A stretch of DNA of 50,694 nucleotides from Mycobacterium sp. UM_CSW (GTDB lineage Bacteria; Actinomycetota; Actinomycetes; Mycobacteriales; Mycobacteriaceae), in assembly GCF_000455205.1 (NCBI RefSeq), contig NZ_AUWQ01000036.1, positions 1-50,694 on the forward strand, in the 5' to 3' direction. Positions within the stretch are counted from its first letter, which is position 1. The number at the start of each line of letters is the position of its first letter. The notes below the pieces were generated by a model, which worked only from the letters and a program-made list of their open reading frames with translations, had not been told where the DNA came from and did no database searches. The translations under genes were made by a program, and so were the position numbers. This document shows positions 1 to 50,694 of this stretch, one piece after another.

Positions 1-1
1 C

Positions 2-127
2 GCCGAACCGACCGTCGCCAACGTCTACGCCGGGCACCACCCGACCTTCTACGCGGCACCCGAAATCCCGCACGACGGGTTTCTGGCCGATTTCCTGATG
101 CGCAACAAGGGATTTGTCAGGGACTAA
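2..127 (+). CDS. C-terminal end of an unidentified protein (partial)
   Basis: An open frame enters from the left edge and gives 41 residues before a TAA at 125-127, ending in the residues MRNKGFVRD. Codon use is typical of the window (G or C in most third positions), so this looks like the true end of a gene. There is no motif I can assign to a family. It converges on the cutinase gene with an 11-bp gap. The function is not recognisable from this tail, and the start lies outside the window. Confidence 0.6.
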   Translation, partial: AEPTVANVYAGHHPTFYAAPEIPHDGFLADFLMRNKGFVRD

Positions 128-138
128 TCCCGGTCCGC

Positions 139-900
139 TCAGCTGCCGAAGCCCCCGCCGGTTGGCGACGCGACGACCGTCGTCGGCGCCGCGGGACCCG
201 CCGGGGCGGCTGGACCCTCGCCGAGGCGGCTCAGCGCGAAGGCGACGCCTTTGTCGATCATCGCCCCGTCGTCGGCGTAGGCATCGTGGGCGGCGAAGTT
301 CATGCCGTCGGAGCACACCGGGTCCTCAGGGGCGCACACCTTGATGGTCTTGCCCTGATACAGCGGACCGATCGAGACCTGGGGCTGGTTGAGGAAGTTC
401 ATCGCCCGGACGTTCGGCATTCCGAACAGCACCACCGAGGAGACGTGGTTGGCGACGTCCGGACCCAGCGGTTTCGGCACGGTCGCAGGATCCACCCCGT
501 CCGGCACGGAGGACGAGGTGACGAACCCCATCACGGCCGCGCCCTGGGAAAAGCCGCCGAGCACCATCTTGGTGTTGGGGCAGTCGTGCGCCATCGACAC
601 CACGTGCGCGCCTGCGTCCCTGATGCCGTCGAGACCCGTCGCCCACTCCTGGCTGGCGGGATAGTTGACCGGATAGATGTCGAAGGACCTTGCGCCGACT
701 CGCGAGCGGAGGGTGTCGGCGAACGCCTGGCCGGTCGCGCCAAGGCCGGGCGGCTCACCGGTCCCGCGGGCGAACACCACCTGCACGTCGGGACATTGGG
801 CGGAGGCGGCGGGGAGCGCGCCGGAGAGGACCGAGGCGCTAAGGCCGGCCGCCGCGACGACTGCTGGACCAAGGAAACGAGGGAGGTGACGTGCGATCAT
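139..900 (-). CDS. secreted cutinase-family serine esterase
   Basis: This 253-aa protein begins with a classic Sec signal peptide (basic MIARHLPR, a hydrophobic stretch of about 20 residues, cleavage probably after AASA at residue 34). The mature part starts with the cutinase hallmark CPDVQVVFARGTGEP. The nucleophile lies in GGFSQGAAV (Ser118), and the catalytic Asp193 and His205 fall in the DPVC...AAHDAY segment typical of mycobacterial cutinase-like proteins (CULPs). Such enzymes hydrolyse ester bonds of lipids or phospholipids outside the cytoplasmic membrane. The last 25 residues are an Ala/Pro/Gly-rich tail. The ATG at 900 is the only start that keeps the full signal peptide. I cannot say which M. 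tuberculosis CULP is the ortholog. Confidence 0.93.
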   Translation of the reverse strand: MIARHLPRFLGPAVVAAAGLSASVLSGALPAASAQCPDVQVVFARGTGEPPGLGATGQAFADTLRSRVGARSFDIYPVNYPASQEWATGLDGIRDAGAHVVSMAHDCPNTKMVLGGFSQGAAVMGFVTSSSVPDGVDPATVPKPLGPDVANHVSSVVLFGMPNVRAMNFLNQPQVSIGPLYQGKTIKVCAPEDPVCSDGMNFAAHDAYADDGAMIDKGVAFALSRLGEGPAAPAGPAAPTTVVASPTGGGFGS

Positions 901-1139
901 GCCGCAATTGTGCCCAACTGAACCCCCGCCTAAACAGTGATCTTCCGGCGAAATATTTCAGATCCGTAAAACCTCCGGCGGACGCGCGGCAGCGCGCCGG
1001 CGAGCGATTCGCGACGGCGACCGATTGCCGGGCCGGGGCGCGGGCCTATCCCGCGGTGTGGTCTGCTTGCTGTAGTCCGAGTCGAGGCACACGGTCGAGC
1101 CAGCGCCGCCCCTCGCGCGCAATTCGGAGTGAAGCGGCA

Positions 1140-2060
1140 ATGAACGTGAACGTGATACCTCAGCCCCTTGCGAAGGCCTTCGAAGCGACCGTGGCGCGAG
1201 CCACCGATCGATTGGCAAATCCGGCGCGGGTCTCCGACCCCGACCGGCTGCGCGGCGCCGTTTCCGGCAAGACGGTACTGGTGACCGGTGCGTCGTATGG
1301 CATCGGCGAGGCGACGGCCCGCAAGATGGCCGCCGCGGGAGCGACGGTCCTGATCGTCGCGCGGTCCGCGGAACGGCTCGAGGACATCGCGGCGGCAATC
1401 AACGCCGGCGGCGGCCGGGCGGTCGCCTACCCGACCGACCTGACCGACGAGTCCGCGGTCAGCGAGCTGACGAAGCAGGTCACCGAGGAGTACGGCGCGG
1501 TGGACATCGTGGTGAGCAACGCGGGCAAGTCGTTGCGTCGCAGCCTGCATGATCAGTACGACCGCCCCCATGACTTCCAGCGCACCATCGGCATCAACTA
1601 CCTCGGACCGATCTGGCTGCTGCTGGGCCTGCTGCCGGCCATGCGCGAGCGCGGCGGCGGGCACATCGTGAACGTGTCGAGCGTCGGGGTGCGCGTCGTC
1701 CCCGGCCCGCAGTGGGGCGCCTACCAGGCCTCCAAGGGCGCATTCGACCGCTGGTTGCGCAGCGTCGCCCCGGAATTGCACGTCGACGGCGTGGACGTCA
1801 CGGCGGTCTACTTCGCGCTGGTCCGTACCCGGATGATCGCGCCCACACCGATTTTGGGCCGGCTTCCCGGCCTGTCCCCGGACGAGGCCGCCGACGCGAT
1901 CGCCAAGGCGGTGATCGAGCGGCCCCGCACCAACGAACCCCCGTGGGTGTGGCCGGCCGAGCTGGCCTCGGTGCTGCTGGCCGGGCCCGCCGATCGCGCG
2001 GCCCGGCTGTGGCACCGGCGTTTCTTCGCCGACGCCGACGACCAAGAGGCCGAACGATGA
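1140..2060 (+). CDS. short-chain dehydrogenase/reductase
   Basis: The 306-aa product has an N-terminal extension of about 45 residues before the Rossmann nucleotide motif TGASYGIG (49-56), then an SNAG segment near 126, a catalytic Ser near 181, and YQASK (Tyr195, Lys199). This is the full catalytic set of a classical SDR that uses NAD(P)H to interconvert alcohols and ketones. The ATG at 1140 is chosen because GGAG sits about 8 bases upstream; the open frame runs further up but without a ribosome binding site. The stop overlaps the start of the following acyl-CoA synthetase gene (ATGA), so the two are translationally coupled and probably act on the same acyl or lipid intermediate. The substrate cannot be read from the sequence. 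Confidence 0.9.
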   Translation: MNVNVIPQPLAKAFEATVARATDRLANPARVSDPDRLRGAVSGKTVLVTGASYGIGEATARKMAAAGATVLIVARSAERLEDIAAAINAGGGRAVAYPTDLTDESAVSELTKQVTEEYGAVDIVVSNAGKSLRRSLHDQYDRPHDFQRTIGINYLGPIWLLLGLLPAMRERGGGHIVNVSSVGVRVVPGPQWGAYQASKGAFDRWLRSVAPELHVDGVDVTAVYFALVRTRMIAPTPILGRLPGLSPDEAADAIAKAVIERPRTNEPPWVWPAELASVLLAGPADRAARLWHRRFFADADDQEAER

Positions 2061-3637
2061 CCGACGGCGTGGTCACCACCGCGTTCCGCGCGCTGCTGCG
2101 CTCCCGACTGCTCAGCCCGCCTTCGCCGGTCGCGACGGTGCGGCTCATTCGCGAGGCGCGCCGCGGCGGCACCAATCCCTACACGCTGCTGGCGGTCACG
2201 GCGGCTCGCTGGCCCGACCGCGCCGCGATCATCGACGACTGCGGCGTTCCAGGCGCCCTCACCTACCGCGAGCTGCGCTCGGAAACGGAATCCCTTGCCT
2301 GCAGGTTGTCCGGCGCCGGGGCCGGTCCCGGTCAAGCCGTCGGGCTGATGTGCCGCAACGGGCAGGGCTTCGTCAAGGGCTTCTTCGCCGCCGCGCTGAT
2401 CGGCGCCGACGTCGTGCTCGTCAACACGGACTTCCGCACCGACGCGCTGGCCGCCGCACTGAGTGGCCACAGGATCACGACGATGGTCGCCGACGACGAG
2501 TTCGCGGAACGGGTGCGCGCCGCCGATCAGTCGGTTGCCCTCGTCGACCCGGCGGCGGTCGGTGCACGCGACGAAGGCCGGCGGCCTTCGAGACCCGACG
2601 TGGCCGCGCCCGGCCGGATCATCCTGCTGACGTCCGGTACGACGGGCAGGCCCAAGGGTGTGCCGCGCACACCGCAGCTGCGTTCGGCGGTGGGCGTCTG
2701 GGTGACGATCCTGGATCGCACCGGGTTGCGGACCGGGTCGCGGATCTCGGTGGCGATGCCGATGTTTCACGGGTTGGGGCTCGGCATGCTGATGCTGACC
2801 GTAGCCCTCGGCGGGACGGTCCTGACGAATCGACACTTCGACGCCGAGGCCGCGCTCGCGCAGGCATCGCTGCATCGCGCCGACGCCTTCACCGCGGTGC
2901 CGGTCGTGCTGGCGCGCATCCTGGACCTGCCGGAGCGGGTGCGGGCGCGAAACCCGTTGCCCTACCTGCGTGTGGTGCTGTCCAGTGGGGACCGGCTGGA
3001 TCCCAGCCTCGGGCAGCGGTTCATGGACGCCTACGGCGACATTCTCTACAACGGCTACGGCTCAACGGAAGTCGGCATCGGGGCGCTGGCCACGCCGGCC
3101 GACCTGCGCGAGGCCCCCGAGACGGTCGGAAAACCCGTCGCCGGCTGCCCGGTGCGCATCTTCGACAAGAACGACCGACCCGTCGGCCCGCGCGTCACGG
3201 GCCGCATCTTCGTCGGCGGCGAGCTGGCCAGCGAGGGCTACACCGACGGTGGTGCCAAAGCCGTCGTCGGCACCATGACCAGCACCGGCGACATGGGCTA
3301 CCTCGACAACTCGGGCCGGCTCTACATCGTCGGCCGCGAGGACGACATGATCATCTCCGGCGGCGAGAACGTCTACCCGCGCGCGGTCGAGAACGCGCTC
3401 GCCGAGCACCCCGACATCGCCGACAACGCGGTCATCGGCGTTCCCGACGAACAGTTCGGTCAAAGGCTGGCCGCCTTCGTGGTCCCGCAGCCCGGGCGCA
3501 GCCTCGACCCGGAGGCGCTGCGGGATTACCTGAAGGGCAGGGTTTCCCGCTTCGAGCAGCCGCGCGACATCAACATCGTCGAGAGCATCCCGCGCAACCC
3601 CGCGGGCAAGGTGGTGCGCAAGGAGCTGTCGACCTAG
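2057..3637 (+). CDS. fadD12: fatty-acid/acyl-CoA synthetase, FadD12-like
   Basis: This 526-aa AMP-forming ligase would activate a carboxylic acid to acyl-AMP and then acyl-CoA. The P-loop [12 protein letters not shown], the core motif YGSTEVGIG, the STGDMGYLD block, the hinge GREDDMIISGGENVYP and a C-terminal Lys in NPAGKVVRKEL are all intact. The overall sequence closely resembles what I remember of M. tuberculosis FadD12 (Rv1427c), which is the basis for the symbol. The ATG overlaps the stop of the upstream SDR by four bases. The gene ends seven bases before the convergent ctpI stop. In M. tuberculosis fadD12 is not next to ctpI, so this neighbourhood is rearranged. Confidence 0.88.
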   Translation: MTDGVVTTAFRALLRSRLLSPPSPVATVRLIREARRGGTNPYTLLAVTAARWPDRAAIIDDCGVPGALTYRELRSETESLACRLSGAGAGPGQAVGLMCRNGQGFVKGFFAAALIGADVVLVNTDFRTDALAAALSGHRITTMVADDEFAERVRAADQSVALVDPAAVGARDEGRRPSRPDVAAPGRIILLTSGTTGRPKGVPRTPQLRSAVGVWVTILDRTGLRTGSRISVAMPMFHGLGLGMLMLTVALGGTVLTNRHFDAEAALAQASLHRADAFTAVPVVLARILDLPERVRARNPLPYLRVVLSSGDRLDPSLGQRFMDAYGDILYNGYGSTEVGIGALATPADLREAPETVGKPVAGCPVRIFDKNDRPVGPRVTGRIFVGGELASEGYTDGGAKAVVGTMTSTGDMGYLDNSGRLYIVGREDDMIISGGENVYPRAVENALAEHPDIADNAVIGVPDEQFGQRLAAFVVPQPGRSLDPEALRDYLKGRVSRFEQPRDINIVESIPRNPAGKVVRKELST

Positions 3638-3644
3638 GCGCCGG

Positions 3645-6600
3645 CTATTGCTTGTCCTTGGGTTCCAGCGCGGCGACCCGGTTGGCCAGCCAGTTGGGCG
3701 CCAGCACCGACACGGCGGTGGCACCCGCCGTCGAACCGATCACGCCGGACCAGGCGACCGGCCCCAGGGGCGTGCAGCCGAAGAACTGGCTGACGCCCGG
3801 GGTCTGCACGATGGCGACCAGCACACCCGCGCTGCCCAGCGCGGTGGCCAGGACCAGCGGGCTGTGGCGGCGGGTCAGCAGGGTCTGCGCGAGCTGCGTG
3901 CTCACCAGCGCCGTGAGACCCATTGTCGACGTGCGGCGTTCGGTGCCCGGAGTCCAACGCCCGATGGCCCAGGCCGCCGTCGCGCCGGCGGCGGTGACGG
4001 CGCCGCGGGTGACGATCTGGCGCATGAGCGGCGCGTCGAGCGACGGCGAGGGTTCGGACAGCGCCGCCAGCTGGAAGGCCCGCTGCATTTCCTCGGCGTC
4101 GCGATCGGCGCCGTCCTCATCGTCTTCTGGTTGCGGGTATTGCGGCGTGACGGCCACCGCGAGCGCGGGAAACATGTCGGTGAGCAGGTTCACCAGCAGC
4201 AGTTGACGCGTGCCGACCGGCGCCCGGCCGGTGCCCAACGCGGTGCCGATGATGGTGAAGAGCACCTCGCCCACGTTGCCGCCGACCAGGATGCTGACGG
4301 CGTCGCGCACCCCGCCCCACATGCCGCGGCCCTCGACCAGCGCGTCGAGCAGGACGCCGAGGTCGTCGTCGGTCAAGACGATGTCGGCGGCCCCGCGGGC
4401 GGCCGACGACCCGCGACCGCTGACCCCGATGCCGACGTCGGCCATCCGGATCGCGGCGGCGTCGTTGGCCCCGTCGCCGACCATCGCGACCGCCTGCCCG
4501 CTGTGCTGCAACGCCGCGACGATCTGCACCTTCTGCTCGGGGCTGACGCGGGCGAACACCTGCACGTCGGCGGCGAGTCTGGCCCGGGCGTCCTCGTCGA
4601 GCGCGGCCAGTTCGGCCCCGGTGGCCTCACGTGCATCCGACGGCAGCCCCAGCTGACGCGCGATCGCCCGGGCGGTGACGGGATGGTCGCCGGTGATCAG
4701 CACGACCCGGCGTCCGGCCTGCACCAGCGCCTCGATCAGCGGCCGCGCCGACGGGCGCGCGGTGTCGGCCAATCCCACAAAGCCGACCAGCTCCAGGTCG
4801 TGCGCGGCGGCGTCGACGCTGTCGGCGTCGGTGTCCTCCTCGGCGGTCCCGCGGTCCCAGTTGCGCCGGGCCACCGCCAGCACGCGCAGGCCTTCCCCGG
4901 CGAGACTCAACACCAACGACTCGGCATGGTCTTGGTCGCCGTTGCCTTCGGCGAACCGGCAGCGCGGCAGGATCTCCTCGGGGGCGCCCTTGACCATCAG
5001 CATCGGCTCCGCCGTCGCGGCGGTGGCGGTGACGATGGAGGCAGAGTAGCCGCGACTGGACTCGAACGGCACCTCGGCGAGCACGGTCCATTCCGAATCC
5101 GCCTGACCATCAAGGGAATTGGCGGCGGTCAGGATGGCCTCGTCGGTGGCGTGCGCGTGCCCCTGCCCGTTGTGCGGCTGGGTGCACGCGCGCGCGGCGA
5201 TGCGCAGCACCTCGGCGGCCCGCGGCTCGGCGGGATCCGGGAAGGGGCCGTCCGCGCTCGTCTCCTGCGGCACCGCCCGGACGAGGCGCAGGCGGTTCTC
5301 GGTGAGGGTGCCGGTCTTGTCGAAGCACACCGTCTGGACGCGGCCCAGCGCTTCGACGGCGCGTGGGGTGCGGACCAGCACGCCGCGCCGCGACAACCGC
5401 TGGGCCGCGGCGAGCTGGGACAGGGTGGCCACCAGCGGGAGGCCCTCCGGGACGGCGGCCACCGCGATCGCGACGCCGTCGGCGACCGCCTGGCGCAGCG
5501 AACCCTGGTGCGCCAGGGCCAATCCGGTCACCGCCGCGCCGCCGGCAAGCGTCAGCGGAAGCACCTTGCTGGTCAATTCCCGCAACCGCGCCTGCACCCC
5601 GGCGGCCGACTCGACATCGGCGATCGCCGACATCGCCCGTTGCGCGGCGGTGCCGGCGCCGGTGGCCACCACGATCGCCCGGGCGCGGCCGGCGACGATG
5701 GTGCTGCCCTCGAAAAGCATGCTGGCCCGGTCGGAGTCCGTGACCGCGACGGGATCGACCTGCTTGTCCACCGGCAGCGACTCACCGGTGAGGAAGGACT
5801 CGTCGACCTCCAGGTCCTCGGCCACCAACAGGCGTGCGTCCGCGGGCACCACCTCGGGGGCGGCCAGGTCGATGATGTCGCCCGGGCGCAGCGACTTGGC
5901 GCTCACCGTCACGGTCCGATCGGTCGAACGGGCCGCCTCGAGCCGGCGGCGCGCCGTCGCAACGGTCGGGAGGACGACGCGCCGCGCGTGCCGGTCCTGC
6001 TCGGCGAACAGCTCGGCGACCGCCGCCTCGGCCCGCAGCCGCTGCACCCCGCCCGCGATCGCGTTGGCCGTCATCACGCCCGCGACCAACAGCGCGTCGA
6101 CGTTGCTGCCGACGATCGCCGAGGCCGCCGCGCCCACCGCCAGGATCGGCGTGAGCGGATCGGCGAGCTCGGCCCGCGTCGCGGACAGCAGCCGCCCCAC
6201 CCGGGTGGCCGGGCCTCGCAGCGGCGCGACGAGGGGGTTGTAGGAGAGGTCGTCGAGGACCTGCCGCCAGGGCGCCTCCCCGGGCTCGACGGCCAGCGGA
6301 CGCGTGCGGCTGGCCAGCCGCGAGTAAACGATTTCGGGATCCAGGGCGTGCCACGCGGTCAGCGGCTGCGGCGTGGGGTCCGGCAACCGGAGCGCCCGGG
6401 TGGCCGAGAAGACGCCCGATACCAACGCGGCCGCGGCGGCGGCGTTGACCGGGTTGAGCCAGCGCTGCACCGCCAACGGATTGGCCGTTCCGGGCTCGCC
6501 GGTGACCAGCAACAACCCGGCCAGCGTGCTGCCGCCCTTGGCCAGGCGCACCGACGATTCGGTGGCCTCCCTGGCCACCGGCAGCGTCGAGAGGATCCGC

Positions 6601-8477
6601 ACCGCCGCGGCGAGGTCCGTGCCGGTGATGATGTCGGCGGTCCACGGCGTCGCGGCCTGCGGATCGTCCAGCGCCACGCCGACGTCGGCGACGGCCAGGG
6701 CCGCCAACGTGTCGGTGGACGCGAAATCCCGGTGTACGGCGGTGATCAGCAGCACCGGCCCGCGGTCCGTCCGCAGATCGCGGACCAACTGCAGCAGCGG
6801 CGTGCCCGCCGGGTGGCTCACCGCCACGCTCGCGGTCAGGTCCTCGGTGCCCGCCACGTGACGCAGCACCACCCGCGCCCCGGTCCGGTGGGCCGTCTGC
6901 AACAGCGGGATCGCGAACGGGTCGACCTCCCATCCCACGTCGACGCCGCCGACGCGTTCACCGTCGACGATGAGGTCGGCGTGCTCAAGGCCCTGGGCGG
7001 GCGTCGCCGACGGCTCCTGGGCGCGGAGCCACCGCAGGCGCGCCCCGGTGGCCGGCAATTCGTCGGGGTCGGGGTCGGGCGCCTCTTCACCGTGCAGCAG
7101 CGCGTCGGCGACCTCGTAGACCCGGTCCTCGTCCCAGCCGGGCACGTCTCCTCTGGCCTGCAGCACCGCGCGGTTGTCGCCGCGCAGCGCCGCGCCGTCG
7201 ATGACGACCACCTTGACCCGATCCAGCCGGCGCAGCGCGCCGGGGTCCAGGATCAGTTGCCCGGCGTTGGCGAGGCCGCGCCCCAGCACCGCGGCGAAGG
7301 TCTGACGGCCCACGTGCGCGGCGCGCGGCACGCCGGCCAGCAGCGCCCCGGCCGCGTCTTCGGTGCCACCGCCGGCCAGCAGCGCACCGGCCGCGGCGAT
7401 CAGCGAGGCGTTCGCGGCCTGATCGACGTACTCCTCGACCGGGCCGGCCATGGAACCCTTCGCGGTGTCGATGGCGGCGTCGATCGCCCCGCCGACCACC
7501 ACGTGCGAGACCTCGCCGGCGGCCGCCGCGGCCCAGTTGTGCCGCGGGGCCTGCGAGCTGGGTCCGGCCGACGAGATGACGGGCACCACCGGCGCCTGGG
7601 GCCGATCCGGCGAGGCCAGCTGGGGCTCCCGCTCCCGCCAGCGCTGACGGTGGGCCGACGCCTCCGAGATCTGCAGGCCGCGTTGCGCCAGGTCCAGCAT
7701 CGGCGTGCCCACCGCCTGGGTCAGGCCGTTGGCCAGGGCCGTCGAGGCGCTCAGCGCGATGTCGGTGCCGACGCGACCCAGCCGCGACTCCAGGACGGCC
7801 ACCACCCGCGGCTGGTGATTGAGCAGGGCGGCCGCGGCGCGCGCGCTGCGCGGCGCGACGGGCAGGTGGCCCAGCCAGCCGGTCACCGCGGCGCCAATGG
7901 CCGCGACATCCATCGCCGCCGCGGTGAACGGGACCAGAATCGCCAACGGGTTACCCGGGTCGGCAAACGGCGCGGTGCGGCTTATCGCCTTGGGTCCGGT
8001 GAAAGCCAGGTCGGCGGCCACGCTGCACACCGTTTCCCGGACTTCGTCCAGCACCTGGTCGGCGTCGGCGTCGGCGTCGAGTTCGACCACGAGCCGGCCC
8101 AGCGCGCCCTCGACGTGGGCCGTGGCGACGCCCGGAATCCTGCGAACCGGTTCCTCCACCACCGCTGCGTGTTCGTGCCAGCTGGGGAACGGCAGCAGTG
8201 GATCCAGGTCCAGATGTACTCGCCGCCCGCTGTGCCAGCGCACCGGCGGGGCGACACCGTTGGGGGAGGAGCCGTTGGACGCGGCGCTGATGCCGATCGC
8301 CCGGCCGGTCGTGTGGGCCATCGACGAAACCACCGGGCTGGCCAATTCCATCACCGGGCTGGCGAACAGCTGCACCGCGCCCGCGGCGCCGGCCGCAGTG
8401 GAGACGCCGGCTCGTACCACCTGCGCGGCTCCGCCGGTCACGCCAGCGACGACGCTGGCTACACCCGGAATCCTCAT
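3645..8477 (-). CDS. ctpI: CtpI, very large P-type cation ATPase
   Basis: The 1610-aa product is about three times the size of a minimal P-type ATPase and matches the architecture of mycobacterial CtpI (Rv0107c). A long N-terminal half contains degenerate metal-associated (HMA-like) and pseudo-ATPase segments. The true ATPase core follows: actuator loop TGESLPV, phosphorylation site CFDKTGTLTEN, hinge MVGDGANDAA and C-terminal membrane helices. It should couple ATP hydrolysis to cation export or uptake at the cytoplasmic membrane; the ion is unknown. I start at the ATG at 8477 (MRIPGVASV) because AAGGG lies seven bases upstream and this matches the known N terminus; an upstream ATG at 8492 would add five residues. 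A 1755-codon open frame on the opposite strand is a high-GC shadow. Confidence 0.95.
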   Translation of the reverse strand: MRIPGVASVVAGVTGGAAQVVRAGVSTAAGAAGAVQLFASPVMELASPVVSSMAHTTGRAIGISAASNGSSPNGVAPPVRWHSGRRVHLDLDPLLPFPSWHEHAAVVEEPVRRIPGVATAHVEGALGRLVVELDADADADQVLDEVRETVCSVAADLAFTGPKAISRTAPFADPGNPLAILVPFTAAAMDVAAIGAAVTGWLGHLPVAPRSARAAAALLNHQPRVVAVLESRLGRVGTDIALSASTALANGLTQAVGTPMLDLAQRGLQISEASAHRQRWREREPQLASPDRPQAPVVPVISSAGPSSQAPRHNWAAAAAGEVSHVVVGGAIDAAIDTAKGSMAGPVEEYVDQAANASLIAAAGALLAGGGTEDAAGALLAGVPRAAHVGRQTFAAVLGRGLANAGQLILDPGALRRLDRVKVVVIDGAALRGDNRAVLQARGDVPGWDEDRVYEVADALLHGEEAPDPDPDELPATGARLRWLRAQEPSATPAQGLEHADLIVDGERVGGVDVGWEVDPFAIPLLQTAHRTGARVVLRHVAGTEDLTASVAVSHPAGTPLLQLVRDLRTDRGPVLLITAVHRDFASTDTLAALAVADVGVALDDPQAATPWTADIITGTDLAAAVRILSTLPVAREATESSVRLAKGGSTLAGLLLVTGEPGTANPLAVQRWLNPVNAAAAAALVSGVFSATRALRLPDPTPQPLTAWHALDPEIVYSRLASRTRPLAVEPGEAPWRQVLDDLSYNPLVAPLRGPATRVGRLLSATRAELADPLTPILAVGAAASAIVGSNVDALLVAGVMTANAIAGGVQRLRAEAAVAELFAEQDRHARRVVLPTVATARRRLEAARSTDRTVTVSAKSLRPGDIIDLAAPEVVPADARLLVAEDLEVDESFLTGESLPVDKQVDPVAVTDSDRASMLFEGSTIVAGRARAIVVATGAGTAAQRAMSAIADVESAAGVQARLRELTSKVLPLTLAGGAAVTGLALAHQGSLRQAVADGVAIAVAAVPEGLPLVATLSQLAAAQRLSRRGVLVRTPRAVEALGRVQTVCFDKTGTLTENRLRLVRAVPQETSADGPFPDPAEPRAAEVLRIAARACTQPHNGQGHAHATDEAILTAANSLDGQADSEWTVLAEVPFESSRGYSASIVTATAATAEPMLMVKGAPEEILPRCRFAEGNGDQDHAESLVLSLAGEGLRVLAVARRNWDRGTAEEDTDADSVDAAAHDLELVGFVGLADTARPSARPLIEALVQAGRRVVLITGDHPVTARAIARQLGLPSDAREATGAELAALDEDARARLAADVQVFARVSPEQKVQIVAALQHSGQAVAMVGDGANDAAAIRMADVGIGVSGRGSSAARGAADIVLTDDDLGVLLDALVEGRGMWGGVRDAVSILVGGNVGEVLFTIIGTALGTGRAPVGTRQLLLVNLLTDMFPALAVAVTPQYPQPEDDEDGADRDAEEMQRAFQLAALSEPSPSLDAPLMRQIVTRGAVTAAGATAAWAIGRWTPGTERRTSTMGLTALVSTQLAQTLLTRRHSPLVLATALGSAGVLVAIVQTPGVSQFFGCTPLGPVAWSGVIGSTAGATAVSVLAPNWLANRVAALEPKDKQ

Positions 8478-8800
8478 TCCGTCACCCTTCAAACCCGTCT
8501 GCCCGCGCCTAATGATCCTGGCGTGTCAGCGGCCTGTCCACAGGTGGCCCGGATGGACGGCGGCGCGATTACACCAGCGAGTGGGGCGCGTCGGACTCGC
8601 TCGGTTGCCAGGGTTGCAATTGCTTCCTGGCAAAAGGTTACCGGGTTGGCGGCGGGCCAAACCTGGGAGAACACGCGGAGGCGGAGAAATCTCCTGGGGA
8701 GACGTCGTCGGAACGACGCGGTCGCGGTGTCGCGCGCCGAACCCGTTGGCGCAGAAGGTGTTTCGGGAACGGCCGAAGTACCAGCCGGGCAGAAAACACA
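8478..8800 (-). other. gene-free, palindrome-rich leader upstream of ctpI
   Basis: No convincing coding frame is present. The stretch contains a nested palindrome: TTGCCAGG (8605-8612) pairs with CCTGGCAA (8626-8633), and GCAATTGC (8616-8623) sits at its exact centre. Two shorter hairpins follow further from ctpI, at 8683-8694 (GGAG/CTCC) and 8703-8718 (CGTCGT/ACGACG). On the ctpI strand these lie roughly 130-240 nt before the start codon, so they could be an operator or an RNA leader. It does not match the M-box seen elsewhere in the window. Function is inferred only from symmetry. Confidence 0.45.
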
Positions 8801-8836
8801 AATGCGCGGTAGCCGTCGGACGGCTACTCGCGCATT
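8801..8836 (-). terminator. strong hairpin terminator of the small gene at 8854-9078
   Basis: AATGCGCG plus GTAGCCGTC pairs with GACGGCTAC plus CGCGCATT, leaving only a one-base bulge and a three-base loop. Read on the minus strand, the hairpin begins 17 bases after the TAG of the small upstream gene and is followed by TGTGTTTTC, a loose U-rich tail. This fits an intrinsic terminator that separates that gene from the ctpI leader. Confidence 0.75.
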
Positions 8837-8853
8837 CGGCTTGGATAAAAGGT

Positions 8854-9078
8854 CTACAAGATCCGGTGATTCGCCCTGCCGACCTGATACCCGGCCGGGA
8901 AGGACTTCTCGATGACCTGCAACTGATGGTTCACCCGGGACTCCAGCTCGAGAACCACGCAACTATCGCCGAGAGATTTCGACTCGAGAACTATGTACCG
9001 CTGACCACAATCGGTGATCGGGTCGCCCGAGTGCAATTTCTCGACCGGCACCGACTCCGGGGTTCCTGCTTCCTCCAT
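8854..9078 (-). CDS. small hypothetical protein, Rv0108c-like by position
   Basis: The product is a 74-aa soluble protein starting MEEAGTPESVPVEKL and ending with TAG at 8854. It has no membrane segment or signal peptide. A GD turn and alternating hydrophobic residues (RYIVLES, CVVLELES) suggest a small beta-barrel or Hint-like fold, but I cannot name a domain. Its place directly upstream of ctpI is the same as Rv0108c in M. tuberculosis, and I infer orthology from this position. An in-frame TTG at 9096 would add six residues; the ATG is preferred. A strong terminator hairpin lies just downstream, which supports a real, independently transcribed gene. Confidence 0.65.
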   Translation of the reverse strand: MEEAGTPESVPVEKLHSGDPITDCGQRYIVLESKSLGDSCVVLELESRVNHQLQVIEKSFPAGYQVGRANHRIL

Positions 9079-9120
9079 CCCAACACGGTAGGTCAATTCC
9101 GCGGGGGAGGGAATAGATCC

Positions 9121-9495
9121 CTAGCCGGTGTCGGGTGAGCGTTGTTTGAAGAACACGCTGACGCGAGAGATCAGCCCGTCGTCACCCCGCTCGAAAAGAA
9201 TGCATTCGGGCCACGTCGCGCTGACGCCGTCGATCTCGAACGCCTCGGTCAACTCGACATAGGAAAGGCGATCGTTCACGTGGGAGACCCGCTGCACCTC
9301 CAGCCGGTGACCCTTGAGGGTCGTACACACCTTGCGCAGGTAGGCGACGTAGTGCTGCTTGCCCTCGACGACATCGCAGAACGGGCCCTCCCGGGTCAGT
9401 CCGTCGTCGGCGATGGTGGCGGCGAGGCCGTCCCAATCATGGGCGGCGAGGCATTCCAGGTAGCGCTCCACGACGCCGGCCCGGACCTCAGTCAC
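9121..9495 (-). CDS. NTF2/SnoaL-like fold protein
   Basis: The 124-aa protein has the pattern of an NTF2-like (SnoaL, DUF4440-type) domain: an N-terminal helix with VERYLECLAAHDWDGL, a strand and cup region, and a C-terminal run of beta strands with ATWPECILFERGDDGLISRVSVFF. Members of this fold are small-molecule isomerases, dehydratases or ligand-binding proteins; which one this is cannot be told from the sequence. I start at the GTG at 9495 because GAGGT lies eight bases upstream; an ATG at 9537 would add 14 residues lacking a ribosome binding site. The gene is divergent from the rhomboid gene with only about 70 bp between the starts. Confidence 0.75.
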   Translation of the reverse strand: MTEVRAGVVERYLECLAAHDWDGLAATIADDGLTREGPFCDVVEGKQHYVAYLRKVCTTLKGHRLEVQRVSHVNDRLSYVELTEAFEIDGVSATWPECILFERGDDGLISRVSVFFKQRSPDTG

Positions 9496-9562
9496 ATTCG
9501 GTGACCTCACGGAAAACACAGTAAGGCACCGCGGCAACCTGGGAAACGGTGAGAATAGTGCG

Positions 9563-10420
9563 ATGACTGCACCCAGGCCACCGGAGGCCGAAGCGCCGAC
9601 GTGCTACCGGCATCCCGGTCGCCAGACCTATCTCCGCTGCAACCGCTGCGAGCGCTACATCTGCCCGGACTGCATGCGCGCGGCCGCGGTCGGTCACCAA
9701 TGCGTGGAATGCGTGGAGGCGGGCGCCCGAAGCATTCGTCAGCCCCGCACGCAATTCGGCGGGCGGGAACGGACCGGCACGCCGGTGGTCACTTACGCGC
9801 TGATCGCGATCAACGTGGGAGTGTTCGCGCTGCAGATGTCGGTGCGGGGCTTGCAAAGTCAGCTCGTGCTGTGGCCACCCGCCGTCGCCGACGGCCAGCT
9901 GTACCGTTTGGTGACCTCGGCGTTCGTGCACTATGGCGCCGCTCATCTGCTGCTGAACATGTGGGCCCTGTACGTCGTGGGCCCGCCCCTCGAGATGCTG
10001 CTCGGCCGGTTGCGGTTCGGCGCGCTGTACGCGCTGAGCCTGCTGGGCGGGTCGGTGCTGGTCTATCTGATCACGCTGAACACGGCGACGGCGGGCGCGT
10101 CGGGCGCGGTGTTCGGCCTTTTCGGGGCCACGTTCGTGGTGGCGAAGCGGCTCAACCTCGACATGCGCTGGGTCGTCGCGGTCATCGTGATCAATTTGCT
10201 CTACACGTTCGTGGCTCCGGCCGTGAGTTCCGAACGGATCAGCTGGCAGGGCCACGTGGGCGGGCTGGTGACCGGCGGATTGGTCGCCGCGGCTTACGTT
10301 TACGCGCCGAGGGAACGCCGCAACCTGATCCAGGCCTCGGTGACCGTCCTGGCATCGGTTCTGTTTGCGGCGTTGATCTGGTGGCGCACGGGCGTTCTCG
10401 CGGCGGAGCTGTACCTGTGA
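9563..10420 (+). CDS. rhomboid intramembrane serine protease with N-terminal zinc-ribbon/B-box-like segment
   Basis: This 285-aa protein matches the position and type of Rv0110. Residues 14-50 contain six or more Cys/His residues in CYRHP, CNRC, CPDC and HQCVEC patterns, a probable zinc-binding module in the cytoplasm. From about residue 75 onward there are six hydrophobic segments. The catalytic serine is in GASGAVFG (Ser180) and the partner histidine in QGHVGGL (His231); the HLLLNMWALY segment is the conserved rhomboid helix-2 motif. It should cleave transmembrane substrates within the lipid bilayer. The stop codon overlaps the GTG of the next gene, so the two are coupled. Substrates are unknown. 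Confidence 0.93.
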   Translation: MTAPRPPEAEAPTCYRHPGRQTYLRCNRCERYICPDCMRAAAVGHQCVECVEAGARSIRQPRTQFGGRERTGTPVVTYALIAINVGVFALQMSVRGLQSQLVLWPPAVADGQLYRLVTSAFVHYGAAHLLLNMWALYVVGPPLEMLLGRLRFGALYALSLLGGSVLVYLITLNTATAGASGAVFGLFGATFVVAKRLNLDMRWVVAVIVINLLYTFVAPAVSSERISWQGHVGGLVTGGLVAAAYVYAPRERRNLIQASVTVLASVLFAALIWWRTGVLAAELYL

Positions 10421-10878
10421 GCTGGTGGACGGCGCACGCCGAAACCGAGCTGTCAGAAGATGTCCCCGCGCCGCCCGACGACGTCCGCGATTTCTACGTG
10501 GATCTGGACAACATCAAACTCGTGCATCCGCTGATCGTGTCGGTGCAGGCGACGTCGCGCGCCGAAACGCCGGAAGGCTACCTGCAGAGCTACCGGGTGG
10601 TGGACCGCATTCCATTGGGGCCGTTCACCATGCGGATCACCTATCGCGCGCGGCTGCACGTCCGGACGGACGGCGAGGTGACGACCGAGGCCGATCAGTC
10701 GCCGGGGGTGCGCCTGCGCGGAAGCGTGAGCTTCGCGCCGATCGACGGCGGAACCCGCGTCACCGAGCGGATCCTGATCGCCGCGCCCCGCCCGCTCGCC
10801 GCGATGACCACGCGGGAGGCCGTCAAAGCGCATACCGAGATGCTGGCCGGCATCCGGCGCCACTTCGAATCCGGTTGA
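10417..10878 (+). CDS. SRPBCC (polyketide cyclase/START-like) protein
   Basis: The 153-aa product starts with GTG inside the rhomboid stop (GTGA overlap). The pattern of an N-terminal strand, paired helices (PDDVRDFYVDLDNIKLVHP), seven beta strands and a long C-terminal helix (EAVKAHTEMLAGIRRHFES) is that of the SRPBCC helix-grip fold, which binds hydrophobic ligands in a deep cavity. There are no obvious catalytic residues. It is the last rightward gene before the island: its stop is 12 bases from the convergent stop of the alcohol dehydrogenase gene, so it marks the left edge of the catabolic island. Confidence 0.8.
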   Translation: MSWWTAHAETELSEDVPAPPDDVRDFYVDLDNIKLVHPLIVSVQATSRAETPEGYLQSYRVVDRIPLGPFTMRITYRARLHVRTDGEVTTEADQSPGVRLRGSVSFAPIDGGTRVTERILIAAPRPLAAMTTREAVKAHTEMLAGIRRHFESG

Positions 10879-10890
10879 ACGGGCAGCGTT

Positions 10891-12051
10891 TTAGGCGCCG
10901 GCGAAATCGATGATCCCGCGAATGTTGCGCCCTTCGCGCAGGTCCGCGAACGCCTCGTTGATCTGGTCGAGCCCATAGTGACGGGTGACCAGCTCGTCCA
11001 GTTTCAACGCGCCCGCCTGATACAACGACAGCAGCAGCGGCACGCTGGTGCGCGGGTTCATCCCGCCGTAGAGGGCTCCCCGGAGTTGTTTGGCCGACAG
11101 CGTCATCTCCTGCAGGACCAACGGCGTCGGGGGCTCGGTGTACGGGGTGATGCCGGTGAGCACGCAGACCCCGCCCTTGCGGAGCAGCGTCATCGCCAAC
11201 GGGATCAGGTCCACGTGCACAACGCCGGGGCAGACGACGACGCGGTCGGCCATCAGGCCGGCGGTGATCTCTCTGACCAAGGGGATCGCGTCCTGCGCGG
11301 ACGCGGCGGTGTGCGTGGCACCGAAAATCTTGGCCGAATCCCGCTTGGATTCAACGGGATCCACCGCGACCACATATTTTGCGCCGACGGCGCGCGCGCC
11401 CTGCAGGGCGTTCATCCCGACGCCGCCGGCGCCGATGACGACGACGGTGTCCCCCGGTTCGGTCTCCGCCGAGACCGTCGCGGACCCCCAGCCGGTGCTG
11501 ACACCGCAGGAGACCAGTGAGGCGGCGTGGAAGGGTATCGCGTCGTCGATCTTGATGACGGACCTCTCGGACAGCACCGCGTATTCCGCGAAAGTCCCCA
11601 GTTGCCCATACGCCAACAGGTTTTCGTCGCCGAGGTGCCGGCGGCACGTTCCGTCGGTGGGCATCTCCCGCACGAACAGGCTCGCGCCGATATCGCAAAT
11701 GTAGCTTTGACCGTTGACGCAGAACCGGCAGCTGCCGCACGCGGGGATGAACGAGAGCGCCACGTGGTCCCCGGGCCGCACCGTCGTCACGCCCGGCCCG
11801 ACCTCCGCGACGACGCCGGCGCCCTCGTGGCCACCCAGCAGCGGGAACCAGTCCGGCGCGGGCTGACCGCTCGCGGCCAGCACTTCGGGGGTGGGCACCA
11901 CGTCGCCGGTAAACACGTGGTCATCGGAATGGCAGATTCCGGCCACGGCCATCCGCACCAGGACCTCGCCGCCGCGTGGCGGGTCGAGAGTGATCTCGCG
12001 GACCTCCCAGTCCTCGCCGACGCCGCGCAGCACGGCGGCACGACACTTCAT
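10891..12051 (-). CDS. zinc-dependent alcohol dehydrogenase (AdhB/AdhD type)
   Basis: The 386-aa enzyme is a class III-like medium-chain alcohol dehydrogenase. Catalytic zinc ligands are in GICHSDD and GHEGAG, the structural zinc lobe is CGSCRFCVNGQSYIC, and the nucleotide site is GAGGVGMNALQGA. It resembles the mycobacterial AdhB/AdhD group, some members of which keep a tightly bound nicotinamide cofactor (NDMA-dependent). It should oxidise a primary or secondary alcohol to an aldehyde or ketone. It is the last gene of the eleven-gene leftward operon; its ATG at 12051 overlaps the TGA of the preceding acyl-CoA ligase gene. With the operon's aldehyde dehydrogenase it can take an alcohol to an acid. 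Confidence 0.92.
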   Translation of the reverse strand: MKCRAAVLRGVGEDWEVREITLDPPRGGEVLVRMAVAGICHSDDHVFTGDVVPTPEVLAASGQPAPDWFPLLGGHEGAGVVAEVGPGVTTVRPGDHVALSFIPACGSCRFCVNGQSYICDIGASLFVREMPTDGTCRRHLGDENLLAYGQLGTFAEYAVLSERSVIKIDDAIPFHAASLVSCGVSTGWGSATVSAETEPGDTVVVIGAGGVGMNALQGARAVGAKYVVAVDPVESKRDSAKIFGATHTAASAQDAIPLVREITAGLMADRVVVCPGVVHVDLIPLAMTLLRKGGVCVLTGITPYTEPPTPLVLQEMTLSAKQLRGALYGGMNPRTSVPLLLSLYQAGALKLDELVTRHYGLDQINEAFADLREGRNIRGIIDFAGA

Positions 12052-13727
12052 GGCAAACCTCCTGCTTCGGTCAGTCGCTTGACGGCCAGCTCCCGAAGTT
12101 CGCCGGCCTTGATCTTGGCGTTGCCCGTCACCGCCACTTCGTCCTCGCGGAAGAACAGCACTTGGCGCGGCACCTTGTAACTCGCCAATCGTTGCCGCAT
12201 GCGCCCCAAAAGCTCTGTGGTGTCGATGATTACACCGTCGTGTGGCACGACGCAGGCGACGACGACCTCCCCGAGGGTGTGATGCGGAACGCCGACGGTC
12301 TGGGCAACCTTGACGCCCGGCTGCGCCATGAGGGCCTCGTCGACTTCGCGGGGGGAGACGTTGGCGCCGCCGGTCTTGATGATGTCGGTCAGCCGGCCTT
12401 GCCAGTAGAGCCGCCCCTCGTCGTCGAGGTAGCCGCCGTCGCCGGTCGGGAAGAAGCCCTCGGAATCGAGCGTCTCGTCGAGCGGGGTGCCGAGATAGCC
12501 GAGCATGAGTGTCGGCCCCTTGACGCAGATCTCGCCCGCCTGGCCGCGCGGGACGGTGCCGCCGGTAAGCGGATCGGCGATCTTCAACGTCACACCGGGC
12601 AGCGCCACCCCGAAGCTGTCCGCGTGGACCTCGGGTGGGGTGTTGGCGGGATAACCCGTTGTGATCGTGAATGTTTCGGTGTTGCCGTAGGCGTGGCCCG
12701 GCTCGTGCCACTCGCCCGACACCGTCGGATGGTGGGCGATGGGAGTCTTGAAATCCGCGAACCGCACGCTGCTCAGGTCGACCATGCTCCAGTTGGGCGC
12801 GCCCTCCAACTGGGCCCACTGGTGGGGCCACGCGAACGGGAAGTTCACCCGCTCGGCCTGCATGAGCTCGAGCGCCTCGGCGGCGTCGAACGTCGATTGC
12901 AGCACCAGTGTCCCGCCACTGGCCAGCGTGGATCCGAGCACCATCGTGAAATTGCCGGACCAGAAGAAGCCGTTGGCGGTCCAGCCGCGAACGTGGTCGT
13001 CCGGGCTGAACCCATACATGCGCCGGAATCGCCACAGCTGTATGCACACCCCGCGGTGCGCGCCGAGGATGCCCTTCGGCTTGCTGGTCGAGCCGGACGA
13101 GAAGAACAGCACGGCGGAATCGCTGGGATACACCGCCGCGGCAGTCGCCTCGACCAGCTCGCGCGGCTCGTCGTGGCCGGACGACAGGAACTCGGGCCAC
13201 GATTCGATGCCCGGCGCCGGGTCACCGACGAGCGCGAGTTTGCGCAAGTACGGATAGGTCGCCGGGTCCAGCTCGGCCAGCACGGCCGCGAAGTCCTTCG
13301 TCAGCACCCTGCGTTCGAACAACAGCACCGCGATGGCGGAGGCCCGGATCAGATGATCCAGTTCGGGCGGCGTCGAAAACGTGCTCAACGGGACGGCGAT
13401 GCCCCCGGCCAAGGAGGTGCCGAACACTGCGGCAAGCCATTCCGGCCGGTTTGTCATCAACACCCCGACGCGGGTGCCGTTGCCCACGCCGCACGCGCGC
13501 AACGCGCGCGCCACCTCGATCGCGCGGTCCCAGAGTTCGGCGTACGTCCACCGGGTGACGCTGTCGGCGGTGCGCCACACCAGCGCCTCGCGCGGGCCGT
13601 ACGTCCGCGTCACGTCGTGCAGGAAGCCCGGCAGCGTGAGCGATCCGAGCCCGGGCTCATCCGACAGCGGTGGCCCGGAAACGATCGAAAGAACCTGTGC
13701 CGCTTGCGGATCCGTCTCGTCGGCCAT
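12048..13727 (-). CDS. AMP-forming acyl-CoA ligase
   Basis: The 559-aa ANL-superfamily enzyme has the P-loop FFSSGSTSKPKG (the usual TTG is STS), the motif YGNTETFTI, the PTGDGGYLDDEGRLYWQGR block with the adenylate-binding Asp and Arg, and a C-terminal NAKIKAGEL Lys region. It should activate a carboxylate formed in the pathway to its CoA thioester. It is coupled on both sides: its stop overlaps the alcohol dehydrogenase start and its ATG lies two bases after the dehydratase stop. It is one of two ligases in the island, the other being at 27840. Substrate specificity cannot be inferred from motifs alone. Confidence 0.9.
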   Translation of the reverse strand: MADETDPQAAQVLSIVSGPPLSDEPGLGSLTLPGFLHDVTRTYGPREALVWRTADSVTRWTYAELWDRAIEVARALRACGVGNGTRVGVLMTNRPEWLAAVFGTSLAGGIAVPLSTFSTPPELDHLIRASAIAVLLFERRVLTKDFAAVLAELDPATYPYLRKLALVGDPAPGIESWPEFLSSGHDEPRELVEATAAAVYPSDSAVLFFSSGSTSKPKGILGAHRGVCIQLWRFRRMYGFSPDDHVRGWTANGFFWSGNFTMVLGSTLASGGTLVLQSTFDAAEALELMQAERVNFPFAWPHQWAQLEGAPNWSMVDLSSVRFADFKTPIAHHPTVSGEWHEPGHAYGNTETFTITTGYPANTPPEVHADSFGVALPGVTLKIADPLTGGTVPRGQAGEICVKGPTLMLGYLGTPLDETLDSEGFFPTGDGGYLDDEGRLYWQGRLTDIIKTGGANVSPREVDEALMAQPGVKVAQTVGVPHHTLGEVVVACVVPHDGVIIDTTELLGRMRQRLASYKVPRQVLFFREDEVAVTGNAKIKAGELRELAVKRLTEAGGLP

Positions 13728-13729
13728 GG

Positions 13730-14926
13730 CTACAACGGGAGTTCCACCTCGGCCGTGCAGCCGACCAGCATTTCCCCGTTCTGGTTGGTCAGTCGCAGCT
13801 TCACCTGGACCAGCGGCACACCCCAGGCCGACTCCGTTTGCTTGTCGACGATCTCGGCATCGAAATATGTCACGTCGCCCTCGAAGGCGGGCGTGCGGAA
13901 GTCGGCCTTGGAGTGACGCACCAAGCCGTCGTGGCCGGCCCAGTACGCGAGATAGTCGGTGCACCACGCGCCCATCGTGGCGCCGTAGCCGTAGGCGCGC
14001 GCCATGCCCACCTCGCTGGCCCGCTCGGCGTCGATGTGTCCACGCGACGGACCGACGTAAAGCCCGTCGCGCTTGCGCGGATCGATCTTCGCGTCTTCTT
14101 CGTCGAAGGCAAAGTCCTTGCCCCAGCCGGGATCCTGATAGACCCAGGGATCCTCGATGCCCGCTGGCGCCACCCACTCGAAGGTGCCCCAGATGTTGAA
14201 CAAGAACGCCCGGTATTCGGTGGTGAAGCTGGCGATGCTGTGCGGGCCGATCACCCGACGCGGCAGCGTGTCGCCGACCTTGACCTCGTCGAAGCGGGGC
14301 GAAACACCCAGCCGGTTGGACTCGAGCCACTCGCGCCGCAGCCTCTCGACGGCCTCGAGTTCGATTTGCGTCCAGCGCTTGATCTCGCCGAGCTGGTTTT
14401 CGAACATGCCACGCTTGGTGGCTTCCTCGTACAGATAGCGGATCGCGGTGGAACGCTCGCGCGCCACCAGGGCGCCGTGCTGGTTCTTGTGGACGGTGTC
14501 GCCGCGCGAAAACATCGTGGGGCCGGCGAATTTCGTCTCGGTCACCTTGTAGTCGTGGAACCGGCGCTCCTGGAACAACTTATCCCCGGGCCGAACCGGA
14601 CAGCCGTAGAACCACCACTCCTCGCCGCCGAAGATCAAGTGGCTGTTCGGGATGTGGCCGACACATGCCGGCGCTGCGCCGTGCCCGTAGTCCAGGGCTA
14701 CCGCGATGGACTGCGGCGCGACGATGCCACCGAACTTCGACTCGCGCGCGAACTGCTCGTCCCAGTGCAGCGGATTGGGGTAGTCCATCGCCATCACCCA
14801 GCGCCGAATGTCCGAGGAGCTGCACGGATCCCACAACTGACCGCCGCCGATCGGCTTGCCGACCCGGTGATCGACGTCGGACAGATCGAGGTGGGCGTCC
14901 GCGGGCTTGGTCGTCTTCTTCGTCAT
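13730..14926 (-). CDS. double-hotdog acyl dehydratase (FAS1-like/MaoC)
   Basis: The 398-aa protein consists of two hotdog folds. The N-terminal half has the MaoC_dehydrat_N/FAS1-like dehydratase pattern (VMAMDYPNPLHWDEQFAR, then a GGIVAPQSIA turn). The C-terminal half has a hotdog helix around ASEVGMARAYGYGATMGAWCTDYLA followed by strands ending in GCTAEVEL. Such proteins hydrate enoyl-CoA or dehydrate 3-hydroxyacyl-CoA. The central region (RWTQIELEAVERLRREW) is a charged linker. It lies between the acyl-CoA ligase and an enoyl/acrylyl-CoA-type reductase, which fits hydration-reduction chemistry on a CoA ester. It starts at the ATG at 14926, 12 bases after the reductase stop. Confidence 0.83.
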   Translation of the reverse strand: MTKKTTKPADAHLDLSDVDHRVGKPIGGGQLWDPCSSSDIRRWVMAMDYPNPLHWDEQFARESKFGGIVAPQSIAVALDYGHGAAPACVGHIPNSHLIFGGEEWWFYGCPVRPGDKLFQERRFHDYKVTETKFAGPTMFSRGDTVHKNQHGALVARERSTAIRYLYEEATKRGMFENQLGEIKRWTQIELEAVERLRREWLESNRLGVSPRFDEVKVGDTLPRRVIGPHSIASFTTEYRAFLFNIWGTFEWVAPAGIEDPWVYQDPGWGKDFAFDEEDAKIDPRKRDGLYVGPSRGHIDAERASEVGMARAYGYGATMGAWCTDYLAYWAGHDGLVRHSKADFRTPAFEGDVTYFDAEIVDKQTESAWGVPLVQVKLRLTNQNGEMLVGCTAEVELPL

Positions 14927-14937
14927 CGGCGCTCCCG

Positions 14938-15921
14938 TCAGCGGTTGACGTCGACGACGATCCGGCCGCGCACCTTGCCATCCATGAGTTCGCCGGCCGA
15001 GGCGATGGCTTCGCCCAGCCCGATCTCTCGGGCGATCGCATCGAGCGCGCCGGCGTCCAGGTCGCGTGCCAGGCGTTCCCAGGCGGTCAGCCGCCGCTGC
15101 TTGGGCGCCATCACGCTGTCGATGCCGAGCAGCGAGACACCGCGCAGGATGAACGGCGCGACGGTCGCCGGGAAGTCCATGCCGCCGGCCAGGCCGCACG
15201 CGGTGACCGCGCCGCCGTACCGGGTCTGCGCGCAGGCGTTGGCCAGGGTGTGGCTGCCGACGGTGTCGACGACGCCCGCCCAACGCTCCTTCTGCAGCGG
15301 CTTGCCCGCCTCGCTCAATTCGGCGCGGTCCAACACCGTCACGGCGCCGAGTTGCTGGAGGAACTGCTCTTCCGACGACTTGCCTGTCGCCGCGGCCACT
15401 TTGAACCCGGCCGCGGTCAACAGCGCGATCGCGACGGTGCCCACGCCGCCGGTCGCGCCGGTCACCAGGACCTCGCCCTGATCGGGGGAGACCCCGTGTT
15501 GCAGGAGTGCTTCGACGCAAAGGCTGGCGGTGTAGCCGGCGGTGCCGATCGCCATCGCCTGGTGGGTGGTGAAGGCGGCGGGCAGGGACACCAGCCAGTC
15601 ACCGTTGAGGCGGGCTCGCTGAGCCAGCCCGCCCCAATGCGTCTCGCCGACGCCCCAACCGTTGAGCACCACGCGGTCGCCCTTGCTCCAGTCGGCGTGG
15701 CTGCTCTCGGTCACCACGCCGGCGAGGTCGATACCGGGCACCATCGGAAACTTGCGCACGACGGGCGATTTGCCCGTGATGGCCAGGCCGTCCTTGTAGT
15801 TCAGCGTGGAGTACTCGACGTCGACGCTGACGTCACCGTCGGGCAGCTGGGCCTCGTCCAGCTCGGTGACCCCGACGGTTTGTCCCGCGTCACCCTTGTC
15901 GATCAAGACTGCTGAAAACAT
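14938..15921 (-). CDS. AcuI/YhdH-type zinc-free MDR oxidoreductase
   Basis: This 327-aa medium-chain reductase lacks the zinc ligands of alcohol dehydrogenases. It has the family's marker motifs: [16 protein letters not shown] near the N terminus, [25 protein letters not shown], and the NADP-binding [16 protein letters not shown]. The YhdH/AcuI group includes acrylyl-CoA reductases that reduce 2-enoyl thioesters with NADPH; other members act on quinones or enones. Its operon position, seven bases downstream of the aldehyde dehydrogenase gene and just upstream of a hotdog dehydratase, suits reduction of a short unsaturated CoA ester. The assignment to CoA esters rather than enones is inference. 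Confidence 0.85.
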
Positions 15922-15928
15922 CTGTGCT

Positions 15929-17359
15929 TCATCCCTTCTGGGGCGCGTAGCCCAGGGTGCTCTTGACCTCCAGATACTCGTGGAACCCGAACTCGCTCCA
16001 CTCGCGACCGTTGCCGCTGTGCTTGTAGCCGCCGAACGCCGAGTTCATGTCGAAGGCGTGGTTGATCGTCACCCAGCCGGCGCGGATCTTGCGGGCCACC
16101 TCCCGGGCCTTGTCGAGGTCGGCCCCGGAGACATAGCCGGCCAGGCCGTAGTCGGTGTCGTTGGCGATCTGCACGGCCTGGTCGAGGTCGTCGTAGCCGA
16201 GGATGCACAGCACCGGGCCGAAGACCTCCTCGCGCGCGATCGTCATGTCGTTGGTGACGTTAGCGAAGACGGTCGGCCTGACGTAGTAACCCTTGTCCAG
16301 CTCCGCCGGCCGGCCCGGGCCGCCGGCCACGACCGTCGCGCCCTCGTCGATGCCCTTCTGGATCAGGCCCTGGACCTTTTCGAATTGCGCCTGGGAGGCC
16401 ACCGGTCCGATCGCCCTCTTGTCCTCGGGATTACCGACTTTCACCTGCTCGGCGACCTCGCGTGCGATGTCGATGGCCTCGGCCATCCGCGAATTCGGGA
16501 CCAGCATGCGGGACGGGGCGTTACAGCTCTGCCCGGTATTCGGCATCATGTTGGCCACGCCGGCGCGGACGCTGTCGGCGAATCCCGCGTCGTCGAGGAC
16601 GATGTTGGGGCTCTTGCCGCCGAGTTCCTGGGTCACCCGCTTCACCGTCGTCGCGGCGTTCCTGGCCACCTCGACACCGGCACGCGTGGACCCGGTGAAC
16701 GACACCATGTCGATATCGGGGTGGCTGGCCAGCGCGACGCCGACGCCCGGGCCGTCGCCGTTGACCAGGTTGTAGACCCCGGCCGGGACGCCCGCCGCAT
16801 CGAGGATCTCGGTGAAGATGTAGGCGGAGAAGGGCGCCACCTCGGACGGCTTCAGGATCATCGTGCACCCGGTCGCCAGCGCGGGGTAGACCTTGACCGC
16901 GATCTGGTTGAGCGGCCAGTTCCACGGCGTGATCAGCCCGCACACGCCGATCGGCTCCTTGGCGATCAGCGTCGCCCCGTGCTGTTCGGAGAACTGGAAG
17001 TTCTTCAGCACGTCGATCGCCGTCACCAGGTGACCGAGCCCGAGCTGCACCTGCGGGCCGGCGGCCAGCGACGGCGGCGCGCCCATTTCCTCGGTGACGG
17101 CGTCGGCCAGATCGCCCGCCCGTTTGCCGTATTCGGCGAGGATCGCCTCCAGCAGTTCGAGGCGTTGTTCGCGGGTGCTTTGCGACCAGCCGTCGAAAGC
17201 GCGCCGGGCGGCGTTGACCGCCACGTCGACGTCGGCGGCCGAGCCGAGCGAGATCTTTCCCGCGACCTGTTCGGTGGCCGGGTTCTCGACGTCGAAGGTG
17301 TTGGGCCGCACCGGGTCGACCCAGCGGCCGTCGATGTAGAACTTCAAGTACTCGCGCAT
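15929..17359 (-). CDS. aldehyde dehydrogenase
   Basis: The 476-aa enzyme carries the full aldehyde dehydrogenase set: the oxyanion Asn in TPWNWPLNQ, the general-base Glu in QELGGKSP, the nucleophile Cys in [11 protein letters not shown], and EEVFGPVL toward the C terminus. It is of normal family length. It should oxidise an aldehyde to the acid with NAD(P)+. It sits between the ThDP enzyme gene (16-base gap) and the AcuI-like gene. Two sources for its aldehyde are present in the same operon: the alcohol dehydrogenase, and carbon-carbon cleavage by the ThDP enzyme if that is a lyase. Confidence 0.94.
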
Positions 17360-17375
17360 GACTACTCCTTACTAC

Positions 17376-19094
17376 CTACTGGGTGCCTTCTGCGTACCAG
17401 GTGCGGAATTCGTCGTACTTGGGCATCTCCTCGGAATTGGCCTTCGGATCGATGCAGACGTGGACCACGGCCGCCTTGCCGCTAGCGTAGGCCCGCTCGA
17501 TCGCCGGGCCGATCTCGTCCTCCTTTTCGACGTACTCGCCGTGGCAGCCGAAGCCCTCGGCGACCTTGTCCAGCCGGACGTCTTTGCTCCAGTGCACGCC
17601 GGGCTGGGGTGACGGCTGGGGAAAGGTGCGCTTGTAGACGCCAACCTCGAGGCCCCACTGGTGGTCGACGCCCACCACGCACACCAGCGGAAGCCGTTGC
17701 CGCGCAGCGGTTTCCAACTCGGCGATGTGGAACAGGAACGCCGAATCGCTGGTCAGCAGCATCACCGGGCGCTTGCCGCCCTCCGCGACCGACGCCCCGA
17801 TCGCGTACGGCAGGCCGGTACCCAGATGGCCGAAGTTCTGGTTCCAGATGACGTCGCGCGGCTTGGCCTGCGAATAGGTCCACTGAAAGATGACGGTCGC
17901 GCCGCCGTCGCGGACCAAAATGCCGTCCTTCGGGAACGCTCGGGTGGCCTCCACGACGAACCGCGCCGGGTGGATCGGTGTGCGGCCGGTCGGCGCGTTC
18001 TCCGCCAGCTGCGCCAGCTCCGCCGCGTCCTCGGAGATCCAGCGGTCGAGATCGGCCTGGGAAGCGGCCGAAGCCTTTCTCGGCTCGTCACGGAGCGCGT
18101 TCACCAGCTGGGGCACCACACCGCGAAGGTCGCCGACCAGGGGGATGTCGATGGGCCGGTTGACGCCGATGGCCACCGGATCCTGTTCGACCAGAATCCA
18201 TTTGCGTGTCGCGTCGTTGGGTGCCCAGTGGCGGGTCCGGCCGTAGTGGCTTGGTTCGCCGAGCTCCGTGCCGAGCGCGACGCACAGATCGGACTTCACC
18301 ACCGCCTCGACGGCCGCCGGTGAGAACCCGTAGGCGAAGGTGCGGTCCTGTAGGCCGTCGATGAACGACGTGCCGCCCGAGGTCTGGATCACCGGGCAGG
18401 CCATTAGGTCGGCCAGCTCCCGGACCGCAGCACCGGTCCGCGAGGTGTGGACCCCGTGTCCGACCAGCAGGATCGGGCTTTCGGCCGCCCGGATCAGCTT
18501 CGCCGCCTCGGCGACCTCGCGCTCGCCCGCGGTCTGGTTGACGAGCCGATACCTGTTGGGTGGCAGCGGATCCGGCACGTCGAGCTCTTCGAGGATGACG
18601 TGCGACGGGTACTCGATGTAGGCGGGTCCGGGTGTTCCCGACATGGCCCGGCGGATCGCCTCGTGAATGATTTCGTCGGTCTGGTCGGCGTACTCGATCG
18701 ACGCGCTGTACTTGACCGACGGTGCGAACAGCGGTTCCTGCCGGACGAACTGGATGCGGCCGCGCCGGACCCGGCGCTCGGTGATGCGGGCGCGCTGGCC
18801 GCCGATGAAGATCACCGGCGAGTTCTCGACCTTCGCGCACTGGATCGCTCCGGCGATGTTGGCCATGCCGGGTCCGAGCGTGCCGATGCACAGGCCGGGC
18901 TTGCCCGTCATCCGCGACGCCGCCTCGGCCATGAAGCCCGCGCTCAGCTCGTGATGCGGTGCGACCACGGACCATCCGCGGGCGTCGGCCTCCGTGAACA
19001 TGTGCACGAAGTTCGGATCCGGGATGCCGAACAGCGTGTTCACGCCCTCGACCTCGAACAGGTCGAGGATGCGCTTGTAGACGGGCACAGCCAT
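17376..19094 (-). CDS. thiamine diphosphate-dependent enzyme with divergent metal motif
   Basis: The 572-aa protein has the three-domain POX fold. The N-terminal PYR domain holds the catalytic Glu in APHHELSAGF (Glu49) and GTLGPGMANI; the central domain contains GHGVHTSR and ALGTELGEPS; the PP domain starts near residue 395. In the PP domain the usual GDG...NN magnesium motif reads SDS (449-451) and, 26 residues later, VDHQWG (476-481). The two acidic positions are kept but both flanking glycines and the first Asn are lost. It could be a 2-hydroxyacyl-CoA lyase, a decarboxylase or a carboligase. Its neighbour is a class III CoA-transferase, the same pairing as oxalyl-CoA decarboxylase with formyl-CoA transferase. 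It is clearly distinct from the true OxcA at 44324. Confidence 0.85.
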   Translation of the reverse strand: MAVPVYKRILDLFEVEGVNTLFGIPDPNFVHMFTEADARGWSVVAPHHELSAGFMAEAASRMTGKPGLCIGTLGPGMANIAGAIQCAKVENSPVIFIGGQRARITERRVRRGRIQFVRQEPLFAPSVKYSASIEYADQTDEIIHEAIRRAMSGTPGPAYIEYPSHVILEELDVPDPLPPNRYRLVNQTAGEREVAEAAKLIRAAESPILLVGHGVHTSRTGAAVRELADLMACPVIQTSGGTSFIDGLQDRTFAYGFSPAAVEAVVKSDLCVALGTELGEPSHYGRTRHWAPNDATRKWILVEQDPVAIGVNRPIDIPLVGDLRGVVPQLVNALRDEPRKASAASQADLDRWISEDAAELAQLAENAPTGRTPIHPARFVVEATRAFPKDGILVRDGGATVIFQWTYSQAKPRDVIWNQNFGHLGTGLPYAIGASVAEGGKRPVMLLTSDSAFLFHIAELETAARQRLPLVCVVGVDHQWGLEVGVYKRTFPQPSPQPGVHWSKDVRLDKVAEGFGCHGEYVEKEDEIGPAIERAYASGKAAVVHVCIDPKANSEEMPKYDEFRTWYAEGTQ

Positions 19095-19096
19095 GT

Positions 19097-20317
19097 TTAA
19101 AACTCCGTTCCCTCGCGAGCAGACGCAAAATCGCCCTCTGGCAGACTATTTCGTGCGATTCTGTGTCTGCTCGTGCCGATTTCGGCGAGCACTTCGGCGG
19201 TGTCGGCCCCGAGTTCGGGCGCCGGCCCGGCGACCCGACCCGGTGTCCGGGAGAACCAGGTGGGCACGCCGGGAAACCGCACCGGCCCGTGCGGGGTGTC
19301 GACGGTCTGGAACATGCCGACGGCGTTGAGGTGCGGATCGTCGAACAACGCGCTCGGCGTGTTCAGTGGCGCGGCCGGTATCTCGAGCTCGCGGAACAGC
19401 GCGAGCCACTCCTGGGTCGAGCGCTGTTTCATCGTCTCGGCCACCAACCCGTAGACGGTGTCGATATGGCGTGCGCGCTCTTCCAGCGTCGAATACAGCT
19501 CACCGGCCCACGGCGGGCGCACCGCGTCGACGAACGCGTTCCAGTGCTTGTCGTTGTAGATCAGCGCGGCGATGTGGCCGTCGCTGGTGCGATACGGACG
19601 GCGGTTGGGCGCCACGGTGCGCGGATAGACGGCCGGGCCCAGGGGAGGGTCGAAGAGGGCGCCGTTGGCGTGCTCGACGAGCATGAACGAGGCCATGGTT
19701 TCGAACATGGCGACCTCGACCTCCTGCCCCTCGCCGGTGCGCTCGCGGTGGAACAGCGCCATGGTCGTCGCGTACAGCGCGGTCAGCCCGGCGACCTTGT
19801 CGGCCATGATGGTGCCGACGTAGTCGGCCTCGCCGGTGAGCTGCTGTTGCACCGCGGGCAGGCCGCATTCGGCCTGGATGGTGTCGTCGTAGGCGGGCCG
19901 GTCCCGTTCGGGTCCGCGCCGCCCGTACCCGTAGCAGTTGGTGTAGACGATCGCGGGGTTGATCGCGGCGACGTCGTCGTAGGTGAAGCCGAGCTTGGCG
20001 ATCGCCTTGGCGCGCATCGAATGGATGAACACGTCCGCGGTCTCGACCAGCGCGCGCAGCGCCCGCGTTCCCTCGTCGGTGCGCAGGTCCAGCACGATGC
20101 TGCGCTTGCCGCGGTTCACGTTGACGAACACCCCGCTCATGCCCGGCGCCGGACCGACCGAGATGTAGCGGGTGTTATCGCCCTGGGGCGGTTCGACTTT
20201 GATCACGTCGGCGCCCATGTCGGCCATGATCTGGGTGCAGTACGGTCCCATCACCATCGCGGTGAGGTCGATCACCCGAACGCCGGCCAGCGGTCCCGCG
20301 CCCGCCCGGCTAGCCAT
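19097..20317 (-). CDS. CaiB/BaiF class III CoA-transferase
   Basis: The 406-aa protein begins with the family signature GPLAGVRVIDLTAMVMGPYCTQIMADMGADVIKVE (residues 8-42), has NRGKRSIVLDL, and places the catalytic Asp in RPAYDDTIQAECG (Asp144). Class III enzymes transfer CoA between acids by an acyl-aspartyl anhydride mechanism; some act as racemases in the related AMACR branch, but the Asp-containing motif here fits transferase. It overlaps the SDR stop by eight bases and ends three bases before the ThDP enzyme start. It may give the operon an ATP-free way to load CoA on the substrate, using a pathway product as the donor. Which acids it uses is unknown. Confidence 0.9.
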   Translation of the reverse strand: MASRAGAGPLAGVRVIDLTAMVMGPYCTQIMADMGADVIKVEPPQGDNTRYISVGPAPGMSGVFVNVNRGKRSIVLDLRTDEGTRALRALVETADVFIHSMRAKAIAKLGFTYDDVAAINPAIVYTNCYGYGRRGPERDRPAYDDTIQAECGLPAVQQQLTGEADYVGTIMADKVAGLTALYATTMALFHRERTGEGQEVEVAMFETMASFMLVEHANGALFDPPLGPAVYPRTVAPNRRPYRTSDGHIAALIYNDKHWNAFVDAVRPPWAGELYSTLEERARHIDTVYGLVAETMKQRSTQEWLALFRELEIPAAPLNTPSALFDDPHLNAVGMFQTVDTPHGPVRFPGVPTWFSRTPGRVAGPAPELGADTAEVLAEIGTSRHRIARNSLPEGDFASAREGTEF

Positions 20318-21245
20318 GCAGCACGCCTCGATCGCTGGAACGGCGCGCGAGGTCGAAGCTGTACCGGATGTGCTGGCCGTGACCGTCGGGCACCACCGGA
20401 AAGACCAGCGGCGCCTCGACGTTTCGGATCGCGTCGAGGTGCGCGCCGACGTCCTCGACCGTCCACGCCGGCCGGTGCACGCCGGGACTCTCGGCGATCA
20501 CCGCTCGCGCCACCCGACCCGCCAGCGCGATGAACATCTCCCCTGTCACCGAACAGGTTTCGTGGGCGAGCCAGGCCACCACGGGCGCGACGAGCTCCGG
20601 GCCCATCGGCGGGTAGGCCGAGGTGTCGATGCCATCGGCCATCCTCGTCACCGCGGCCGGGACGATCACGTTGCACCGCACGCCCTCCGCCGCGCCCTCG
20701 AGGGCGGCGACGTTCGACAGCCCGAGCACGCCGGCCTTCGCCGCCGCGTAGTTGGCCACGCCGTGGTTTCCGTACAGGCCGCCGATCGACGACGTCAACA
20801 CGATGCGCCCGTAGCCGGCCTCGCACATCACCGGAAACGCCGGCCGCACAACGTTGAACGCGCCCCGCAGGTGCACGTCGAGCACGGCGTCGAAATCCTC
20901 GTAGCTCATCTCCTTCAGCGAGCCGCGCCGGACGTTGCCGGCGTTGTGAATCAGGATGTCGAGGCGGCCGTAGCGTTCCACCGCCGCGTCGATGATCGCC
21001 TTGCCGCCTTCCGCGGTCGCCACCGAATCGGTGCTCGCGACGGCTTGCCCTCCGGCGGCGACGATTTCACGCACCACGTTGTCGGCCGGACCGGTGTCGG
21101 TGCCGTCCCCGGAGAGGCCGCCCCCGGGGTCGTTGACGACGACCTTCGCGCCCCGTGACGCCAGCAGCACGGCGTAGGAGCGGCCCAGCCCGCGGCCACC
21201 CCCGGTGACCACCGCCACCCTGCCGTCAAATCTCAAATCGGTCAT
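20310..21245 (-). CDS. short-chain dehydrogenase, 17-beta-HSD4-like
   Basis: This 311-aa SDR has VTGGGRGLGRSYA at the start, NDPGGGLSGDG (the spacing typical of the peroxisomal multifunctional enzyme/HSD17B4 branch), HNAGN, a Ser in LTSSIGGLYGNHG and YAAAKAG. It carries a C-terminal extension of about 60 residues after the core. Family members oxidise 3-hydroxyacyl-CoA or hydroxysteroid-like compounds with NAD+. It abuts the monooxygenase stop exactly and overlaps the CoA-transferase start, so it is tightly co-translated. It may supply a ketone or oxidise a hydroxyacyl-CoA; the sequence cannot decide between these. Confidence 0.9.
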   Translation of the reverse strand: MTDLRFDGRVAVVTGGGRGLGRSYAVLLASRGAKVVVNDPGGGLSGDGTDTGPADNVVREIVAAGGQAVASTDSVATAEGGKAIIDAAVERYGRLDILIHNAGNVRRGSLKEMSYEDFDAVLDVHLRGAFNVVRPAFPVMCEAGYGRIVLTSSIGGLYGNHGVANYAAAKAGVLGLSNVAALEGAAEGVRCNVIVPAAVTRMADGIDTSAYPPMGPELVAPVVAWLAHETCSVTGEMFIALAGRVARAVIAESPGVHRPAWTVEDVGAHLDAIRNVEAPLVFPVVPDGHGQHIRYSFDLARRSSDRGVLHG

Positions 21246-23102
21246 CTACGTTCCGAGCACCAGACCGTCGAGGTCGCCTTTGGCACGCCACTGTTTGAGC
21301 AGGTCGTCGAACGCGTAGAAGCCGGGCGAGTAGGGCTCCCCGAGAAACGAGCGGATGCCCTCCCCGCCCCCGCCGCCCTCATTGTTGTAATAGCCGGGCG
21401 TGCAGGTCATTTCGAACGCCGAGTTGTCGATCGCGAGTTCCCGGATCGTGGCGACCCAGTTGTCCTGACCCTCCTGACTCGGTTCGACGGTGGTCACGCC
21501 GCGGCTGATGGCCTCGGAAATGATGTAGGCGATGTGTTCGGCCTGCTGCTCGAACATCGCCGTGGTGTTGGCCGAAACGCCCCCCTGGAGGAAGCCGGTG
21601 TGGAACTGGTTCGGGAAGCCGCGAGTGGTCATGCCGTGCAAGGTCTTGTAGCCGTCGCGCCAGTGATCGAAGAGCGATGCCCCGTCGCGGCCTTCGATCG
21701 CATCCATCGCGTAGCGGCGGCTGATCTCGGTGGAGATCTCGAAGCCGCTGGCGAAGATCACGCAATCGACCTCGTACTCAACGCCGTTGGCGACGATGCC
21801 GTTCTCCGTGAGCCGTTCCACGCCCTTGGACTCCGACACGTCGATCAACGTGACGTTGGGATTGTTGAAGGTCGGCAGGTACTCGTCGCTCGAGCACGGT
21901 CGCTTGCACAGGAACCGGTAGTAGGGCTTGAGCGCTTCGGCGGTATCGGGGTCATCGACGATGTCGGCGATCCGGCGGCGCAGCCGCTCCATGATCTTGT
22001 AGTCCTCTTCCTCGCGGATCGCCATGATCTGTTCGATTCCCAGCGACGCGGGGTCGTCACTGGCGGCGATGCGCGCAGTCATGTTGCGTCCCAGCTCGGT
22101 CCAGAAGTCACACACCAGATCGGCCGCATCGAACACCACGCCCTCGAACGGCGACCAGCGATGGAAATTGCGCTTGCGCTCCGCCTGCCATCCGGGCTGC
22201 AGCGATTCCACCCAGTGCGGATTCGTGGGCTCGTTTCCGCGCTCGTCCACCGATGAGGGTGTCCGCTGGAATACGTACAAATGCTGGGCATCCCGACCCA
22301 GGTGGGGGACCAACTGAACACCGGTCGCCCCGGTGCCGACGAGGGCGACCCGCTTGTCGGCAAGCTTGTGCAGTCCGCCGTTGGCGTCGCCGCCGGTGTA
22401 GTCGTAGTCCCAGCGCGCCGAGTGGAAGGCGTGGCCTCCGGCGTCCAAGTAGTCCGTGAGGCCGGGGATCCCGGGCAACTTGGGCCGGTTGTAGGAGCCC
22501 TGTGTCATCACCACGAATCGGGCGCGGATGTCGTCGCCCCGATTCGTCCGCAGCCGCCAGCGTTTGATCTCGTCATCCCAGCGCAGCGTGCGCACCTGGG
22601 TAGAGAAGATCGCCCCGTCGTACAGTCCGAAATGCTTGGCGATGCGGCGACAGTGTTCGTAGATCTCCGCACCGTCGGCGAACTTCTTGCTCGGCATGAA
22701 GTCGAGTTCTTCGAGCATCGGGATGTAGCAGTACGCGTCGTTGTCACACTGGATTCCGGGGAAACGGTTCCAATACCAGACGCCGCCGAAGTCGCCGCCC
22801 ATCTCGATGACGTGAACATCGTCGACGCCGGACCTCTTCAGGTAGGCGCCTGCCAGCAGCCCGGCGATACCCCCTCCGAGAACCGCTACCTCGATGTCTT
22901 CGGTGATCGGCGTGCGCGGAGTCACCGGCGTGTGCGGATCGACCTCCGAGAACTCGGCGAAATCGCCCTTGAGTTCCAGATATTGCTTAGATCCTTCGGG
23001 GCGCAACCGCTTGTCGCGCTCGTGCAGATACTTCTCGCGCAGCGCGTCGATGTCGATGTCTTGTGGGGTGTCGGTCGGCCCACAGCTGTCGAAATTCGTC
23101 AT
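21246..23102 (-). CDS. flavin-containing monooxygenase, Baeyer-Villiger type
   Basis: The 618-aa protein has an N-terminal extension of about 65 residues, the FAD site VLGGGIAGLLAGAYL, the BVMO-typical GGDFGGVWYWNRFPGIQCD block, the fingerprint GxxxHxxxWD as GHAFHSARWDY, and a second dinucleotide site GTGATGVQLVPHL for NADPH. These features place it with Baeyer-Villiger monooxygenases of the long type (cyclopentadecanone- and steroid-monooxygenase-like) that insert oxygen next to a ketone to give an ester or lactone. The first residue of the fingerprint, normally Phe, is Ala. It overlaps the Rieske gene by four bases (ATGA). A beta-propeller protein encoded divergently could hydrolyse a lactone product. 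Confidence 0.9.
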   Translation of the reverse strand: MTNFDSCGPTDTPQDIDIDALREKYLHERDKRLRPEGSKQYLELKGDFAEFSEVDPHTPVTPRTPITEDIEVAVLGGGIAGLLAGAYLKRSGVDDVHVIEMGGDFGGVWYWNRFPGIQCDNDAYCYIPMLEELDFMPSKKFADGAEIYEHCRRIAKHFGLYDGAIFSTQVRTLRWDDEIKRWRLRTNRGDDIRARFVVMTQGSYNRPKLPGIPGLTDYLDAGGHAFHSARWDYDYTGGDANGGLHKLADKRVALVGTGATGVQLVPHLGRDAQHLYVFQRTPSSVDERGNEPTNPHWVESLQPGWQAERKRNFHRWSPFEGVVFDAADLVCDFWTELGRNMTARIAASDDPASLGIEQIMAIREEEDYKIMERLRRRIADIVDDPDTAEALKPYYRFLCKRPCSSDEYLPTFNNPNVTLIDVSESKGVERLTENGIVANGVEYEVDCVIFASGFEISTEISRRYAMDAIEGRDGASLFDHWRDGYKTLHGMTTRGFPNQFHTGFLQGGVSANTTAMFEQQAEHIAYIISEAISRGVTTVEPSQEGQDNWVATIRELAIDNSAFEMTCTPGYYNNEGGGGGEGIRSFLGEPYSPGFYAFDDLLKQWRAKGDLDGLVLGT

Positions 23103-24466
23103 TGAATCTCTTTCGGCTCACCGGTGCCCATGTACTTCGACAGTTGGTAGTGCAGGTTGACGGTGCTGCGCTCTCGGTAGGGGTTCGGCTTGGTGCCCGG
23201 GAAGCCCAGCGATTTCATGCCCTGCTGCACGGCGGCCATGTTGGAGAAGTCCTGGGGCAACACCGAGCGCCACCGCGGGTCACCGACCGGCGTGTATTCC
23301 CACTCCGTTTGCGGCTCTTCGCCTTTCGGAAACAGTTCGAACACCGACACCTCGAAGATGCACTTGTCGGGGTTGTAGCCGGGGTCCGGCCGGGCGCCGT
23401 AGCACAGCGCAACCGTCAGGCCCTGACCGATCTGGAAGTTCGGGAAGATCTGCCACGCCGTGCCGGCCTGCCCGAGGATGTCGGGCGGGATCGTCGGCCA
23501 GATCACGCCGCGGGCCTCGTCGTCGCGGCGCGCCGACGCCAGCCAGTGCTCGAGGACCTTGTCCGCCGGGGTGCCCTCGGGCAGCTCGTCGACGAGTCGT
23601 TTGGCGGCGTTCACCAGCGTCTCGGTGGTGGAGGTGTTGGTTTCCTCCATCGTGTAGATCTGCATCTCCGCGGTCGACACGCGGGGATCGGCGCCGGTGC
23701 CGAGGCGGATCTTGGACTTGGTCGCGGCGAGGTCGTCCGGCGCGTCATAGCCGATGTTGCTGTGCTTGCCCTGCGCCTTGGCCCACCCCTTGAATTCGCC
23801 GAACTTGTTGAACTCCGGATGGGTCGTGTAGACGTGGTAGGTCTCGTTGAACGCCTCCAGCGCGACCTTCCAGTTGCAGTCGAAGTAAAGCCATTTGCGC
23901 CATTTGCAGCGCATGTTCTCCAAACCGAACGGGTCGAGGATCTTGGCGGCGGGGAACAGGTAGTCGGCCAGCGGCTCGCAGTCGGGGTCCATGTTGATCC
24001 ACAACCAGCCGCCCCACGTGTCGACATTGACCGGCCGAAGGTGGGTGTTCTCCGGGGTCAGCGCCTCCTGCCAGTCCTGTTGCTCGCGGATGTGAGTGCA
24101 CGCCCCGTCCAAACCGTATGTCCAGCCGTGGAATCCGCACACGAACGACTTGCGGGCGCGGCCGGAGGCGTTCTTCGCGCCCTGCGGCGTGTCGATCAGC
24201 CTTCGGCCGCGGTGCATGCACACGTTATGGTGCGCGCGAAATTCGTCACGGCCAGTGCGCACCACGATGATCGAGTCGTCGAGAATGTCGTAGGTCAGGT
24301 AGCTGCCCACCTCGGGCAGCTCTTCGACGCGGCCGACCTGCTGCCAGACCTTGCGCCACAGCTTGTCGCGCTCGGCGCGGGCGTAGTCCGCGCTGATGTA
24401 GGCCTCGACGCCGATCGTCATGGGTTTCGAAAGTTCTTCGGTCGCTTGGACTTCCGTGTCAGTCAC
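23099..24466 (-). CDS. Rieske non-heme iron oxygenase, alpha subunit
   Basis: The 455-aa protein has a Rieske [2Fe-2S] site with Cys83-x-His85 and Cys110-x2-His113 (CMH...CGFHGWTY), and a mononuclear iron site starting NETYHVYTTHPE (His211, His216). The gap between the two cluster halves is 24 residues, longer than the usual 15-17, owing to a basic insert. It should hydroxylate an aromatic, alicyclic or methyl carbon. No beta subunit, ferredoxin or reductase gene is in the window, so electrons must come from elsewhere. The GTG start at 24466 has a near-perfect AGGAGG seven bases or so upstream and overlaps the preceding SDR stop. Confidence 0.92.
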   Translation of the reverse strand: MTDTEVQATEELSKPMTIGVEAYISADYARAERDKLWRKVWQQVGRVEELPEVGSYLTYDILDDSIIVVRTGRDEFRAHHNVCMHRGRRLIDTPQGAKNASGRARKSFVCGFHGWTYGLDGACTHIREQQDWQEALTPENTHLRPVNVDTWGGWLWINMDPDCEPLADYLFPAAKILDPFGLENMRCKWRKWLYFDCNWKVALEAFNETYHVYTTHPEFNKFGEFKGWAKAQGKHSNIGYDAPDDLAATKSKIRLGTGADPRVSTAEMQIYTMEETNTSTTETLVNAAKRLVDELPEGTPADKVLEHWLASARRDDEARGVIWPTIPPDILGQAGTAWQIFPNFQIGQGLTVALCYGARPDPGYNPDKCIFEVSVFELFPKGEEPQTEWEYTPVGDPRWRSVLPQDFSNMAAVQQGMKSLGFPGTKPNPYRERSTVNLHYQLSKYMGTGEPKEIQ

Positions 24467-25311
24467 GACATCCTCCTAATGGCCGCGCGGAAGGATTCGT
24501 CCTTGAGGAACAGCGAGGTGTTGTCGGCGCCCAGGTGGCTCCACTTGAGGTCGAGGCCGCCGTCGACGAGCAGCGTCTGGCCGGTGATGTAGCTCGACAG
24601 GTCCGAGAGCAGGAAAAGGATGGCGCCGGCCTGCTCCTCCGGCCGGCCGCGCCGGCCCATCGCGATCGCCTGCCGATCCCGGTCCGGGTCCTCGTCGACG
24701 TAGGTGCGCGAGGCCGCCGTCTCGGTGACGCCGGGCGCCACGGCATTCACCCGGATCCCGGACATCGCCAGCTCGAGCGCCATCGTCCGGGTTATCGCCG
24801 CGATCGCGGCCTTGGCGGTCCCGTAGGCGATGTGGAACGGCGCGGTGTTCATGCCGCTGATCGACGAGATCGACACGATCGACCCGGGCCGCTGGTGCGC
24901 GACGAGTTCGGCCGCCACGGCCTGGCTCATGAAGAACGCCGTTTCGAGGTTGTCGGTGAAGATCTTGCGCCAGTCTTCACGCGTCACCCGCGTCGACGGC
25001 ATCCACGTCGACGGCTCGGCGCCGCCGGCGACGTTAACCAGACCGTAGAGGCTGCCGTCGGCGCGCCGCGTCTGGTCGATCACCGTGGCGATGCCCTCGT
25101 CCGTCGATGCGTCGGCCGCGACGGGCACCACCGCCAGGCCCTGTTGCGCCAGCGGGGCGACGTGCTCGTCCAGGTTTTCCTTCGACCGGCTCACCGCGAT
25201 CACCGTTGCCCCGGCGCGGGCGGTCATGGCCGTGACGGTGGTGCCGATGCCGCCGCCGCCGGCGCCGGAAACCACGACGACGCGCCCGTCTAGCCCGAGA
25301 AGATCGTCCAT
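24463..25311 (-). CDS. short-chain dehydrogenase, first gene of the leftward operon
   Basis: This 282-aa classical SDR has VVSGAGGGGIGTTV (nucleotide site), NVAGGAE in place of NNAG, a Ser in SISSISGMNTAPF, the YGTAKAA pair and the C-terminal ITGQTLLVDGG segment. It is the first gene of the eleven-gene leftward operon, 24 bases downstream of a perfect 12-bp palindrome that is probably the operator. It may oxidise the alcohol made by the Rieske enzyme encoded next, giving the ketone needed by the Baeyer-Villiger-type enzyme. That role is inferred from gene order. Confidence 0.9.
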   Translation of the reverse strand: MDDLLGLDGRVVVVSGAGGGGIGTTVTAMTARAGATVIAVSRSKENLDEHVAPLAQQGLAVVPVAADASTDEGIATVIDQTRRADGSLYGLVNVAGGAEPSTWMPSTRVTREDWRKIFTDNLETAFFMSQAVAAELVAHQRPGSIVSISSISGMNTAPFHIAYGTAKAAIAAITRTMALELAMSGIRVNAVAPGVTETAASRTYVDEDPDRDRQAIAMGRRGRPEEQAGAILFLLSDLSSYITGQTLLVDGGLDLKWSHLGADNTSLFLKDESFRAAIRRMS

Positions 25312-25334
25312 GACCTGCTATCTACTGCGCCGCT

Positions 25335-25346
25335 TTGTCCGGACAA
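25335..25346. promoter_or_regulatory. candidate GntR operator, perfect palindrome TTGTCCGGACAA
   Basis: A perfect 12-bp palindrome lies 24 bases upstream of the first leftward gene, where a promoter would be. Its GT-N-(2)-N-AC core resembles the operators of HutC-type GntR regulators, and a GntR/UTRA protein is encoded in the divergent operon. Binding here would block leftward transcription. No footprint data; the assignment is by symmetry and position. Confidence 0.6.
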
Positions 25347-25430
25347 GATACCGCGTTCTGTCCCTTGGAGAACACTATTCCCATCGGCGAAGCGTGCTGT
25401 CAAGGGCGAGCCGGGATGCTTTGGCGGCTA

Positions 25431-25442
25431 TTGTCTGGACTA
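25431..25442. promoter_or_regulatory. second, imperfect copy of the candidate GntR operator, with a rightward promoter
   Basis: TTGTCTGGACTA matches the perfect palindrome at 25335 in 10 of 12 bases and lies 96 bp away. Its TTGTCT can also serve as a -35 element for the rightward operon: a 17-base spacer leads to TAGCGT (25454-25459), which fits the mycobacterial TANNNT -10 rule. A repressor bound here would shut off rightward transcription, including its own gene. Confidence 0.5.
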
Positions 25443-25496
25443 GAACAACTTGATAGCGTCCAGCTCAAACGGCTGACGGAAGGACCTCGGCAGGAT

Positions 25497-27107
25497 ATGG
25501 CCATCGCGACGCAGCCATCCCGTTACGCGGTACCGCAGTCGATCGGCGTCGCGGACGGCTGGCGACTCGAGCGGGTCACCGCTCCCAGCCGCCTGTTCGG
25601 CGCCAATGGCCTGCGCACCGGCCCGGACGGGCGCGTGTACATCGCTCAGGTGACCGGCAGCCAGATCAGCGCGCTGGATCCCCACACCGGGGAACTGGGG
25701 GTCATCAGCGCCAAGGGCGGCGAGATCGTGGCTCCCGACGACGTGGCGTTCGACTCGCGCGGCAACCTGTACGCGACCGAGGTGATGGACGGGCGGGTCA
25801 GCGTGCGCGACACCGCCGGCCGGACCCGGGTGCTGCGCGACGACGTTCCGTCGGCCAACGGGATCACCTTTCACGGCGACCGGTTGTTCATCGGCGAATG
25901 CCGCGAGGGTGGGCGGCTGCTGGAGCTGGACCTGAACGGCGGGCCGCCGCGGGTGCTGCTGGAGGGCGTGCCCTCACCCAACGCGATGGAGGTCGGCCCG
26001 GACGGAATGCTGTATTTCCCGGTGATGGGCGCCAACGAGATCTGGCGCGTGCATCCCGACGGCGGCGAACCACAGTGCGTCGCGGGCGATCTCGGTGTGC
26101 CCGACTCGGTCAAGTTCGACCCGCAGGGCTACATCGTCTCGACCCAGGTGGCCAGCGGCCAGGTGCTGCGCATCGACCCACGCAGCGGTGAGCAACGGCT
26201 GCTGGCCCAGCTGAGTCCGGGGTTGGACAACTGCACCCTGGTCGGCGATCGCGTGCTGGCATCCAATTTCACCGGCGAGATCACCGAGATATCGTCGGAC
26301 GGTTCGACGCGAACCGTGCTGCCCGGCGGGCTGAACTGGCCGCTGGATCTGACCGTTGGCCACGACGGGCGGCTCTACGTCGCCGACGGCACGTACTTCT
26401 ATGTCGCCCTGCCCGACGGGTCGTTGCAGACCGTCGGGATGTTGTTCAGCCCCGGCTATCCCGGCTTCCTGCGGGGCGTCGCGTCGAGCGGACCGGGCGA
26501 GTTCGCCGTCACCACCTCGGGCGGCCAAGTCGGCCGCTACCGGCCTGCGGCGAGCGAAACCGAGGTGCTGGCAGACGGTTTCGACCAGCTCTACGGCGTC
26601 GCGCTCGGGCCGGGTGGGCCCGTCGTCGCCGAGTTGGGCACCGGGCGGGTGCTGTCGGTTCGCTCGGCTGGCGTCGACGCGCTGGCCACCGGCTTGCGCG
26701 AGCCGGTCGGCGTCGCGATGGGCGGCGACGGGGCATGCCTGGTCGCGGAGGCCGGCGTCGGACGGGTGATCCGACTGAACGGCTCGGCCATCGACACGGT
26801 CGTCGCCGACCTGCAACGCCCGCAAGGCATTTGCGTGCATGACGACGTGCTGTACATCGTCGACGCCGCCGCCAACGAGTTGGTCGCGTTCGACATGAAC
26901 ACCAAGGATCGGCGGACCATCGCGTCGGGATTGCCGGTCGGACCCCCGGCGGGGGTGGTGCCCAAGCCGCTGAAAGGCATGCCGCCGTTTTCCGGCCCGC
27001 AGGGCCCCTTCGCCGGCATCGCCGCCGCGGCCGACGGGACGCTCTACGTCTCGGCCGACGGGGACGGCAGCGTGCTGGCGGTGCGCCGATCGCCGGACGG
27101 CCGCTGA
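25497..27107 (+). CDS. NHL/SMP-30-like beta-propeller protein
   Basis: The 536-aa product is built of repeated NHL/SGL blades, each with a pattern such as GPDGRVYIAQ, DSRGNLYATE, GPDGMLYFP, GHDGRLYVAD and AADGTLYVSA. There are about ten such repeats and no signal peptide, so it is probably cytoplasmic. The family includes gluconolactonase/SMP-30 lactonases, strictosidine-synthase-like hydrolases and virginiamycin-B-lyase-like proteins. I infer a lactonase or esterase role because a Baeyer-Villiger-type enzyme is encoded in the divergent operon. I take the ATG at 25497 (MAIATQPS); the frame stays open further upstream across the promoter, which I reject. It is the first rightward gene, and its TGA overlaps the regulator's ATG. 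Confidence 0.8.
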   Translation: MAIATQPSRYAVPQSIGVADGWRLERVTAPSRLFGANGLRTGPDGRVYIAQVTGSQISALDPHTGELGVISAKGGEIVAPDDVAFDSRGNLYATEVMDGRVSVRDTAGRTRVLRDDVPSANGITFHGDRLFIGECREGGRLLELDLNGGPPRVLLEGVPSPNAMEVGPDGMLYFPVMGANEIWRVHPDGGEPQCVAGDLGVPDSVKFDPQGYIVSTQVASGQVLRIDPRSGEQRLLAQLSPGLDNCTLVGDRVLASNFTGEITEISSDGSTRTVLPGGLNWPLDLTVGHDGRLYVADGTYFYVALPDGSLQTVGMLFSPGYPGFLRGVASSGPGEFAVTTSGGQVGRYRPAASETEVLADGFDQLYGVALGPGGPVVAELGTGRVLSVRSAGVDALATGLREPVGVAMGGDGACLVAEAGVGRVIRLNGSAIDTVVADLQRPQGICVHDDVLYIVDAAANELVAFDMNTKDRRTIASGLPVGPPAGVVPKPLKGMPPFSGPQGPFAGIAAAADGTLYVSADGDGSVLAVRRSPDGR

Positions 27108-27847
27108 TGTCCCAGGCGATCTCGAGCGAGCACCGCTATCTGCAGATCGCGCGAACGCTGCGCAAAGAGATCGTCGACGGCGTGTACCCGGTGGGTTCGC
27201 AGCTGCCGACGGAGCACCAGCTGTGCGAGCGATTCGCGGTCAGCCGCTACACCGTGCGCGAAGCGCTGCGCCGGCTCCGCGAGGACAACCTGGTCGCGTC
27301 GCGGCCCCGCGCGGGCACCCGGGTGGTCCCCCGGCCGGCGACCAGTTCCTATGCGCAGGACACCATGTCGATCGACGACCTGCTCGCCTTCGCGTCCGGC
27401 GCGCAGCTGACCATCGAGTCCAACGAGATGGTGGAGATCGACGACGAACTCGCCGTGCGGACCGGGCTGCCGGCCGGCACGCAGTGGCTGTCCGTGCGCG
27501 GCTACCGGCGGGCCGACGGCGCGTCGGTGCCCCTGTGCCGAACGGAGTACTACATCAACCGCGATTTCGCCGCGGTCGGCCGGCTGCTGCAACGCCACAC
27601 CGGCCCGATCTTTCCGCTGATCGAGGACCTGTTCGGGGTCAGCATCGCCGAGCTGCGCCAGGAGATCGCCGCGGTGCTGCTGCCGCCCGAGCTGGCCGAC
27701 GGCCTCGGGGCCGCGGCGGGCACGGCGGCGCTGCAGATGCGGCGCACCTACAAGACCTCCGACGGCGAGGTCGCCCAGGTAACGGTCAACACTCACCTGT
27801 CGTCGAGCTTCCGGTACGCGATGACCATGCGCCGCGTGAATGATTAG
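27107..27847 (+). CDS. GntR-family regulator with UTRA ligand domain (HutC type)
   Basis: The 246-aa protein has an N-terminal winged helix with the GntR signature (IARTLRKEIVDGVYPVGSQLP, then LCERFAVSRYTVREALRRL), residues about 9-75. A UTRA domain follows from about residue 90 to the end, containing VRGYRRADGASVPLCRTEYYI and the C-terminal LQMRRTYKTSDGEVAQVTVN strands that bind small effectors. It is translationally coupled to the propeller gene and overlaps the next ligase gene by eight bases. It probably represses both divergent operons at the TTGTCYGGAC palindromes and is released by a pathway acid or CoA ester. The effector is unknown. Confidence 0.93.
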   Translation: MSQAISSEHRYLQIARTLRKEIVDGVYPVGSQLPTEHQLCERFAVSRYTVREALRRLREDNLVASRPRAGTRVVPRPATSSYAQDTMSIDDLLAFASGAQLTIESNEMVEIDDELAVRTGLPAGTQWLSVRGYRRADGASVPLCRTEYYINRDFAAVGRLLQRHTGPIFPLIEDLFGVSIAELRQEIAAVLLPPELADGLGAAAGTAALQMRRTYKTSDGEVAQVTVNTHLSSSFRYAMTMRRVND

Positions 27848-29477
27848 GCCGACGGACGTGACAGCCCGGGCCCACCGAGACGCGCCATTCGCGGCGGAGG
27901 CATACCGGCGTGGGCTGTGGGTCAGCACCACGCTGGCGGACTCGCTGCGCACGGCCGCGGAGACCACGCCAGGGCGAACGGCGTTGGTGGACGGGGACAC
28001 TCGGCTGGATTGCGCCGCGCTCGACAGCGAGGCGACCCGGTTGGCCAACGCCCTGCTGGCGCGCATGCCGACCGGCAGCGTGGTGTCGTTCATGTTGCCG
28101 AACTGGCACGAGGCCGCCGTCGTCTATCTCGCCGCGACGCTGGCCGGGATGGTGGTGAACCCGATCCTGCCGTCGCTGCGCGACCACGATTTGCGCTTCA
28201 TCCTCGAAGACGTCGAATCCGCGATGATCTTCGTCCCGCACCGGTTCGGCGGTCACGACTACGCCGCGATGCTCGAACGCGTCACCGCCACAATGGACCC
28301 CGCGCCCGAGGTGGTGGTGCTGCGTGGCGAATCCGGTGCGCACACGCCGTATCCGGCGCTGCTGGAGGACCCGCCGGATCCCGCGCGGCTGCCGCGGCTG
28401 GATCCCGACGCCGCGCGTATGGTCCTGTACACGTCCGGCACCACCGGGCGCCCGAAAGGCGTGCTGCACAGCCACAATTCGCTGCACGCGCTGATCAGTC
28501 AGATCCGTGACCAGTGGAACGTCGAGCCGGGCGATACGTTCCTGGTCCCGTCGCCCATCGCGCACATCGGCGGGTCGATCTACGCGTTCGAATGCCCGCT
28601 GCTGCTGGGCACGACCGCGGTGCTGATGGACCGGTGGGATCCGGCGGCGGCCGTAGCGCTCATGGATCGCGAACGGTGCACCCACATGGCCGGTGCGACA
28701 CCGTTCCTGCAGCAGCTGTTGTCCGCCGCCGAGCGCGCCGGCACCCGCCTGCCCGACCTGAAGGTGTTCATCTGCGGCGGCGCGTCGGTGTCGCCGTCGC
28801 TGATCCGGCGCGCCGCCGACTATTTCGACAGAGCGGTCGTTACTCGGGTGTACGGATGCACCGAGGTGCCCGTCGCCACCGTCGGCGCACCCCGGCCGGA
28901 CGAAGCCGACCGAGCCGCCGACACCGACGGACGGCCCGGCATCGCCGAGATCAAGCTCGCCGCTCACGACTGGGCATCCGACGGCGACGGCGAGATCTGT
29001 GTCCGCGGCCCGCAGATGCTGATCGGGTACCGGCATTCGCACGACGATGCCGACTCATTCGATGCCGCAGGGTTTTTCCACACGGGGGACCTCGGCCGCT
29101 GGGTCTCAGCTGGTTTGAAAGGCGGATACCTCCTCGTGACCGGGCGGGCAAAGGACGTCATCATTCGCAACGGCGAGAACATCTCGGCCAAGGAAGTCGA
29201 AGACCTGCTCGCCGAGCACCCCGGCATCGCCGAAATCGCGGTCGTCGGGCTGCCCGACGAGCGAACCGGGGAACGGGCGTGCGCGGTGATCGTGCCCTCG
29301 GCGGACCGGGGCGAGTCAGAGCCGGGCGTCGCCGACCTGCTCGCCCTGCTGCAAAGCAAGGGTGTCGCAAAGTTCAAGGCGCCTGAGCAGGTGGTCATTT
29401 GGGATGCGCTGCCCAAGAACGACGCGGGCAAGATCCTCAAACATCGGATCAGGGCCGCTTTAACACAGGATGGGTGA
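27840..29477 (+). CDS. AMP-forming acyl-CoA ligase (cyclohexanecarboxylate-CoA ligase-like)
   Basis: This 545-aa ANL ligase has the P-loop [19 protein letters not shown], the core [21 protein letters not shown], the hinge [21 protein letters not shown] and the C-terminal Lys in [14 protein letters not shown]. Its length and the YGCTE motif resemble cyclohexanecarboxylate- and other alicyclic acid-CoA ligases, a suggestion rather than proof of substrate. It starts eight bases inside the GntR gene and overlaps the next SDR gene by eight bases. It is the second CoA ligase of the island, so either two acids are activated at different steps or the two arms handle different fragments. Confidence 0.9.
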
Positions 29478-30252
29478 GATGCAGGTCGCTATCGTCACAG
29501 GCGCAACCAGCGGCATCGGGTTGGGATGCGCAAAGAGACTCGCCGAGATGGGAATGGCGGTCCTCGGCACGGGCCGCGACGAGGACCGACTGGCCGAGCT
29601 GCAGAACTCCATCGCCGACCCGGCTCGGGTCGCGACCCTGGCCGTCGACCTGACCCAGGACGACGCGCCGCGGCGCATCGTCGAGGCCGCCGTCGACCGT
29701 TGGGGCCACGTCGACTTCCTGATCAACAACGCCGGGGTCGGCAACCCCAAACCGGTACACGAAACCGACGACGAAACACTGGACTACTTCCTGGGTTTGA
29801 TGCTGCGGGCGCCGTTTCGGCTCGCGCGCGAGGTGCTGCCGCACATGGCACCCGGGTCGGCGATCATCAACATCACGTCGACCTTCGCCGTCGTCGGCGG
29901 GCTGCGCGGCGGCGCCTACTCCGCCGCCAAGGGCGGCCTGACCGCCCTGACCACCCACATCGCCTGCCAGTACGGCCCCGCCGGCATCCGCTGCAACGCC
30001 GTCGCGCCCGGCGTCACGGTGACACCGATGGTCGAGAAGCGCTTGCAGGACGAGCGATTCCGCAAGATCAACACCGAGCTGACGCCGCATCAGCGGCTGG
30101 GCACCGTCGACGACATCGCCAGCACCGTCGCGTTCCTGTGCTCGCCCGGTGGGAGTTTCATCAACGGGCAGACGATCGTCGTCGACGGCGGCTGGAGCTC
30201 GACCAGGTACATGTCGGACTTCGCCCTGAACTCGGAGTGGGTAGCGAGGTGA
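29470..30252 (+). CDS. short-chain dehydrogenase (FabG-like)
   Basis: The 260-aa SDR has [22 protein letters not shown], a Ser in [18 protein letters not shown] and [11 protein letters not shown]. It is the standard size for 3-oxoacyl reductase-like enzymes. Its start at 29470 overlaps the ligase stop; a second in-frame ATG lies nine bases later. The GTG of the next gene overlaps its stop. It is the fourth gene of the rightward operon and the third SDR of the island. The substrate is not evident. Confidence 0.9.
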
Positions 30253-31376
30253 AGGTTTCGCCCGCCGCGTTCGTGCGCACCACCCTCCCGCTGAACCTGT
30301 CAGGCCTGGCGGAGCTGGATACCGGTCGGTACCACTCGATCTGGCTGCCGGATCACATGGTGAGCTTTTGGCCCGACGCGCTGTGGACGCCCGAGTTCAC
30401 CGACCTCGCAACGTCGTCGCCGTCGCCGCATCGCCACCTCGACGGCATGGCGGTCGCCGCGGCGGCGGCCGTGCTGACCGAACGGGTGCCGCTGGCCACC
30501 AGCGTCGTGGACACGGTGCGCCGCCACCCCGCGATGCTGGCGCAAAGCGCGCTGACCATCGACCATCTCTCCCGGGGGCGATTCATTCTGGGCCTGGGCA
30601 GCGGTGAGAGCGAAAACATCGTGCCCTACGGGTTCGACTTCGCCCGGCCCGTCGGCCGCTTCGAGGAGGCGTTGCGGGTCATCCAGCTGCTGTGGGACAG
30701 CGACGGTCCGGTGGACTTCGAGGGGCGGTTCTACCGGCTGCATCGCGCCCGCCTGGACACCGAGCCCTACGACGGGCGCTTCCCGCCGATCTGGATCGGC
30801 GCCAGCGGGCCACGAATGCTCGACATCGTCGGGCGCTACGCCGACGGCTGGTGGCCGGCCGGGGCGTGGACCCCCGAGCACTACGCCGAAATGCTCGGCG
30901 CGGTAAGGCAATCGGCCGAACGGGCCGGCCGCGACCCGATGGCGATCACGCCGTGCTACGTGCAGGTTTGCCTGATCGGCGAGGACGACGACGCGATCGA
31001 AAGGATCCTGCGCGCTCCGCTGGTGGCAGCGTTCCTGCTGCAGGTGTCCGCGGAAGTGCTGCGCCGCTTCGGCTTCGACCATCCGATGGGCGACGACTGG
31101 GGCGGGTTTCATGACATCGACCCGACGACGCTGACACGGGACCGGATCCTCGACTTCCTCGGCCGCGTCAAGCCCGAAGCGATCCGGGCGGTCGTGCCGC
31201 ACGGCACACCCCGGCAGGTCGCCCGAATCATCAAGTCGTATGTGGACGCCGGGCTCCGGGTTCCCAAGATCCTGGATTACGGCGCGATGGCCGGACTGGA
31301 GTTCAGCGCCGCGTCGGCGGCCAACGTGCGCAAGACGGAGGACGAATTGTTGACCCTGTGTGGCGGGCAACCGTGA
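30249..31376 (+). CDS. F420-type luciferase-like oxidoreductase, related to phthiodiolone ketoreductases
   Basis: The 375-aa protein has the TIM-barrel pattern of bacterial-luciferase-like, F420-dependent enzymes: [11 protein letters not shown] near the N terminus, [57 protein letters not shown]. These segments closely follow those of mycobacterial (phenol)phthiodiolone ketoreductase (Rv2951c group), in particular GVG/SGE...PYG and the HPMGDDWGG motif near residue 280. It probably reduces a ketone or enone using reduced F420. It starts with GTG in the SDR stop and ends in the GTG of the sulfotransferase gene. No mycobacterial lipid synthesis gene is nearby, so a catabolic or modifying role is more likely than wax synthesis. 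Confidence 0.85.
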
Positions 31377-32542
31377 CGGCGGGACTCGACGCGGACGCGA
31401 TGCTTGCCCGCGCGCAGGCCGAGGCGGGGCGGGACGACTACGGCGATCCGACACTGCCGCAGCGGTTCCGCCTGGCCGTCGACCACTTGAACGGTATCGG
31501 CATGGACGCCAACGGCATTGAACAGGCCGAAGGGGTGTGCCATTGGCTGCTGACGTCGCGACTGGAATTCATCGAGGACCGCAACCGCTATCCGATCGGT
31601 GCCGAGATGATCGATCACCCGATGTTCGTCACGGGGGAGCCGCGCTCGGGAACCACGCTCGTGCACGCCCTGATGGCGGTGGACCCGCACGCACGCGCGC
31701 TGCGGTTCTGGGAGGTGATGTACCCGTCGCCGCCACCCGGCACCACCCGCCCCGACGACCCCCGCCGCGCCCGGGCCGACGCCGATTGGCGCGAGATCAA
31801 CGCGAAGATGCCCAAGTGGCTGCTCAGCCACCCCTACAACGACATGCTCGGCGACGGTCTGCCCGAAGACGAGCGCACCTGGGCCTTCGACTTCCGGGTG
31901 ATGACCCCGACGGCGTGGTGGCGGGTGCCGATGCAGACCCTCGTCGGCGGCCTGCCGACGGACCCGGCCGCGCAGTACCGCCTGCACAAGGCGATGCTGC
32001 AGCAGTTTCAATACAACCGGCCCCGGAAGTACTGGGTGCTGAAGGGGTTTCACGGCTTTCGGCTCAAGGAGCTCTTCGATACCTATCCCGACGCGAACCT
32101 GCTGTGGCTGCATCGCGACCCCGTCCAGGTGGCGGCGTCGCGCACCATGATGATGGCCGACATCCTCGACGGCATCGTCGGCCCGATCGATCTCGCGGTC
32201 GAGGCGAAGAAGCACCTCGAGATGACCCGGGCCAGCATCGCCAACACCATGACCAACCCGCTGGTCGACGACCCGCGAATCCTGCACATCCCCTACGCCG
32301 ATTTCATCGCCGACCCGGTCGCGACCGTCGGGCGCTACTACGCCTTCTGCGGGCGGACTCTCACCGGCGAGGCCGAGGCGTCGATGCGCGATTACCTGGC
32401 CTACAACCGCGGCGACCGCTACGGGAAGTTCCGCTACTCCACCCGGTTGCTGACCGACATCGGCGAGAACCTCGACGACCTGCACGCCGAGTTCGCGCCC
32501 TTCCGGGAGCGGTTCGGGGTCAGCATCGAAAAGCGGGACTGA
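31373..32542 (+). CDS. PAPS-dependent sulfotransferase-family protein
   Basis: The 389-aa protein has the 5'-phosphosulfate loop FVTGEPRSGTTLVHALM and the 3'-phosphate site LLWLHRDPVQVAASRTMM, which together bind PAPS. It belongs to the bacterial sulfotransferase family that is expanded in mycobacteria (Stf-like, Sulfotransfer_3). It should transfer sulfate to a hydroxyl or amine of a lipid or small molecule. The GTG start lies in the stop of the F420-type gene. A sulfotransferase inside a degradative operon is unusual: it could modify an alcohol intermediate, create a leaving group, or mark the product for export. These roles are inference. Confidence 0.88.
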   Translation: MTAGLDADAMLARAQAEAGRDDYGDPTLPQRFRLAVDHLNGIGMDANGIEQAEGVCHWLLTSRLEFIEDRNRYPIGAEMIDHPMFVTGEPRSGTTLVHALMAVDPHARALRFWEVMYPSPPPGTTRPDDPRRARADADWREINAKMPKWLLSHPYNDMLGDGLPEDERTWAFDFRVMTPTAWWRVPMQTLVGGLPTDPAAQYRLHKAMLQQFQYNRPRKYWVLKGFHGFRLKELFDTYPDANLLWLHRDPVQVAASRTMMMADILDGIVGPIDLAVEAKKHLEMTRASIANTMTNPLVDDPRILHIPYADFIADPVATVGRYYAFCGRTLTGEAEASMRDYLAYNRGDRYGKFRYSTRLLTDIGENLDDLHAEFAPFRERFGVSIEKRD

Positions 32543-32549
32543 GGCACCC

Positions 32550-33311
32550 GTGCGCGCGCTATCGGTCCACAACGTGACGTTCCTCGGGGCGTATACCGAT
32601 GAGCTGCACCAGAATTGGACGGTCCTTGGCCTGCGGCACCTCAGCATCCTCGACACCCAACTCCTCGACCCCGCCTTCGTCCGCCTGATCCGCGCCGAAG
32701 AGTACGCGGTCGAAGCGGTCTACCACCTGTTCCGCGCCGGGCCGGACCTGTCCCGGCTGATCGATGCCGCCGCAACGACGGGTGCGCGGTGCATCTACCT
32801 GCTCACCGGCGGCCGAGACGGGCTCACCTGGGAGCAGGCGGCCGAGCGGTTTTGCGGCGCGATCGAGCCGTGCGTGCAACAGGCCGGGCAGGCCGGCGTC
32901 GGCCTGGCCATCGAAAACGCGTCGAGCCTCTACGCCGACATCCATCTCGCGCACAGCCTGCGCGACACGATCACCCTCGCCGAGCTGGCGGGGCTCGGCA
33001 TCTGCATCGACCTGTTTCACTGCTGGGCCGAAGCCGATCTCGGGGGCCTGCTGCGGCGGGCGCTGCCCCGCACGCAATTGATCCAGCTGAGCGATTACGT
33101 GCTGGGCGACCGGGCCCTACCGGCCCGCGCGGTACCCGGCGACGGCGCGATTCCGGTCGAATCATTCGTGGCCCAGGCATTGGCCGGGGGCTACCGGTTC
33201 GGTTTCGACCTGGAGTTGCTCGGCCCCCGCATCGACGCGGAGGGCAGGTTGGCAGCGGCCGGGCGGGCGTGCGCGACGGTGCGCGCGATGCTCGACAGGC
33301 TCGACGGCTGA
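32550..33311 (+). CDS. sugar-phosphate isomerase/epimerase-like TIM-barrel protein
   Basis: The 253-aa protein has the pattern of AP-endonuclease-2/xylose-isomerase-like TIM barrels: GLAIENASS with a putative metal-binding Glu, GICIDLFHCWAEAD with Asp and His, TQLIQLSDYV, and a final Glu in GFDLELLGP. Together they can form the divalent metal site of the family. Members include sugar isomerases, dehydratases and hydroxypyruvate-isomerase-like enzymes. It starts with GTG seven bases after the sulfotransferase stop. It may isomerise or dehydrate a polar fragment released by the pathway. The substrate is unknown. Confidence 0.8.
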   Translation: MRALSVHNVTFLGAYTDELHQNWTVLGLRHLSILDTQLLDPAFVRLIRAEEYAVEAVYHLFRAGPDLSRLIDAAATTGARCIYLLTGGRDGLTWEQAAERFCGAIEPCVQQAGQAGVGLAIENASSLYADIHLAHSLRDTITLAELAGLGICIDLFHCWAEADLGGLLRRALPRTQLIQLSDYVLGDRALPARAVPGDGAIPVESFVAQALAGGYRFGFDLELLGPRIDAEGRLAAAGRACATVRAMLDRLDG

Positions 33312-33335
33312 GCAGTCGAGAAAGGAAGGGGTGCG

Positions 33336-34544
33336 GTGGCTTTCGGTGACGGGGCGGACGACGCGGCACTCGACCGCGCGTGGGACGAATTCTGCGAGCG
33401 ATTGAAGGCCGCCGGCAAGCAGGCGTTCAAAGACTTCAACGCGACCTCCGGCGTGCAGCGTGCCGACGCGTTTCGCTTCCTCACCCAGAACCTGGGGCAG
33501 GCGTTCGATCTGGCCCTGGAAACCCGCGACACCCGCTATCCGGCGCTACACGCCTTCTGCAACCCGACCCGGAAACTGGGCGGGGACTGCGCCGATTTCA
33601 CCTACCAGCAGGCCTGGATCGACGGCGAATCGACATACCGGATCACCGGAACCCGCGGCACCGCACCCTTTTTCAACATCACCGTGCAGGGGGCGCGCCC
33701 GGACGGCCCGCACGTCCTGCACGAGCCGTTCGGCGACGTGCCGGAGGTCAACCTGCTCGGCCACCAGCTCCGAGTCGAGCCGGACGGCACCTTCGAGCTG
33801 TATATCGGCGGCCCCGAGCGCGGCCCGAATTGGCTGCCGACCACCGCGCAGTCGCGCAAGCTGTTCATCCGCCAGGGCTTCGACCGCTGGGACGAGCGTC
33901 CCGCCCGGATGCGGATCGAGCGCGTCGACATGACCTCGCCGAAGCCGCTGCCCAGCCCCGACACCATGGTCGCGGCCATGCGCTGGGCGGGTGATTTCGT
34001 CACCGGGCTGATGAGCGACTGGCCCGAGTTCCCGTTCACCCACGGCGGCGTCGACGGTGAACATCCGAACCAGTTCCCTCGCCCGGACGCGTCGGATGCG
34101 GACGCCAAGCGCGGCCGGGCCGCCGCCAACATGTATTGGGAACTGGGCCCCGACGACGCCCTCATCGTCGAGTTCGACGCCCACCAGGGATTGTGGATGA
34201 TCACCAACATGGGGGCCTACTTCACCAGCATGGACTTCCTCTACCGACCGGTGAGCTACACCCCGAGCCGCGCATCGGTCGACGACGACGGCAAAGTCAG
34301 ACTGATTCTGGCCCACCGGGACCCGGGCCTGCACAACTGGATCGACACCCAGGGATTCGAGCGCGGCAACCTCACTTACCGGCACATGCTCGCGGGTCAG
34401 CCCGCGACGCTGACGACCCGGCTCGTCAAACACGCCGACCTCCCGCGCGCGTTACCGCCGGAAACCGCGCGTGTCACCAGCGCCGAACGCACCGCGTTGA
34501 TGTGGGAGCGCTTCAACGGGATCCGTAACCGATTCCCCCTCTGA
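33336..34544 (+). CDS. DUF1214-domain protein
   Basis: The 402-aa protein has a GTG start preceded by a very strong GAAAGGAAGGGG. Its C-terminal part carries the DUF1214 signature: NMGAYFTSMDFLYRPVSYTP, then ILAHRDPGLHNWIDTQGFERGNLTYR. The N-terminal 150 residues are less typical and include a conserved-looking NPTRKLGGDCADFTY. There is no signal peptide or membrane segment. The family has no established biochemical activity, but DUF1214 proteins often occur in mycobacterial lipid, sterol and sulfotransferase neighbourhoods. It is the last gene of the rightward operon and marks the right edge of the island. Confidence 0.8.
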   Translation: MAFGDGADDAALDRAWDEFCERLKAAGKQAFKDFNATSGVQRADAFRFLTQNLGQAFDLALETRDTRYPALHAFCNPTRKLGGDCADFTYQQAWIDGESTYRITGTRGTAPFFNITVQGARPDGPHVLHEPFGDVPEVNLLGHQLRVEPDGTFELYIGGPERGPNWLPTTAQSRKLFIRQGFDRWDERPARMRIERVDMTSPKPLPSPDTMVAAMRWAGDFVTGLMSDWPEFPFTHGGVDGEHPNQFPRPDASDADAKRGRAAANMYWELGPDDALIVEFDAHQGLWMITNMGAYFTSMDFLYRPVSYTPSRASVDDDGKVRLILAHRDPGLHNWIDTQGFERGNLTYRHMLAGQPATLTTRLVKHADLPRALPPETARVTSAERTALMWERFNGIRNRFPL

Positions 34545-34638
34545 TGCGCCCCCCCGGACGCGCGTGTCTTTCCGGCTATCCGGGCTCCCGCACAACTAGG
34601 CTGGCTGCGATCACGAGGAGGGGCAGCGACGTATCGGC

Positions 34639-36729
34639 ATGGGCCAGGGCGCGTTAACGGCGGATACTGAACCGGGCGGGAGGAACCCCGCACCGGCGCG
34701 TTCTGCTCGTCGGCCGCGATGGGTCGCCCCGGTGCGCCGCGCCGGCCGGATCGCGATCTGGGACCAACCCGAACGGCGCAGCGGCATTCCGGCGCTGGAC
34801 GGGCTTCGCGCGATCGCGGTCACGCTGGTGCTCGTCGGGCACGGCGGCATCCCCGGTGTCGCGGGCGGGTTCATCGGCGTCGACATATTCTTTGTGCTCA
34901 GCGGATTCCTGATCACCTCTCTGCTGCTCGACGAGCTCCAGCGCACCGGCCGAATTGAGCTGACCGGCTTCTGGATTCGACGGGCACGACGGCTGCTGCC
35001 TGCCCTGGTGCTGATGGTGCTCACCGTGGGCGCGGCCCGCGAGCTCCTGCCGAGCCAGTCGCTCACCGGATTACGCGACGACGCGATCGCCGCGTTCCTG
35101 TGGGTGGCGAACTGGCGGTTCGTGGCGCAAAACACGGACTACTTCACCCAGGGCGCCCCGCCGTCGCCGCTGCAGCACACCTGGTCGCTCGGGGTGGAGG
35201 AGCAGTACTACTTCATCTGGCCGGTCCTGCTCATCGCGGTGACCCTGCTGCTGGCCGCGCGGGCCCGGCGCTACTTCCGGCGGGCCACCGTCGGCGGGGT
35301 GCGGTTCGCCACCTTCCTGATCGCCACCACCGGCGCGCTGGCTTCGGCGGCCGTCGCCATCGTCCTGGCCTCCGATTCGACGAGGGACCGAATCTATTTC
35401 GGCACCGACACCCGTGCGGAGGCGTTGCTCACCGGCGCCGCCGCGGCGGCACTGCTGGTGCGGGATTGGCCGTCGATGAACCGCGGCTGGTGCCTGATCC
35501 GCAGCCGGTGGGGCCGGCGGGTCGCCCGCTTCCTGCCGCTGCTCGGCGTGGCCGGGCTGGCGGCGGCCACCCACTTCGCGTCGGGCCGCGCCGGTGAGTT
35601 TCGCCACGGCCTGCTGATCGGGGTCGCGGTCGCGTCCGTCCTCGTGGTCGCCCCGGTGGCGATGGAGCAGCGCGGCGCCATCGCCCGCATCCTGGCCCTG
35701 CGTCCGCTGGTGTGGCTGGGCACCATCTCCTACGGCGTGTACCTGTGGCACTGGCCAATCTTTTTGGCCCTCAACGGTGAACGCACCGGATGGTCCGGCC
35801 TGCCGCTGTTCGGCGCGCGGTGCGCCGCCACAGTGGTGGTCGCCGCGGCGTCCTGGTGGCTGATCGAACAACCGATCCGCCGGTGGCGGCCGGCGCGGGT
35901 GCCGCTGCTGCCGCTCGCGGCGGCGACCGTGGCCAGCGCCGCCGCGGTGACGCTGTTGGTGGTCCCGGTGGGCACCGGGCCCGGCCTGCGCGAGGGCCTG
36001 CCCCCGGGGGTCTCGGCGGTGGCCGCGGTCTCGCCGTCCCCGCCGGGCGGTGGCCGCCCCGCGCCCCGCGATCCCCACCGGCCCTTCACCGTTTCGGTGT
36101 TCGGCGACTCGATCGGGTGGACCTGGATGCACTACCTGCCGCCGACGCCCGGCTTCGCGTTCCTCGACCACACCGTCATCGGCTGCAGCCTGGTGCGCGG
36201 CACGCCCTATCGGTACATCGGCCAAACCCTTGAGCAGCGGCCCGAATGCGACGGCTGGCCCATCAGGTGGTCGGCGCAGCTCGGCCAGGATCAGCCCGAC
36301 GTCGCGCTGTTGATCATCGGCCGCTGGGAGACGGTCGATCGGGTCAACGAGGGGCAATGGACGCATATCGGCGATCCGACCTTCGACGCCTACCTCAACG
36401 GCGAGTTGCAGCGAGCGCTGAACATCCTGAGCGCCAACGGTGTTCGTGTGGTGGTGGCGACCGTGCCCTACAGCCGGGGCGGTGAGAAGCCGGACGGCCG
36501 GCTGTATCCGGAGGATCAGCCCGACCGGGTCAACCTCTGGAATGCCATGCTGCGCAAGACGGTCGCCCAGCACACCGGCGTCCAAATCCTCGACCTCAAC
36601 AAGAAGCTGTGCCCGGACGGCGTTTACACGACCAAGGTCGACGGCATCAAGGTGCGCAGCGACGGCGTCCACCTCACCCCCGAAGGGGTGAAATGGCTGA
36701 CGCCCTGGCTCGAGGAATCCCTGCGCTAG
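34639..36729 (+). CDS. OafA-type membrane acyltransferase with C-terminal SGNH domain (Rv0111-like)
   Basis: The 696-aa protein has an acyltransferase-3 domain with about ten membrane helices (GLRAIAVTLVLVGHGG with the conserved His, IFFVLSGFLITSLLLDE, FWIRRARRLLPALV, HTWSLGVEEQYYFIWP). After about residue 480 comes an extracytoplasmic SGNH-hydrolase domain: block I VFGDSIGW, then LLIIGRWE, and block V SDGVHLTPEG. Such two-domain proteins O-acylate cell-surface glycans or lipids. It corresponds by type and place to Rv0111 and resumes the chromosomal backbone after the island. The ATG at 34639 is used, although the GAGGAGGGG upstream is 15 bases away, so a nearby alternative start is possible. 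Confidence 0.9.
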   Translation: MGQGALTADTEPGGRNPAPARSARRPRWVAPVRRAGRIAIWDQPERRSGIPALDGLRAIAVTLVLVGHGGIPGVAGGFIGVDIFFVLSGFLITSLLLDELQRTGRIELTGFWIRRARRLLPALVLMVLTVGAARELLPSQSLTGLRDDAIAAFLWVANWRFVAQNTDYFTQGAPPSPLQHTWSLGVEEQYYFIWPVLLIAVTLLLAARARRYFRRATVGGVRFATFLIATTGALASAAVAIVLASDSTRDRIYFGTDTRAEALLTGAAAAALLVRDWPSMNRGWCLIRSRWGRRVARFLPLLGVAGLAAATHFASGRAGEFRHGLLIGVAVASVLVVAPVAMEQRGAIARILALRPLVWLGTISYGVYLWHWPIFLALNGERTGWSGLPLFGARCAATVVVAAASWWLIEQPIRRWRPARVPLLPLAAATVASAAAVTLLVVPVGTGPGLREGLPPGVSAVAAVSPSPPGGGRPAPRDPHRPFTVSVFGDSIGWTWMHYLPPTPGFAFLDHTVIGCSLVRGTPYRYIGQTLEQRPECDGWPIRWSAQLGQDQPDVALLIIGRWETVDRVNEGQWTHIGDPTFDAYLNGELQRALNILSANGVRVVVATVPYSRGGEKPDGRLYPEDQPDRVNLWNAMLRKTVAQHTGVQILDLNKKLCPDGVYTTKVDGIKVRSDGVHLTPEGVKWLTPWLEESLR

Positions 36730-36733
36730 GCGC

Positions 36734-37393
36734 CTAATCGCCGGTGCGGCAGCTGATTTCCATGCTGTCGCTTTCCCGGACCAGGAAGTTGAAGCTGACG
36801 TAGCCGTTGTCCGGGTCCCGCACCCGGTCGAGGTAGGGCTGGGTGTCCGCGGCGCTGGCGTTGTCGGCGACGATCAGCGCGCCGGTCGAGAGGCGCGGTT
36901 CGAGTAGCTCGATCACCGGGAGGTAGAGGTCCTTCCACCCGTCGAGCAGGACGAAATCGACCGAACCGTCGAGCTTGTCCAGTGTGGTCAGCGCGTCTCC
37001 CTCGAGAATGGTGATCACGTCGTCGAGGCCGGTCTCGGCGAACGTCTGCTTGGCGGCGGCGATCTTGCTGGCGCTGAGCTCGGTGGTCACCACCCGGCCG
37101 GTGCCGTTGTCGCGCACCGCCGCGGCCAGGTGAACCGCGGAGATTCCGAAGGACATGCCGAACTCGACGACCGTGGCCGGCCGGGTCGCCCGCACCAGCG
37201 CGTAGAGCAGGCGGCCGGATTCCGGTGTCACCGGGATGTAAAACTCGCTCATCGCGTCGGCGCGCTCCTGCGCGCTCATCGGCCGGTCGAAATCGCCGAT
37301 CCTTTCCCGCAACCGCGACATTTGATTTTTCGTTTCGGTGTACATCCGGTCGAGCACCGTCGCGACCTTGGGCGCCTGCAAAGTATTAGCCAT
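36734..37393 (-). CDS. class I SAM-dependent O-methyltransferase-like protein
   Basis: The 219-aa protein shows the caffeoyl-CoA/catechol O-methyltransferase-like fold: motif I VVEFGMSFGISAVHLAAA, the acidic residue in VVTTELSASK, GDALTTLDKL, and the metal-binding-type motif FVLLDGWKDLYLPVIELLEP followed by IVADNASAADT. It should methylate a hydroxyl of a small acceptor with S-adenosylmethionine. It ends four bases from the convergent acyltransferase stop. Its start faces the magnesium-riboswitch promoter, but it is transcribed the other way, so it is not under the riboswitch. The acceptor is unknown. Confidence 0.87.
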   Translation of the reverse strand: MANTLQAPKVATVLDRMYTETKNQMSRLRERIGDFDRPMSAQERADAMSEFYIPVTPESGRLLYALVRATRPATVVEFGMSFGISAVHLAAAVRDNGTGRVVTTELSASKIAAAKQTFAETGLDDVITILEGDALTTLDKLDGSVDFVLLDGWKDLYLPVIELLEPRLSTGALIVADNASAADTQPYLDRVRDPDNGYVSFNFLVRESDSMEISCRTGD

Positions 37394-37456
37394 GGTTTCG
37401 AGCGTAGTCGGGACGGTCGATGGGTCCGTGGGTTAACAGAAACCAACGGGATGGTT

Positions 37457-37497
37457 GCGTCAAGTAATTTGACGCCCATTGGGTCGCGGTGCAAGAT
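37457..37497 (+). promoter_or_regulatory. promoter of the M-box transcript with an inverted repeat over the -35
   Basis: TTGACG (37469-37474), a 17-base spacer and CAAGAT (37492-37497) form a good sigma-A-type promoter whose start site would fall just before the first base pair of the riboswitch at 37508. The -35 is part of a perfect 7-bp inverted repeat, GCGTCAA (37457-37463) and TTGACGC (37469-37475), which suggests a protein operator in addition to RNA control. Confidence 0.65.
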
Positions 37498-37507
37498 GGA
37501 CGGGCAA

Positions 37508-37673
37508 GCACCTCGGTAGGTGAGGCGTCTGCACGGATACAGGCCACTGACCCCGAACGTCGAGAGACGCCCCGGGTCAGGACAGCTCTTCCCGGACCCA
37601 AGGGTTGAGCCCAAGTGGCTTCCGGAACCTTCGGATACGCCGTGCAGTGCCGAAGCTCCGACGAGAGGGGTGC
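37508..37673 (+). promoter_or_regulatory. M-box (ykoK leader) magnesium riboswitch
   Basis: The conserved M-box elements occur in order: TAGGTGAGGC (37517-37526), GGATACAGGCCACTG (37535-37549), GTCGAGAGACGCC (37559-37571) followed by the GGGTCA/CAGG block, GGATACGCC (37633-37641) and GCAGTGCCGAAGCTC (37644-37658). The closing stem P1 pairs GCACCTC (37508-37514) with GGGGTGC (37667-37673). The class folds compactly when several Mg2+ ions bind and then lowers expression of the genes downstream. A terminator hairpin begins at the next base. The regulated genes are the 69-aa protein and the NRAMP-type transporter, which fits Mg2+ homeostasis. Confidence 0.95.
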
Positions 37674-37700
37674 GACCGGTGGTTTTCCGCCGGTCATTTC
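37674..37700 (+). terminator. expression-platform hairpin of the M-box
   Basis: GACCGGTGG (37674-37682), a TTTT loop and CCGCCGGTC (37687-37695) form a nine-pair hairpin with one G-U pair, directly abutting P1 of the riboswitch. The following ATTTCGCCTCTTCC is only mildly U-rich, so termination may be partial or need Rho. Read-through would allow expression of the transporter at low magnesium. Confidence 0.7.
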
Positions 37701-37767
37701 GCCTCTTCCGTTCAGGTGAATGTGACGACACCCGCGTGTGTCCCGGCCGTGAGGAGGTGAGGGCGAG

Positions 37768-37842
37768 ATGAGTCCCGGCGACAGTCCGTATCCCAATTCC
37801 GTCTTGTCCCGATCCGGTTCCGGCATTCTTTTCGCCGCCTGA
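37768..37842 (+). CDS. 24-codon leader peptide between the M-box and the transporter operon
   Basis: ATG at 37768 is preceded by GAGGAGGTGA (37751-37760), the best ribosome binding site in the region. It opens a 24-codon frame: MSPGDSPYPNSVLSRSGSGI followed by LFAA, with a TGA at 37840. Three of the first nine residues are Pro. Proline-bearing leader peptides act with Mg2+ sensing in enterobacterial mgtL, and small ORFs next to the M-box are plausible coupling devices; a similar role here is inference. It lies 73 bases after the terminator hairpin and about 95 bases before the next gene. No protein-level evidence is available. Confidence 0.55.
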   Translation: MSPGDSPYPNSVLSRSGSGILFAA

Positions 37843-37937
37843 TTTGTTCGGGTGCCCTATACCGCTGCGCAGCAAGCGCATTGCGGGCGCCTACGGCCAT
37901 GCCAGGAGCCGATCGGACCTCCCGACAGGAGACGATC

Positions 37938-38147
37938 ATGGCTTTTGTTGTTGCACAACGCCTTACCGGTCCGCAGCGGGGACGCGGCCGGTCGATGCTG
38001 CGAATCGGCCGACTCTTGGTCGGCAAGCTGCACGCGCGCAGCACGCTGACTCCCCAGGAGCGGGCCAACCTCTATGTCTCGCGCATGCCGATCGCGGTCA
38101 TCTCGGCCTCGCTCGGCGGGCATCCGCCGGACAGCAACCGGCGGTGA
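37938..38147 (+). CDS. small basic protein under M-box control (Rv1535-like by context)
   Basis: The 69-aa product starts MAFVVAQRLTGPQRGRGRSM and includes RIGRLLVGKLHARSTLTPQERANLYVSRMPIAVISA, with many Arg/Lys residues and a short hydrophobic patch. ATG at 37938 has AGGAG at a suitable distance. In M. tuberculosis the short gene Rv1535 is one of the genes directly downstream of an M-box, so this could be its counterpart; I infer this from context and have not compared the sequences. It lies 45 bases upstream of the NRAMP-type gene on the same strand and is probably co-transcribed. It might be a small regulator or partner of the transporter. Confidence 0.75.
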   Translation: MAFVVAQRLTGPQRGRGRSMLRIGRLLVGKLHARSTLTPQERANLYVSRMPIAVISASLGGHPPDSNRR

Positions 38148-38192
38148 TTCGCTAGCCCGAGCCCGAACCTGTTCGGAGATAACGAGGATTCG

Positions 38193-39959
38193 ATGACGTC
38201 GATCTCGACCGAGCCCCGCGGCGGCATGAGTACGTCCGGGGCGCCAGGCCAAGCCGTGCTGGATTCGGCGCACGCCGGCGACATCGTCGGCGCGTTCGGC
38301 CGCATCCACCGGGACGCGGCGCACCCAGGCACCGGCGGCCGGTGGCGGCGGCTGCGGACGCTGCTCGTCATCACCGGCCCCGGACTGATCGTGATGGTGG
38401 GCGACAACGATGCCGGCGGCGTCGCGACCTATGCCCAGGCGGGGCAGAACTACGGGATGCGGCTGCTGTGGACGCTGGCGATGCTGATCCCGGTGCTGTA
38501 CGTGAATCAGGAGATGGTGCTGCGGCTGGGCGCGGTCACCCGGGTCGGCCACGCGCGACTGATCTTCGAGCGCTTCGGCAAGTTCTGGGGCGCCTTCAGC
38601 GTCGGTGATCTGCTGATCCTCAACGCGTTGACGATCGTCACCGAATTCATCGGAGTATCACTGGCACTGGGGTTCTTGGGCTGCCCCAAGGCGATCGCGA
38701 TCCCGGCCGCCGCGGTGTTGTTGTTCGCCGTGGTGGCCGGGGGCTCGTTCCGCCGCTGGGAGGGCCTGATGTTCCTGCTGATCGCGGTGAATGTGCTCAT
38801 CATTCCCATGGTGCTGTTGGCGCATCCCACGCTGAAAGGAACCGTGGGCGGGCTGGTGCCGCAATTCCCGGGCGGGCTCAACTCGACCGTGCTGCTGCTC
38901 GTCATCGCGATCGTGGGCACGACGGTCGCGCCGTGGCAGCTGTTCTTTCAGCAGTCCAATGTGGTGGACAAGCGCATCACGACCCGCTGGATCGCTTATG
39001 CCCGAGCCGATCTGATCATCGGGATCGTCGTCGTCATGGTCGGCGCGACGGCCCTGATGGCGGTGACCGCGTTCGGGTTGGCCGGCACCGCCGATTTCGG
39101 CGGCTTCACCGACGCGGGTGCGGTGGCCGCCGGCCTGGCCCGGCACCTCGGCGGGACGGTGGGTGCGCTGTTCGCGATCATCCTGCTGGACGCGTCCTTG
39201 ATCGGCGCCAACGCGATCGGGCTGGCCACCACGTATGCCGTCGGTGACGCGTTGGGCAAGCGGCACTCGCTGCATTGGAAGGTCAGCGAGGCTCCGCTGT
39301 TTTACGGCGGGTACGCCGTGTTGCTGGCGGTGTCCGCCGCGGTCGCGTTCAGCCCGGACCACGTCCTGGGCCTGGTGACCCAGGGCGTGCAGGCCCTCGC
39401 GGGCGTCCTGCTGCCCTCGGCGACGGTGTTCCTGGTCCTGCTCTGCAACGACCGGGCGGTGCTCGGGCCGTGGGTAAACACGGTGCGGCAGAACATCATC
39501 GCGTGGGCCGTCGTGTGGTGTCTGGTGGTCTTGTCGCTCGCGCTGACGGCGACGACCTTCTTCCCGGGCCTGTCCACGGGCACTATCGAGGCCGGTCTCG
39601 CGGTCGGCGCGACGATCGGGATCGTGGGCGGGGCCGTCGCGATCGTCACCGGCCGGCGGCACCGGGACCGGCGGGACGCGGAAGCCGTCGCGGGGACGCT
39701 CGGCGGTGGCCTGGATCCCGAAGAGGTGGACGAACTCGACGACGCGCCGCTCCTTACGCGCGCCGAGCGGCGGGCTGTGCGCCGGCAGGACCGGGCGCAC
39801 TGGCAGACTCCCGACATCGCCATGCTGGACCGGCCGGCCATGTCGCCGATCCGGCGGGCCGGGCTGTTGACCCTGCGGGGCTATCTGGTCGTGGCCGTCG
39901 TGTTTGTGATCATCAAGATCGTGCAGGCCGGCATAATCGGGCCGGCCACGTCGCTGTGA
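38193..39959 (+). CDS. NRAMP-family transporter, probable NRAMP-related Mg2+ transporter (NRMT)
   Basis: The 588-aa membrane protein has the SLC11/NRAMP layout of about eleven helices, with helix 1 starting ITGPGLIVMVGDNDAGG and helix 6 at IVGTTVAPWQLFFQQSNVVDK. The transition-metal motifs are changed: DPGN of helix 1 is DAGG (Asp73 kept, Asn replaced by Gly76) and MPH of helix 6 is APW (Met replaced by Ala246). Loss of the soft Met ligand is a hallmark of NRAMP-related Mg2+ transporters. A hydrophilic segment of about 80 residues precedes the last helix. The N-terminal 50 residues are cytoplasmic. The M-box upstream independently indicates Mg2+. It probably imports Mg2+ (or Mn2+) at low supply. 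Confidence 0.9.
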   Translation: MTSISTEPRGGMSTSGAPGQAVLDSAHAGDIVGAFGRIHRDAAHPGTGGRWRRLRTLLVITGPGLIVMVGDNDAGGVATYAQAGQNYGMRLLWTLAMLIPVLYVNQEMVLRLGAVTRVGHARLIFERFGKFWGAFSVGDLLILNALTIVTEFIGVSLALGFLGCPKAIAIPAAAVLLFAVVAGGSFRRWEGLMFLLIAVNVLIIPMVLLAHPTLKGTVGGLVPQFPGGLNSTVLLLVIAIVGTTVAPWQLFFQQSNVVDKRITTRWIAYARADLIIGIVVVMVGATALMAVTAFGLAGTADFGGFTDAGAVAAGLARHLGGTVGALFAIILLDASLIGANAIGLATTYAVGDALGKRHSLHWKVSEAPLFYGGYAVLLAVSAAVAFSPDHVLGLVTQGVQALAGVLLPSATVFLVLLCNDRAVLGPWVNTVRQNIIAWAVVWCLVVLSLALTATTFFPGLSTGTIEAGLAVGATIGIVGGAVAIVTGRRHRDRRDAEAVAGTLGGGLDPEEVDELDDAPLLTRAERRAVRRQDRAHWQTPDIAMLDRPAMSPIRRAGLLTLRGYLVVAVVFVIIKIVQAGIIGPATSL

Positions 39960-39960
39960 G

Positions 39961-40899
39961 TTAATCGTTGGGCAGCAGCACGATTTTGCCGCGGGTGTGC
40001 CGCTTTTCGAGTTCCTCGAAGGCGTCGGCGACGCGGTCCAGCGGGTAGCTGCTGGCGATCTCGAAATCGATGGTGCCGGTAGCGATCAGGTTGGCCATCT
40101 CGGCGAGCACTTCCGGCGTCGACGCGTCCACACTGCCCTCGGTCTTGGCGCCGACCTGGCCGGCCTTCTGGAACGAAATGATGGTCTCGATCCGATCGGG
40201 CGCGACGCCGAGATCCACGGCGAGCTGGACGTAGTCGGGGCCGAACAGATCGATGAACGCGTCGATCCCGCCGGGCGCCGCCTCTCGCAGCCGGTCGGCC
40301 AAGCCGTCGCCGTACTCGATCGGGGTGACGCCGTGGGCGCGCAGCCAGTCGGCGTTGCCCGGCCCGGCGATACCGAGCACCACCGCCTTGCGCAGGACCA
40401 ACAGCTGCACGACCAGGCTGCCGACCCCTCCCGCCGCCGCCGAAACGGCGACCGTGTCGCCCGGTTTGGGGTCGACGGCGCGAACGGCGGCGTAGGCCGT
40501 CACACCGGCCACGTACAGCGAACCCGCGACCTCCCAACTCAATTCGGGAGGCTTTCGAATCAGTTGACCAACCGGGACGGCGGTATGCGTGGCGTGGCTG
40601 GAGCGGCGGAAGCTGAACCCCAGGACTTCGTCGCCGACGGAAAACGCCGTCACTCCCGGGCCCACGGCGGTCACCACCCCGGCAAGGTCGCTGCCCTCGC
40701 CGGACGGAAAGGTGGCGGGGAACATGTCATGCATCGCACCGCTTCGGATGGCGGCCTCACCGGGATTGATCCCGGCGGCGCGAACCTCGACCACCACCTC
40801 GTCCGGGCCGGGCGACGGCATGTCCACGTCCGCCACGTAGAGGACCTCGCGGTCCCCATAACGGTCGAACCGCACGGCTCGCGCCGTTCCTGCCGTCAT
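39961..40899 (-). CDS. NADP-dependent quinone-oxidoreductase-like protein
   Basis: The 312-aa zinc-free medium-chain dehydrogenase/reductase has VRFDRYGDREVLYVADV at the start, the GEGSDLAGVVTAVGPGV turn and the nucleotide site VSAAAGGVGSLVVQLL. It lacks the structural-zinc cysteines. The family reduces quinones or enones with NADPH. It converges on the transporter gene, with its stop two bases from the transporter TGA, and diverges from the lipoprotein gene with a 120-bp gap. There is no functional link to magnesium evident. Confidence 0.88.
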   Translation of the reverse strand: MTAGTARAVRFDRYGDREVLYVADVDMPSPGPDEVVVEVRAAGINPGEAAIRSGAMHDMFPATFPSGEGSDLAGVVTAVGPGVTAFSVGDEVLGFSFRRSSHATHTAVPVGQLIRKPPELSWEVAGSLYVAGVTAYAAVRAVDPKPGDTVAVSAAAGGVGSLVVQLLVLRKAVVLGIAGPGNADWLRAHGVTPIEYGDGLADRLREAAPGGIDAFIDLFGPDYVQLAVDLGVAPDRIETIISFQKAGQVGAKTEGSVDASTPEVLAEMANLIATGTIDFEIASSYPLDRVADAFEELEKRHTRGKIVLLPND

Positions 40900-41019
40900 C
40901 TTTCCCCCTTATGCCGCGAATAGGCCTCGCCCCCGCCAGCATAGGCCTGGCCTGCTCTTGTTCCTGCCCGCATTTCGCAGTAGCGTCAGGCGCCGCGGAC
41001 TGGACAGGGAGGGAACCCC

Positions 41020-41628
41020 ATGGAGCTCGCTCGGATTACCGTCGCCGGCTGGGCGGTCGCCGGGGTAGTCGGCGCCGCAACCTCCGGCTGTGGTGACTAC
41101 CACCACAGTTCGCCCTCCACATCGATACCGGGCACTGGCGCGACCAGTTCGAGCGCGGTGACGAGCCCGTCGCCCGGACAGCAGACCGATTACAGCAACT
41201 TGCTGATCAAGGCCAGCGACATCGGCGGCGACTTCACGACTCCCCAGCCGCCGGTGCTCAACCCGAACAACGCCGCGGGCGTCGCGCAACTCTTCGCCAA
41301 TGCCGACAACAGCCGCCGGATCGGTGACACGATCCTGATCGTCGCCGATCCGAAGGTGGCGGCGGCGGGAGTCGAGAACACGAAGGCCAACTACGCGGGC
41401 AAGGTCAGCGGAACGTGGCAGCCGATCGATATCGGCTCCAACGGCGCGATGATCTCCGGCACCGCTCCGGGCAATTCCCAGGCCATCACGGTGCTGCTCT
41501 TCAACGAGGGCAAGGCACTCGTCAACCTCGAATTCGACAGCGCGCCCAACGATCCCATCGACCCGGGCGTCGCGACCGATGTCGGCCGCAAGCAGGACGC
41601 GGCGGTCAAGAGCGGGTTGCCCAGCTAG
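41020..41628 (+). CDS. putative secreted lipoprotein
   Basis: The 202-aa protein has a short lipoprotein signal: hydrophobic VAGWAVAGVVGAA and lipobox TSGC with Cys24 as the likely lipidated residue. A Ser/Thr/Pro linker of about 30 residues follows (SSPSTSIPGTGATSSSAV), and then a globular domain with LLIKASDIGGDF and NAAGVAQLFANADNSRRIGD. The pattern resembles mycobacterial surface lipoproteins with a PknH/LpqN-type sensor-like domain, but I cannot assign the family firmly. ATG at 41020 is preceded by AGGGAGG. It is followed by a degenerate gene on the opposite strand. Confidence 0.8.
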   Translation: MELARITVAGWAVAGVVGAATSGCGDYHHSSPSTSIPGTGATSSSAVTSPSPGQQTDYSNLLIKASDIGGDFTTPQPPVLNPNNAAGVAQLFANADNSRRIGDTILIVADPKVAAAGVENTKANYAGKVSGTWQPIDIGSNGAMISGTAPGNSQAITVLLFNEGKALVNLEFDSAPNDPIDPGVATDVGRKQDAAVKSGLPS

Positions 41629-41638
41629 CCTGGGCCAC

Positions 41639-41861
41639 TCAGCGCAGGTCCGACACGGACTTGTCGATCAGGGCCGCCGATAGGTACGAAATGTCTTTGT
41701 CCCCACCGATCTTGGCCTCCTGCACCGCCGCCCGGAAGACGTCCATCGGCGCCGGCGCACCGCGCAGCGGTTTCTCCGGCTTCCGGTAGGCGTCGAGCAA
41801 GGGAAGCACGGAATGCCGGCGCTGCTTGTCCGGCGAGGCCCTTGCCAGGGTCCGCGAGGGG
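41639..41861 (-). pseudogene. C-terminal remnant of a carboxylic acid reductase (CAR/FadD9)
   Basis: One minus-strand frame without any usable start reads [20 protein letters not shown], then [20 protein letters not shown] and [20 protein letters not shown] before VSDLR and TGA at 41639. This is the pattern of the extreme C terminus of mycobacterial CAR/FadD9 enzymes, whose reductase domain ends with a LLPLL...[27 protein letters not shown]...KYxSDLxLLGLL-type sequence as I recall it. The final LLGLL is missing and the upstream 1,100 residues are absent: the frame meets the ldtA stop at once. It is a relic of a larger deleted gene. Confidence 0.7.
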
Positions 41862-42617
41862 TCAGGCCACGACCTGGACGGGATCGCCGACGCTCACCTG
41901 GTTGAAATACCACGCCGCATTGTCCGGGCTCAGATTGATGCATCCGTGACTGACGTTGGCGTGGCCCTGCGAGTCAACCGACCACGGGGCCGAGTGCACG
42001 TACACGCCGCTGTTGGTGATCCGCACCGCGTACGAAGCGATGATGTCGTATCCCTCGGGCGAACTCAGCGGGATGCCGATGGTCCGCGAGTCCATCCGCA
42101 CGGTGCGGTCCTTCTCCAGGGCGGTGAAGCTGCCGATCGGCGTGGGACGGGAGGGCTTGCCCATCGACGCCGGCATCGTCCGAAGCACCTCTCCGTTTCG
42201 GCTGACGGTGAATGTGTGCTCGGAGATGCTGGCAACACCGAGGAGCGCATCACCGGTTTCAAAGCCCGTCGTCAGGGCCTGCACACCCACCGAGACGTGG
42301 GTGTGGGCGGGCCAGTACTGATTCGGAACCCACTGCACGACGTTATTTTCGACCCACTCGAAATGCCCCGGCATGCCGCTCGGCGATGTGACACGAATCG
42401 ACCGTTCGGCCGCGGCGCGATCGGCGACGGGTGCGGTGAACTTCACCACGACCGGGTGCGCCACGCCCACCACCGCGCCGTCGGCCGGCGCAACCGACGC
42501 GACTACGGGCACGGGATCGGGCACCGGGACCGCGGCCACGCTGCGGGCGCCGCTCCCCAACACGCCAATGGCCGTGCACGCCACCATAACGAATAGATAA
42601 CGAACCGCTCGACGCAT
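41862..42617 (-). CDS. ldtA: L,D-transpeptidase LdtA (LdtMt1-like)
   Basis: The 251-aa protein has an N-terminal membrane/signal segment ([15 protein letters not shown]), an immunoglobulin-like domain ([20 protein letters not shown]) and a YkuD catalytic domain ending with [10 protein letters not shown]...[13 protein letters not shown]. The nucleophile is Cys226, the same number as in M. tuberculosis LdtMt1 (Rv0116c), and the length is identical. It makes 3-3 crosslinks in peptidoglycan and is a target of carbapenems. The ATG at 42617 has AAAGGG eight bases upstream; a GTG at 42653 is rejected. Its TGA abuts the carboxylic acid reductase relic. Confidence 0.95.
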
Positions 42618-42781
42618 GGCGCCCACCCTTTGCGATTGTGCAGTAAACACCACGATATTCTACTGGCTGTCTACCCATTACGGTTTTCAGCAAACAATTC
42701 CAGCTTCGCCCACTCGTCACAACAGCGAGCGGATCACCGGTTGGGTCCGATCCCGTCACGGGGGGCAGGTGAGGAGCGGGC

Positions 42782-43337
42782 ATGACAGCAAAGGATCGCT
42801 ATACGCGGCCGTTGGCGCCTTCGGCGGCGCTGGTACTGATCGATGTACAGCGCGACTTTCTAGACATGCCGGACGGAGACACGCCGATGCCGGTCGCGGG
42901 CACCTATGCGGCGATCCCGGCAATGGCAAAGCTGGCGACCGCCTTCCGCGAAAGCGGGCTGCTACGGCTCGCAGATCGCCGCCGAACTGTTGCCCAATGT
43001 CGTTGAGCTGGACCACGAATTGCTGCTGTCCGGTGGTTTCCAACAGATCGGAGCCGCCGAGCACGTGATGTGCAAGCCGAGGTGGGGCGCGTTCTACGGC
43101 ACCGCCCTCGAGCGTCACCTGCGTGAAAGTGGCAGCAACACATTGGTTTTCGCGGGATGCAACTTCCCAAACTGTCATCGCACGTCGATCTACGAGGCGT
43201 CCGAACGCGACTTCCGGATCGTCCTGGTGTCCGATGCGATCTCGGGCCTCTACGAGAGGGGTGCAGACGAATGCCGCGCCATCGGGGTGGATGTCGTGGG
43301 GTTGTCAGAGACACTCGCTTGGCTGGCGCGCGGGTGA
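42782..43337 (+). pseudogene. isochorismatase-family hydrolase disrupted by an internal deletion/frameshift
   Basis: The N-terminal part in one frame (from ATG 42782, with GAGGAG upstream) reads ALVLIDVQRDFLDMPDGDTP and holds the catalytic Asp of the cysteine hydrolase fold. Near 42955-42966 the homology leaves this frame and continues in another as GSQIAAELLPNVVELDHELL, then KPRWGAFYGTALE (catalytic Lys) and FAGCNFPNCHRTSIYEAS (catalytic Cys) to the stop at 43337. The middle block that usually links these parts (about 40-45 residues) is missing, so this is an out-of-frame internal deletion, not a simple frameshift. The product is almost certainly inactive. It would otherwise hydrolyse an amide or vinyl-ether of a small molecule. 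Confidence 0.85.
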
Positions 43338-43398
43338 CGCGTTAGCCTCAGCGGAGGTCGGCGCCCGAACACCGAGCGCGTCATACCGAGGAGTGCGG

Positions 43399-44340
43399 GT
43401 GCTTTTCCGTCAACTGGAGTACTTCGTTGCGGTCGCCCAGGAGCGCCACTTCGCCAGGGCGGCCGAGAAGTGCTACGTGTCGCAACCCGCGCTGTCCGCC
43501 GCGATCGGCAAGCTCGAACGCGAGCTCAACGTCACGCTGATCAACCGTGGCCACAGCTTCGAGGGCCTCACGCCCGAGGGTGAGCGATTGGTCGTGTGGG
43601 CCAAACGGATTCTCGCCGAACACGACGCGTTCAAGGCCGAGGTGCACGCCGTCCGGTCCGGCATCTCGGGAACGCTTCGGCTGGGCACGGTGCCCACCGC
43701 CTCGACGACGGCGTCCCTAGTTCTCTCGGCGTTCTGTTCGGCGCATCCGCTGGCGAAGGTGCAGATCCTGTCCCGGCTGGCCGCCACCGAGCTGTACCGG
43801 CGCCTGCGCGAGTTCGACTTGGACGCCGCAATAGTGCACTCCGCCACCGACGACGCCCACGACGTAAACCTGGTGCCGCTCTACGAGGAGCACTATGTGC
43901 TGCTCTCGACGGCCAGCATGCTGCCCGCCGGGGCGTCGACGCTGACGTGGCCCGAGGCGGCGCAGCTGCCGCTGGCGCTGCTCACCGCCGACATGCGGGA
44001 TCGCCAGATCATCGACGAAGCCTTCGCCGGCCAGGGGATCACCGTTACCCCGCAGGTCGAAACCGACTCCGTCGCTTCGCTATTGGCGCAGGTGGCCACC
44101 GGCAACTGGGCCTGCATCGTCCCGCATACCTGGCTGTGGACGTCCCAGCTGGGTACGGAAACCCGAGACATCCGCGCGGTCGAGATGGTCGAGCCGGTGC
44201 TCAAGGCCGAGATCGCGCTGGCCACCAACGCTTCCGGGCCGGGCTCACCGGTCGCGCGTGCGCTCACCGCGTCCGCGCAACAGTTGCAGCTGGGCGAGTT
44301 CTTCGACGCGCAACTGTTGGGCATCACGCGCCGGCGCTGA
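43399..44340 (+). CDS. oxyS: LysR-type regulator OxyS
   Basis: The 313-aa protein matches M. tuberculosis OxyS (Rv0117): an N-terminal helix-turn-helix (LFRQLEYFVAVAQERHFARA, AAEKCYVSQPALSAAIGKLE) and a periplasmic-binding-like effector domain from about residue 90. Cys25 lies in the DNA-binding domain; as I recall it is the redox-relevant cysteine of OxyS. The GTG at 43399 is chosen because GAGGA is six bases upstream and the N terminus then equals the known MLFRQLEYF; the frame is open further up. It overlaps the oxcA stop tail-to-tail by 17 bases. It may control oxidative-stress genes and perhaps the neighbouring oxcA-fadD7 pair. Confidence 0.93.
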   Translation: MLFRQLEYFVAVAQERHFARAAEKCYVSQPALSAAIGKLERELNVTLINRGHSFEGLTPEGERLVVWAKRILAEHDAFKAEVHAVRSGISGTLRLGTVPTASTTASLVLSAFCSAHPLAKVQILSRLAATELYRRLREFDLDAAIVHSATDDAHDVNLVPLYEEHYVLLSTASMLPAGASTLTWPEAAQLPLALLTADMRDRQIIDEAFAGQGITVTPQVETDSVASLLAQVATGNWACIVPHTWLWTSQLGTETRDIRAVEMVEPVLKAEIALATNASGPGSPVARALTASAQQLQLGEFFDAQLLGITRRR

Positions 44341-46045
44341 CCACCGCCGGCGATGTGGCCGCGCTGCTCGGGTTCAGGCTTGCCAGATGCCCGCTTTCCA
44401 CGCCGGCCGTCGGGTCGAGTTCGCAGTCGATGACCGACGGCCCCTTGCCGGCGATCGCCTCGGCCAGCGCCGCGCGCAGCCCGGCTGGGGTGGTGACGTG
44501 ATATCCCTTGCCGCCGAAGGCCTCTGCGATCAGCTCGTGACGCGCCCGCCCGTTCAGCACGGTCGGCGCGGGATCCGGCCCCGTTGCGGCCGAGCCGGCC
44601 GGCGCCTCGTCGCCGCGGTAGACGCCGCCATTGTTGAGGATGACGACGGTCACCGGCAGCCGGTAGCGGCAGATCGTCTCGACCTCCATCCCGGAAAACC
44701 CGAACGCGCTGTCGCCCTCGATCGCGACGACGGGGTCGCCGGTCTCCACCGCCGCGGCGATGGCGTATCCCATGCCGATGCCCATCACCCCCCACGTGCC
44801 GGTGTCGAGCCGGTGCCGCGGCGCCTCCATGTCGATGACGTTGCGGGCCAGGTCCAGCGCGTTGGCGCCCTCGTTGACCACATAGGCCCTCGGGTTTTCC
44901 TGCAGCACAGAGCGAATGGCGCCCAGCGCGTTGTAAAACCGCATAGGATGCGGGTCTTCGGCGAGTCGCTGAACCATCTTTGCCTCGTTGCGGGCTTTGC
45001 GCTCGGCCAGCTCGTCGACCCAGTCGGTGGGCGCGACGACGGGATCTGCGGCGACCGCGTCGCACAGGGCCGACATCACCGAGCCGATATCACCGGTCAG
45101 CGGCGCCTCGATCGGCCGGTTGCTGTCGAATTCCGAAGCCGCGATGTCGATCTGGACGAACTTGGCGTCGCGGGACCATTGCGGCGACTCCCCGTGGCCG
45201 AGCAGCCAATTCAGCCGGGCGCCGACCAGCAAGACGGCGTCGGCGCGCGCGATCGCCAGCGAACGCGCAGCCGCCGCCGACTGCGGGTGCGAGTCGGGCA
45301 GCAGCCCTTTGGCCATCGACATCGGCAGGAACGGAATCCCGGTGTCCTCTACGAACTTCCGGATCGCGTCGTCGGCCTGGGCGTATGCGGCGCCCTTGCC
45401 GAGGACGATCAGCGGTCGGCGCGCCCGCCGCAGCACCTGCAGCGCGCGATCGACCGATTCCGGTGCCGGCAGCTGCCGCGGAGCCGGGTCGACAACCCGC
45501 CACACGGTCGCCGCCGCCGCGGACGCCTCCAGGGCCTGACCCAGAACGTCGGCGGGGATGTCGAGGTAGACGCCGCCCGGCCGCCCGGAGACCGCCGTGC
45601 GAATCGCGCGCGCCACGCCGCGCCCGATGTCCTCGATCCGGCCGATCCGATAGGCGGCTTTGGCGAAAGGCCTTGCGGCCTCGAGCTGGTCGAGGTCCTG
45701 GTAGTCACCGCGCTGCAGGTCCACCATCGCGCGATTGCTGGAACCCGAGATCTGGATCATCGGGAAACAGTTCGTGGTGGCGTTGGCCAGCGCGGGTAGG
45801 GCGTTGAGAAATCCCGGACCCGAAGTCGTCAGGCACACGCCCGGGCGGCGGGTGAGGAACCCGGCGGCGGCGGCGGCGTTGCCGGCCGAGGCCTCCTGTC
45901 GGAACCCGATGTAGCGGATGCCCGATGCCTGGGCGGTGCGGGCGAGGTCGGTGATCGGGATGCCGACGATCCCATAGATGGTGTCGACGTCGTTCGCCTT
46001 GAGAGCGTCGACGACGAGGTGAAAGCCGTCGGTCAAACCTGTCAT
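44324..46045 (-). CDS. oxcA: oxalyl-CoA decarboxylase OxcA
   Basis: The 573-aa ThDP enzyme has the catalytic Glu51 in IGFRQEASAGNAAAAAGF, and the normal metal motif GDSAFGFSGMEVETICRYRL followed by ILNNGGVY. These features and the position equal Rv0118c. It decarboxylates oxalyl-CoA to formyl-CoA; 2-hydroxyacyl-CoA lyase activity occurs in close relatives. In this window no formyl-CoA:oxalate transferase is adjacent, though the divergent fadD7 gene encodes an oxalate-CoA-ligase-like enzyme that can supply the substrate. It shows what an intact metal motif looks like and contrasts with the altered ThDP enzyme at 17376. Confidence 0.93.
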   Translation of the reverse strand: MTGLTDGFHLVVDALKANDVDTIYGIVGIPITDLARTAQASGIRYIGFRQEASAGNAAAAAGFLTRRPGVCLTTSGPGFLNALPALANATTNCFPMIQISGSSNRAMVDLQRGDYQDLDQLEAARPFAKAAYRIGRIEDIGRGVARAIRTAVSGRPGGVYLDIPADVLGQALEASAAAATVWRVVDPAPRQLPAPESVDRALQVLRRARRPLIVLGKGAAYAQADDAIRKFVEDTGIPFLPMSMAKGLLPDSHPQSAAAARSLAIARADAVLLVGARLNWLLGHGESPQWSRDAKFVQIDIAASEFDSNRPIEAPLTGDIGSVMSALCDAVAADPVVAPTDWVDELAERKARNEAKMVQRLAEDPHPMRFYNALGAIRSVLQENPRAYVVNEGANALDLARNVIDMEAPRHRLDTGTWGVMGIGMGYAIAAAVETGDPVVAIEGDSAFGFSGMEVETICRYRLPVTVVILNNGGVYRGDEAPAGSAATGPDPAPTVLNGRARHELIAEAFGGKGYHVTTPAGLRAALAEAIAGKGPSVIDCELDPTAGVESGHLASLNPSSAATSPAVVSAGA

Positions 46046-46145
46046 GGTGGCGACCTCCTCGTGAGCTACCTGCGGTTAGTCATCACTGTCGTCGCGGTGC
46101 GCGCAGGTGTCCAAGACTAAGCCGCTATGCAGCGATTCACGCCGT

Positions 46146-46172
46146 CTATCGATAGTCGGCGGTTATCGATAG
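46146..46172. promoter_or_regulatory. paired TATCGATAG palindromes in the oxcA-fadD7 divergent promoter
   Basis: CTATCGATAG (46146-46155, perfect palindrome) and TTATCGATAG (46163-46172) are 17 bp apart centre to centre, between the divergent starts of oxcA (46045) and fadD7 (46258). Repeats of this kind are typical operators for dimeric regulators; the nearby LysR protein OxyS is a candidate. No experimental evidence is available here. Confidence 0.5.
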
Positions 46173-46257
46173 TGAGCGGATCGGTATTGGACGGACACAC
46201 CGGTCGCGCGGCATGGTTCGAGCAGGAGCTTTCCCATCTACCGAAAGGGGCATGGCG

Positions 46258-47805
46258 ATGAAGACAGGCACTCACAGCGTCGCCGATCTGGTCGAGGTGG
46301 CGGCGAGCCGGCGACCGGACGCGCCGGCGCTCGTCGTCACCGCCGGGCGCACCCCGGTCAGCTACCGCGACCTGGTTCGCCTGGTCGACGACCTGGCCGG
46401 ACAACTGAATCGGGGCGGGCTGTCCGCGGGAGATCGGGTCGCGCTCCGTGCCGGCAGCAACGCCGAGTTCGTCGTCGGGTTGTTGGCGGCGTCGCGCGCC
46501 GGGCTGGTCGTGGTTCCGCTGGACCCGGCCCTGCCCGCCGGCGAGCAGCGCACCCGAAGCGAGGCGGTCGGGGCGCGGGCGGTGCTGGTCGACGGCGTCG
46601 GCCCCGGCGACGAGGGGGAGCCGGGGCTGCGGCGGTGGCCGATCGCGGTGACCGTCGAGGCCGGCGCGGCGGCGGTGCATCTCGACGCCGCGACGCCGCC
46701 GGGGCAAAACGTTTCGACGCCGCAGGGGCTCTCCGAGGACGACGCGATGATCATGTTCACCGGCGGAACCACGGGCGTGCCGAAGATGGTGCCCTGGACG
46801 CAGGAGAACATCGCCGCATCGGTGCAGGCGATCATCGCCGGCTACGAGCTGGGCCCGCAGGATGCGACGGTCGCGGTGATGCCGCTCTACCACGGTCACG
46901 GGCTGATCGCCGCGTTGCTGTCGACGCTGGCGTCCGGGGGCACGGTGCTGCTGCCGGCGCGGGGGCGGTTCTCCGCGCACACGTTCTGGGACGACATCGA
47001 CGCCGTCCGGGCCACCTGGTACACCGCCGTCCCGACGATTCACCAGATCCTGTTGGAGCGCAACAAGACCGAACAGGCGAGCAACAAGCCGGCCGCGCTG
47101 CGCTTCATCCGCAGCTGCAGCGCCCCGCTCACCGCGGAGACGGCCCAGGCGCTGCAGGAGACGTTTTCGGCGCCGGTGGTGTGCGCCTTCGGCATGACCG
47201 AGGCCACCCACCAGGTGGCCACGACCGGCGCCGGACAGAGCGAAAACCCCGCCGCCACACCGGGTCTCGTGGGCCGGTCCACCGGGCCCGAAATCCGGAT
47301 CGCGGGGCCGGACGGTCGGCCGCTGCCGGTGGGGTCGGTCGGGGAGGTCTGGCTGCGCGGCACCAGCGTGGTGCGCGGCTACCTCGGCGACCCGGCGATC
47401 ACCGCCGCGAACTTCACCGACGGATGGCTGCGCACCGGCGACCTGGGATCATTGTCGGCCGCGGGCGATTTGACGATCCGGGGCCGGATCAAGGAGCTCA
47501 TCAACCGCGGCGGCGAGAAGATTTCGCCGGAGCGCGTCGAGGGCGTCCTGGCCACCCATCCCAACGTCCTCGAGGTGGCCGTCTTCGGCGTGCCGGACAA
47601 GATGTACGGGGAGGCAGTGGCCGCGGTGATCGTGCCCCGGCAATCGCCCGCGCCGACATCCGCCGAGCTGGCGGAGTTCTGCCGCGAGCGGCTGGCGGCC
47701 TTCGAGATTCCCGCCACCTTCGCTGAAGCCGCCGCCCTGCCGCACACCGCGAAGGGCTCGCTGGACCGACGCGCGGTGGCCGACCAATTCGGCCGCGGAA
47801 ACTAG
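46258..47805 (+). CDS. fadD7: acyl-CoA synthetase FadD7, oxalate-CoA ligase-like
   Basis: The 515-aa AMP-forming enzyme has the P-loop IMFTGGTTGVPKMVPWTQEN, the core FGMTEATHQ, RTGDLGSL, hinge GRIKELINRGGEKISPERVE and the C-terminal Lys in PHTAKGSLDRR. The pattern FGMTEATHQ with GEKISPxEVE is that of the oxalyl-CoA synthetase/PCS60 group, and the gene corresponds to Rv0119. With the divergent oxcA it would convert oxalate to oxalyl-CoA and then formyl-CoA. ATG at 46258 is chosen because AAAGGGG is seven bases upstream; another ATG at 46252 is only one base from it. Confidence 0.92.
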   Translation: MKTGTHSVADLVEVAASRRPDAPALVVTAGRTPVSYRDLVRLVDDLAGQLNRGGLSAGDRVALRAGSNAEFVVGLLAASRAGLVVVPLDPALPAGEQRTRSEAVGARAVLVDGVGPGDEGEPGLRRWPIAVTVEAGAAAVHLDAATPPGQNVSTPQGLSEDDAMIMFTGGTTGVPKMVPWTQENIAASVQAIIAGYELGPQDATVAVMPLYHGHGLIAALLSTLASGGTVLLPARGRFSAHTFWDDIDAVRATWYTAVPTIHQILLERNKTEQASNKPAALRFIRSCSAPLTAETAQALQETFSAPVVCAFGMTEATHQVATTGAGQSENPAATPGLVGRSTGPEIRIAGPDGRPLPVGSVGEVWLRGTSVVRGYLGDPAITAANFTDGWLRTGDLGSLSAAGDLTIRGRIKELINRGGEKISPERVEGVLATHPNVLEVAVFGVPDKMYGEAVAAVIVPRQSPAPTSAELAEFCRERLAAFEIPATFAEAAALPHTAKGSLDRRAVADQFGRGN

Positions 47806-47817
47806 CCCTGAGGGGCG

Positions 47818-47880
47818 CGCCGAGATTGCCGTGAAGGTCGCGATTTTGACGCCAGCACAACCAGGGCCGCAATCTCGGCG
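47818..47880. repeat. 12-bp perfect inverted repeat element between fadD7 and fusA2
   Basis: CGCCGAGATTGC (47818-47829) is the exact reverse complement of GCAATCTCGGCG (47869-47880), with 39 bases between them. It fills most of the 98-bp gap between the two convergent genes. It may be a bidirectional terminator or a member of an intergenic repeat family; I have the impression that similar CGCCGAGATTGC...GCAATCTCGGCG units recur in mycobacterial genomes, but this needs a genome search. Confidence 0.6.
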
Positions 47881-47903
47881 AAACTACCTGCGCCGACGAC
47901 GCC

Positions 47904-50063
47904 TCACGCCGTGGTCTTCACCCGGGCTGCCGCGGACTCGGGCATGGGTTCGTAGCGGGCGAAAGAACGGGTGAACGACGCGGCCCCGTGCGCCAGCGAA
48001 CGCAGGTCGATCGCATACCGCGTCAGCTCGACCTGAGGCACCTCGGCCCTGACCAGCGTGCGTTCGTTCCCCGCGGCCTCGGTGCCGAGCACGCGCCCGC
48101 GACGCCCCGACAGGTCGCCCATCACCGCGCCGACGAAATCGTCGGGCACCAGCACCGAGATCTCGTCGATCGGCTCGAGCAGGGTCACCTTGGTCGCCGC
48201 CGCCGCCTCGCGCAACGCCAGCGCGCCGGCCGCCTGAAACGCGAAGTCCGAGGAGTCGACGCTGTGCGCCTTTCCGTCGAACAAGGTGACGCGGATGTCG
48301 ACCACGGGGTAACCCGCGTGGACGCCCTTTTCCATCTGCGCGCGCACCCCCTTCTCCACGCTCGGGATGAAGTTGCGCGGCACCGCGCCGCCGACCACCT
48401 TGTCGACGAACTCGAACCCGGATCCCTCGGGCAGCGGTTCCACCTCGATGTCGCACACCGCGTACTGGCCGTGCCCGCCGGACTGCTTGATGTGGCGGCC
48501 GTGTCCTTTTGCCTTGCCGCTGAAGGTTTCTCGCAACGGTACGCGCAGGTCGACCGTGTCCACGGTGACGCCGTAGCGGTTGGCCAGCGCGTCGAGGACG
48601 ACGCCGGCGTGGGCCTCGCCCATGCACCACAGCACGATCTGGTGCGTTTCCTGGTTCTGTTCGATCCGCAGCGTCGGATCTTCGGCGGCGAGGCGCCCCA
48701 GCCCCACGGACAGTTTGTCCTCGTCAGTCTTGGCGTGCGCCTGAATGGCCACCGGCAGCAGCGGTTCGGGCATCGTCCACGGCCGCAGGACCAGCGGCTC
48801 AGACTTGTCCGAGAGGGTGTCGCCGGTCTCGGCGCGGCTCAGCTTGCCGATGGCGCAGATGTCGCCGGCCACCACGGCGGCCGCGGGGCGCTGCTGCTTG
48901 CCGAGCGGGAACGACAGGACGCCGATGCGTTCGTCCTCGTCGTGATCGGGGTGCGAATGCCCGTTCCCGTTGGCAGCGCCGAAGAACGACGCAAAATGGC
49001 CCGACACATGAACCGTCGTGTCGGGCCTGATGGTCCCGGAGAACACCCGGACCAGGCTCACCCGGCCGACGTAGGGGTCCGACGTCGTCTTCACCACCTC
49101 GGCGAGCAGGGGCGCGTCGACATCACAGGCCAGCGTTGCGTGCGTCGCGCCGTTAGGTGTGAAGACCTCCGGGAGCGGGTGTTCCATCGGGGACGGGAAG
49201 CCGCGGGTGGCGACCTCCAGCAGTTCGAGGGTGCCGACGCCGGTGCCGCTGCAGACCGGGATCACGGGGAAGAACGAGCCCCGGGCGACGGCCTTTTCCA
49301 GGTCCTCGATGAGTACCGACTCGTCGATCGATTCGCCGCCGAGATAGCGGTCCATCAGGGACTCGTCCTCGGACTCCTCGATGATGCCCTCGATCAGGCT
49401 GCCGCGCGCCTCCTCGATGCGGTCGGCGTCCGCGGGGTCGGGCGGCTGCGTGGTGCGTTTTCCTCCCGAATACAGGTAGCGCGTCTGCGACAGCAGGCCG
49501 ATCAGGCCCTCGCAGGACGGTGAGCCGATCGGCAGATAGAGCGGTAACACCTTGTCGCCGAACGCGTTTTGCGCCGCGGCCAGCGCCTCGGAATAGTTTG
49601 CCCGCGCGTGGTCGAGCTTGGTGACCACCACGGCGCGTGGCATGCCGACCTGGCTGCACTCCTGCCAGAGCGACTTGGTCGGCTCGTCGACTCCCTCGTT
49701 TGCGGCGATCACGAACAGCGCGCAGTCCGCGGCGCGCAACCCGGCGCGCAGCTCGCCGACGAAGTCGGCGTACCCGGGCGTGTCGACCAGGTTGATCTTG
49801 ATGCCGCCGTGCGACAGGGACGCCACGGCGACGCCGACGGAGCGCTGTTGCCGGATCTCGGCGTCGTCGTAGTCGCAGATGGTGCTGCCCTCGGTGACCG
49901 ACCCCGGCCGGGTCAGCACGCCGGCGGCGACCAGCAGCGCCTCGACCAGGGTGGTCTTGCCGCCGCCGGAGGGCCCGACCAGGACCACGTTGCGAACATC
50001 GCCCGGACCGTTCGCCGTGGGAGCGGCCGCCACGCCCAGGGAAGTGTTCGCCTTGTCCGCCAT
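47904..50063 (-). CDS. fusA2: EF-G-like GTPase FusA2
   Basis: The 719-aa protein has the elongation factor G domain order but differs from canonical EF-G. The G1 P-loop reads GPSGGGKTTL rather than GHVDAGKTT, G3 is DTPGYADF and G4 is VTKLDHA in place of NKMD. The insertion GNGHSHPDHDEDE is a His/Asp/Glu-rich stretch in domain II. It corresponds to Rv0120c, a second EF-G-like protein whose role is not settled; relatives are proposed to act in ribosome stress or recycling rather than bulk translocation. ATG at 50063 has GGAGGAAAG upstream. The frame stays open further up but runs through a hairpin. Confidence 0.93.
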   Translation of the reverse strand: MADKANTSLGVAAAPTANGPGDVRNVVLVGPSGGGKTTLVEALLVAAGVLTRPGSVTEGSTICDYDDAEIRQQRSVGVAVASLSHGGIKINLVDTPGYADFVGELRAGLRAADCALFVIAANEGVDEPTKSLWQECSQVGMPRAVVVTKLDHARANYSEALAAAQNAFGDKVLPLYLPIGSPSCEGLIGLLSQTRYLYSGGKRTTQPPDPADADRIEEARGSLIEGIIEESEDESLMDRYLGGESIDESVLIEDLEKAVARGSFFPVIPVCSGTGVGTLELLEVATRGFPSPMEHPLPEVFTPNGATHATLACDVDAPLLAEVVKTTSDPYVGRVSLVRVFSGTIRPDTTVHVSGHFASFFGAANGNGHSHPDHDEDERIGVLSFPLGKQQRPAAAVVAGDICAIGKLSRAETGDTLSDKSEPLVLRPWTMPEPLLPVAIQAHAKTDEDKLSVGLGRLAAEDPTLRIEQNQETHQIVLWCMGEAHAGVVLDALANRYGVTVDTVDLRVPLRETFSGKAKGHGRHIKQSGGHGQYAVCDIEVEPLPEGSGFEFVDKVVGGAVPRNFIPSVEKGVRAQMEKGVHAGYPVVDIRVTLFDGKAHSVDSSDFAFQAAGALALREAAAATKVTLLEPIDEISVLVPDDFVGAVMGDLSGRRGRVLGTEAAGNERTLVRAEVPQVELTRYAIDLRSLAHGAASFTRSFARYEPMPESAAARVKTTA

Positions 50064-50090
50064 GACTTTCCTCCAGTTCCGCAGCGCTGA

Positions 50091-50130
50091 GGCGTCCTGC
50101 AGCGCGGTGTGGTGCAGACCACAGGACGCC
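50091..50130 (-). promoter_or_regulatory. long hairpin in the fusA2 leader
   Basis: GGCGTCCTG (50091-50099) pairs with CAGGACGCC (50122-50130), and inside it TGTGGT (50108-50113) faces ACCACA (50118-50123). The structure ends 28 bases before the fusA2 start codon and just before its ribosome binding site region. It could be an operator or an RNA attenuator; the sequence alone cannot decide. Confidence 0.5.
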
Positions 50131-50231
50131 TGTAGGCAACTTTTCCCCCAACTGCCGCCCAACACAAGGCCACCGGCCAGCCACAATTGGGGGTGGTGTG
50201 TTCCGCCGAATCAATGCCGACGGCCGTCGGG

Positions 50232-50657
50232 TCAGGCGTGCCAGCCCGACCAGCGCCGCACCGTGACCGCGATGACCGGGCCGTCCAACGAAACCGATTG
50301 ATACTGGGGGTATTTGGCGCGCAGCAGCCGCAAGCCGGTGTCCATCGCCGCGCCGTAGGTGTGGATGGCGGCGAGACCGTCGGCGCGGACCCACCACAAC
50401 CGCGCCCAGTCGTCGGCGTAGTGGTCGACGAGCAGGCTGACCTGTGGGTTGCTTTCGATGTTGGCCAGGCGCCGCAGCCGTCGCGTCGTCTTGGGTTTCG
50501 CGTCGACGGCCGTGTAGATGACGTCGTGCCCGCCGAGGGCGGCCTCGTCGACCGCGAAGACCACCGGCACCAGGTGTGGCGCGCCGTCGGGCGCGGCGGT
50601 GGCCAGGCGGGCTATCGGGGATTGTGTGAATCGGGCCTTCGGGTCGAATTCGCCCAC
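50232..50657 (-). CDS. PPOX-class F420-dependent oxidoreductase (Rv0121c family)
   Basis: The 141-aa split-barrel protein has the pyridoxamine-oxidase-like pattern of the Rv0121 group: [29 protein letters not shown] for flavin/deazaflavin binding, [26 protein letters not shown] and a C-terminal [20 protein letters not shown]. Such proteins bind F420 (or FMN) and reduce or bind small molecules. It starts with GTG at 50657 and lies 168 bp upstream of fusA2 on the same strand. It continues the M. tuberculosis gene order. The substrate is unknown. Confidence 0.9.
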
Positions 50658-50694
50658 CGCCTCAGATTAGGGCCGGCGCCGCGCTAGGCCGAAT

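Follow-up and report, generated by a model that had tools for sequence, protein, structure and literature searches.

A mycobacterial M-box leader with a conserved short ORF precedes a very probable NRAMP-related Mg2+ importer gene

Described M-box systems and the layout of the locus

Pairs of an M-box and an NRAMP-related transporter gene (NrmT) were reported in 2014, for the most part from Clostridia and Deltaproteobacteria (Shin 2014, PMC4072509), and the Clostridium acetobutylicum NrmT genes of that account resemble the locus analysed here in that an M-box stands before an NRAMP-related gene, theirs having been shown to import Mg2+. In M. avium, the ykoK leader of MAV_5197 likewise places an M-box in a mapped 5' UTR before a metal-transporter gene, labelled manganese/iron transporter, which we liken to our gene by its description (Ignatov 2013, PMC3774663). 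For M. tuberculosis, the pe20 and rv1535 leaders are described with an aptamer, an SD1, a pyrimidine-rich anti-SD, an SD2 and a uORF2 with proline at residue 7 (D'Halluin 2026, PMC12810186), and the same account names a mycobacterial 'Mn2+-type' M-box class, reported there as not seen in M. tuberculosis. The mgtA leader of Salmonella and E. coli, with its mgtL, is described as another Mg2+-responsive leader in which a short ORF with proline and acidic codons is combined with Rho (PMC11552253); efficient translation of mgtL represses, whereas translation of uORF2 would permit expression.

We analysed a stretch of 50,694 nt from Mycobacterium sp. UM_CSW (contig NZ_AUWQ01000036.1), hereafter the window, in which the following features lie in order on the forward strand:

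37469..37497, +, promoter-like element (TTGACG at 37469-37474, 17 nt, CAAGAT at 37492-37497)
37505..37676, +, M-box (ykoK) Mg2+ riboswitch aptamer, RF00380 (Rfam, 148 bits, E 9.6e-34)
37660..37670, +, SD1-like stretch GACGAGAGGGG, candidate anti-anti-SD on the 3' strand of P1, its role assigned by pe20 homology
37679..37771, +, possible uORF1, GTG start, 30 aa, its stop overlapping the uORF2 start (ATGA)
37694..37709, +, pyrimidine-rich candidate anti-SD TCATTTCGCCTCTTCC, complementary by eye to the SD2/start region
37727..37742, +, small hairpin GACAC-N6-GTGTC just 5' of SD2 (alignment A1)
37751..37763, +, SD2 GAGGAGGTGAGGG, a strong SD for uORF2, near-invariant in alignment A1
37768..37842, +, uORF2, 24 aa, MSPGDSPYPNSVLSRSGSGILFAA, proline at residue 7, Rv1805A-type by place and description
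37938..38147, +, small protein gene, 69 aa, with a conserved core LTPQERANLYVSRMPIAVISASLGGH recognised by its pS and pN
38193..39959, +, putative NRAMP-related Mg2+ transporter (NRMT/NrmT), 588 aa (EleNRMT 188 bits; NDAGG, GTTVAPW)

The core elements and P1 that the preliminary description had recognised in the M-box are borne out by a full-length match to RF00380 (model positions 1-169; 148 bits, gathering score 44) in which no non-standard pair is marked. This is the sole Rfam match over its gathering score in the window, and the leader holds no second Rfam family, the only two further matches at E 5 or below falling far short of their gathering scores. To our knowledge, the mgtA leader of Salmonella and E. 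coli is not an M-box of the RF00380 family. The promoter-like element ends 7 nt 5' of the aptamer, inside the 48-nt stretch that starts at 37457; a strict sigma-70 promoter scan reported none, and TTGAC was found 5' of the aptamer in all 39 Mycobacterium, Mycolicibacterium and Nocardia leaders examined, the loose -35/-10 pattern in 36 of them (window included in both counts). Three ORFs between the aptamer and the transporter (37679-37771, 37768-37842 and 37938-38147) are absent from the preliminary description. The first of these occurs in its window form in just the window and one further locus among those displayed, and uORF1 of pe20 is described as likewise poorly conserved (PMC12810186).

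By sequence, the leader has the pe20-type layout of SD1, anti-SD, SD2 and a uORF2 with conserved proline 7, the predicted anti-SD pairing being modestly supported, and it differs from the pe20 and rv1535 leaders in that the downstream gene is an NRMT. It also differs from the M-box mechanism described in PMC4072509, which forms an intrinsic terminator: in the window none was found, and a leader ORF, a candidate anti-SD and the 69-aa ORF lie between aptamer and transporter. The scan for intrinsic terminator-like sites covered 37380-38300 and returned none (0.6 on average in shuffles), which agrees with Rho.

Computed accessibility of SD2 gave modest support for switching: its mean was 0.396 with the 3' strand of P1 free and 0.283 with it sequestered, higher when free in 150 of 191 leaders, whereas leaders with shuffled linkers moved in the same direction with a smaller gap (0.406 against 0.375; 47 of 60 loci), and the genome's own pe20-type leader (L171) ran opposite to the model (0.098 against 0.198). 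In alignment A1 the whole structure reached an observed value unmatched by 500 shuffles on five measures. The GACAC/GTGTC hairpin is paired in 98.2% of cells, with changes on both sides in one of its five pairs. RNAalifold and pair counts also favour a fold-back of the uORF2 body over its own SD2 (helix 5, 97.3% of cells paired). We do not claim this fold-back, as computed SD2 occupancy is lower with real uORF2 bodies than with shuffled ones in the NRMT-type (0.677 against 0.732), rv1535-type (0.591 against 0.695) and pe20-type (0.609 against 0.702) leaders; on conserved structure within uORF2, then, the pair counts are favourable and the SD-occupancy control is not. A pairing of uORF2 UAUCCG with a GGAUA stretch of the aptamer was dropped, the window reading UAUCCC.

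Identity of the transporter and its linkage to the M-box

The 588-aa protein matches Pfam Nramp (PF01566, E 5.2e-68), and its best solved structure is EleNRMT, at 188.1 bits, the runner-up, an MntH, scoring 59 bits. The genome's own MntH (contig C40), used as an internal control, reversed this order, with 335 bits to an MntH structure and 43 to EleNRMT. The NRMT ion site is described as DxxG on helix 1 and TxxA/T on helix 6 (eLife 2022, PMC8806188), and the window protein carries NDAGG at residue 72 and TTVAPW at residue 243, in keeping with DxxG/TxxA; relative to the classical MntH/NRAMP site (DxxN, A/CxxM), Asn is replaced by Gly and Met by Ala. With EleNRMT (PDB 7QIA, PMC8806188) it shares DxxG, TxxA and the change of the TM6 histidine to tryptophan, and it is longer at both ends, the 438-aa chain aligning to residues 53-452 of 588. 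EleNRMT is reported to carry Mn2+ in addition to Mg2+ (PMC8806188). The Mg2+-type motifs proposed in the preliminary description are thus present (NDAGG in TM1 and GTTVAPW in TM6, against VDPGN and GATVMPH in the genome's own MntH). Its argument that RNA sensor and transporter both point to Mg2+ also gains support, in that the aptamer is a canonical M-box and the protein appears to belong to the NRMT clade by score and binding-site signature. From these residues and scores, the gene product is very probably a Mg2+ importer.

Relatives of the transporter were searched and the best 80 of 585 loci were taken as named loci. Among these, GTT[VI]APW is found in 79 of 80 and the TM1 motif reads DAGG, which matches DxxG, in 63 and DAGA in 16, one locus with 3 residues read (L061) being left out. 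In the same best 80 of 585, Rfam placed a same-strand M-box upstream in 47, comprising 38 of 39 Mycobacterium, Mycolicibacterium and Nocardia loci and 9 of 41 others; the sole exception among the 39 (L009) lies on a contig with just 573 nt upstream.

We sampled 148 genomes of the genus evenly from a larger group; an M-box occurs in 76 of them and a close transporter ortholog in 45 (at least 67% identity and at least 789 bits, some matches having an internal stop codon marked). All 45 close orthologs have a same-strand M-box upstream, 29 by a cross-table against the M-box places of the genus, of which there are at least 150, and the other 16 by an Rfam search of the sequence 5' of the match; for the 29, the distance from M-box to match start is 334-653 nt, with one at 1289 nt. 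The pairing of M-box and transporter put forward in the preliminary description is accordingly a conserved linkage, which speaks for the Mg2+-uptake operon proposed below. Three genomes examined (L149, L131, L156) retain the M-box together with the leader ORF and the small ORF and lack the transporter ortholog, so the switch is not for the transporter alone.

Three M-boxes were found in the assembly of the window strain. One, on contig C23, is followed by a 77-aa ORF and then an isoleucyl-tRNA synthetase-like ORF (name read from the translation), the order described for rv1535, a likeness by gene order; another, on contig C86, precedes a PPE-like ORF (again read from the translation); the third is that of the window, which we take for a member of the 'Mn2+-type' class by its description in PMC12810186. 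The three thus fit the rv1535, pe20 and 'Mn2+' classes as set out there. The genome has four Pfam Nramp matches, among them a second NRMT (contig C28) 3' of an MgtE-like gene (Pfam MgtE_N and CBS), for which Rfam reported no M-box in the 1,973 nt upstream. In three other genomes (L137, L182, L183), an M-box is followed by a 432-435 aa MgtE-like ORF, by reading, and then by an NRMT.

Spread and selection of the leader ORF and the small protein

Leader ORFs were sought at 150 M-box places (149 fetched and the window) of the genus, which has at least that many. An SD-led ORF with the core xS[P/S/...] follows 136 of the 150, whatever gene stands next, the strict pattern failing in 14, and the background at random positions is 20 of 1218. 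In the 136 cases the ORF lies 80-107 nt from the aptamer (median 91), and proline is residue 7 in 111. The peptide is said to be mycobacteria-specific in the account of D'Halluin 2026 (PMC12810186). A leader ORF M[KSP][SP]GDSPYP... is, however, present in all nine Nocardia loci with an M-box that were fetched, and looser ORFs with an early SP were seen in Streptacidiphilus, Kutzneria, Kitasatospora and two Streptomyces loci; no clear leader ORF was found in a third Streptomyces locus (L040), an actinobacterial locus (L054) and Alicyclobacillus (L082). A class-wide sample of 197 genomes under strict filters gave M-boxes outside the genus in just four, three of them with MSPGHSP, MSSGGSPQP or MSSGSSPQP behind a strong SD and the fourth with MPEGNSQQP, a weak resemblance. 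The leader ORF is hence not mycobacteria-specific, and a weaker form exists in some other Actinomycetia. A narrow literature search (magnesium riboswitch and upstream ORF, Streptomyces) found no paper on it, a weak negative.

Substitution patterns suggest that uORF2 is selected at more than one level. Across 24 loci its pS is 0.220 and its pN 0.184, against 0.472 and 0.130 in the transporter gene, and this pS is lower than in all 80 sampled 24-codon stretches of the transporter (minimum 0.38); in 53 loci of rv1535 type the pS of uORF2 is 0.278 against 0.466 in the following ORF. The core serine codon is AGT in 136 of 136 mycobacterial leader ORFs, a codon that the transporter genes seldom use (31 of 580 serines, 25 loci). 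Synonymous divergence of about half that of the transporter, together with the invariant AGT, indicates that the nucleotides of uORF2 are constrained, and the cause may lie in RNA structure, in keeping the initiation region open, or in slow codons. The columns for window residues P3, G4, D5 and S6 have pS 0.30 and pN 0.06, and since silent change exceeds replacement change there, selection probably also acts on how the peptide begins. We tested and dropped the idea that the 3' portion of uORF2 carries one RNA motif whose reading frame varies: in the NRMT-like group the motif is in frame 0 in 62 of 65 loci, and it was not found in the other 3 or in 7 of 9 Nocardia loci.

In the 14 loci that keep the core LTPQER..SLGGH of the 69-aa ORF whole, pS is 0.379 and pN 0.056, and pN so far below pS is a clear coding signature; over the whole ORF the values are looser (0.457 and 0.317 in 24 loci). 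The family is present in 70 of the 148 genus genomes, had no match in Pfam or NCBIfam, and gave a poor AlphaFold model (mean pLDDT 57, pTM 0.23). In L149 and L156 the small ORF is followed by a relative of window 39961-40899, the transporter being missing between them, and in L131, where the transporter is also missing, the first tested neighbour found after the small ORF is a relative of window 41862-42653. Elsewhere its relatives precede mgtE-like ORFs (L137, L182) and a P-type ATPase-like ORF (L174), named by reading their translations.

A proposed Mg2+-starvation operon, its alternatives and its meaning

We consider it highly likely that the locus is a Mg2+-starvation uptake operon consisting of a promoter, the M-box, one or more leader ORFs, the 69-aa protein and an NRAMP-related Mg2+ importer, under leader control of the pe20 kind. 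With ample Mg2+, the aptamer would close P1, which contains SD1; with SD1 locked in P1, the pyrimidine-rich stretch would be free to cover SD2, uORF2 would stay untranslated, and Rho would end transcription ahead of the importer. With scarce Mg2+, P1 would open, SD1 would bind the anti-SD and uORF2 would be translated, so that RNA polymerase could continue and both small protein and importer be made. The first and last of these steps we infer from the aptamer and transporter families, and the middle ones are transferred from the M. tuberculosis pe20 leader, for which the authors leave open whether Rho requires the translation step (PMC12810186). The transporter starts 517 nt past the aptamer, a distance that control exerted in the leader may not span. 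The preliminary description had the switch "controlling" the transporter, and of this the linkage stands; the switch adjoins a conserved leader ORF of 24 aa, and it therefore probably governs the transporter indirectly, acting on uORF2 translation together with Rho.

Were the product instead a Mn2+/Fe2+ NRAMP, the M-box would respond to Mn2+ or tie Mn2+ uptake to the Mg2+ state, as the published labels imply in M. avium (PMC3774663) and for the 'Mn2+-type' class (PMC12810186). The transport of Mn2+ by EleNRMT as well (PMC8806188) and a study, cited in PMC12810186, that reports association of the rv1535 M-box with further divalent ions lend this some weight, but the NRMT-type binding-site residues and the best structure match argue against it, a canonical MntH (DPGN, MPH) exists elsewhere in the genome, and the same question, when it arose in Shin 2014 (PMC4072509), led to Mg2+ transport and Mg2+ sensing; we regard a Mn2+/Fe2+ function as very improbable. 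The linkage data bear on a different possibility, namely that the M-box serves chiefly uORF2 and the 69-aa protein, with the transporter riding along in the operon as an occasional passenger. The wider distribution of the small-ORF family than of the close transporter ortholog (70 against 45 of 148 genomes), the three genomes that keep M-box, leader ORF and small ORF without it, and the leader ORF after 136 of 150 M-box places (at least 150 exist in the genus) before any gene would all suit a passenger. Yet none of the 45 close orthologs stands without an M-box, and the mgtE-like and P-type ATPase-like ORFs after small-ORF relatives again indicate ion uptake, so that we think this improbable as well.

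Returning to the Mg2+-uptake operon, we also hypothesise, speculatively and with more doubt than belief, that the actinomycetial M-box forms just the first part of a Mg2+ regulator, the second part being the leader ORF some 90 nt downstream, selected for both nucleotides and peptide, which may sense Mg2+ again through translation of a D/P-rich start in the manner of mgtL, giving dual sensing before many Mg2+ genes. The early residues of window uORF2 include P3, D5, P7 and P9; several copies from mycobacteria lack D5, as do those fetched from Actinomycetia that belong to neither Mycobacterium nor Nocardia.

The pairing itself is not new in kind, the papers of 2013, 2014 and 2026 describing pieces of it. 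The arrangement had been presented in the preliminary description as offering a clear physiological role for the mycobacterial M-box, and here the conserved linkage stands while the novelty is smaller, given the pieces in Shin 2014, Ignatov 2013 and D'Halluin 2026. Among the papers cited here and the listings of our literature searches, we found none calling these mycobacterial genes NRMTs. Our contribution is to reassign these genes to Mg2+, to extend the range in which the leader ORF occurs, and to report a sign that its nucleotides are constrained. Since Nocardia and some other Actinomycetia also have the leader ORF, a role limited to mycobacteria or to PE/PPE proteins becomes less likely. 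On our reading of the residues, the 'Mn2+-type' M-box class would drive Mg2+ importers, which gives this mycobacterial class a coherent function, Mg2+ uptake, suggests that the manganese-transporter labels in print are wrong for these genes, and offers a simple Mg2+ operon in which to study the leader ORF that was recently reported from M. tuberculosis.

Gene content behind the M-box

At three of the loci fetched for comparison (L149, L131 and L156) the gene for the NRAMP-related Mg2+ transporter (NRMT) is missing, while the M-box, the leader ORF and the small ORF of the 69-aa family are retained, and the next gene found there, among the neighbours tested, is one that is located further along in the window (a relative of 39961-40899 at L149 and L156, and of 41862-42653 at L131). 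At L129 (genome G050, contig C1) a single M-box is followed by two copies of the small-ORF family. At L174 (G119, C8) the M-box, the leader ORF and a small-ORF relative precede a long ORF, the translation of which reads like that of a P-type ATPase. A different ORF, hydrophobic and of ~60 aa (MTITI.. or MSITITIP..), lies 3' of the M-box in the non-mycobacterial Actinomycetia L270, L271 (~222 nt away in both) and L054 (~243 nt).

Variant ion-site signatures

The genome of the window (G000) encodes a third NRAMP relative (L007, contig C10), with motifs TDAGS and IMPW, a signature intermediate between the NRMT and MntH types; by score it is nearer to the Mg2+ transporter EleNRMT (186 bits) than to the classical NRAMP protein MntH (55 bits). 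Sixteen of the more distant NRMT relatives carry DAGA at the helix-1 site, that is DxxA and not DxxG, and keep APW:
L051, L056, L057, L063-L065, L067, L068, L073, L075, L076, L078, L079, L083, L084, L086

Clustered and divergent M-boxes

M-boxes also occur in groups; in the divergent pair of Streptacidiphilus fuscans an NRMT lies downstream of one member:
3034-3212 (-) and 3417-3596 (+), Streptacidiphilus fuscans (L049, L081), divergent, ~200 nt between
4224750-4224920 (-) and 4225343-4225513 (+), one mycobacterium (G060, C1), divergent, 0.4 kb apart
96031-103079, another mycobacterium (G071, C11), three M-boxes inside ~7 kb

Follow-up and report, generated by a model that had tools for sequence, protein, structure and literature searches.

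In the 50,694-nt window analysed here (contig NZ_AUWQ01000036.1 of Mycobacterium sp. UM_CSW), a complete M-box aptamer precedes three short open reading frames (uORF1 to uORF3) and, on the same strand, the gene of an NRAMP-related transporter of the NRMT type. The interpretation that we favour, and hold with good confidence, is that the M-box senses Mg2+, is OFF at high Mg2+, and drives uORF2, uORF3 and a Mg2+-importing NRMT. An M-box followed by two tiny genes and a probable Mg2+ importer is, in its basic arrangement, of a known kind; the small genes and, in some relatives, a tie to PE/PPE genes are the new features. Statements on PMC12810186, PMC4072509, PMC8806188 and PMC8092293 refer to the accessible portions of these papers.

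The M-box and its leader

The sole Rfam family above its gathering score in the window (cmscan) is RF00380, the M-box or ykoK leader, a Mg2+ riboswitch aptamer matched at 37505–37676 of the + strand with 148 bits against a gathering score of 44 (E 9.6e-34). This match covers model positions 1–169 of 169, and no non-standard pairs are marked in it, which bears out the complete M-box described by a sequence-only reading of this DNA. The transporter gene (38193–39959, +) is co-oriented and separated from the aptamer by 516 nt. The span proposed in that reading, 37457–39959, proved sound and does contain the M-box and the transporter; within it also lie a conserved promoter pair and the three small ORFs, which that reading did not mention. 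The putative promoter (37469–37498, +) consists of a −35 element, TTGACG (37469–37474), an 18-nt spacer and a −10-like AAGATG (37493–37498), with a predicted transcript start at the aptamer. A scan with the sigma-70 consensus returned no promoter-like site at 37469–37498; among 48 related loci, however, 42 have TTGAC in the 70 nt that precede the aptamer (background 3.9%), usually at about −37 to −40, with one of the 42 at −61.

Whereas the M-boxes of Shin et al. are said mostly to control an intrinsic terminator (PMC4072509), no terminator-like site was seen when both strands of this leader were scanned. For this reason a mechanism like that of the M. tuberculosis pe20 M-box, which is reported to mask the uORF2 start and to act through Rho-dependent termination (PMC12810186), is the most likely one. 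A transcript from the promoter just 5' would carry the M-box as a sensor of cellular Mg2+; at high Mg2+ the uORF2 start would be masked and Rho-dependent termination would occur in the leader, as in the pe20 relative, while at low Mg2+ transcription would continue through uORF2, uORF3 and the NRMT-type gene, allowing Mg2+ import. Common gene order is insufficient by itself to prove a single transcript, and since three short ORFs separate the aptamer from the transporter, control of the latter is probably not direct. The segment CCTCTTC (37702–37708, +) was read in the aligned leaders as a candidate anti-Shine–Dalgarno after the model of PMC12810186, in which such a segment would pair with SD2 or else with SD1. 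Its complementarity to the uORF2 start region did not exceed that of shuffled sequences (none of 43 loci had a value of 0.05 or less, and the window stood at 0.07; mean energy difference from shuffles +0.18 kcal/mol over the 43 loci), and it was rejected as independent proof of a translational platform.

The transporter and its probable metal

The 588-aa product of 38193–39959, a probable Mg2+ transporter (NrmT/NRMT), matches Pfam Nramp with 230 bits and scores 88.3 against the NCBIfam MntH cut-off of 430, far under it. Its helix 1 carries N72-D73-A-G-G76 in place of the classical DPGN, its helix 6 carries G242-T-T-V-A-P-W248 in place of GAT(I/V)MPH, and both helix-6b histidines are replaced, by W and Q, a loss relevant to the proton-uncoupled Mg2+ transport of NRMTs. 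The motif losses noted in the sequence-only reading, DPGN to DAGG and MPH to APW, were read again in the alignment as NDAGG and GTTVAPW. Two replacements define NRMTs, DxxG for DxxN in helix 1 and TxxA/T for A/CxxM in helix 6 (PMC8806188), and the window transporter has the DxxG/TxxA signature. The MntH encoded by the same genome on contig C40 keeps DPGN and GATVMPH. Across 84 aligned rows the helix-1 motif is NDAGG in 60 and NDAGA in 21, the latter all more distant loci. The best PDB match by sequence is EleNRMT with 188 bits, the next chain reaching 59, and EleNRMT is also the best fold match (Foldseek E 2.4e-17, 32% identity, against E 8.8e-14 and 23% for DraNramp). By both PDB sequence and fold match, the window transporter stands closer to those NRMTs that have been characterised than to NRAMPs for Mn2+/Fe2+. 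Like EleNRMT of Eggerthella lenta (PMC8806188), it has DxxG-TxxA and W at the first helix-6b histidine, and it retains the D of alpha1, the E of alpha3 and the Q of alpha10; it differs, beyond the 32% identity, in being extended at the C-terminus, where one more helix is predicted (552–582).

The linkage of this transporter to the M-box is a property of its close relatives. Among 148 genomes, 28/28 transporters with 69% identity or more to it have a co-oriented M-box no further than 1.5 kb upstream, compared with 1/28 of the more distant paralogs at 50–61%. In named genomes the M-box is found at 42 of 44 transporter loci at least 65% identical; of the two exceptions, one (L078) is cut by a contig end and the other (L113) belongs to a genome without any M-box. 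The M-box profile behind the count of 42 of 44 omits one locus (L012); it scores the reverse strand too, more weakly, and + strand matches alone were counted. At least 585 relatives were confirmed and 80 loci kept; because these 80 were found by peptide patterns including PWQLFFQQ, that motif is constant among them in part through the way they were selected. The M-box-linked transporters form one clade (SH-aLRT 100) in a tree that omits L130, which has a frame problem. The outgroup rows own_C40 and own_C10 stand on very long branches in the same tree. Together, the covariance score, the metal-site signature, the EleNRMT matches and the 28/28 linkage support the proposal that the M-box is placed to control an NRMT-type transporter.

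The sequence-only reading held that RNA and residues point independently to Mg2+. The NRMT signature is indeed present, but it does not suffice by itself to name the substrate: introducing the NRMT site into EcoDMT did not confer Mg2+ transport (PMC8806188), and in Acidobacterium capsulatum an NrmT that lacks an M-box had the properties of a Mn2+ transporter (PMC4072509). It is the M-box linkage that favours Mg2+, and the window transporter would likely import this ion. M-box-controlled NrmT was found to carry Mg2+ (Shin et al. 2014, PMC4072509). We regard it as quite unlikely that the transporter imports Mn2+ (or Fe2+) instead, with a ligand-relaxed M-box answering that metal. Such a view could draw on the published name "Mn2+-type" for an M-box class (PMC12810186), on source databases whose automatic annotation calls close homologs "manganese transporter" or "Mn2+/Fe2+ NRAMP family transporter", on the A. 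capsulatum NrmT that rescued a Mn2+ defect (PMC4072509) and on the Mn2+ transport of NRMTs, EleNRMT among them (PMC8806188); PMC12810186 also cites work suggesting that a mycobacterial M-box binds other divalent ions as well. Yet the methionine of the transition-metal site and the asparagine of DPGN have both been replaced here, a classical MntH already exists in the genome, the close transporters are without exception linked to an otherwise Mg2+-specific riboswitch, and the Mn2+-like NrmT of Shin et al. was the one without an M-box (PMC4072509).

Small open reading frames behind the aptamer

The first ORF, uORF1 (37679–37771, +), has a GTG start, with an alternative in-frame GTG at 37670, and runs into uORF2, its stop codon and the start of uORF2 sharing ATGA. 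Its equivalent in PMC12810186 is the uORF1 that shows poor conservation. The second, uORF2 (37768–37842, +), would encode 24 aa, MSPGDSPYPNSVLSRSGSGILFAA, with proline at position 7, and is the counterpart of uORF2/Rv1805A in PMC12810186. It starts 91 nt past the aptamer end at 37676, within the roughly 90–100 nt of the pe20 type, behind an AGGAGG Shine–Dalgarno (37752–37757, +), GAGGAGGTGAGG being kept in the aligned leaders. By self-devised patterns, on which the counts depend, uORF2 occurs in 43 of 48 loci with M-box and transporter (42 with the core, permissive pattern) and uORF3 in 35 of 48. PMC12810186 describes uORF2 as mycobacteria-specific; here it was present in 9/9 Nocardia loci examined. 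These Nocardia loci have it ahead of the transporter and lack PE/PPE genes, which speaks against a function linked to PE/PPE alone.

What is conserved in uORF2 may be the peptide or the RNA. Its dN/dS, from pairs that are not independent, is 0.80 in frame against 0.55 and 1.19 in the shifted frames and gives no support to peptide-level selection. That uORF2 is kept as an RNA element is a tangible possibility, though not the one on which we would settle: besides an in-frame ratio that is not below the shifted-frame 0.55, synonymous choice in its first nine codons is near-fixed (TAT in 25/25 Tyr, AGT in 70/79 AGY, GAT in 33/41 Asp), whereas the transporter genes at those loci use the three codons in 20%, 18% and 26% of cases. 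Against this stand one position at which proline is kept while the wobble base varies (CCG 23, CCC 11, CCT 2, CCA 1), a small hairpin that the window's own sequence breaks (GAC, by eye on aligned leaders), and the reported translation of uORF2 (PMC12810186). The hairpin, a GAUA/UAUC pairing in the conserved stretch, was dropped as a candidate, the window and some other loci disrupting it, by eye, without compensation.

The third ORF, uORF3 (37938–38147, +), predicts a small protein of 69 aa whose family is unnamed and which has no Pfam match. It was found in 35 of 148 genomes (37 matches) and has 290 database homologs, of which the 120 listed are all unnamed or "hypothetical". Its dN/dS, again from pairs that are not independent, is 0.47 in the reading frame and rises to 0.90 and 1.59 when the frame is shifted, which supports selection on the peptide. 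No mention of it was found in the accessible text of PMC12810186. The idea that uORF3 is a relative of Rv1535 was rejected: the 76-aa ORF behind the ileS-linked M-box of the same genome (L157), taken as rv1535-like from its neighbour and compared by eye in place of the H37Rv gene itself, has no visible similarity to it and no Pfam match.

The distribution of uORF3 raises the question of what the M-box chiefly controls. At 34 of 37 matches uORF3 lies 216–913 nt 3' of an M-box, and for 10 of these 34 the next 8 kb downstream hold no co-oriented transporter. Four loci that keep the window's neighbours (L169, L170, L175 and L176) have M-box and uORF3 but no intact NrmT, of which L169 retains a 109-residue C-terminal remnant; in L172 uORF3 is followed by the gene of a P-type cation ATPase, and in L171 it is doubled. 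These observations suggest that uORF3, with uORF2, may be the direct and main target, the transporter being a passenger gained or lost downstream. We nevertheless consider this rather unlikely, since the 28/28 close transporters that keep an M-box tie the transporter to the switch as well. Moreover, uORF3 is missing by pattern in 13 of the 48 loci with M-box and transporter, and its structure model, built on an alignment of 26 of 35 sequences with nine divergent ones left out, is poor (mean pLDDT 57.5, pTM 0.25).

Relation to known systems and meaning

The locus resembles that of C. acetobutylicum NrmT, in which an M-box also stands upstream of an NRAMP-related, NRMT-type transporter, and the pairing of NrmT with an MgtE_N-type protein described by Shin et al. 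recurs in related NrmT copies elsewhere in the present genome (PMC4072509). Unlike the C. acetobutylicum system, the window leader spans 516 nt with three short ORFs, and the cases of Shin et al. are mostly from Clostridia and Deltaproteobacteria (PMC4072509). With the pe20 M-box/Rv1805A of M. tuberculosis it shares the aptamer, the uORF1/uORF2 layout and the uORF2 peptide, but here uORF3 and the NRMT lie downstream, where pe20 has PE/PPE (PMC12810186). The novelty is smaller than the sequence-only reading had held, as PMC12810186 (2026) already includes a mycobacterial M-box class, "Mn2+-type", that is followed by "manganese transporter-type" genes and was not seen in M. tuberculosis. Its accessible text names no gene or species for the class, which is very probably this locus type and, judged by its signature, would more likely be Mg2+-type.

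In Salmonella, mgtL is a short Mg2+ leader ORF that contains acidic and proline codons and precedes the gene of a Mg2+ transporter. Salmonella mgtQ is a leader ORF of the same sort (PMC8092293). Acidic and proline codons are found in the short uORF2 too, and in its GDSPYP fixed U-ending codons precede the prolines. Unlike both, uORF2 stands behind an M-box, and its likeness to them is one of sequence and of unusual fixed codons. A speculative and unlikely extension would place two Mg2+ sensors in series, the M-box gating a uORF2 that is itself a Mg2+-sensitive leader ORF of the mgtL/mgtQ kind: at low Mg2+, ribosomes would slow or drop off in uORF2, Rho would be kept off, and uORF3 and NrmT would be reached. 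On the same view uORF3 would be a small protein devoted to Mg2+ starvation, and in some species the same switch would drive a PE/PPE pair and a second NrmT as the outer- and inner-membrane stages of a single route for Mg2+ entry.

If the favoured interpretation, a Mg2+-sensing M-box driving a Mg2+-importing NRMT, is true, non-tuberculous mycobacteria and nocardiae possess a Mg2+ importer of the NRMT type that is governed by a Mg2+ riboswitch and that coexists with a classical MntH in the window's genome, and the M-box class that bears the name of manganese is one for magnesium. The leader also offers a handle on the reason for the strong conservation of uORF2 and on the role of uORF3, a small protein retained behind M-boxes even after transporter loss. 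In five relatives a second NrmT lies inside an M-box/PE/PPE gene run; such runs would fit the proposal that PE20/PPE31 act in Mg2+ entry, with NrmT as a candidate inner-membrane partner.

The M-box and its NRMT-type transporter

The locus (37457-39959) opens with a promoter-like pair, TTGACG ... AAGATG (37469-37498), lying just 5' of a complete M-box aptamer on the plus strand (37505-37676; Rfam match, 148 bits, E 9.6e-34). The full M-box announced by the sequence-only reading is thus present, and it is the sole Rfam family above threshold in a scan of the window. A generic promoter scan found none at the pair. Of 48 related loci, 42 have TTGAC within 70 nt 5' of the aptamer, compared with a background of 3.9% (one of these matches sits at another place), so the transcript probably starts at the aptamer.

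The 588-aa NRAMP-family ORF (38193-39959), 516 nt from the aptamer, carries the metal-site motifs NDAGG and GTTVAPW, that is, the DxxG/TxxA signature defined for NRMT proteins in PMC8806188. The same genome holds four NRAMP homologs, including a classical MntH on contig C40 (DPGN, GATVMPH), a second NRMT on C28 (NDAGG, GTTVAPW) and an intermediate form on C10 (DAGS, GAVIMPW). Set against the C40 protein, the transition-metal motifs have indeed been lost, as had been claimed, and both helix-6b histidines are exchanged (W, Q), with the helix 3 acidic residue E151 and the helix-10 glutamine Q400 retained. EleNRMT, the Mg2+ transporter of Eggerthella lenta, is the top PDB relative by sequence (188 bits versus 59 for the next). 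A predicted structure (29 sequences, mean pLDDT 81.2) likewise places EleNRMT first in Foldseek (E 2.4e-17, 32% identity), followed by DraNramp (E 8.8e-14, 23%). Past the NRAMP core, the window transporter has a C-terminal extension (residues 495-588), predicted as a low-confidence loop plus an extra helix (552-582), to which the EleNRMT chain (438 residues) offers no match.

Linkage and the transported metal

Among 148 genomes, comprising this genome and its relatives, an M-box occurs in 48 and a transporter relative at E <= 1e-30 in 54. A same-strand M-box lies at most 1.5 kb upstream of 28/28 transporters with at least 69% identity; for those at 50-61% identity this holds in 1/28, and 7/28 have an M-box within 6 kb. 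A second sample, drawn from named genomes and restricted to the best 80 of 585 relatives, showed an upstream M-box at 42 of 44 loci with at least 65% identity, in Mycobacterium, Mycolicibacterium, Nocardia, Streptomyces, Streptacidiphilus and Kutzneria; of the two loci lacking it, one sits on a contig that ends 574 nt 5' of the gene (L078) and the other belongs to a genome without any M-box (L113). At the remaining 36 of these 80 loci an M-box is directly upstream in five, and of 36 genomes scanned with the covariance model, only 9 contain an M-box at any position. In a transporter tree (quick method, LG+G4), the window protein falls in a 45-row clade (SH-aLRT 100) with an M-box directly upstream in 43 rows. 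One Streptomyces griseocarneus locus (L109:855-18905) places the NrmT gene amid three M-boxes spanning 18 kb.

Signature and linkage together indicate that the substrate is probably Mg2+. The signature alone is insufficient because an EcoDMT mutant given the NRMT site gained no Mg2+ transport (PMC8806188) and the M-box-less Acidobacterium capsulatum NrmT behaved as a Mn2+ transporter (PMC4072509). The M-box/NRMT-type Mg2+ locus of the sequence-only reading is confirmed as an observation and supported as an interpretation as far as sequence goes.

The pairing of M-box and NrmT has been known since 2014 (PMC4072509), and a class of mycobacterial M-boxes associated with "manganese transporter-type" genes has already been published (PMC12810186). 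Close homologs of the window transporter bear that manganese name in public sources, so the published class is very probably the present one, its name probably being wrong as to the metal. The main text of PMC12810186 lacks "mgtL", "mntH" and "Nocardia", with "nramp" in its references only.

PE/PPE/NRMT runs and other M-boxes

In five mycobacterial genomes (G045, G046, G060, G071, G083), a transporter paralog at 57-59% identity follows another M-box by 2.5-5.3 kb, with PE- and PPE-like ORFs behind that M-box in 5/5. These runs are L162 (5345-12402), L160, L163, L164 and L165; a uORF2-like ORF appears in the first four and was not seen in L165 with the filter used. Pfam searches identified PE, PPE, WXG100, a PRC/MgtE_N/CBS protein and Nramp in L162, searched as a full set, and WXG100 (L163) and MgtE_N and CBS (L164) in single proteins. 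No description of such runs was found in the literature searched; the figures and supplement of PMC12810186 lay outside its scope, and absence is unproven.

Divergent (-/+) M-box pairs less than 1 kb apart occur at L162 (4754-4920/5345-5511), L163 (2710-2880/3752-3918) and L118 (9038-9209/9421-9592). The L162 pair has a direct NRMT locus on one side and the PE/PPE/NRMT run on the other; about 700 nt past its minus-strand M-box lies a second uORF2-like ORF (MNQSDSPYPYSKS...) with a strong Shine-Dalgarno, preceded by a 123-aa ORF without Pfam match. The genome under study has two other M-boxes, each with a uORF2-like ORF: a pe20-like one leading PPE-like ORFs and MgtC (L158, contig C86), and an rv1535-like one before a 76-aa ORF and an ileS-looking gene (L157, C23). 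On C28 (L159:5886-8848), a PRC/MgtE_N/CBS protein precedes the second NRMT, which is about 60% identical to the window transporter where the two match; no M-box lies in the vicinity.

Leader reading frames and the small protein uORF3

Between aptamer and transporter lie uORF1 (37679-37771, GTG start), uORF2 (MSPGDSPYPNSVLSRSGSGILFAA; 37768-37842, AGGAGG 10 nt 5' of its start) and uORF3 (37938-38147). The window uORF2 matches uORF2/Rv1805A of PMC12810186, including proline at position 7. That source states uORF2 to be mycobacteria-specific; here it occurs in 9/9 Nocardia loci, every one GDSPYP, and as a weaker match, GSSPHP, in Streptacidiphilus. A permissive pattern finds it in 43/48 loci, with the core in 42. 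Its first nine codons favor TAT (25/25 Tyr), AGT (70/79 AGY) and GAT (33/41 Asp), whereas the transporter genes at these 43 loci use them at 20%, 18% and 26%. In this stretch, constraint therefore acts on the nucleotides or on the speed of decoding as well as on the peptide. The wobble base of the proline codons varies, and the dN/dS of 0.80 does not discriminate between possibilities. MgtL is the leader-ORF system to which we liken uORF2, a comparison of our own. The leader ORF mgtQ is described in PMC8092293.

Under high Mg2+, the aptamer would close; by analogy with the pe20 switch (PMC12810186), closure would mask the start of uORF2 and favor Rho-dependent termination. Under low Mg2+, the open aptamer would allow uORF2, uORF3 and NrmT to be made. 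A scan found no terminator-like site in the leader, which agrees with a pe20-type mechanism. Anti-Shine-Dalgarno complementarity was rejected as support, exceeding shuffled linkers at 0/43 loci.

uORF3 has 37 matches in 35 of 148 genomes, all of these matches within a single genus, and by pattern it also occurs in Nocardia loci. A large protein database returned 290 homologs, the 120 listed being unnamed or "hypothetical"; Pfam gave no family, the structure model was of poor quality, and no description was found in the literature searched, although absence is unproven, the figures and supplement of PMC12810186 being outside scope. Its dN/dS is 0.47 in frame, and the two shifted frames give 0.90 and 1.59. 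Of the 37 matches, 34 have an M-box 216-913 nt to their 5' side, and ten of these 34 lack a same-strand transporter within 8 kb downstream. Four of the ten (L169, L170, L175, L176) retain window-type neighbors: L169 keeps a 109-residue C-terminal transporter piece, and none is detectable in the other three. At L172, a P-type cation ATPase is the next gene after uORF3; at L171 (genome G050), tandem uORF3 copies follow one M-box, away from the transporter locus of that genome. uORF3 thus looks like a small protein that goes with the M-box whether or not NrmT is present. As a whole, the locus joins an ordinary core to a leader whose architecture is new.
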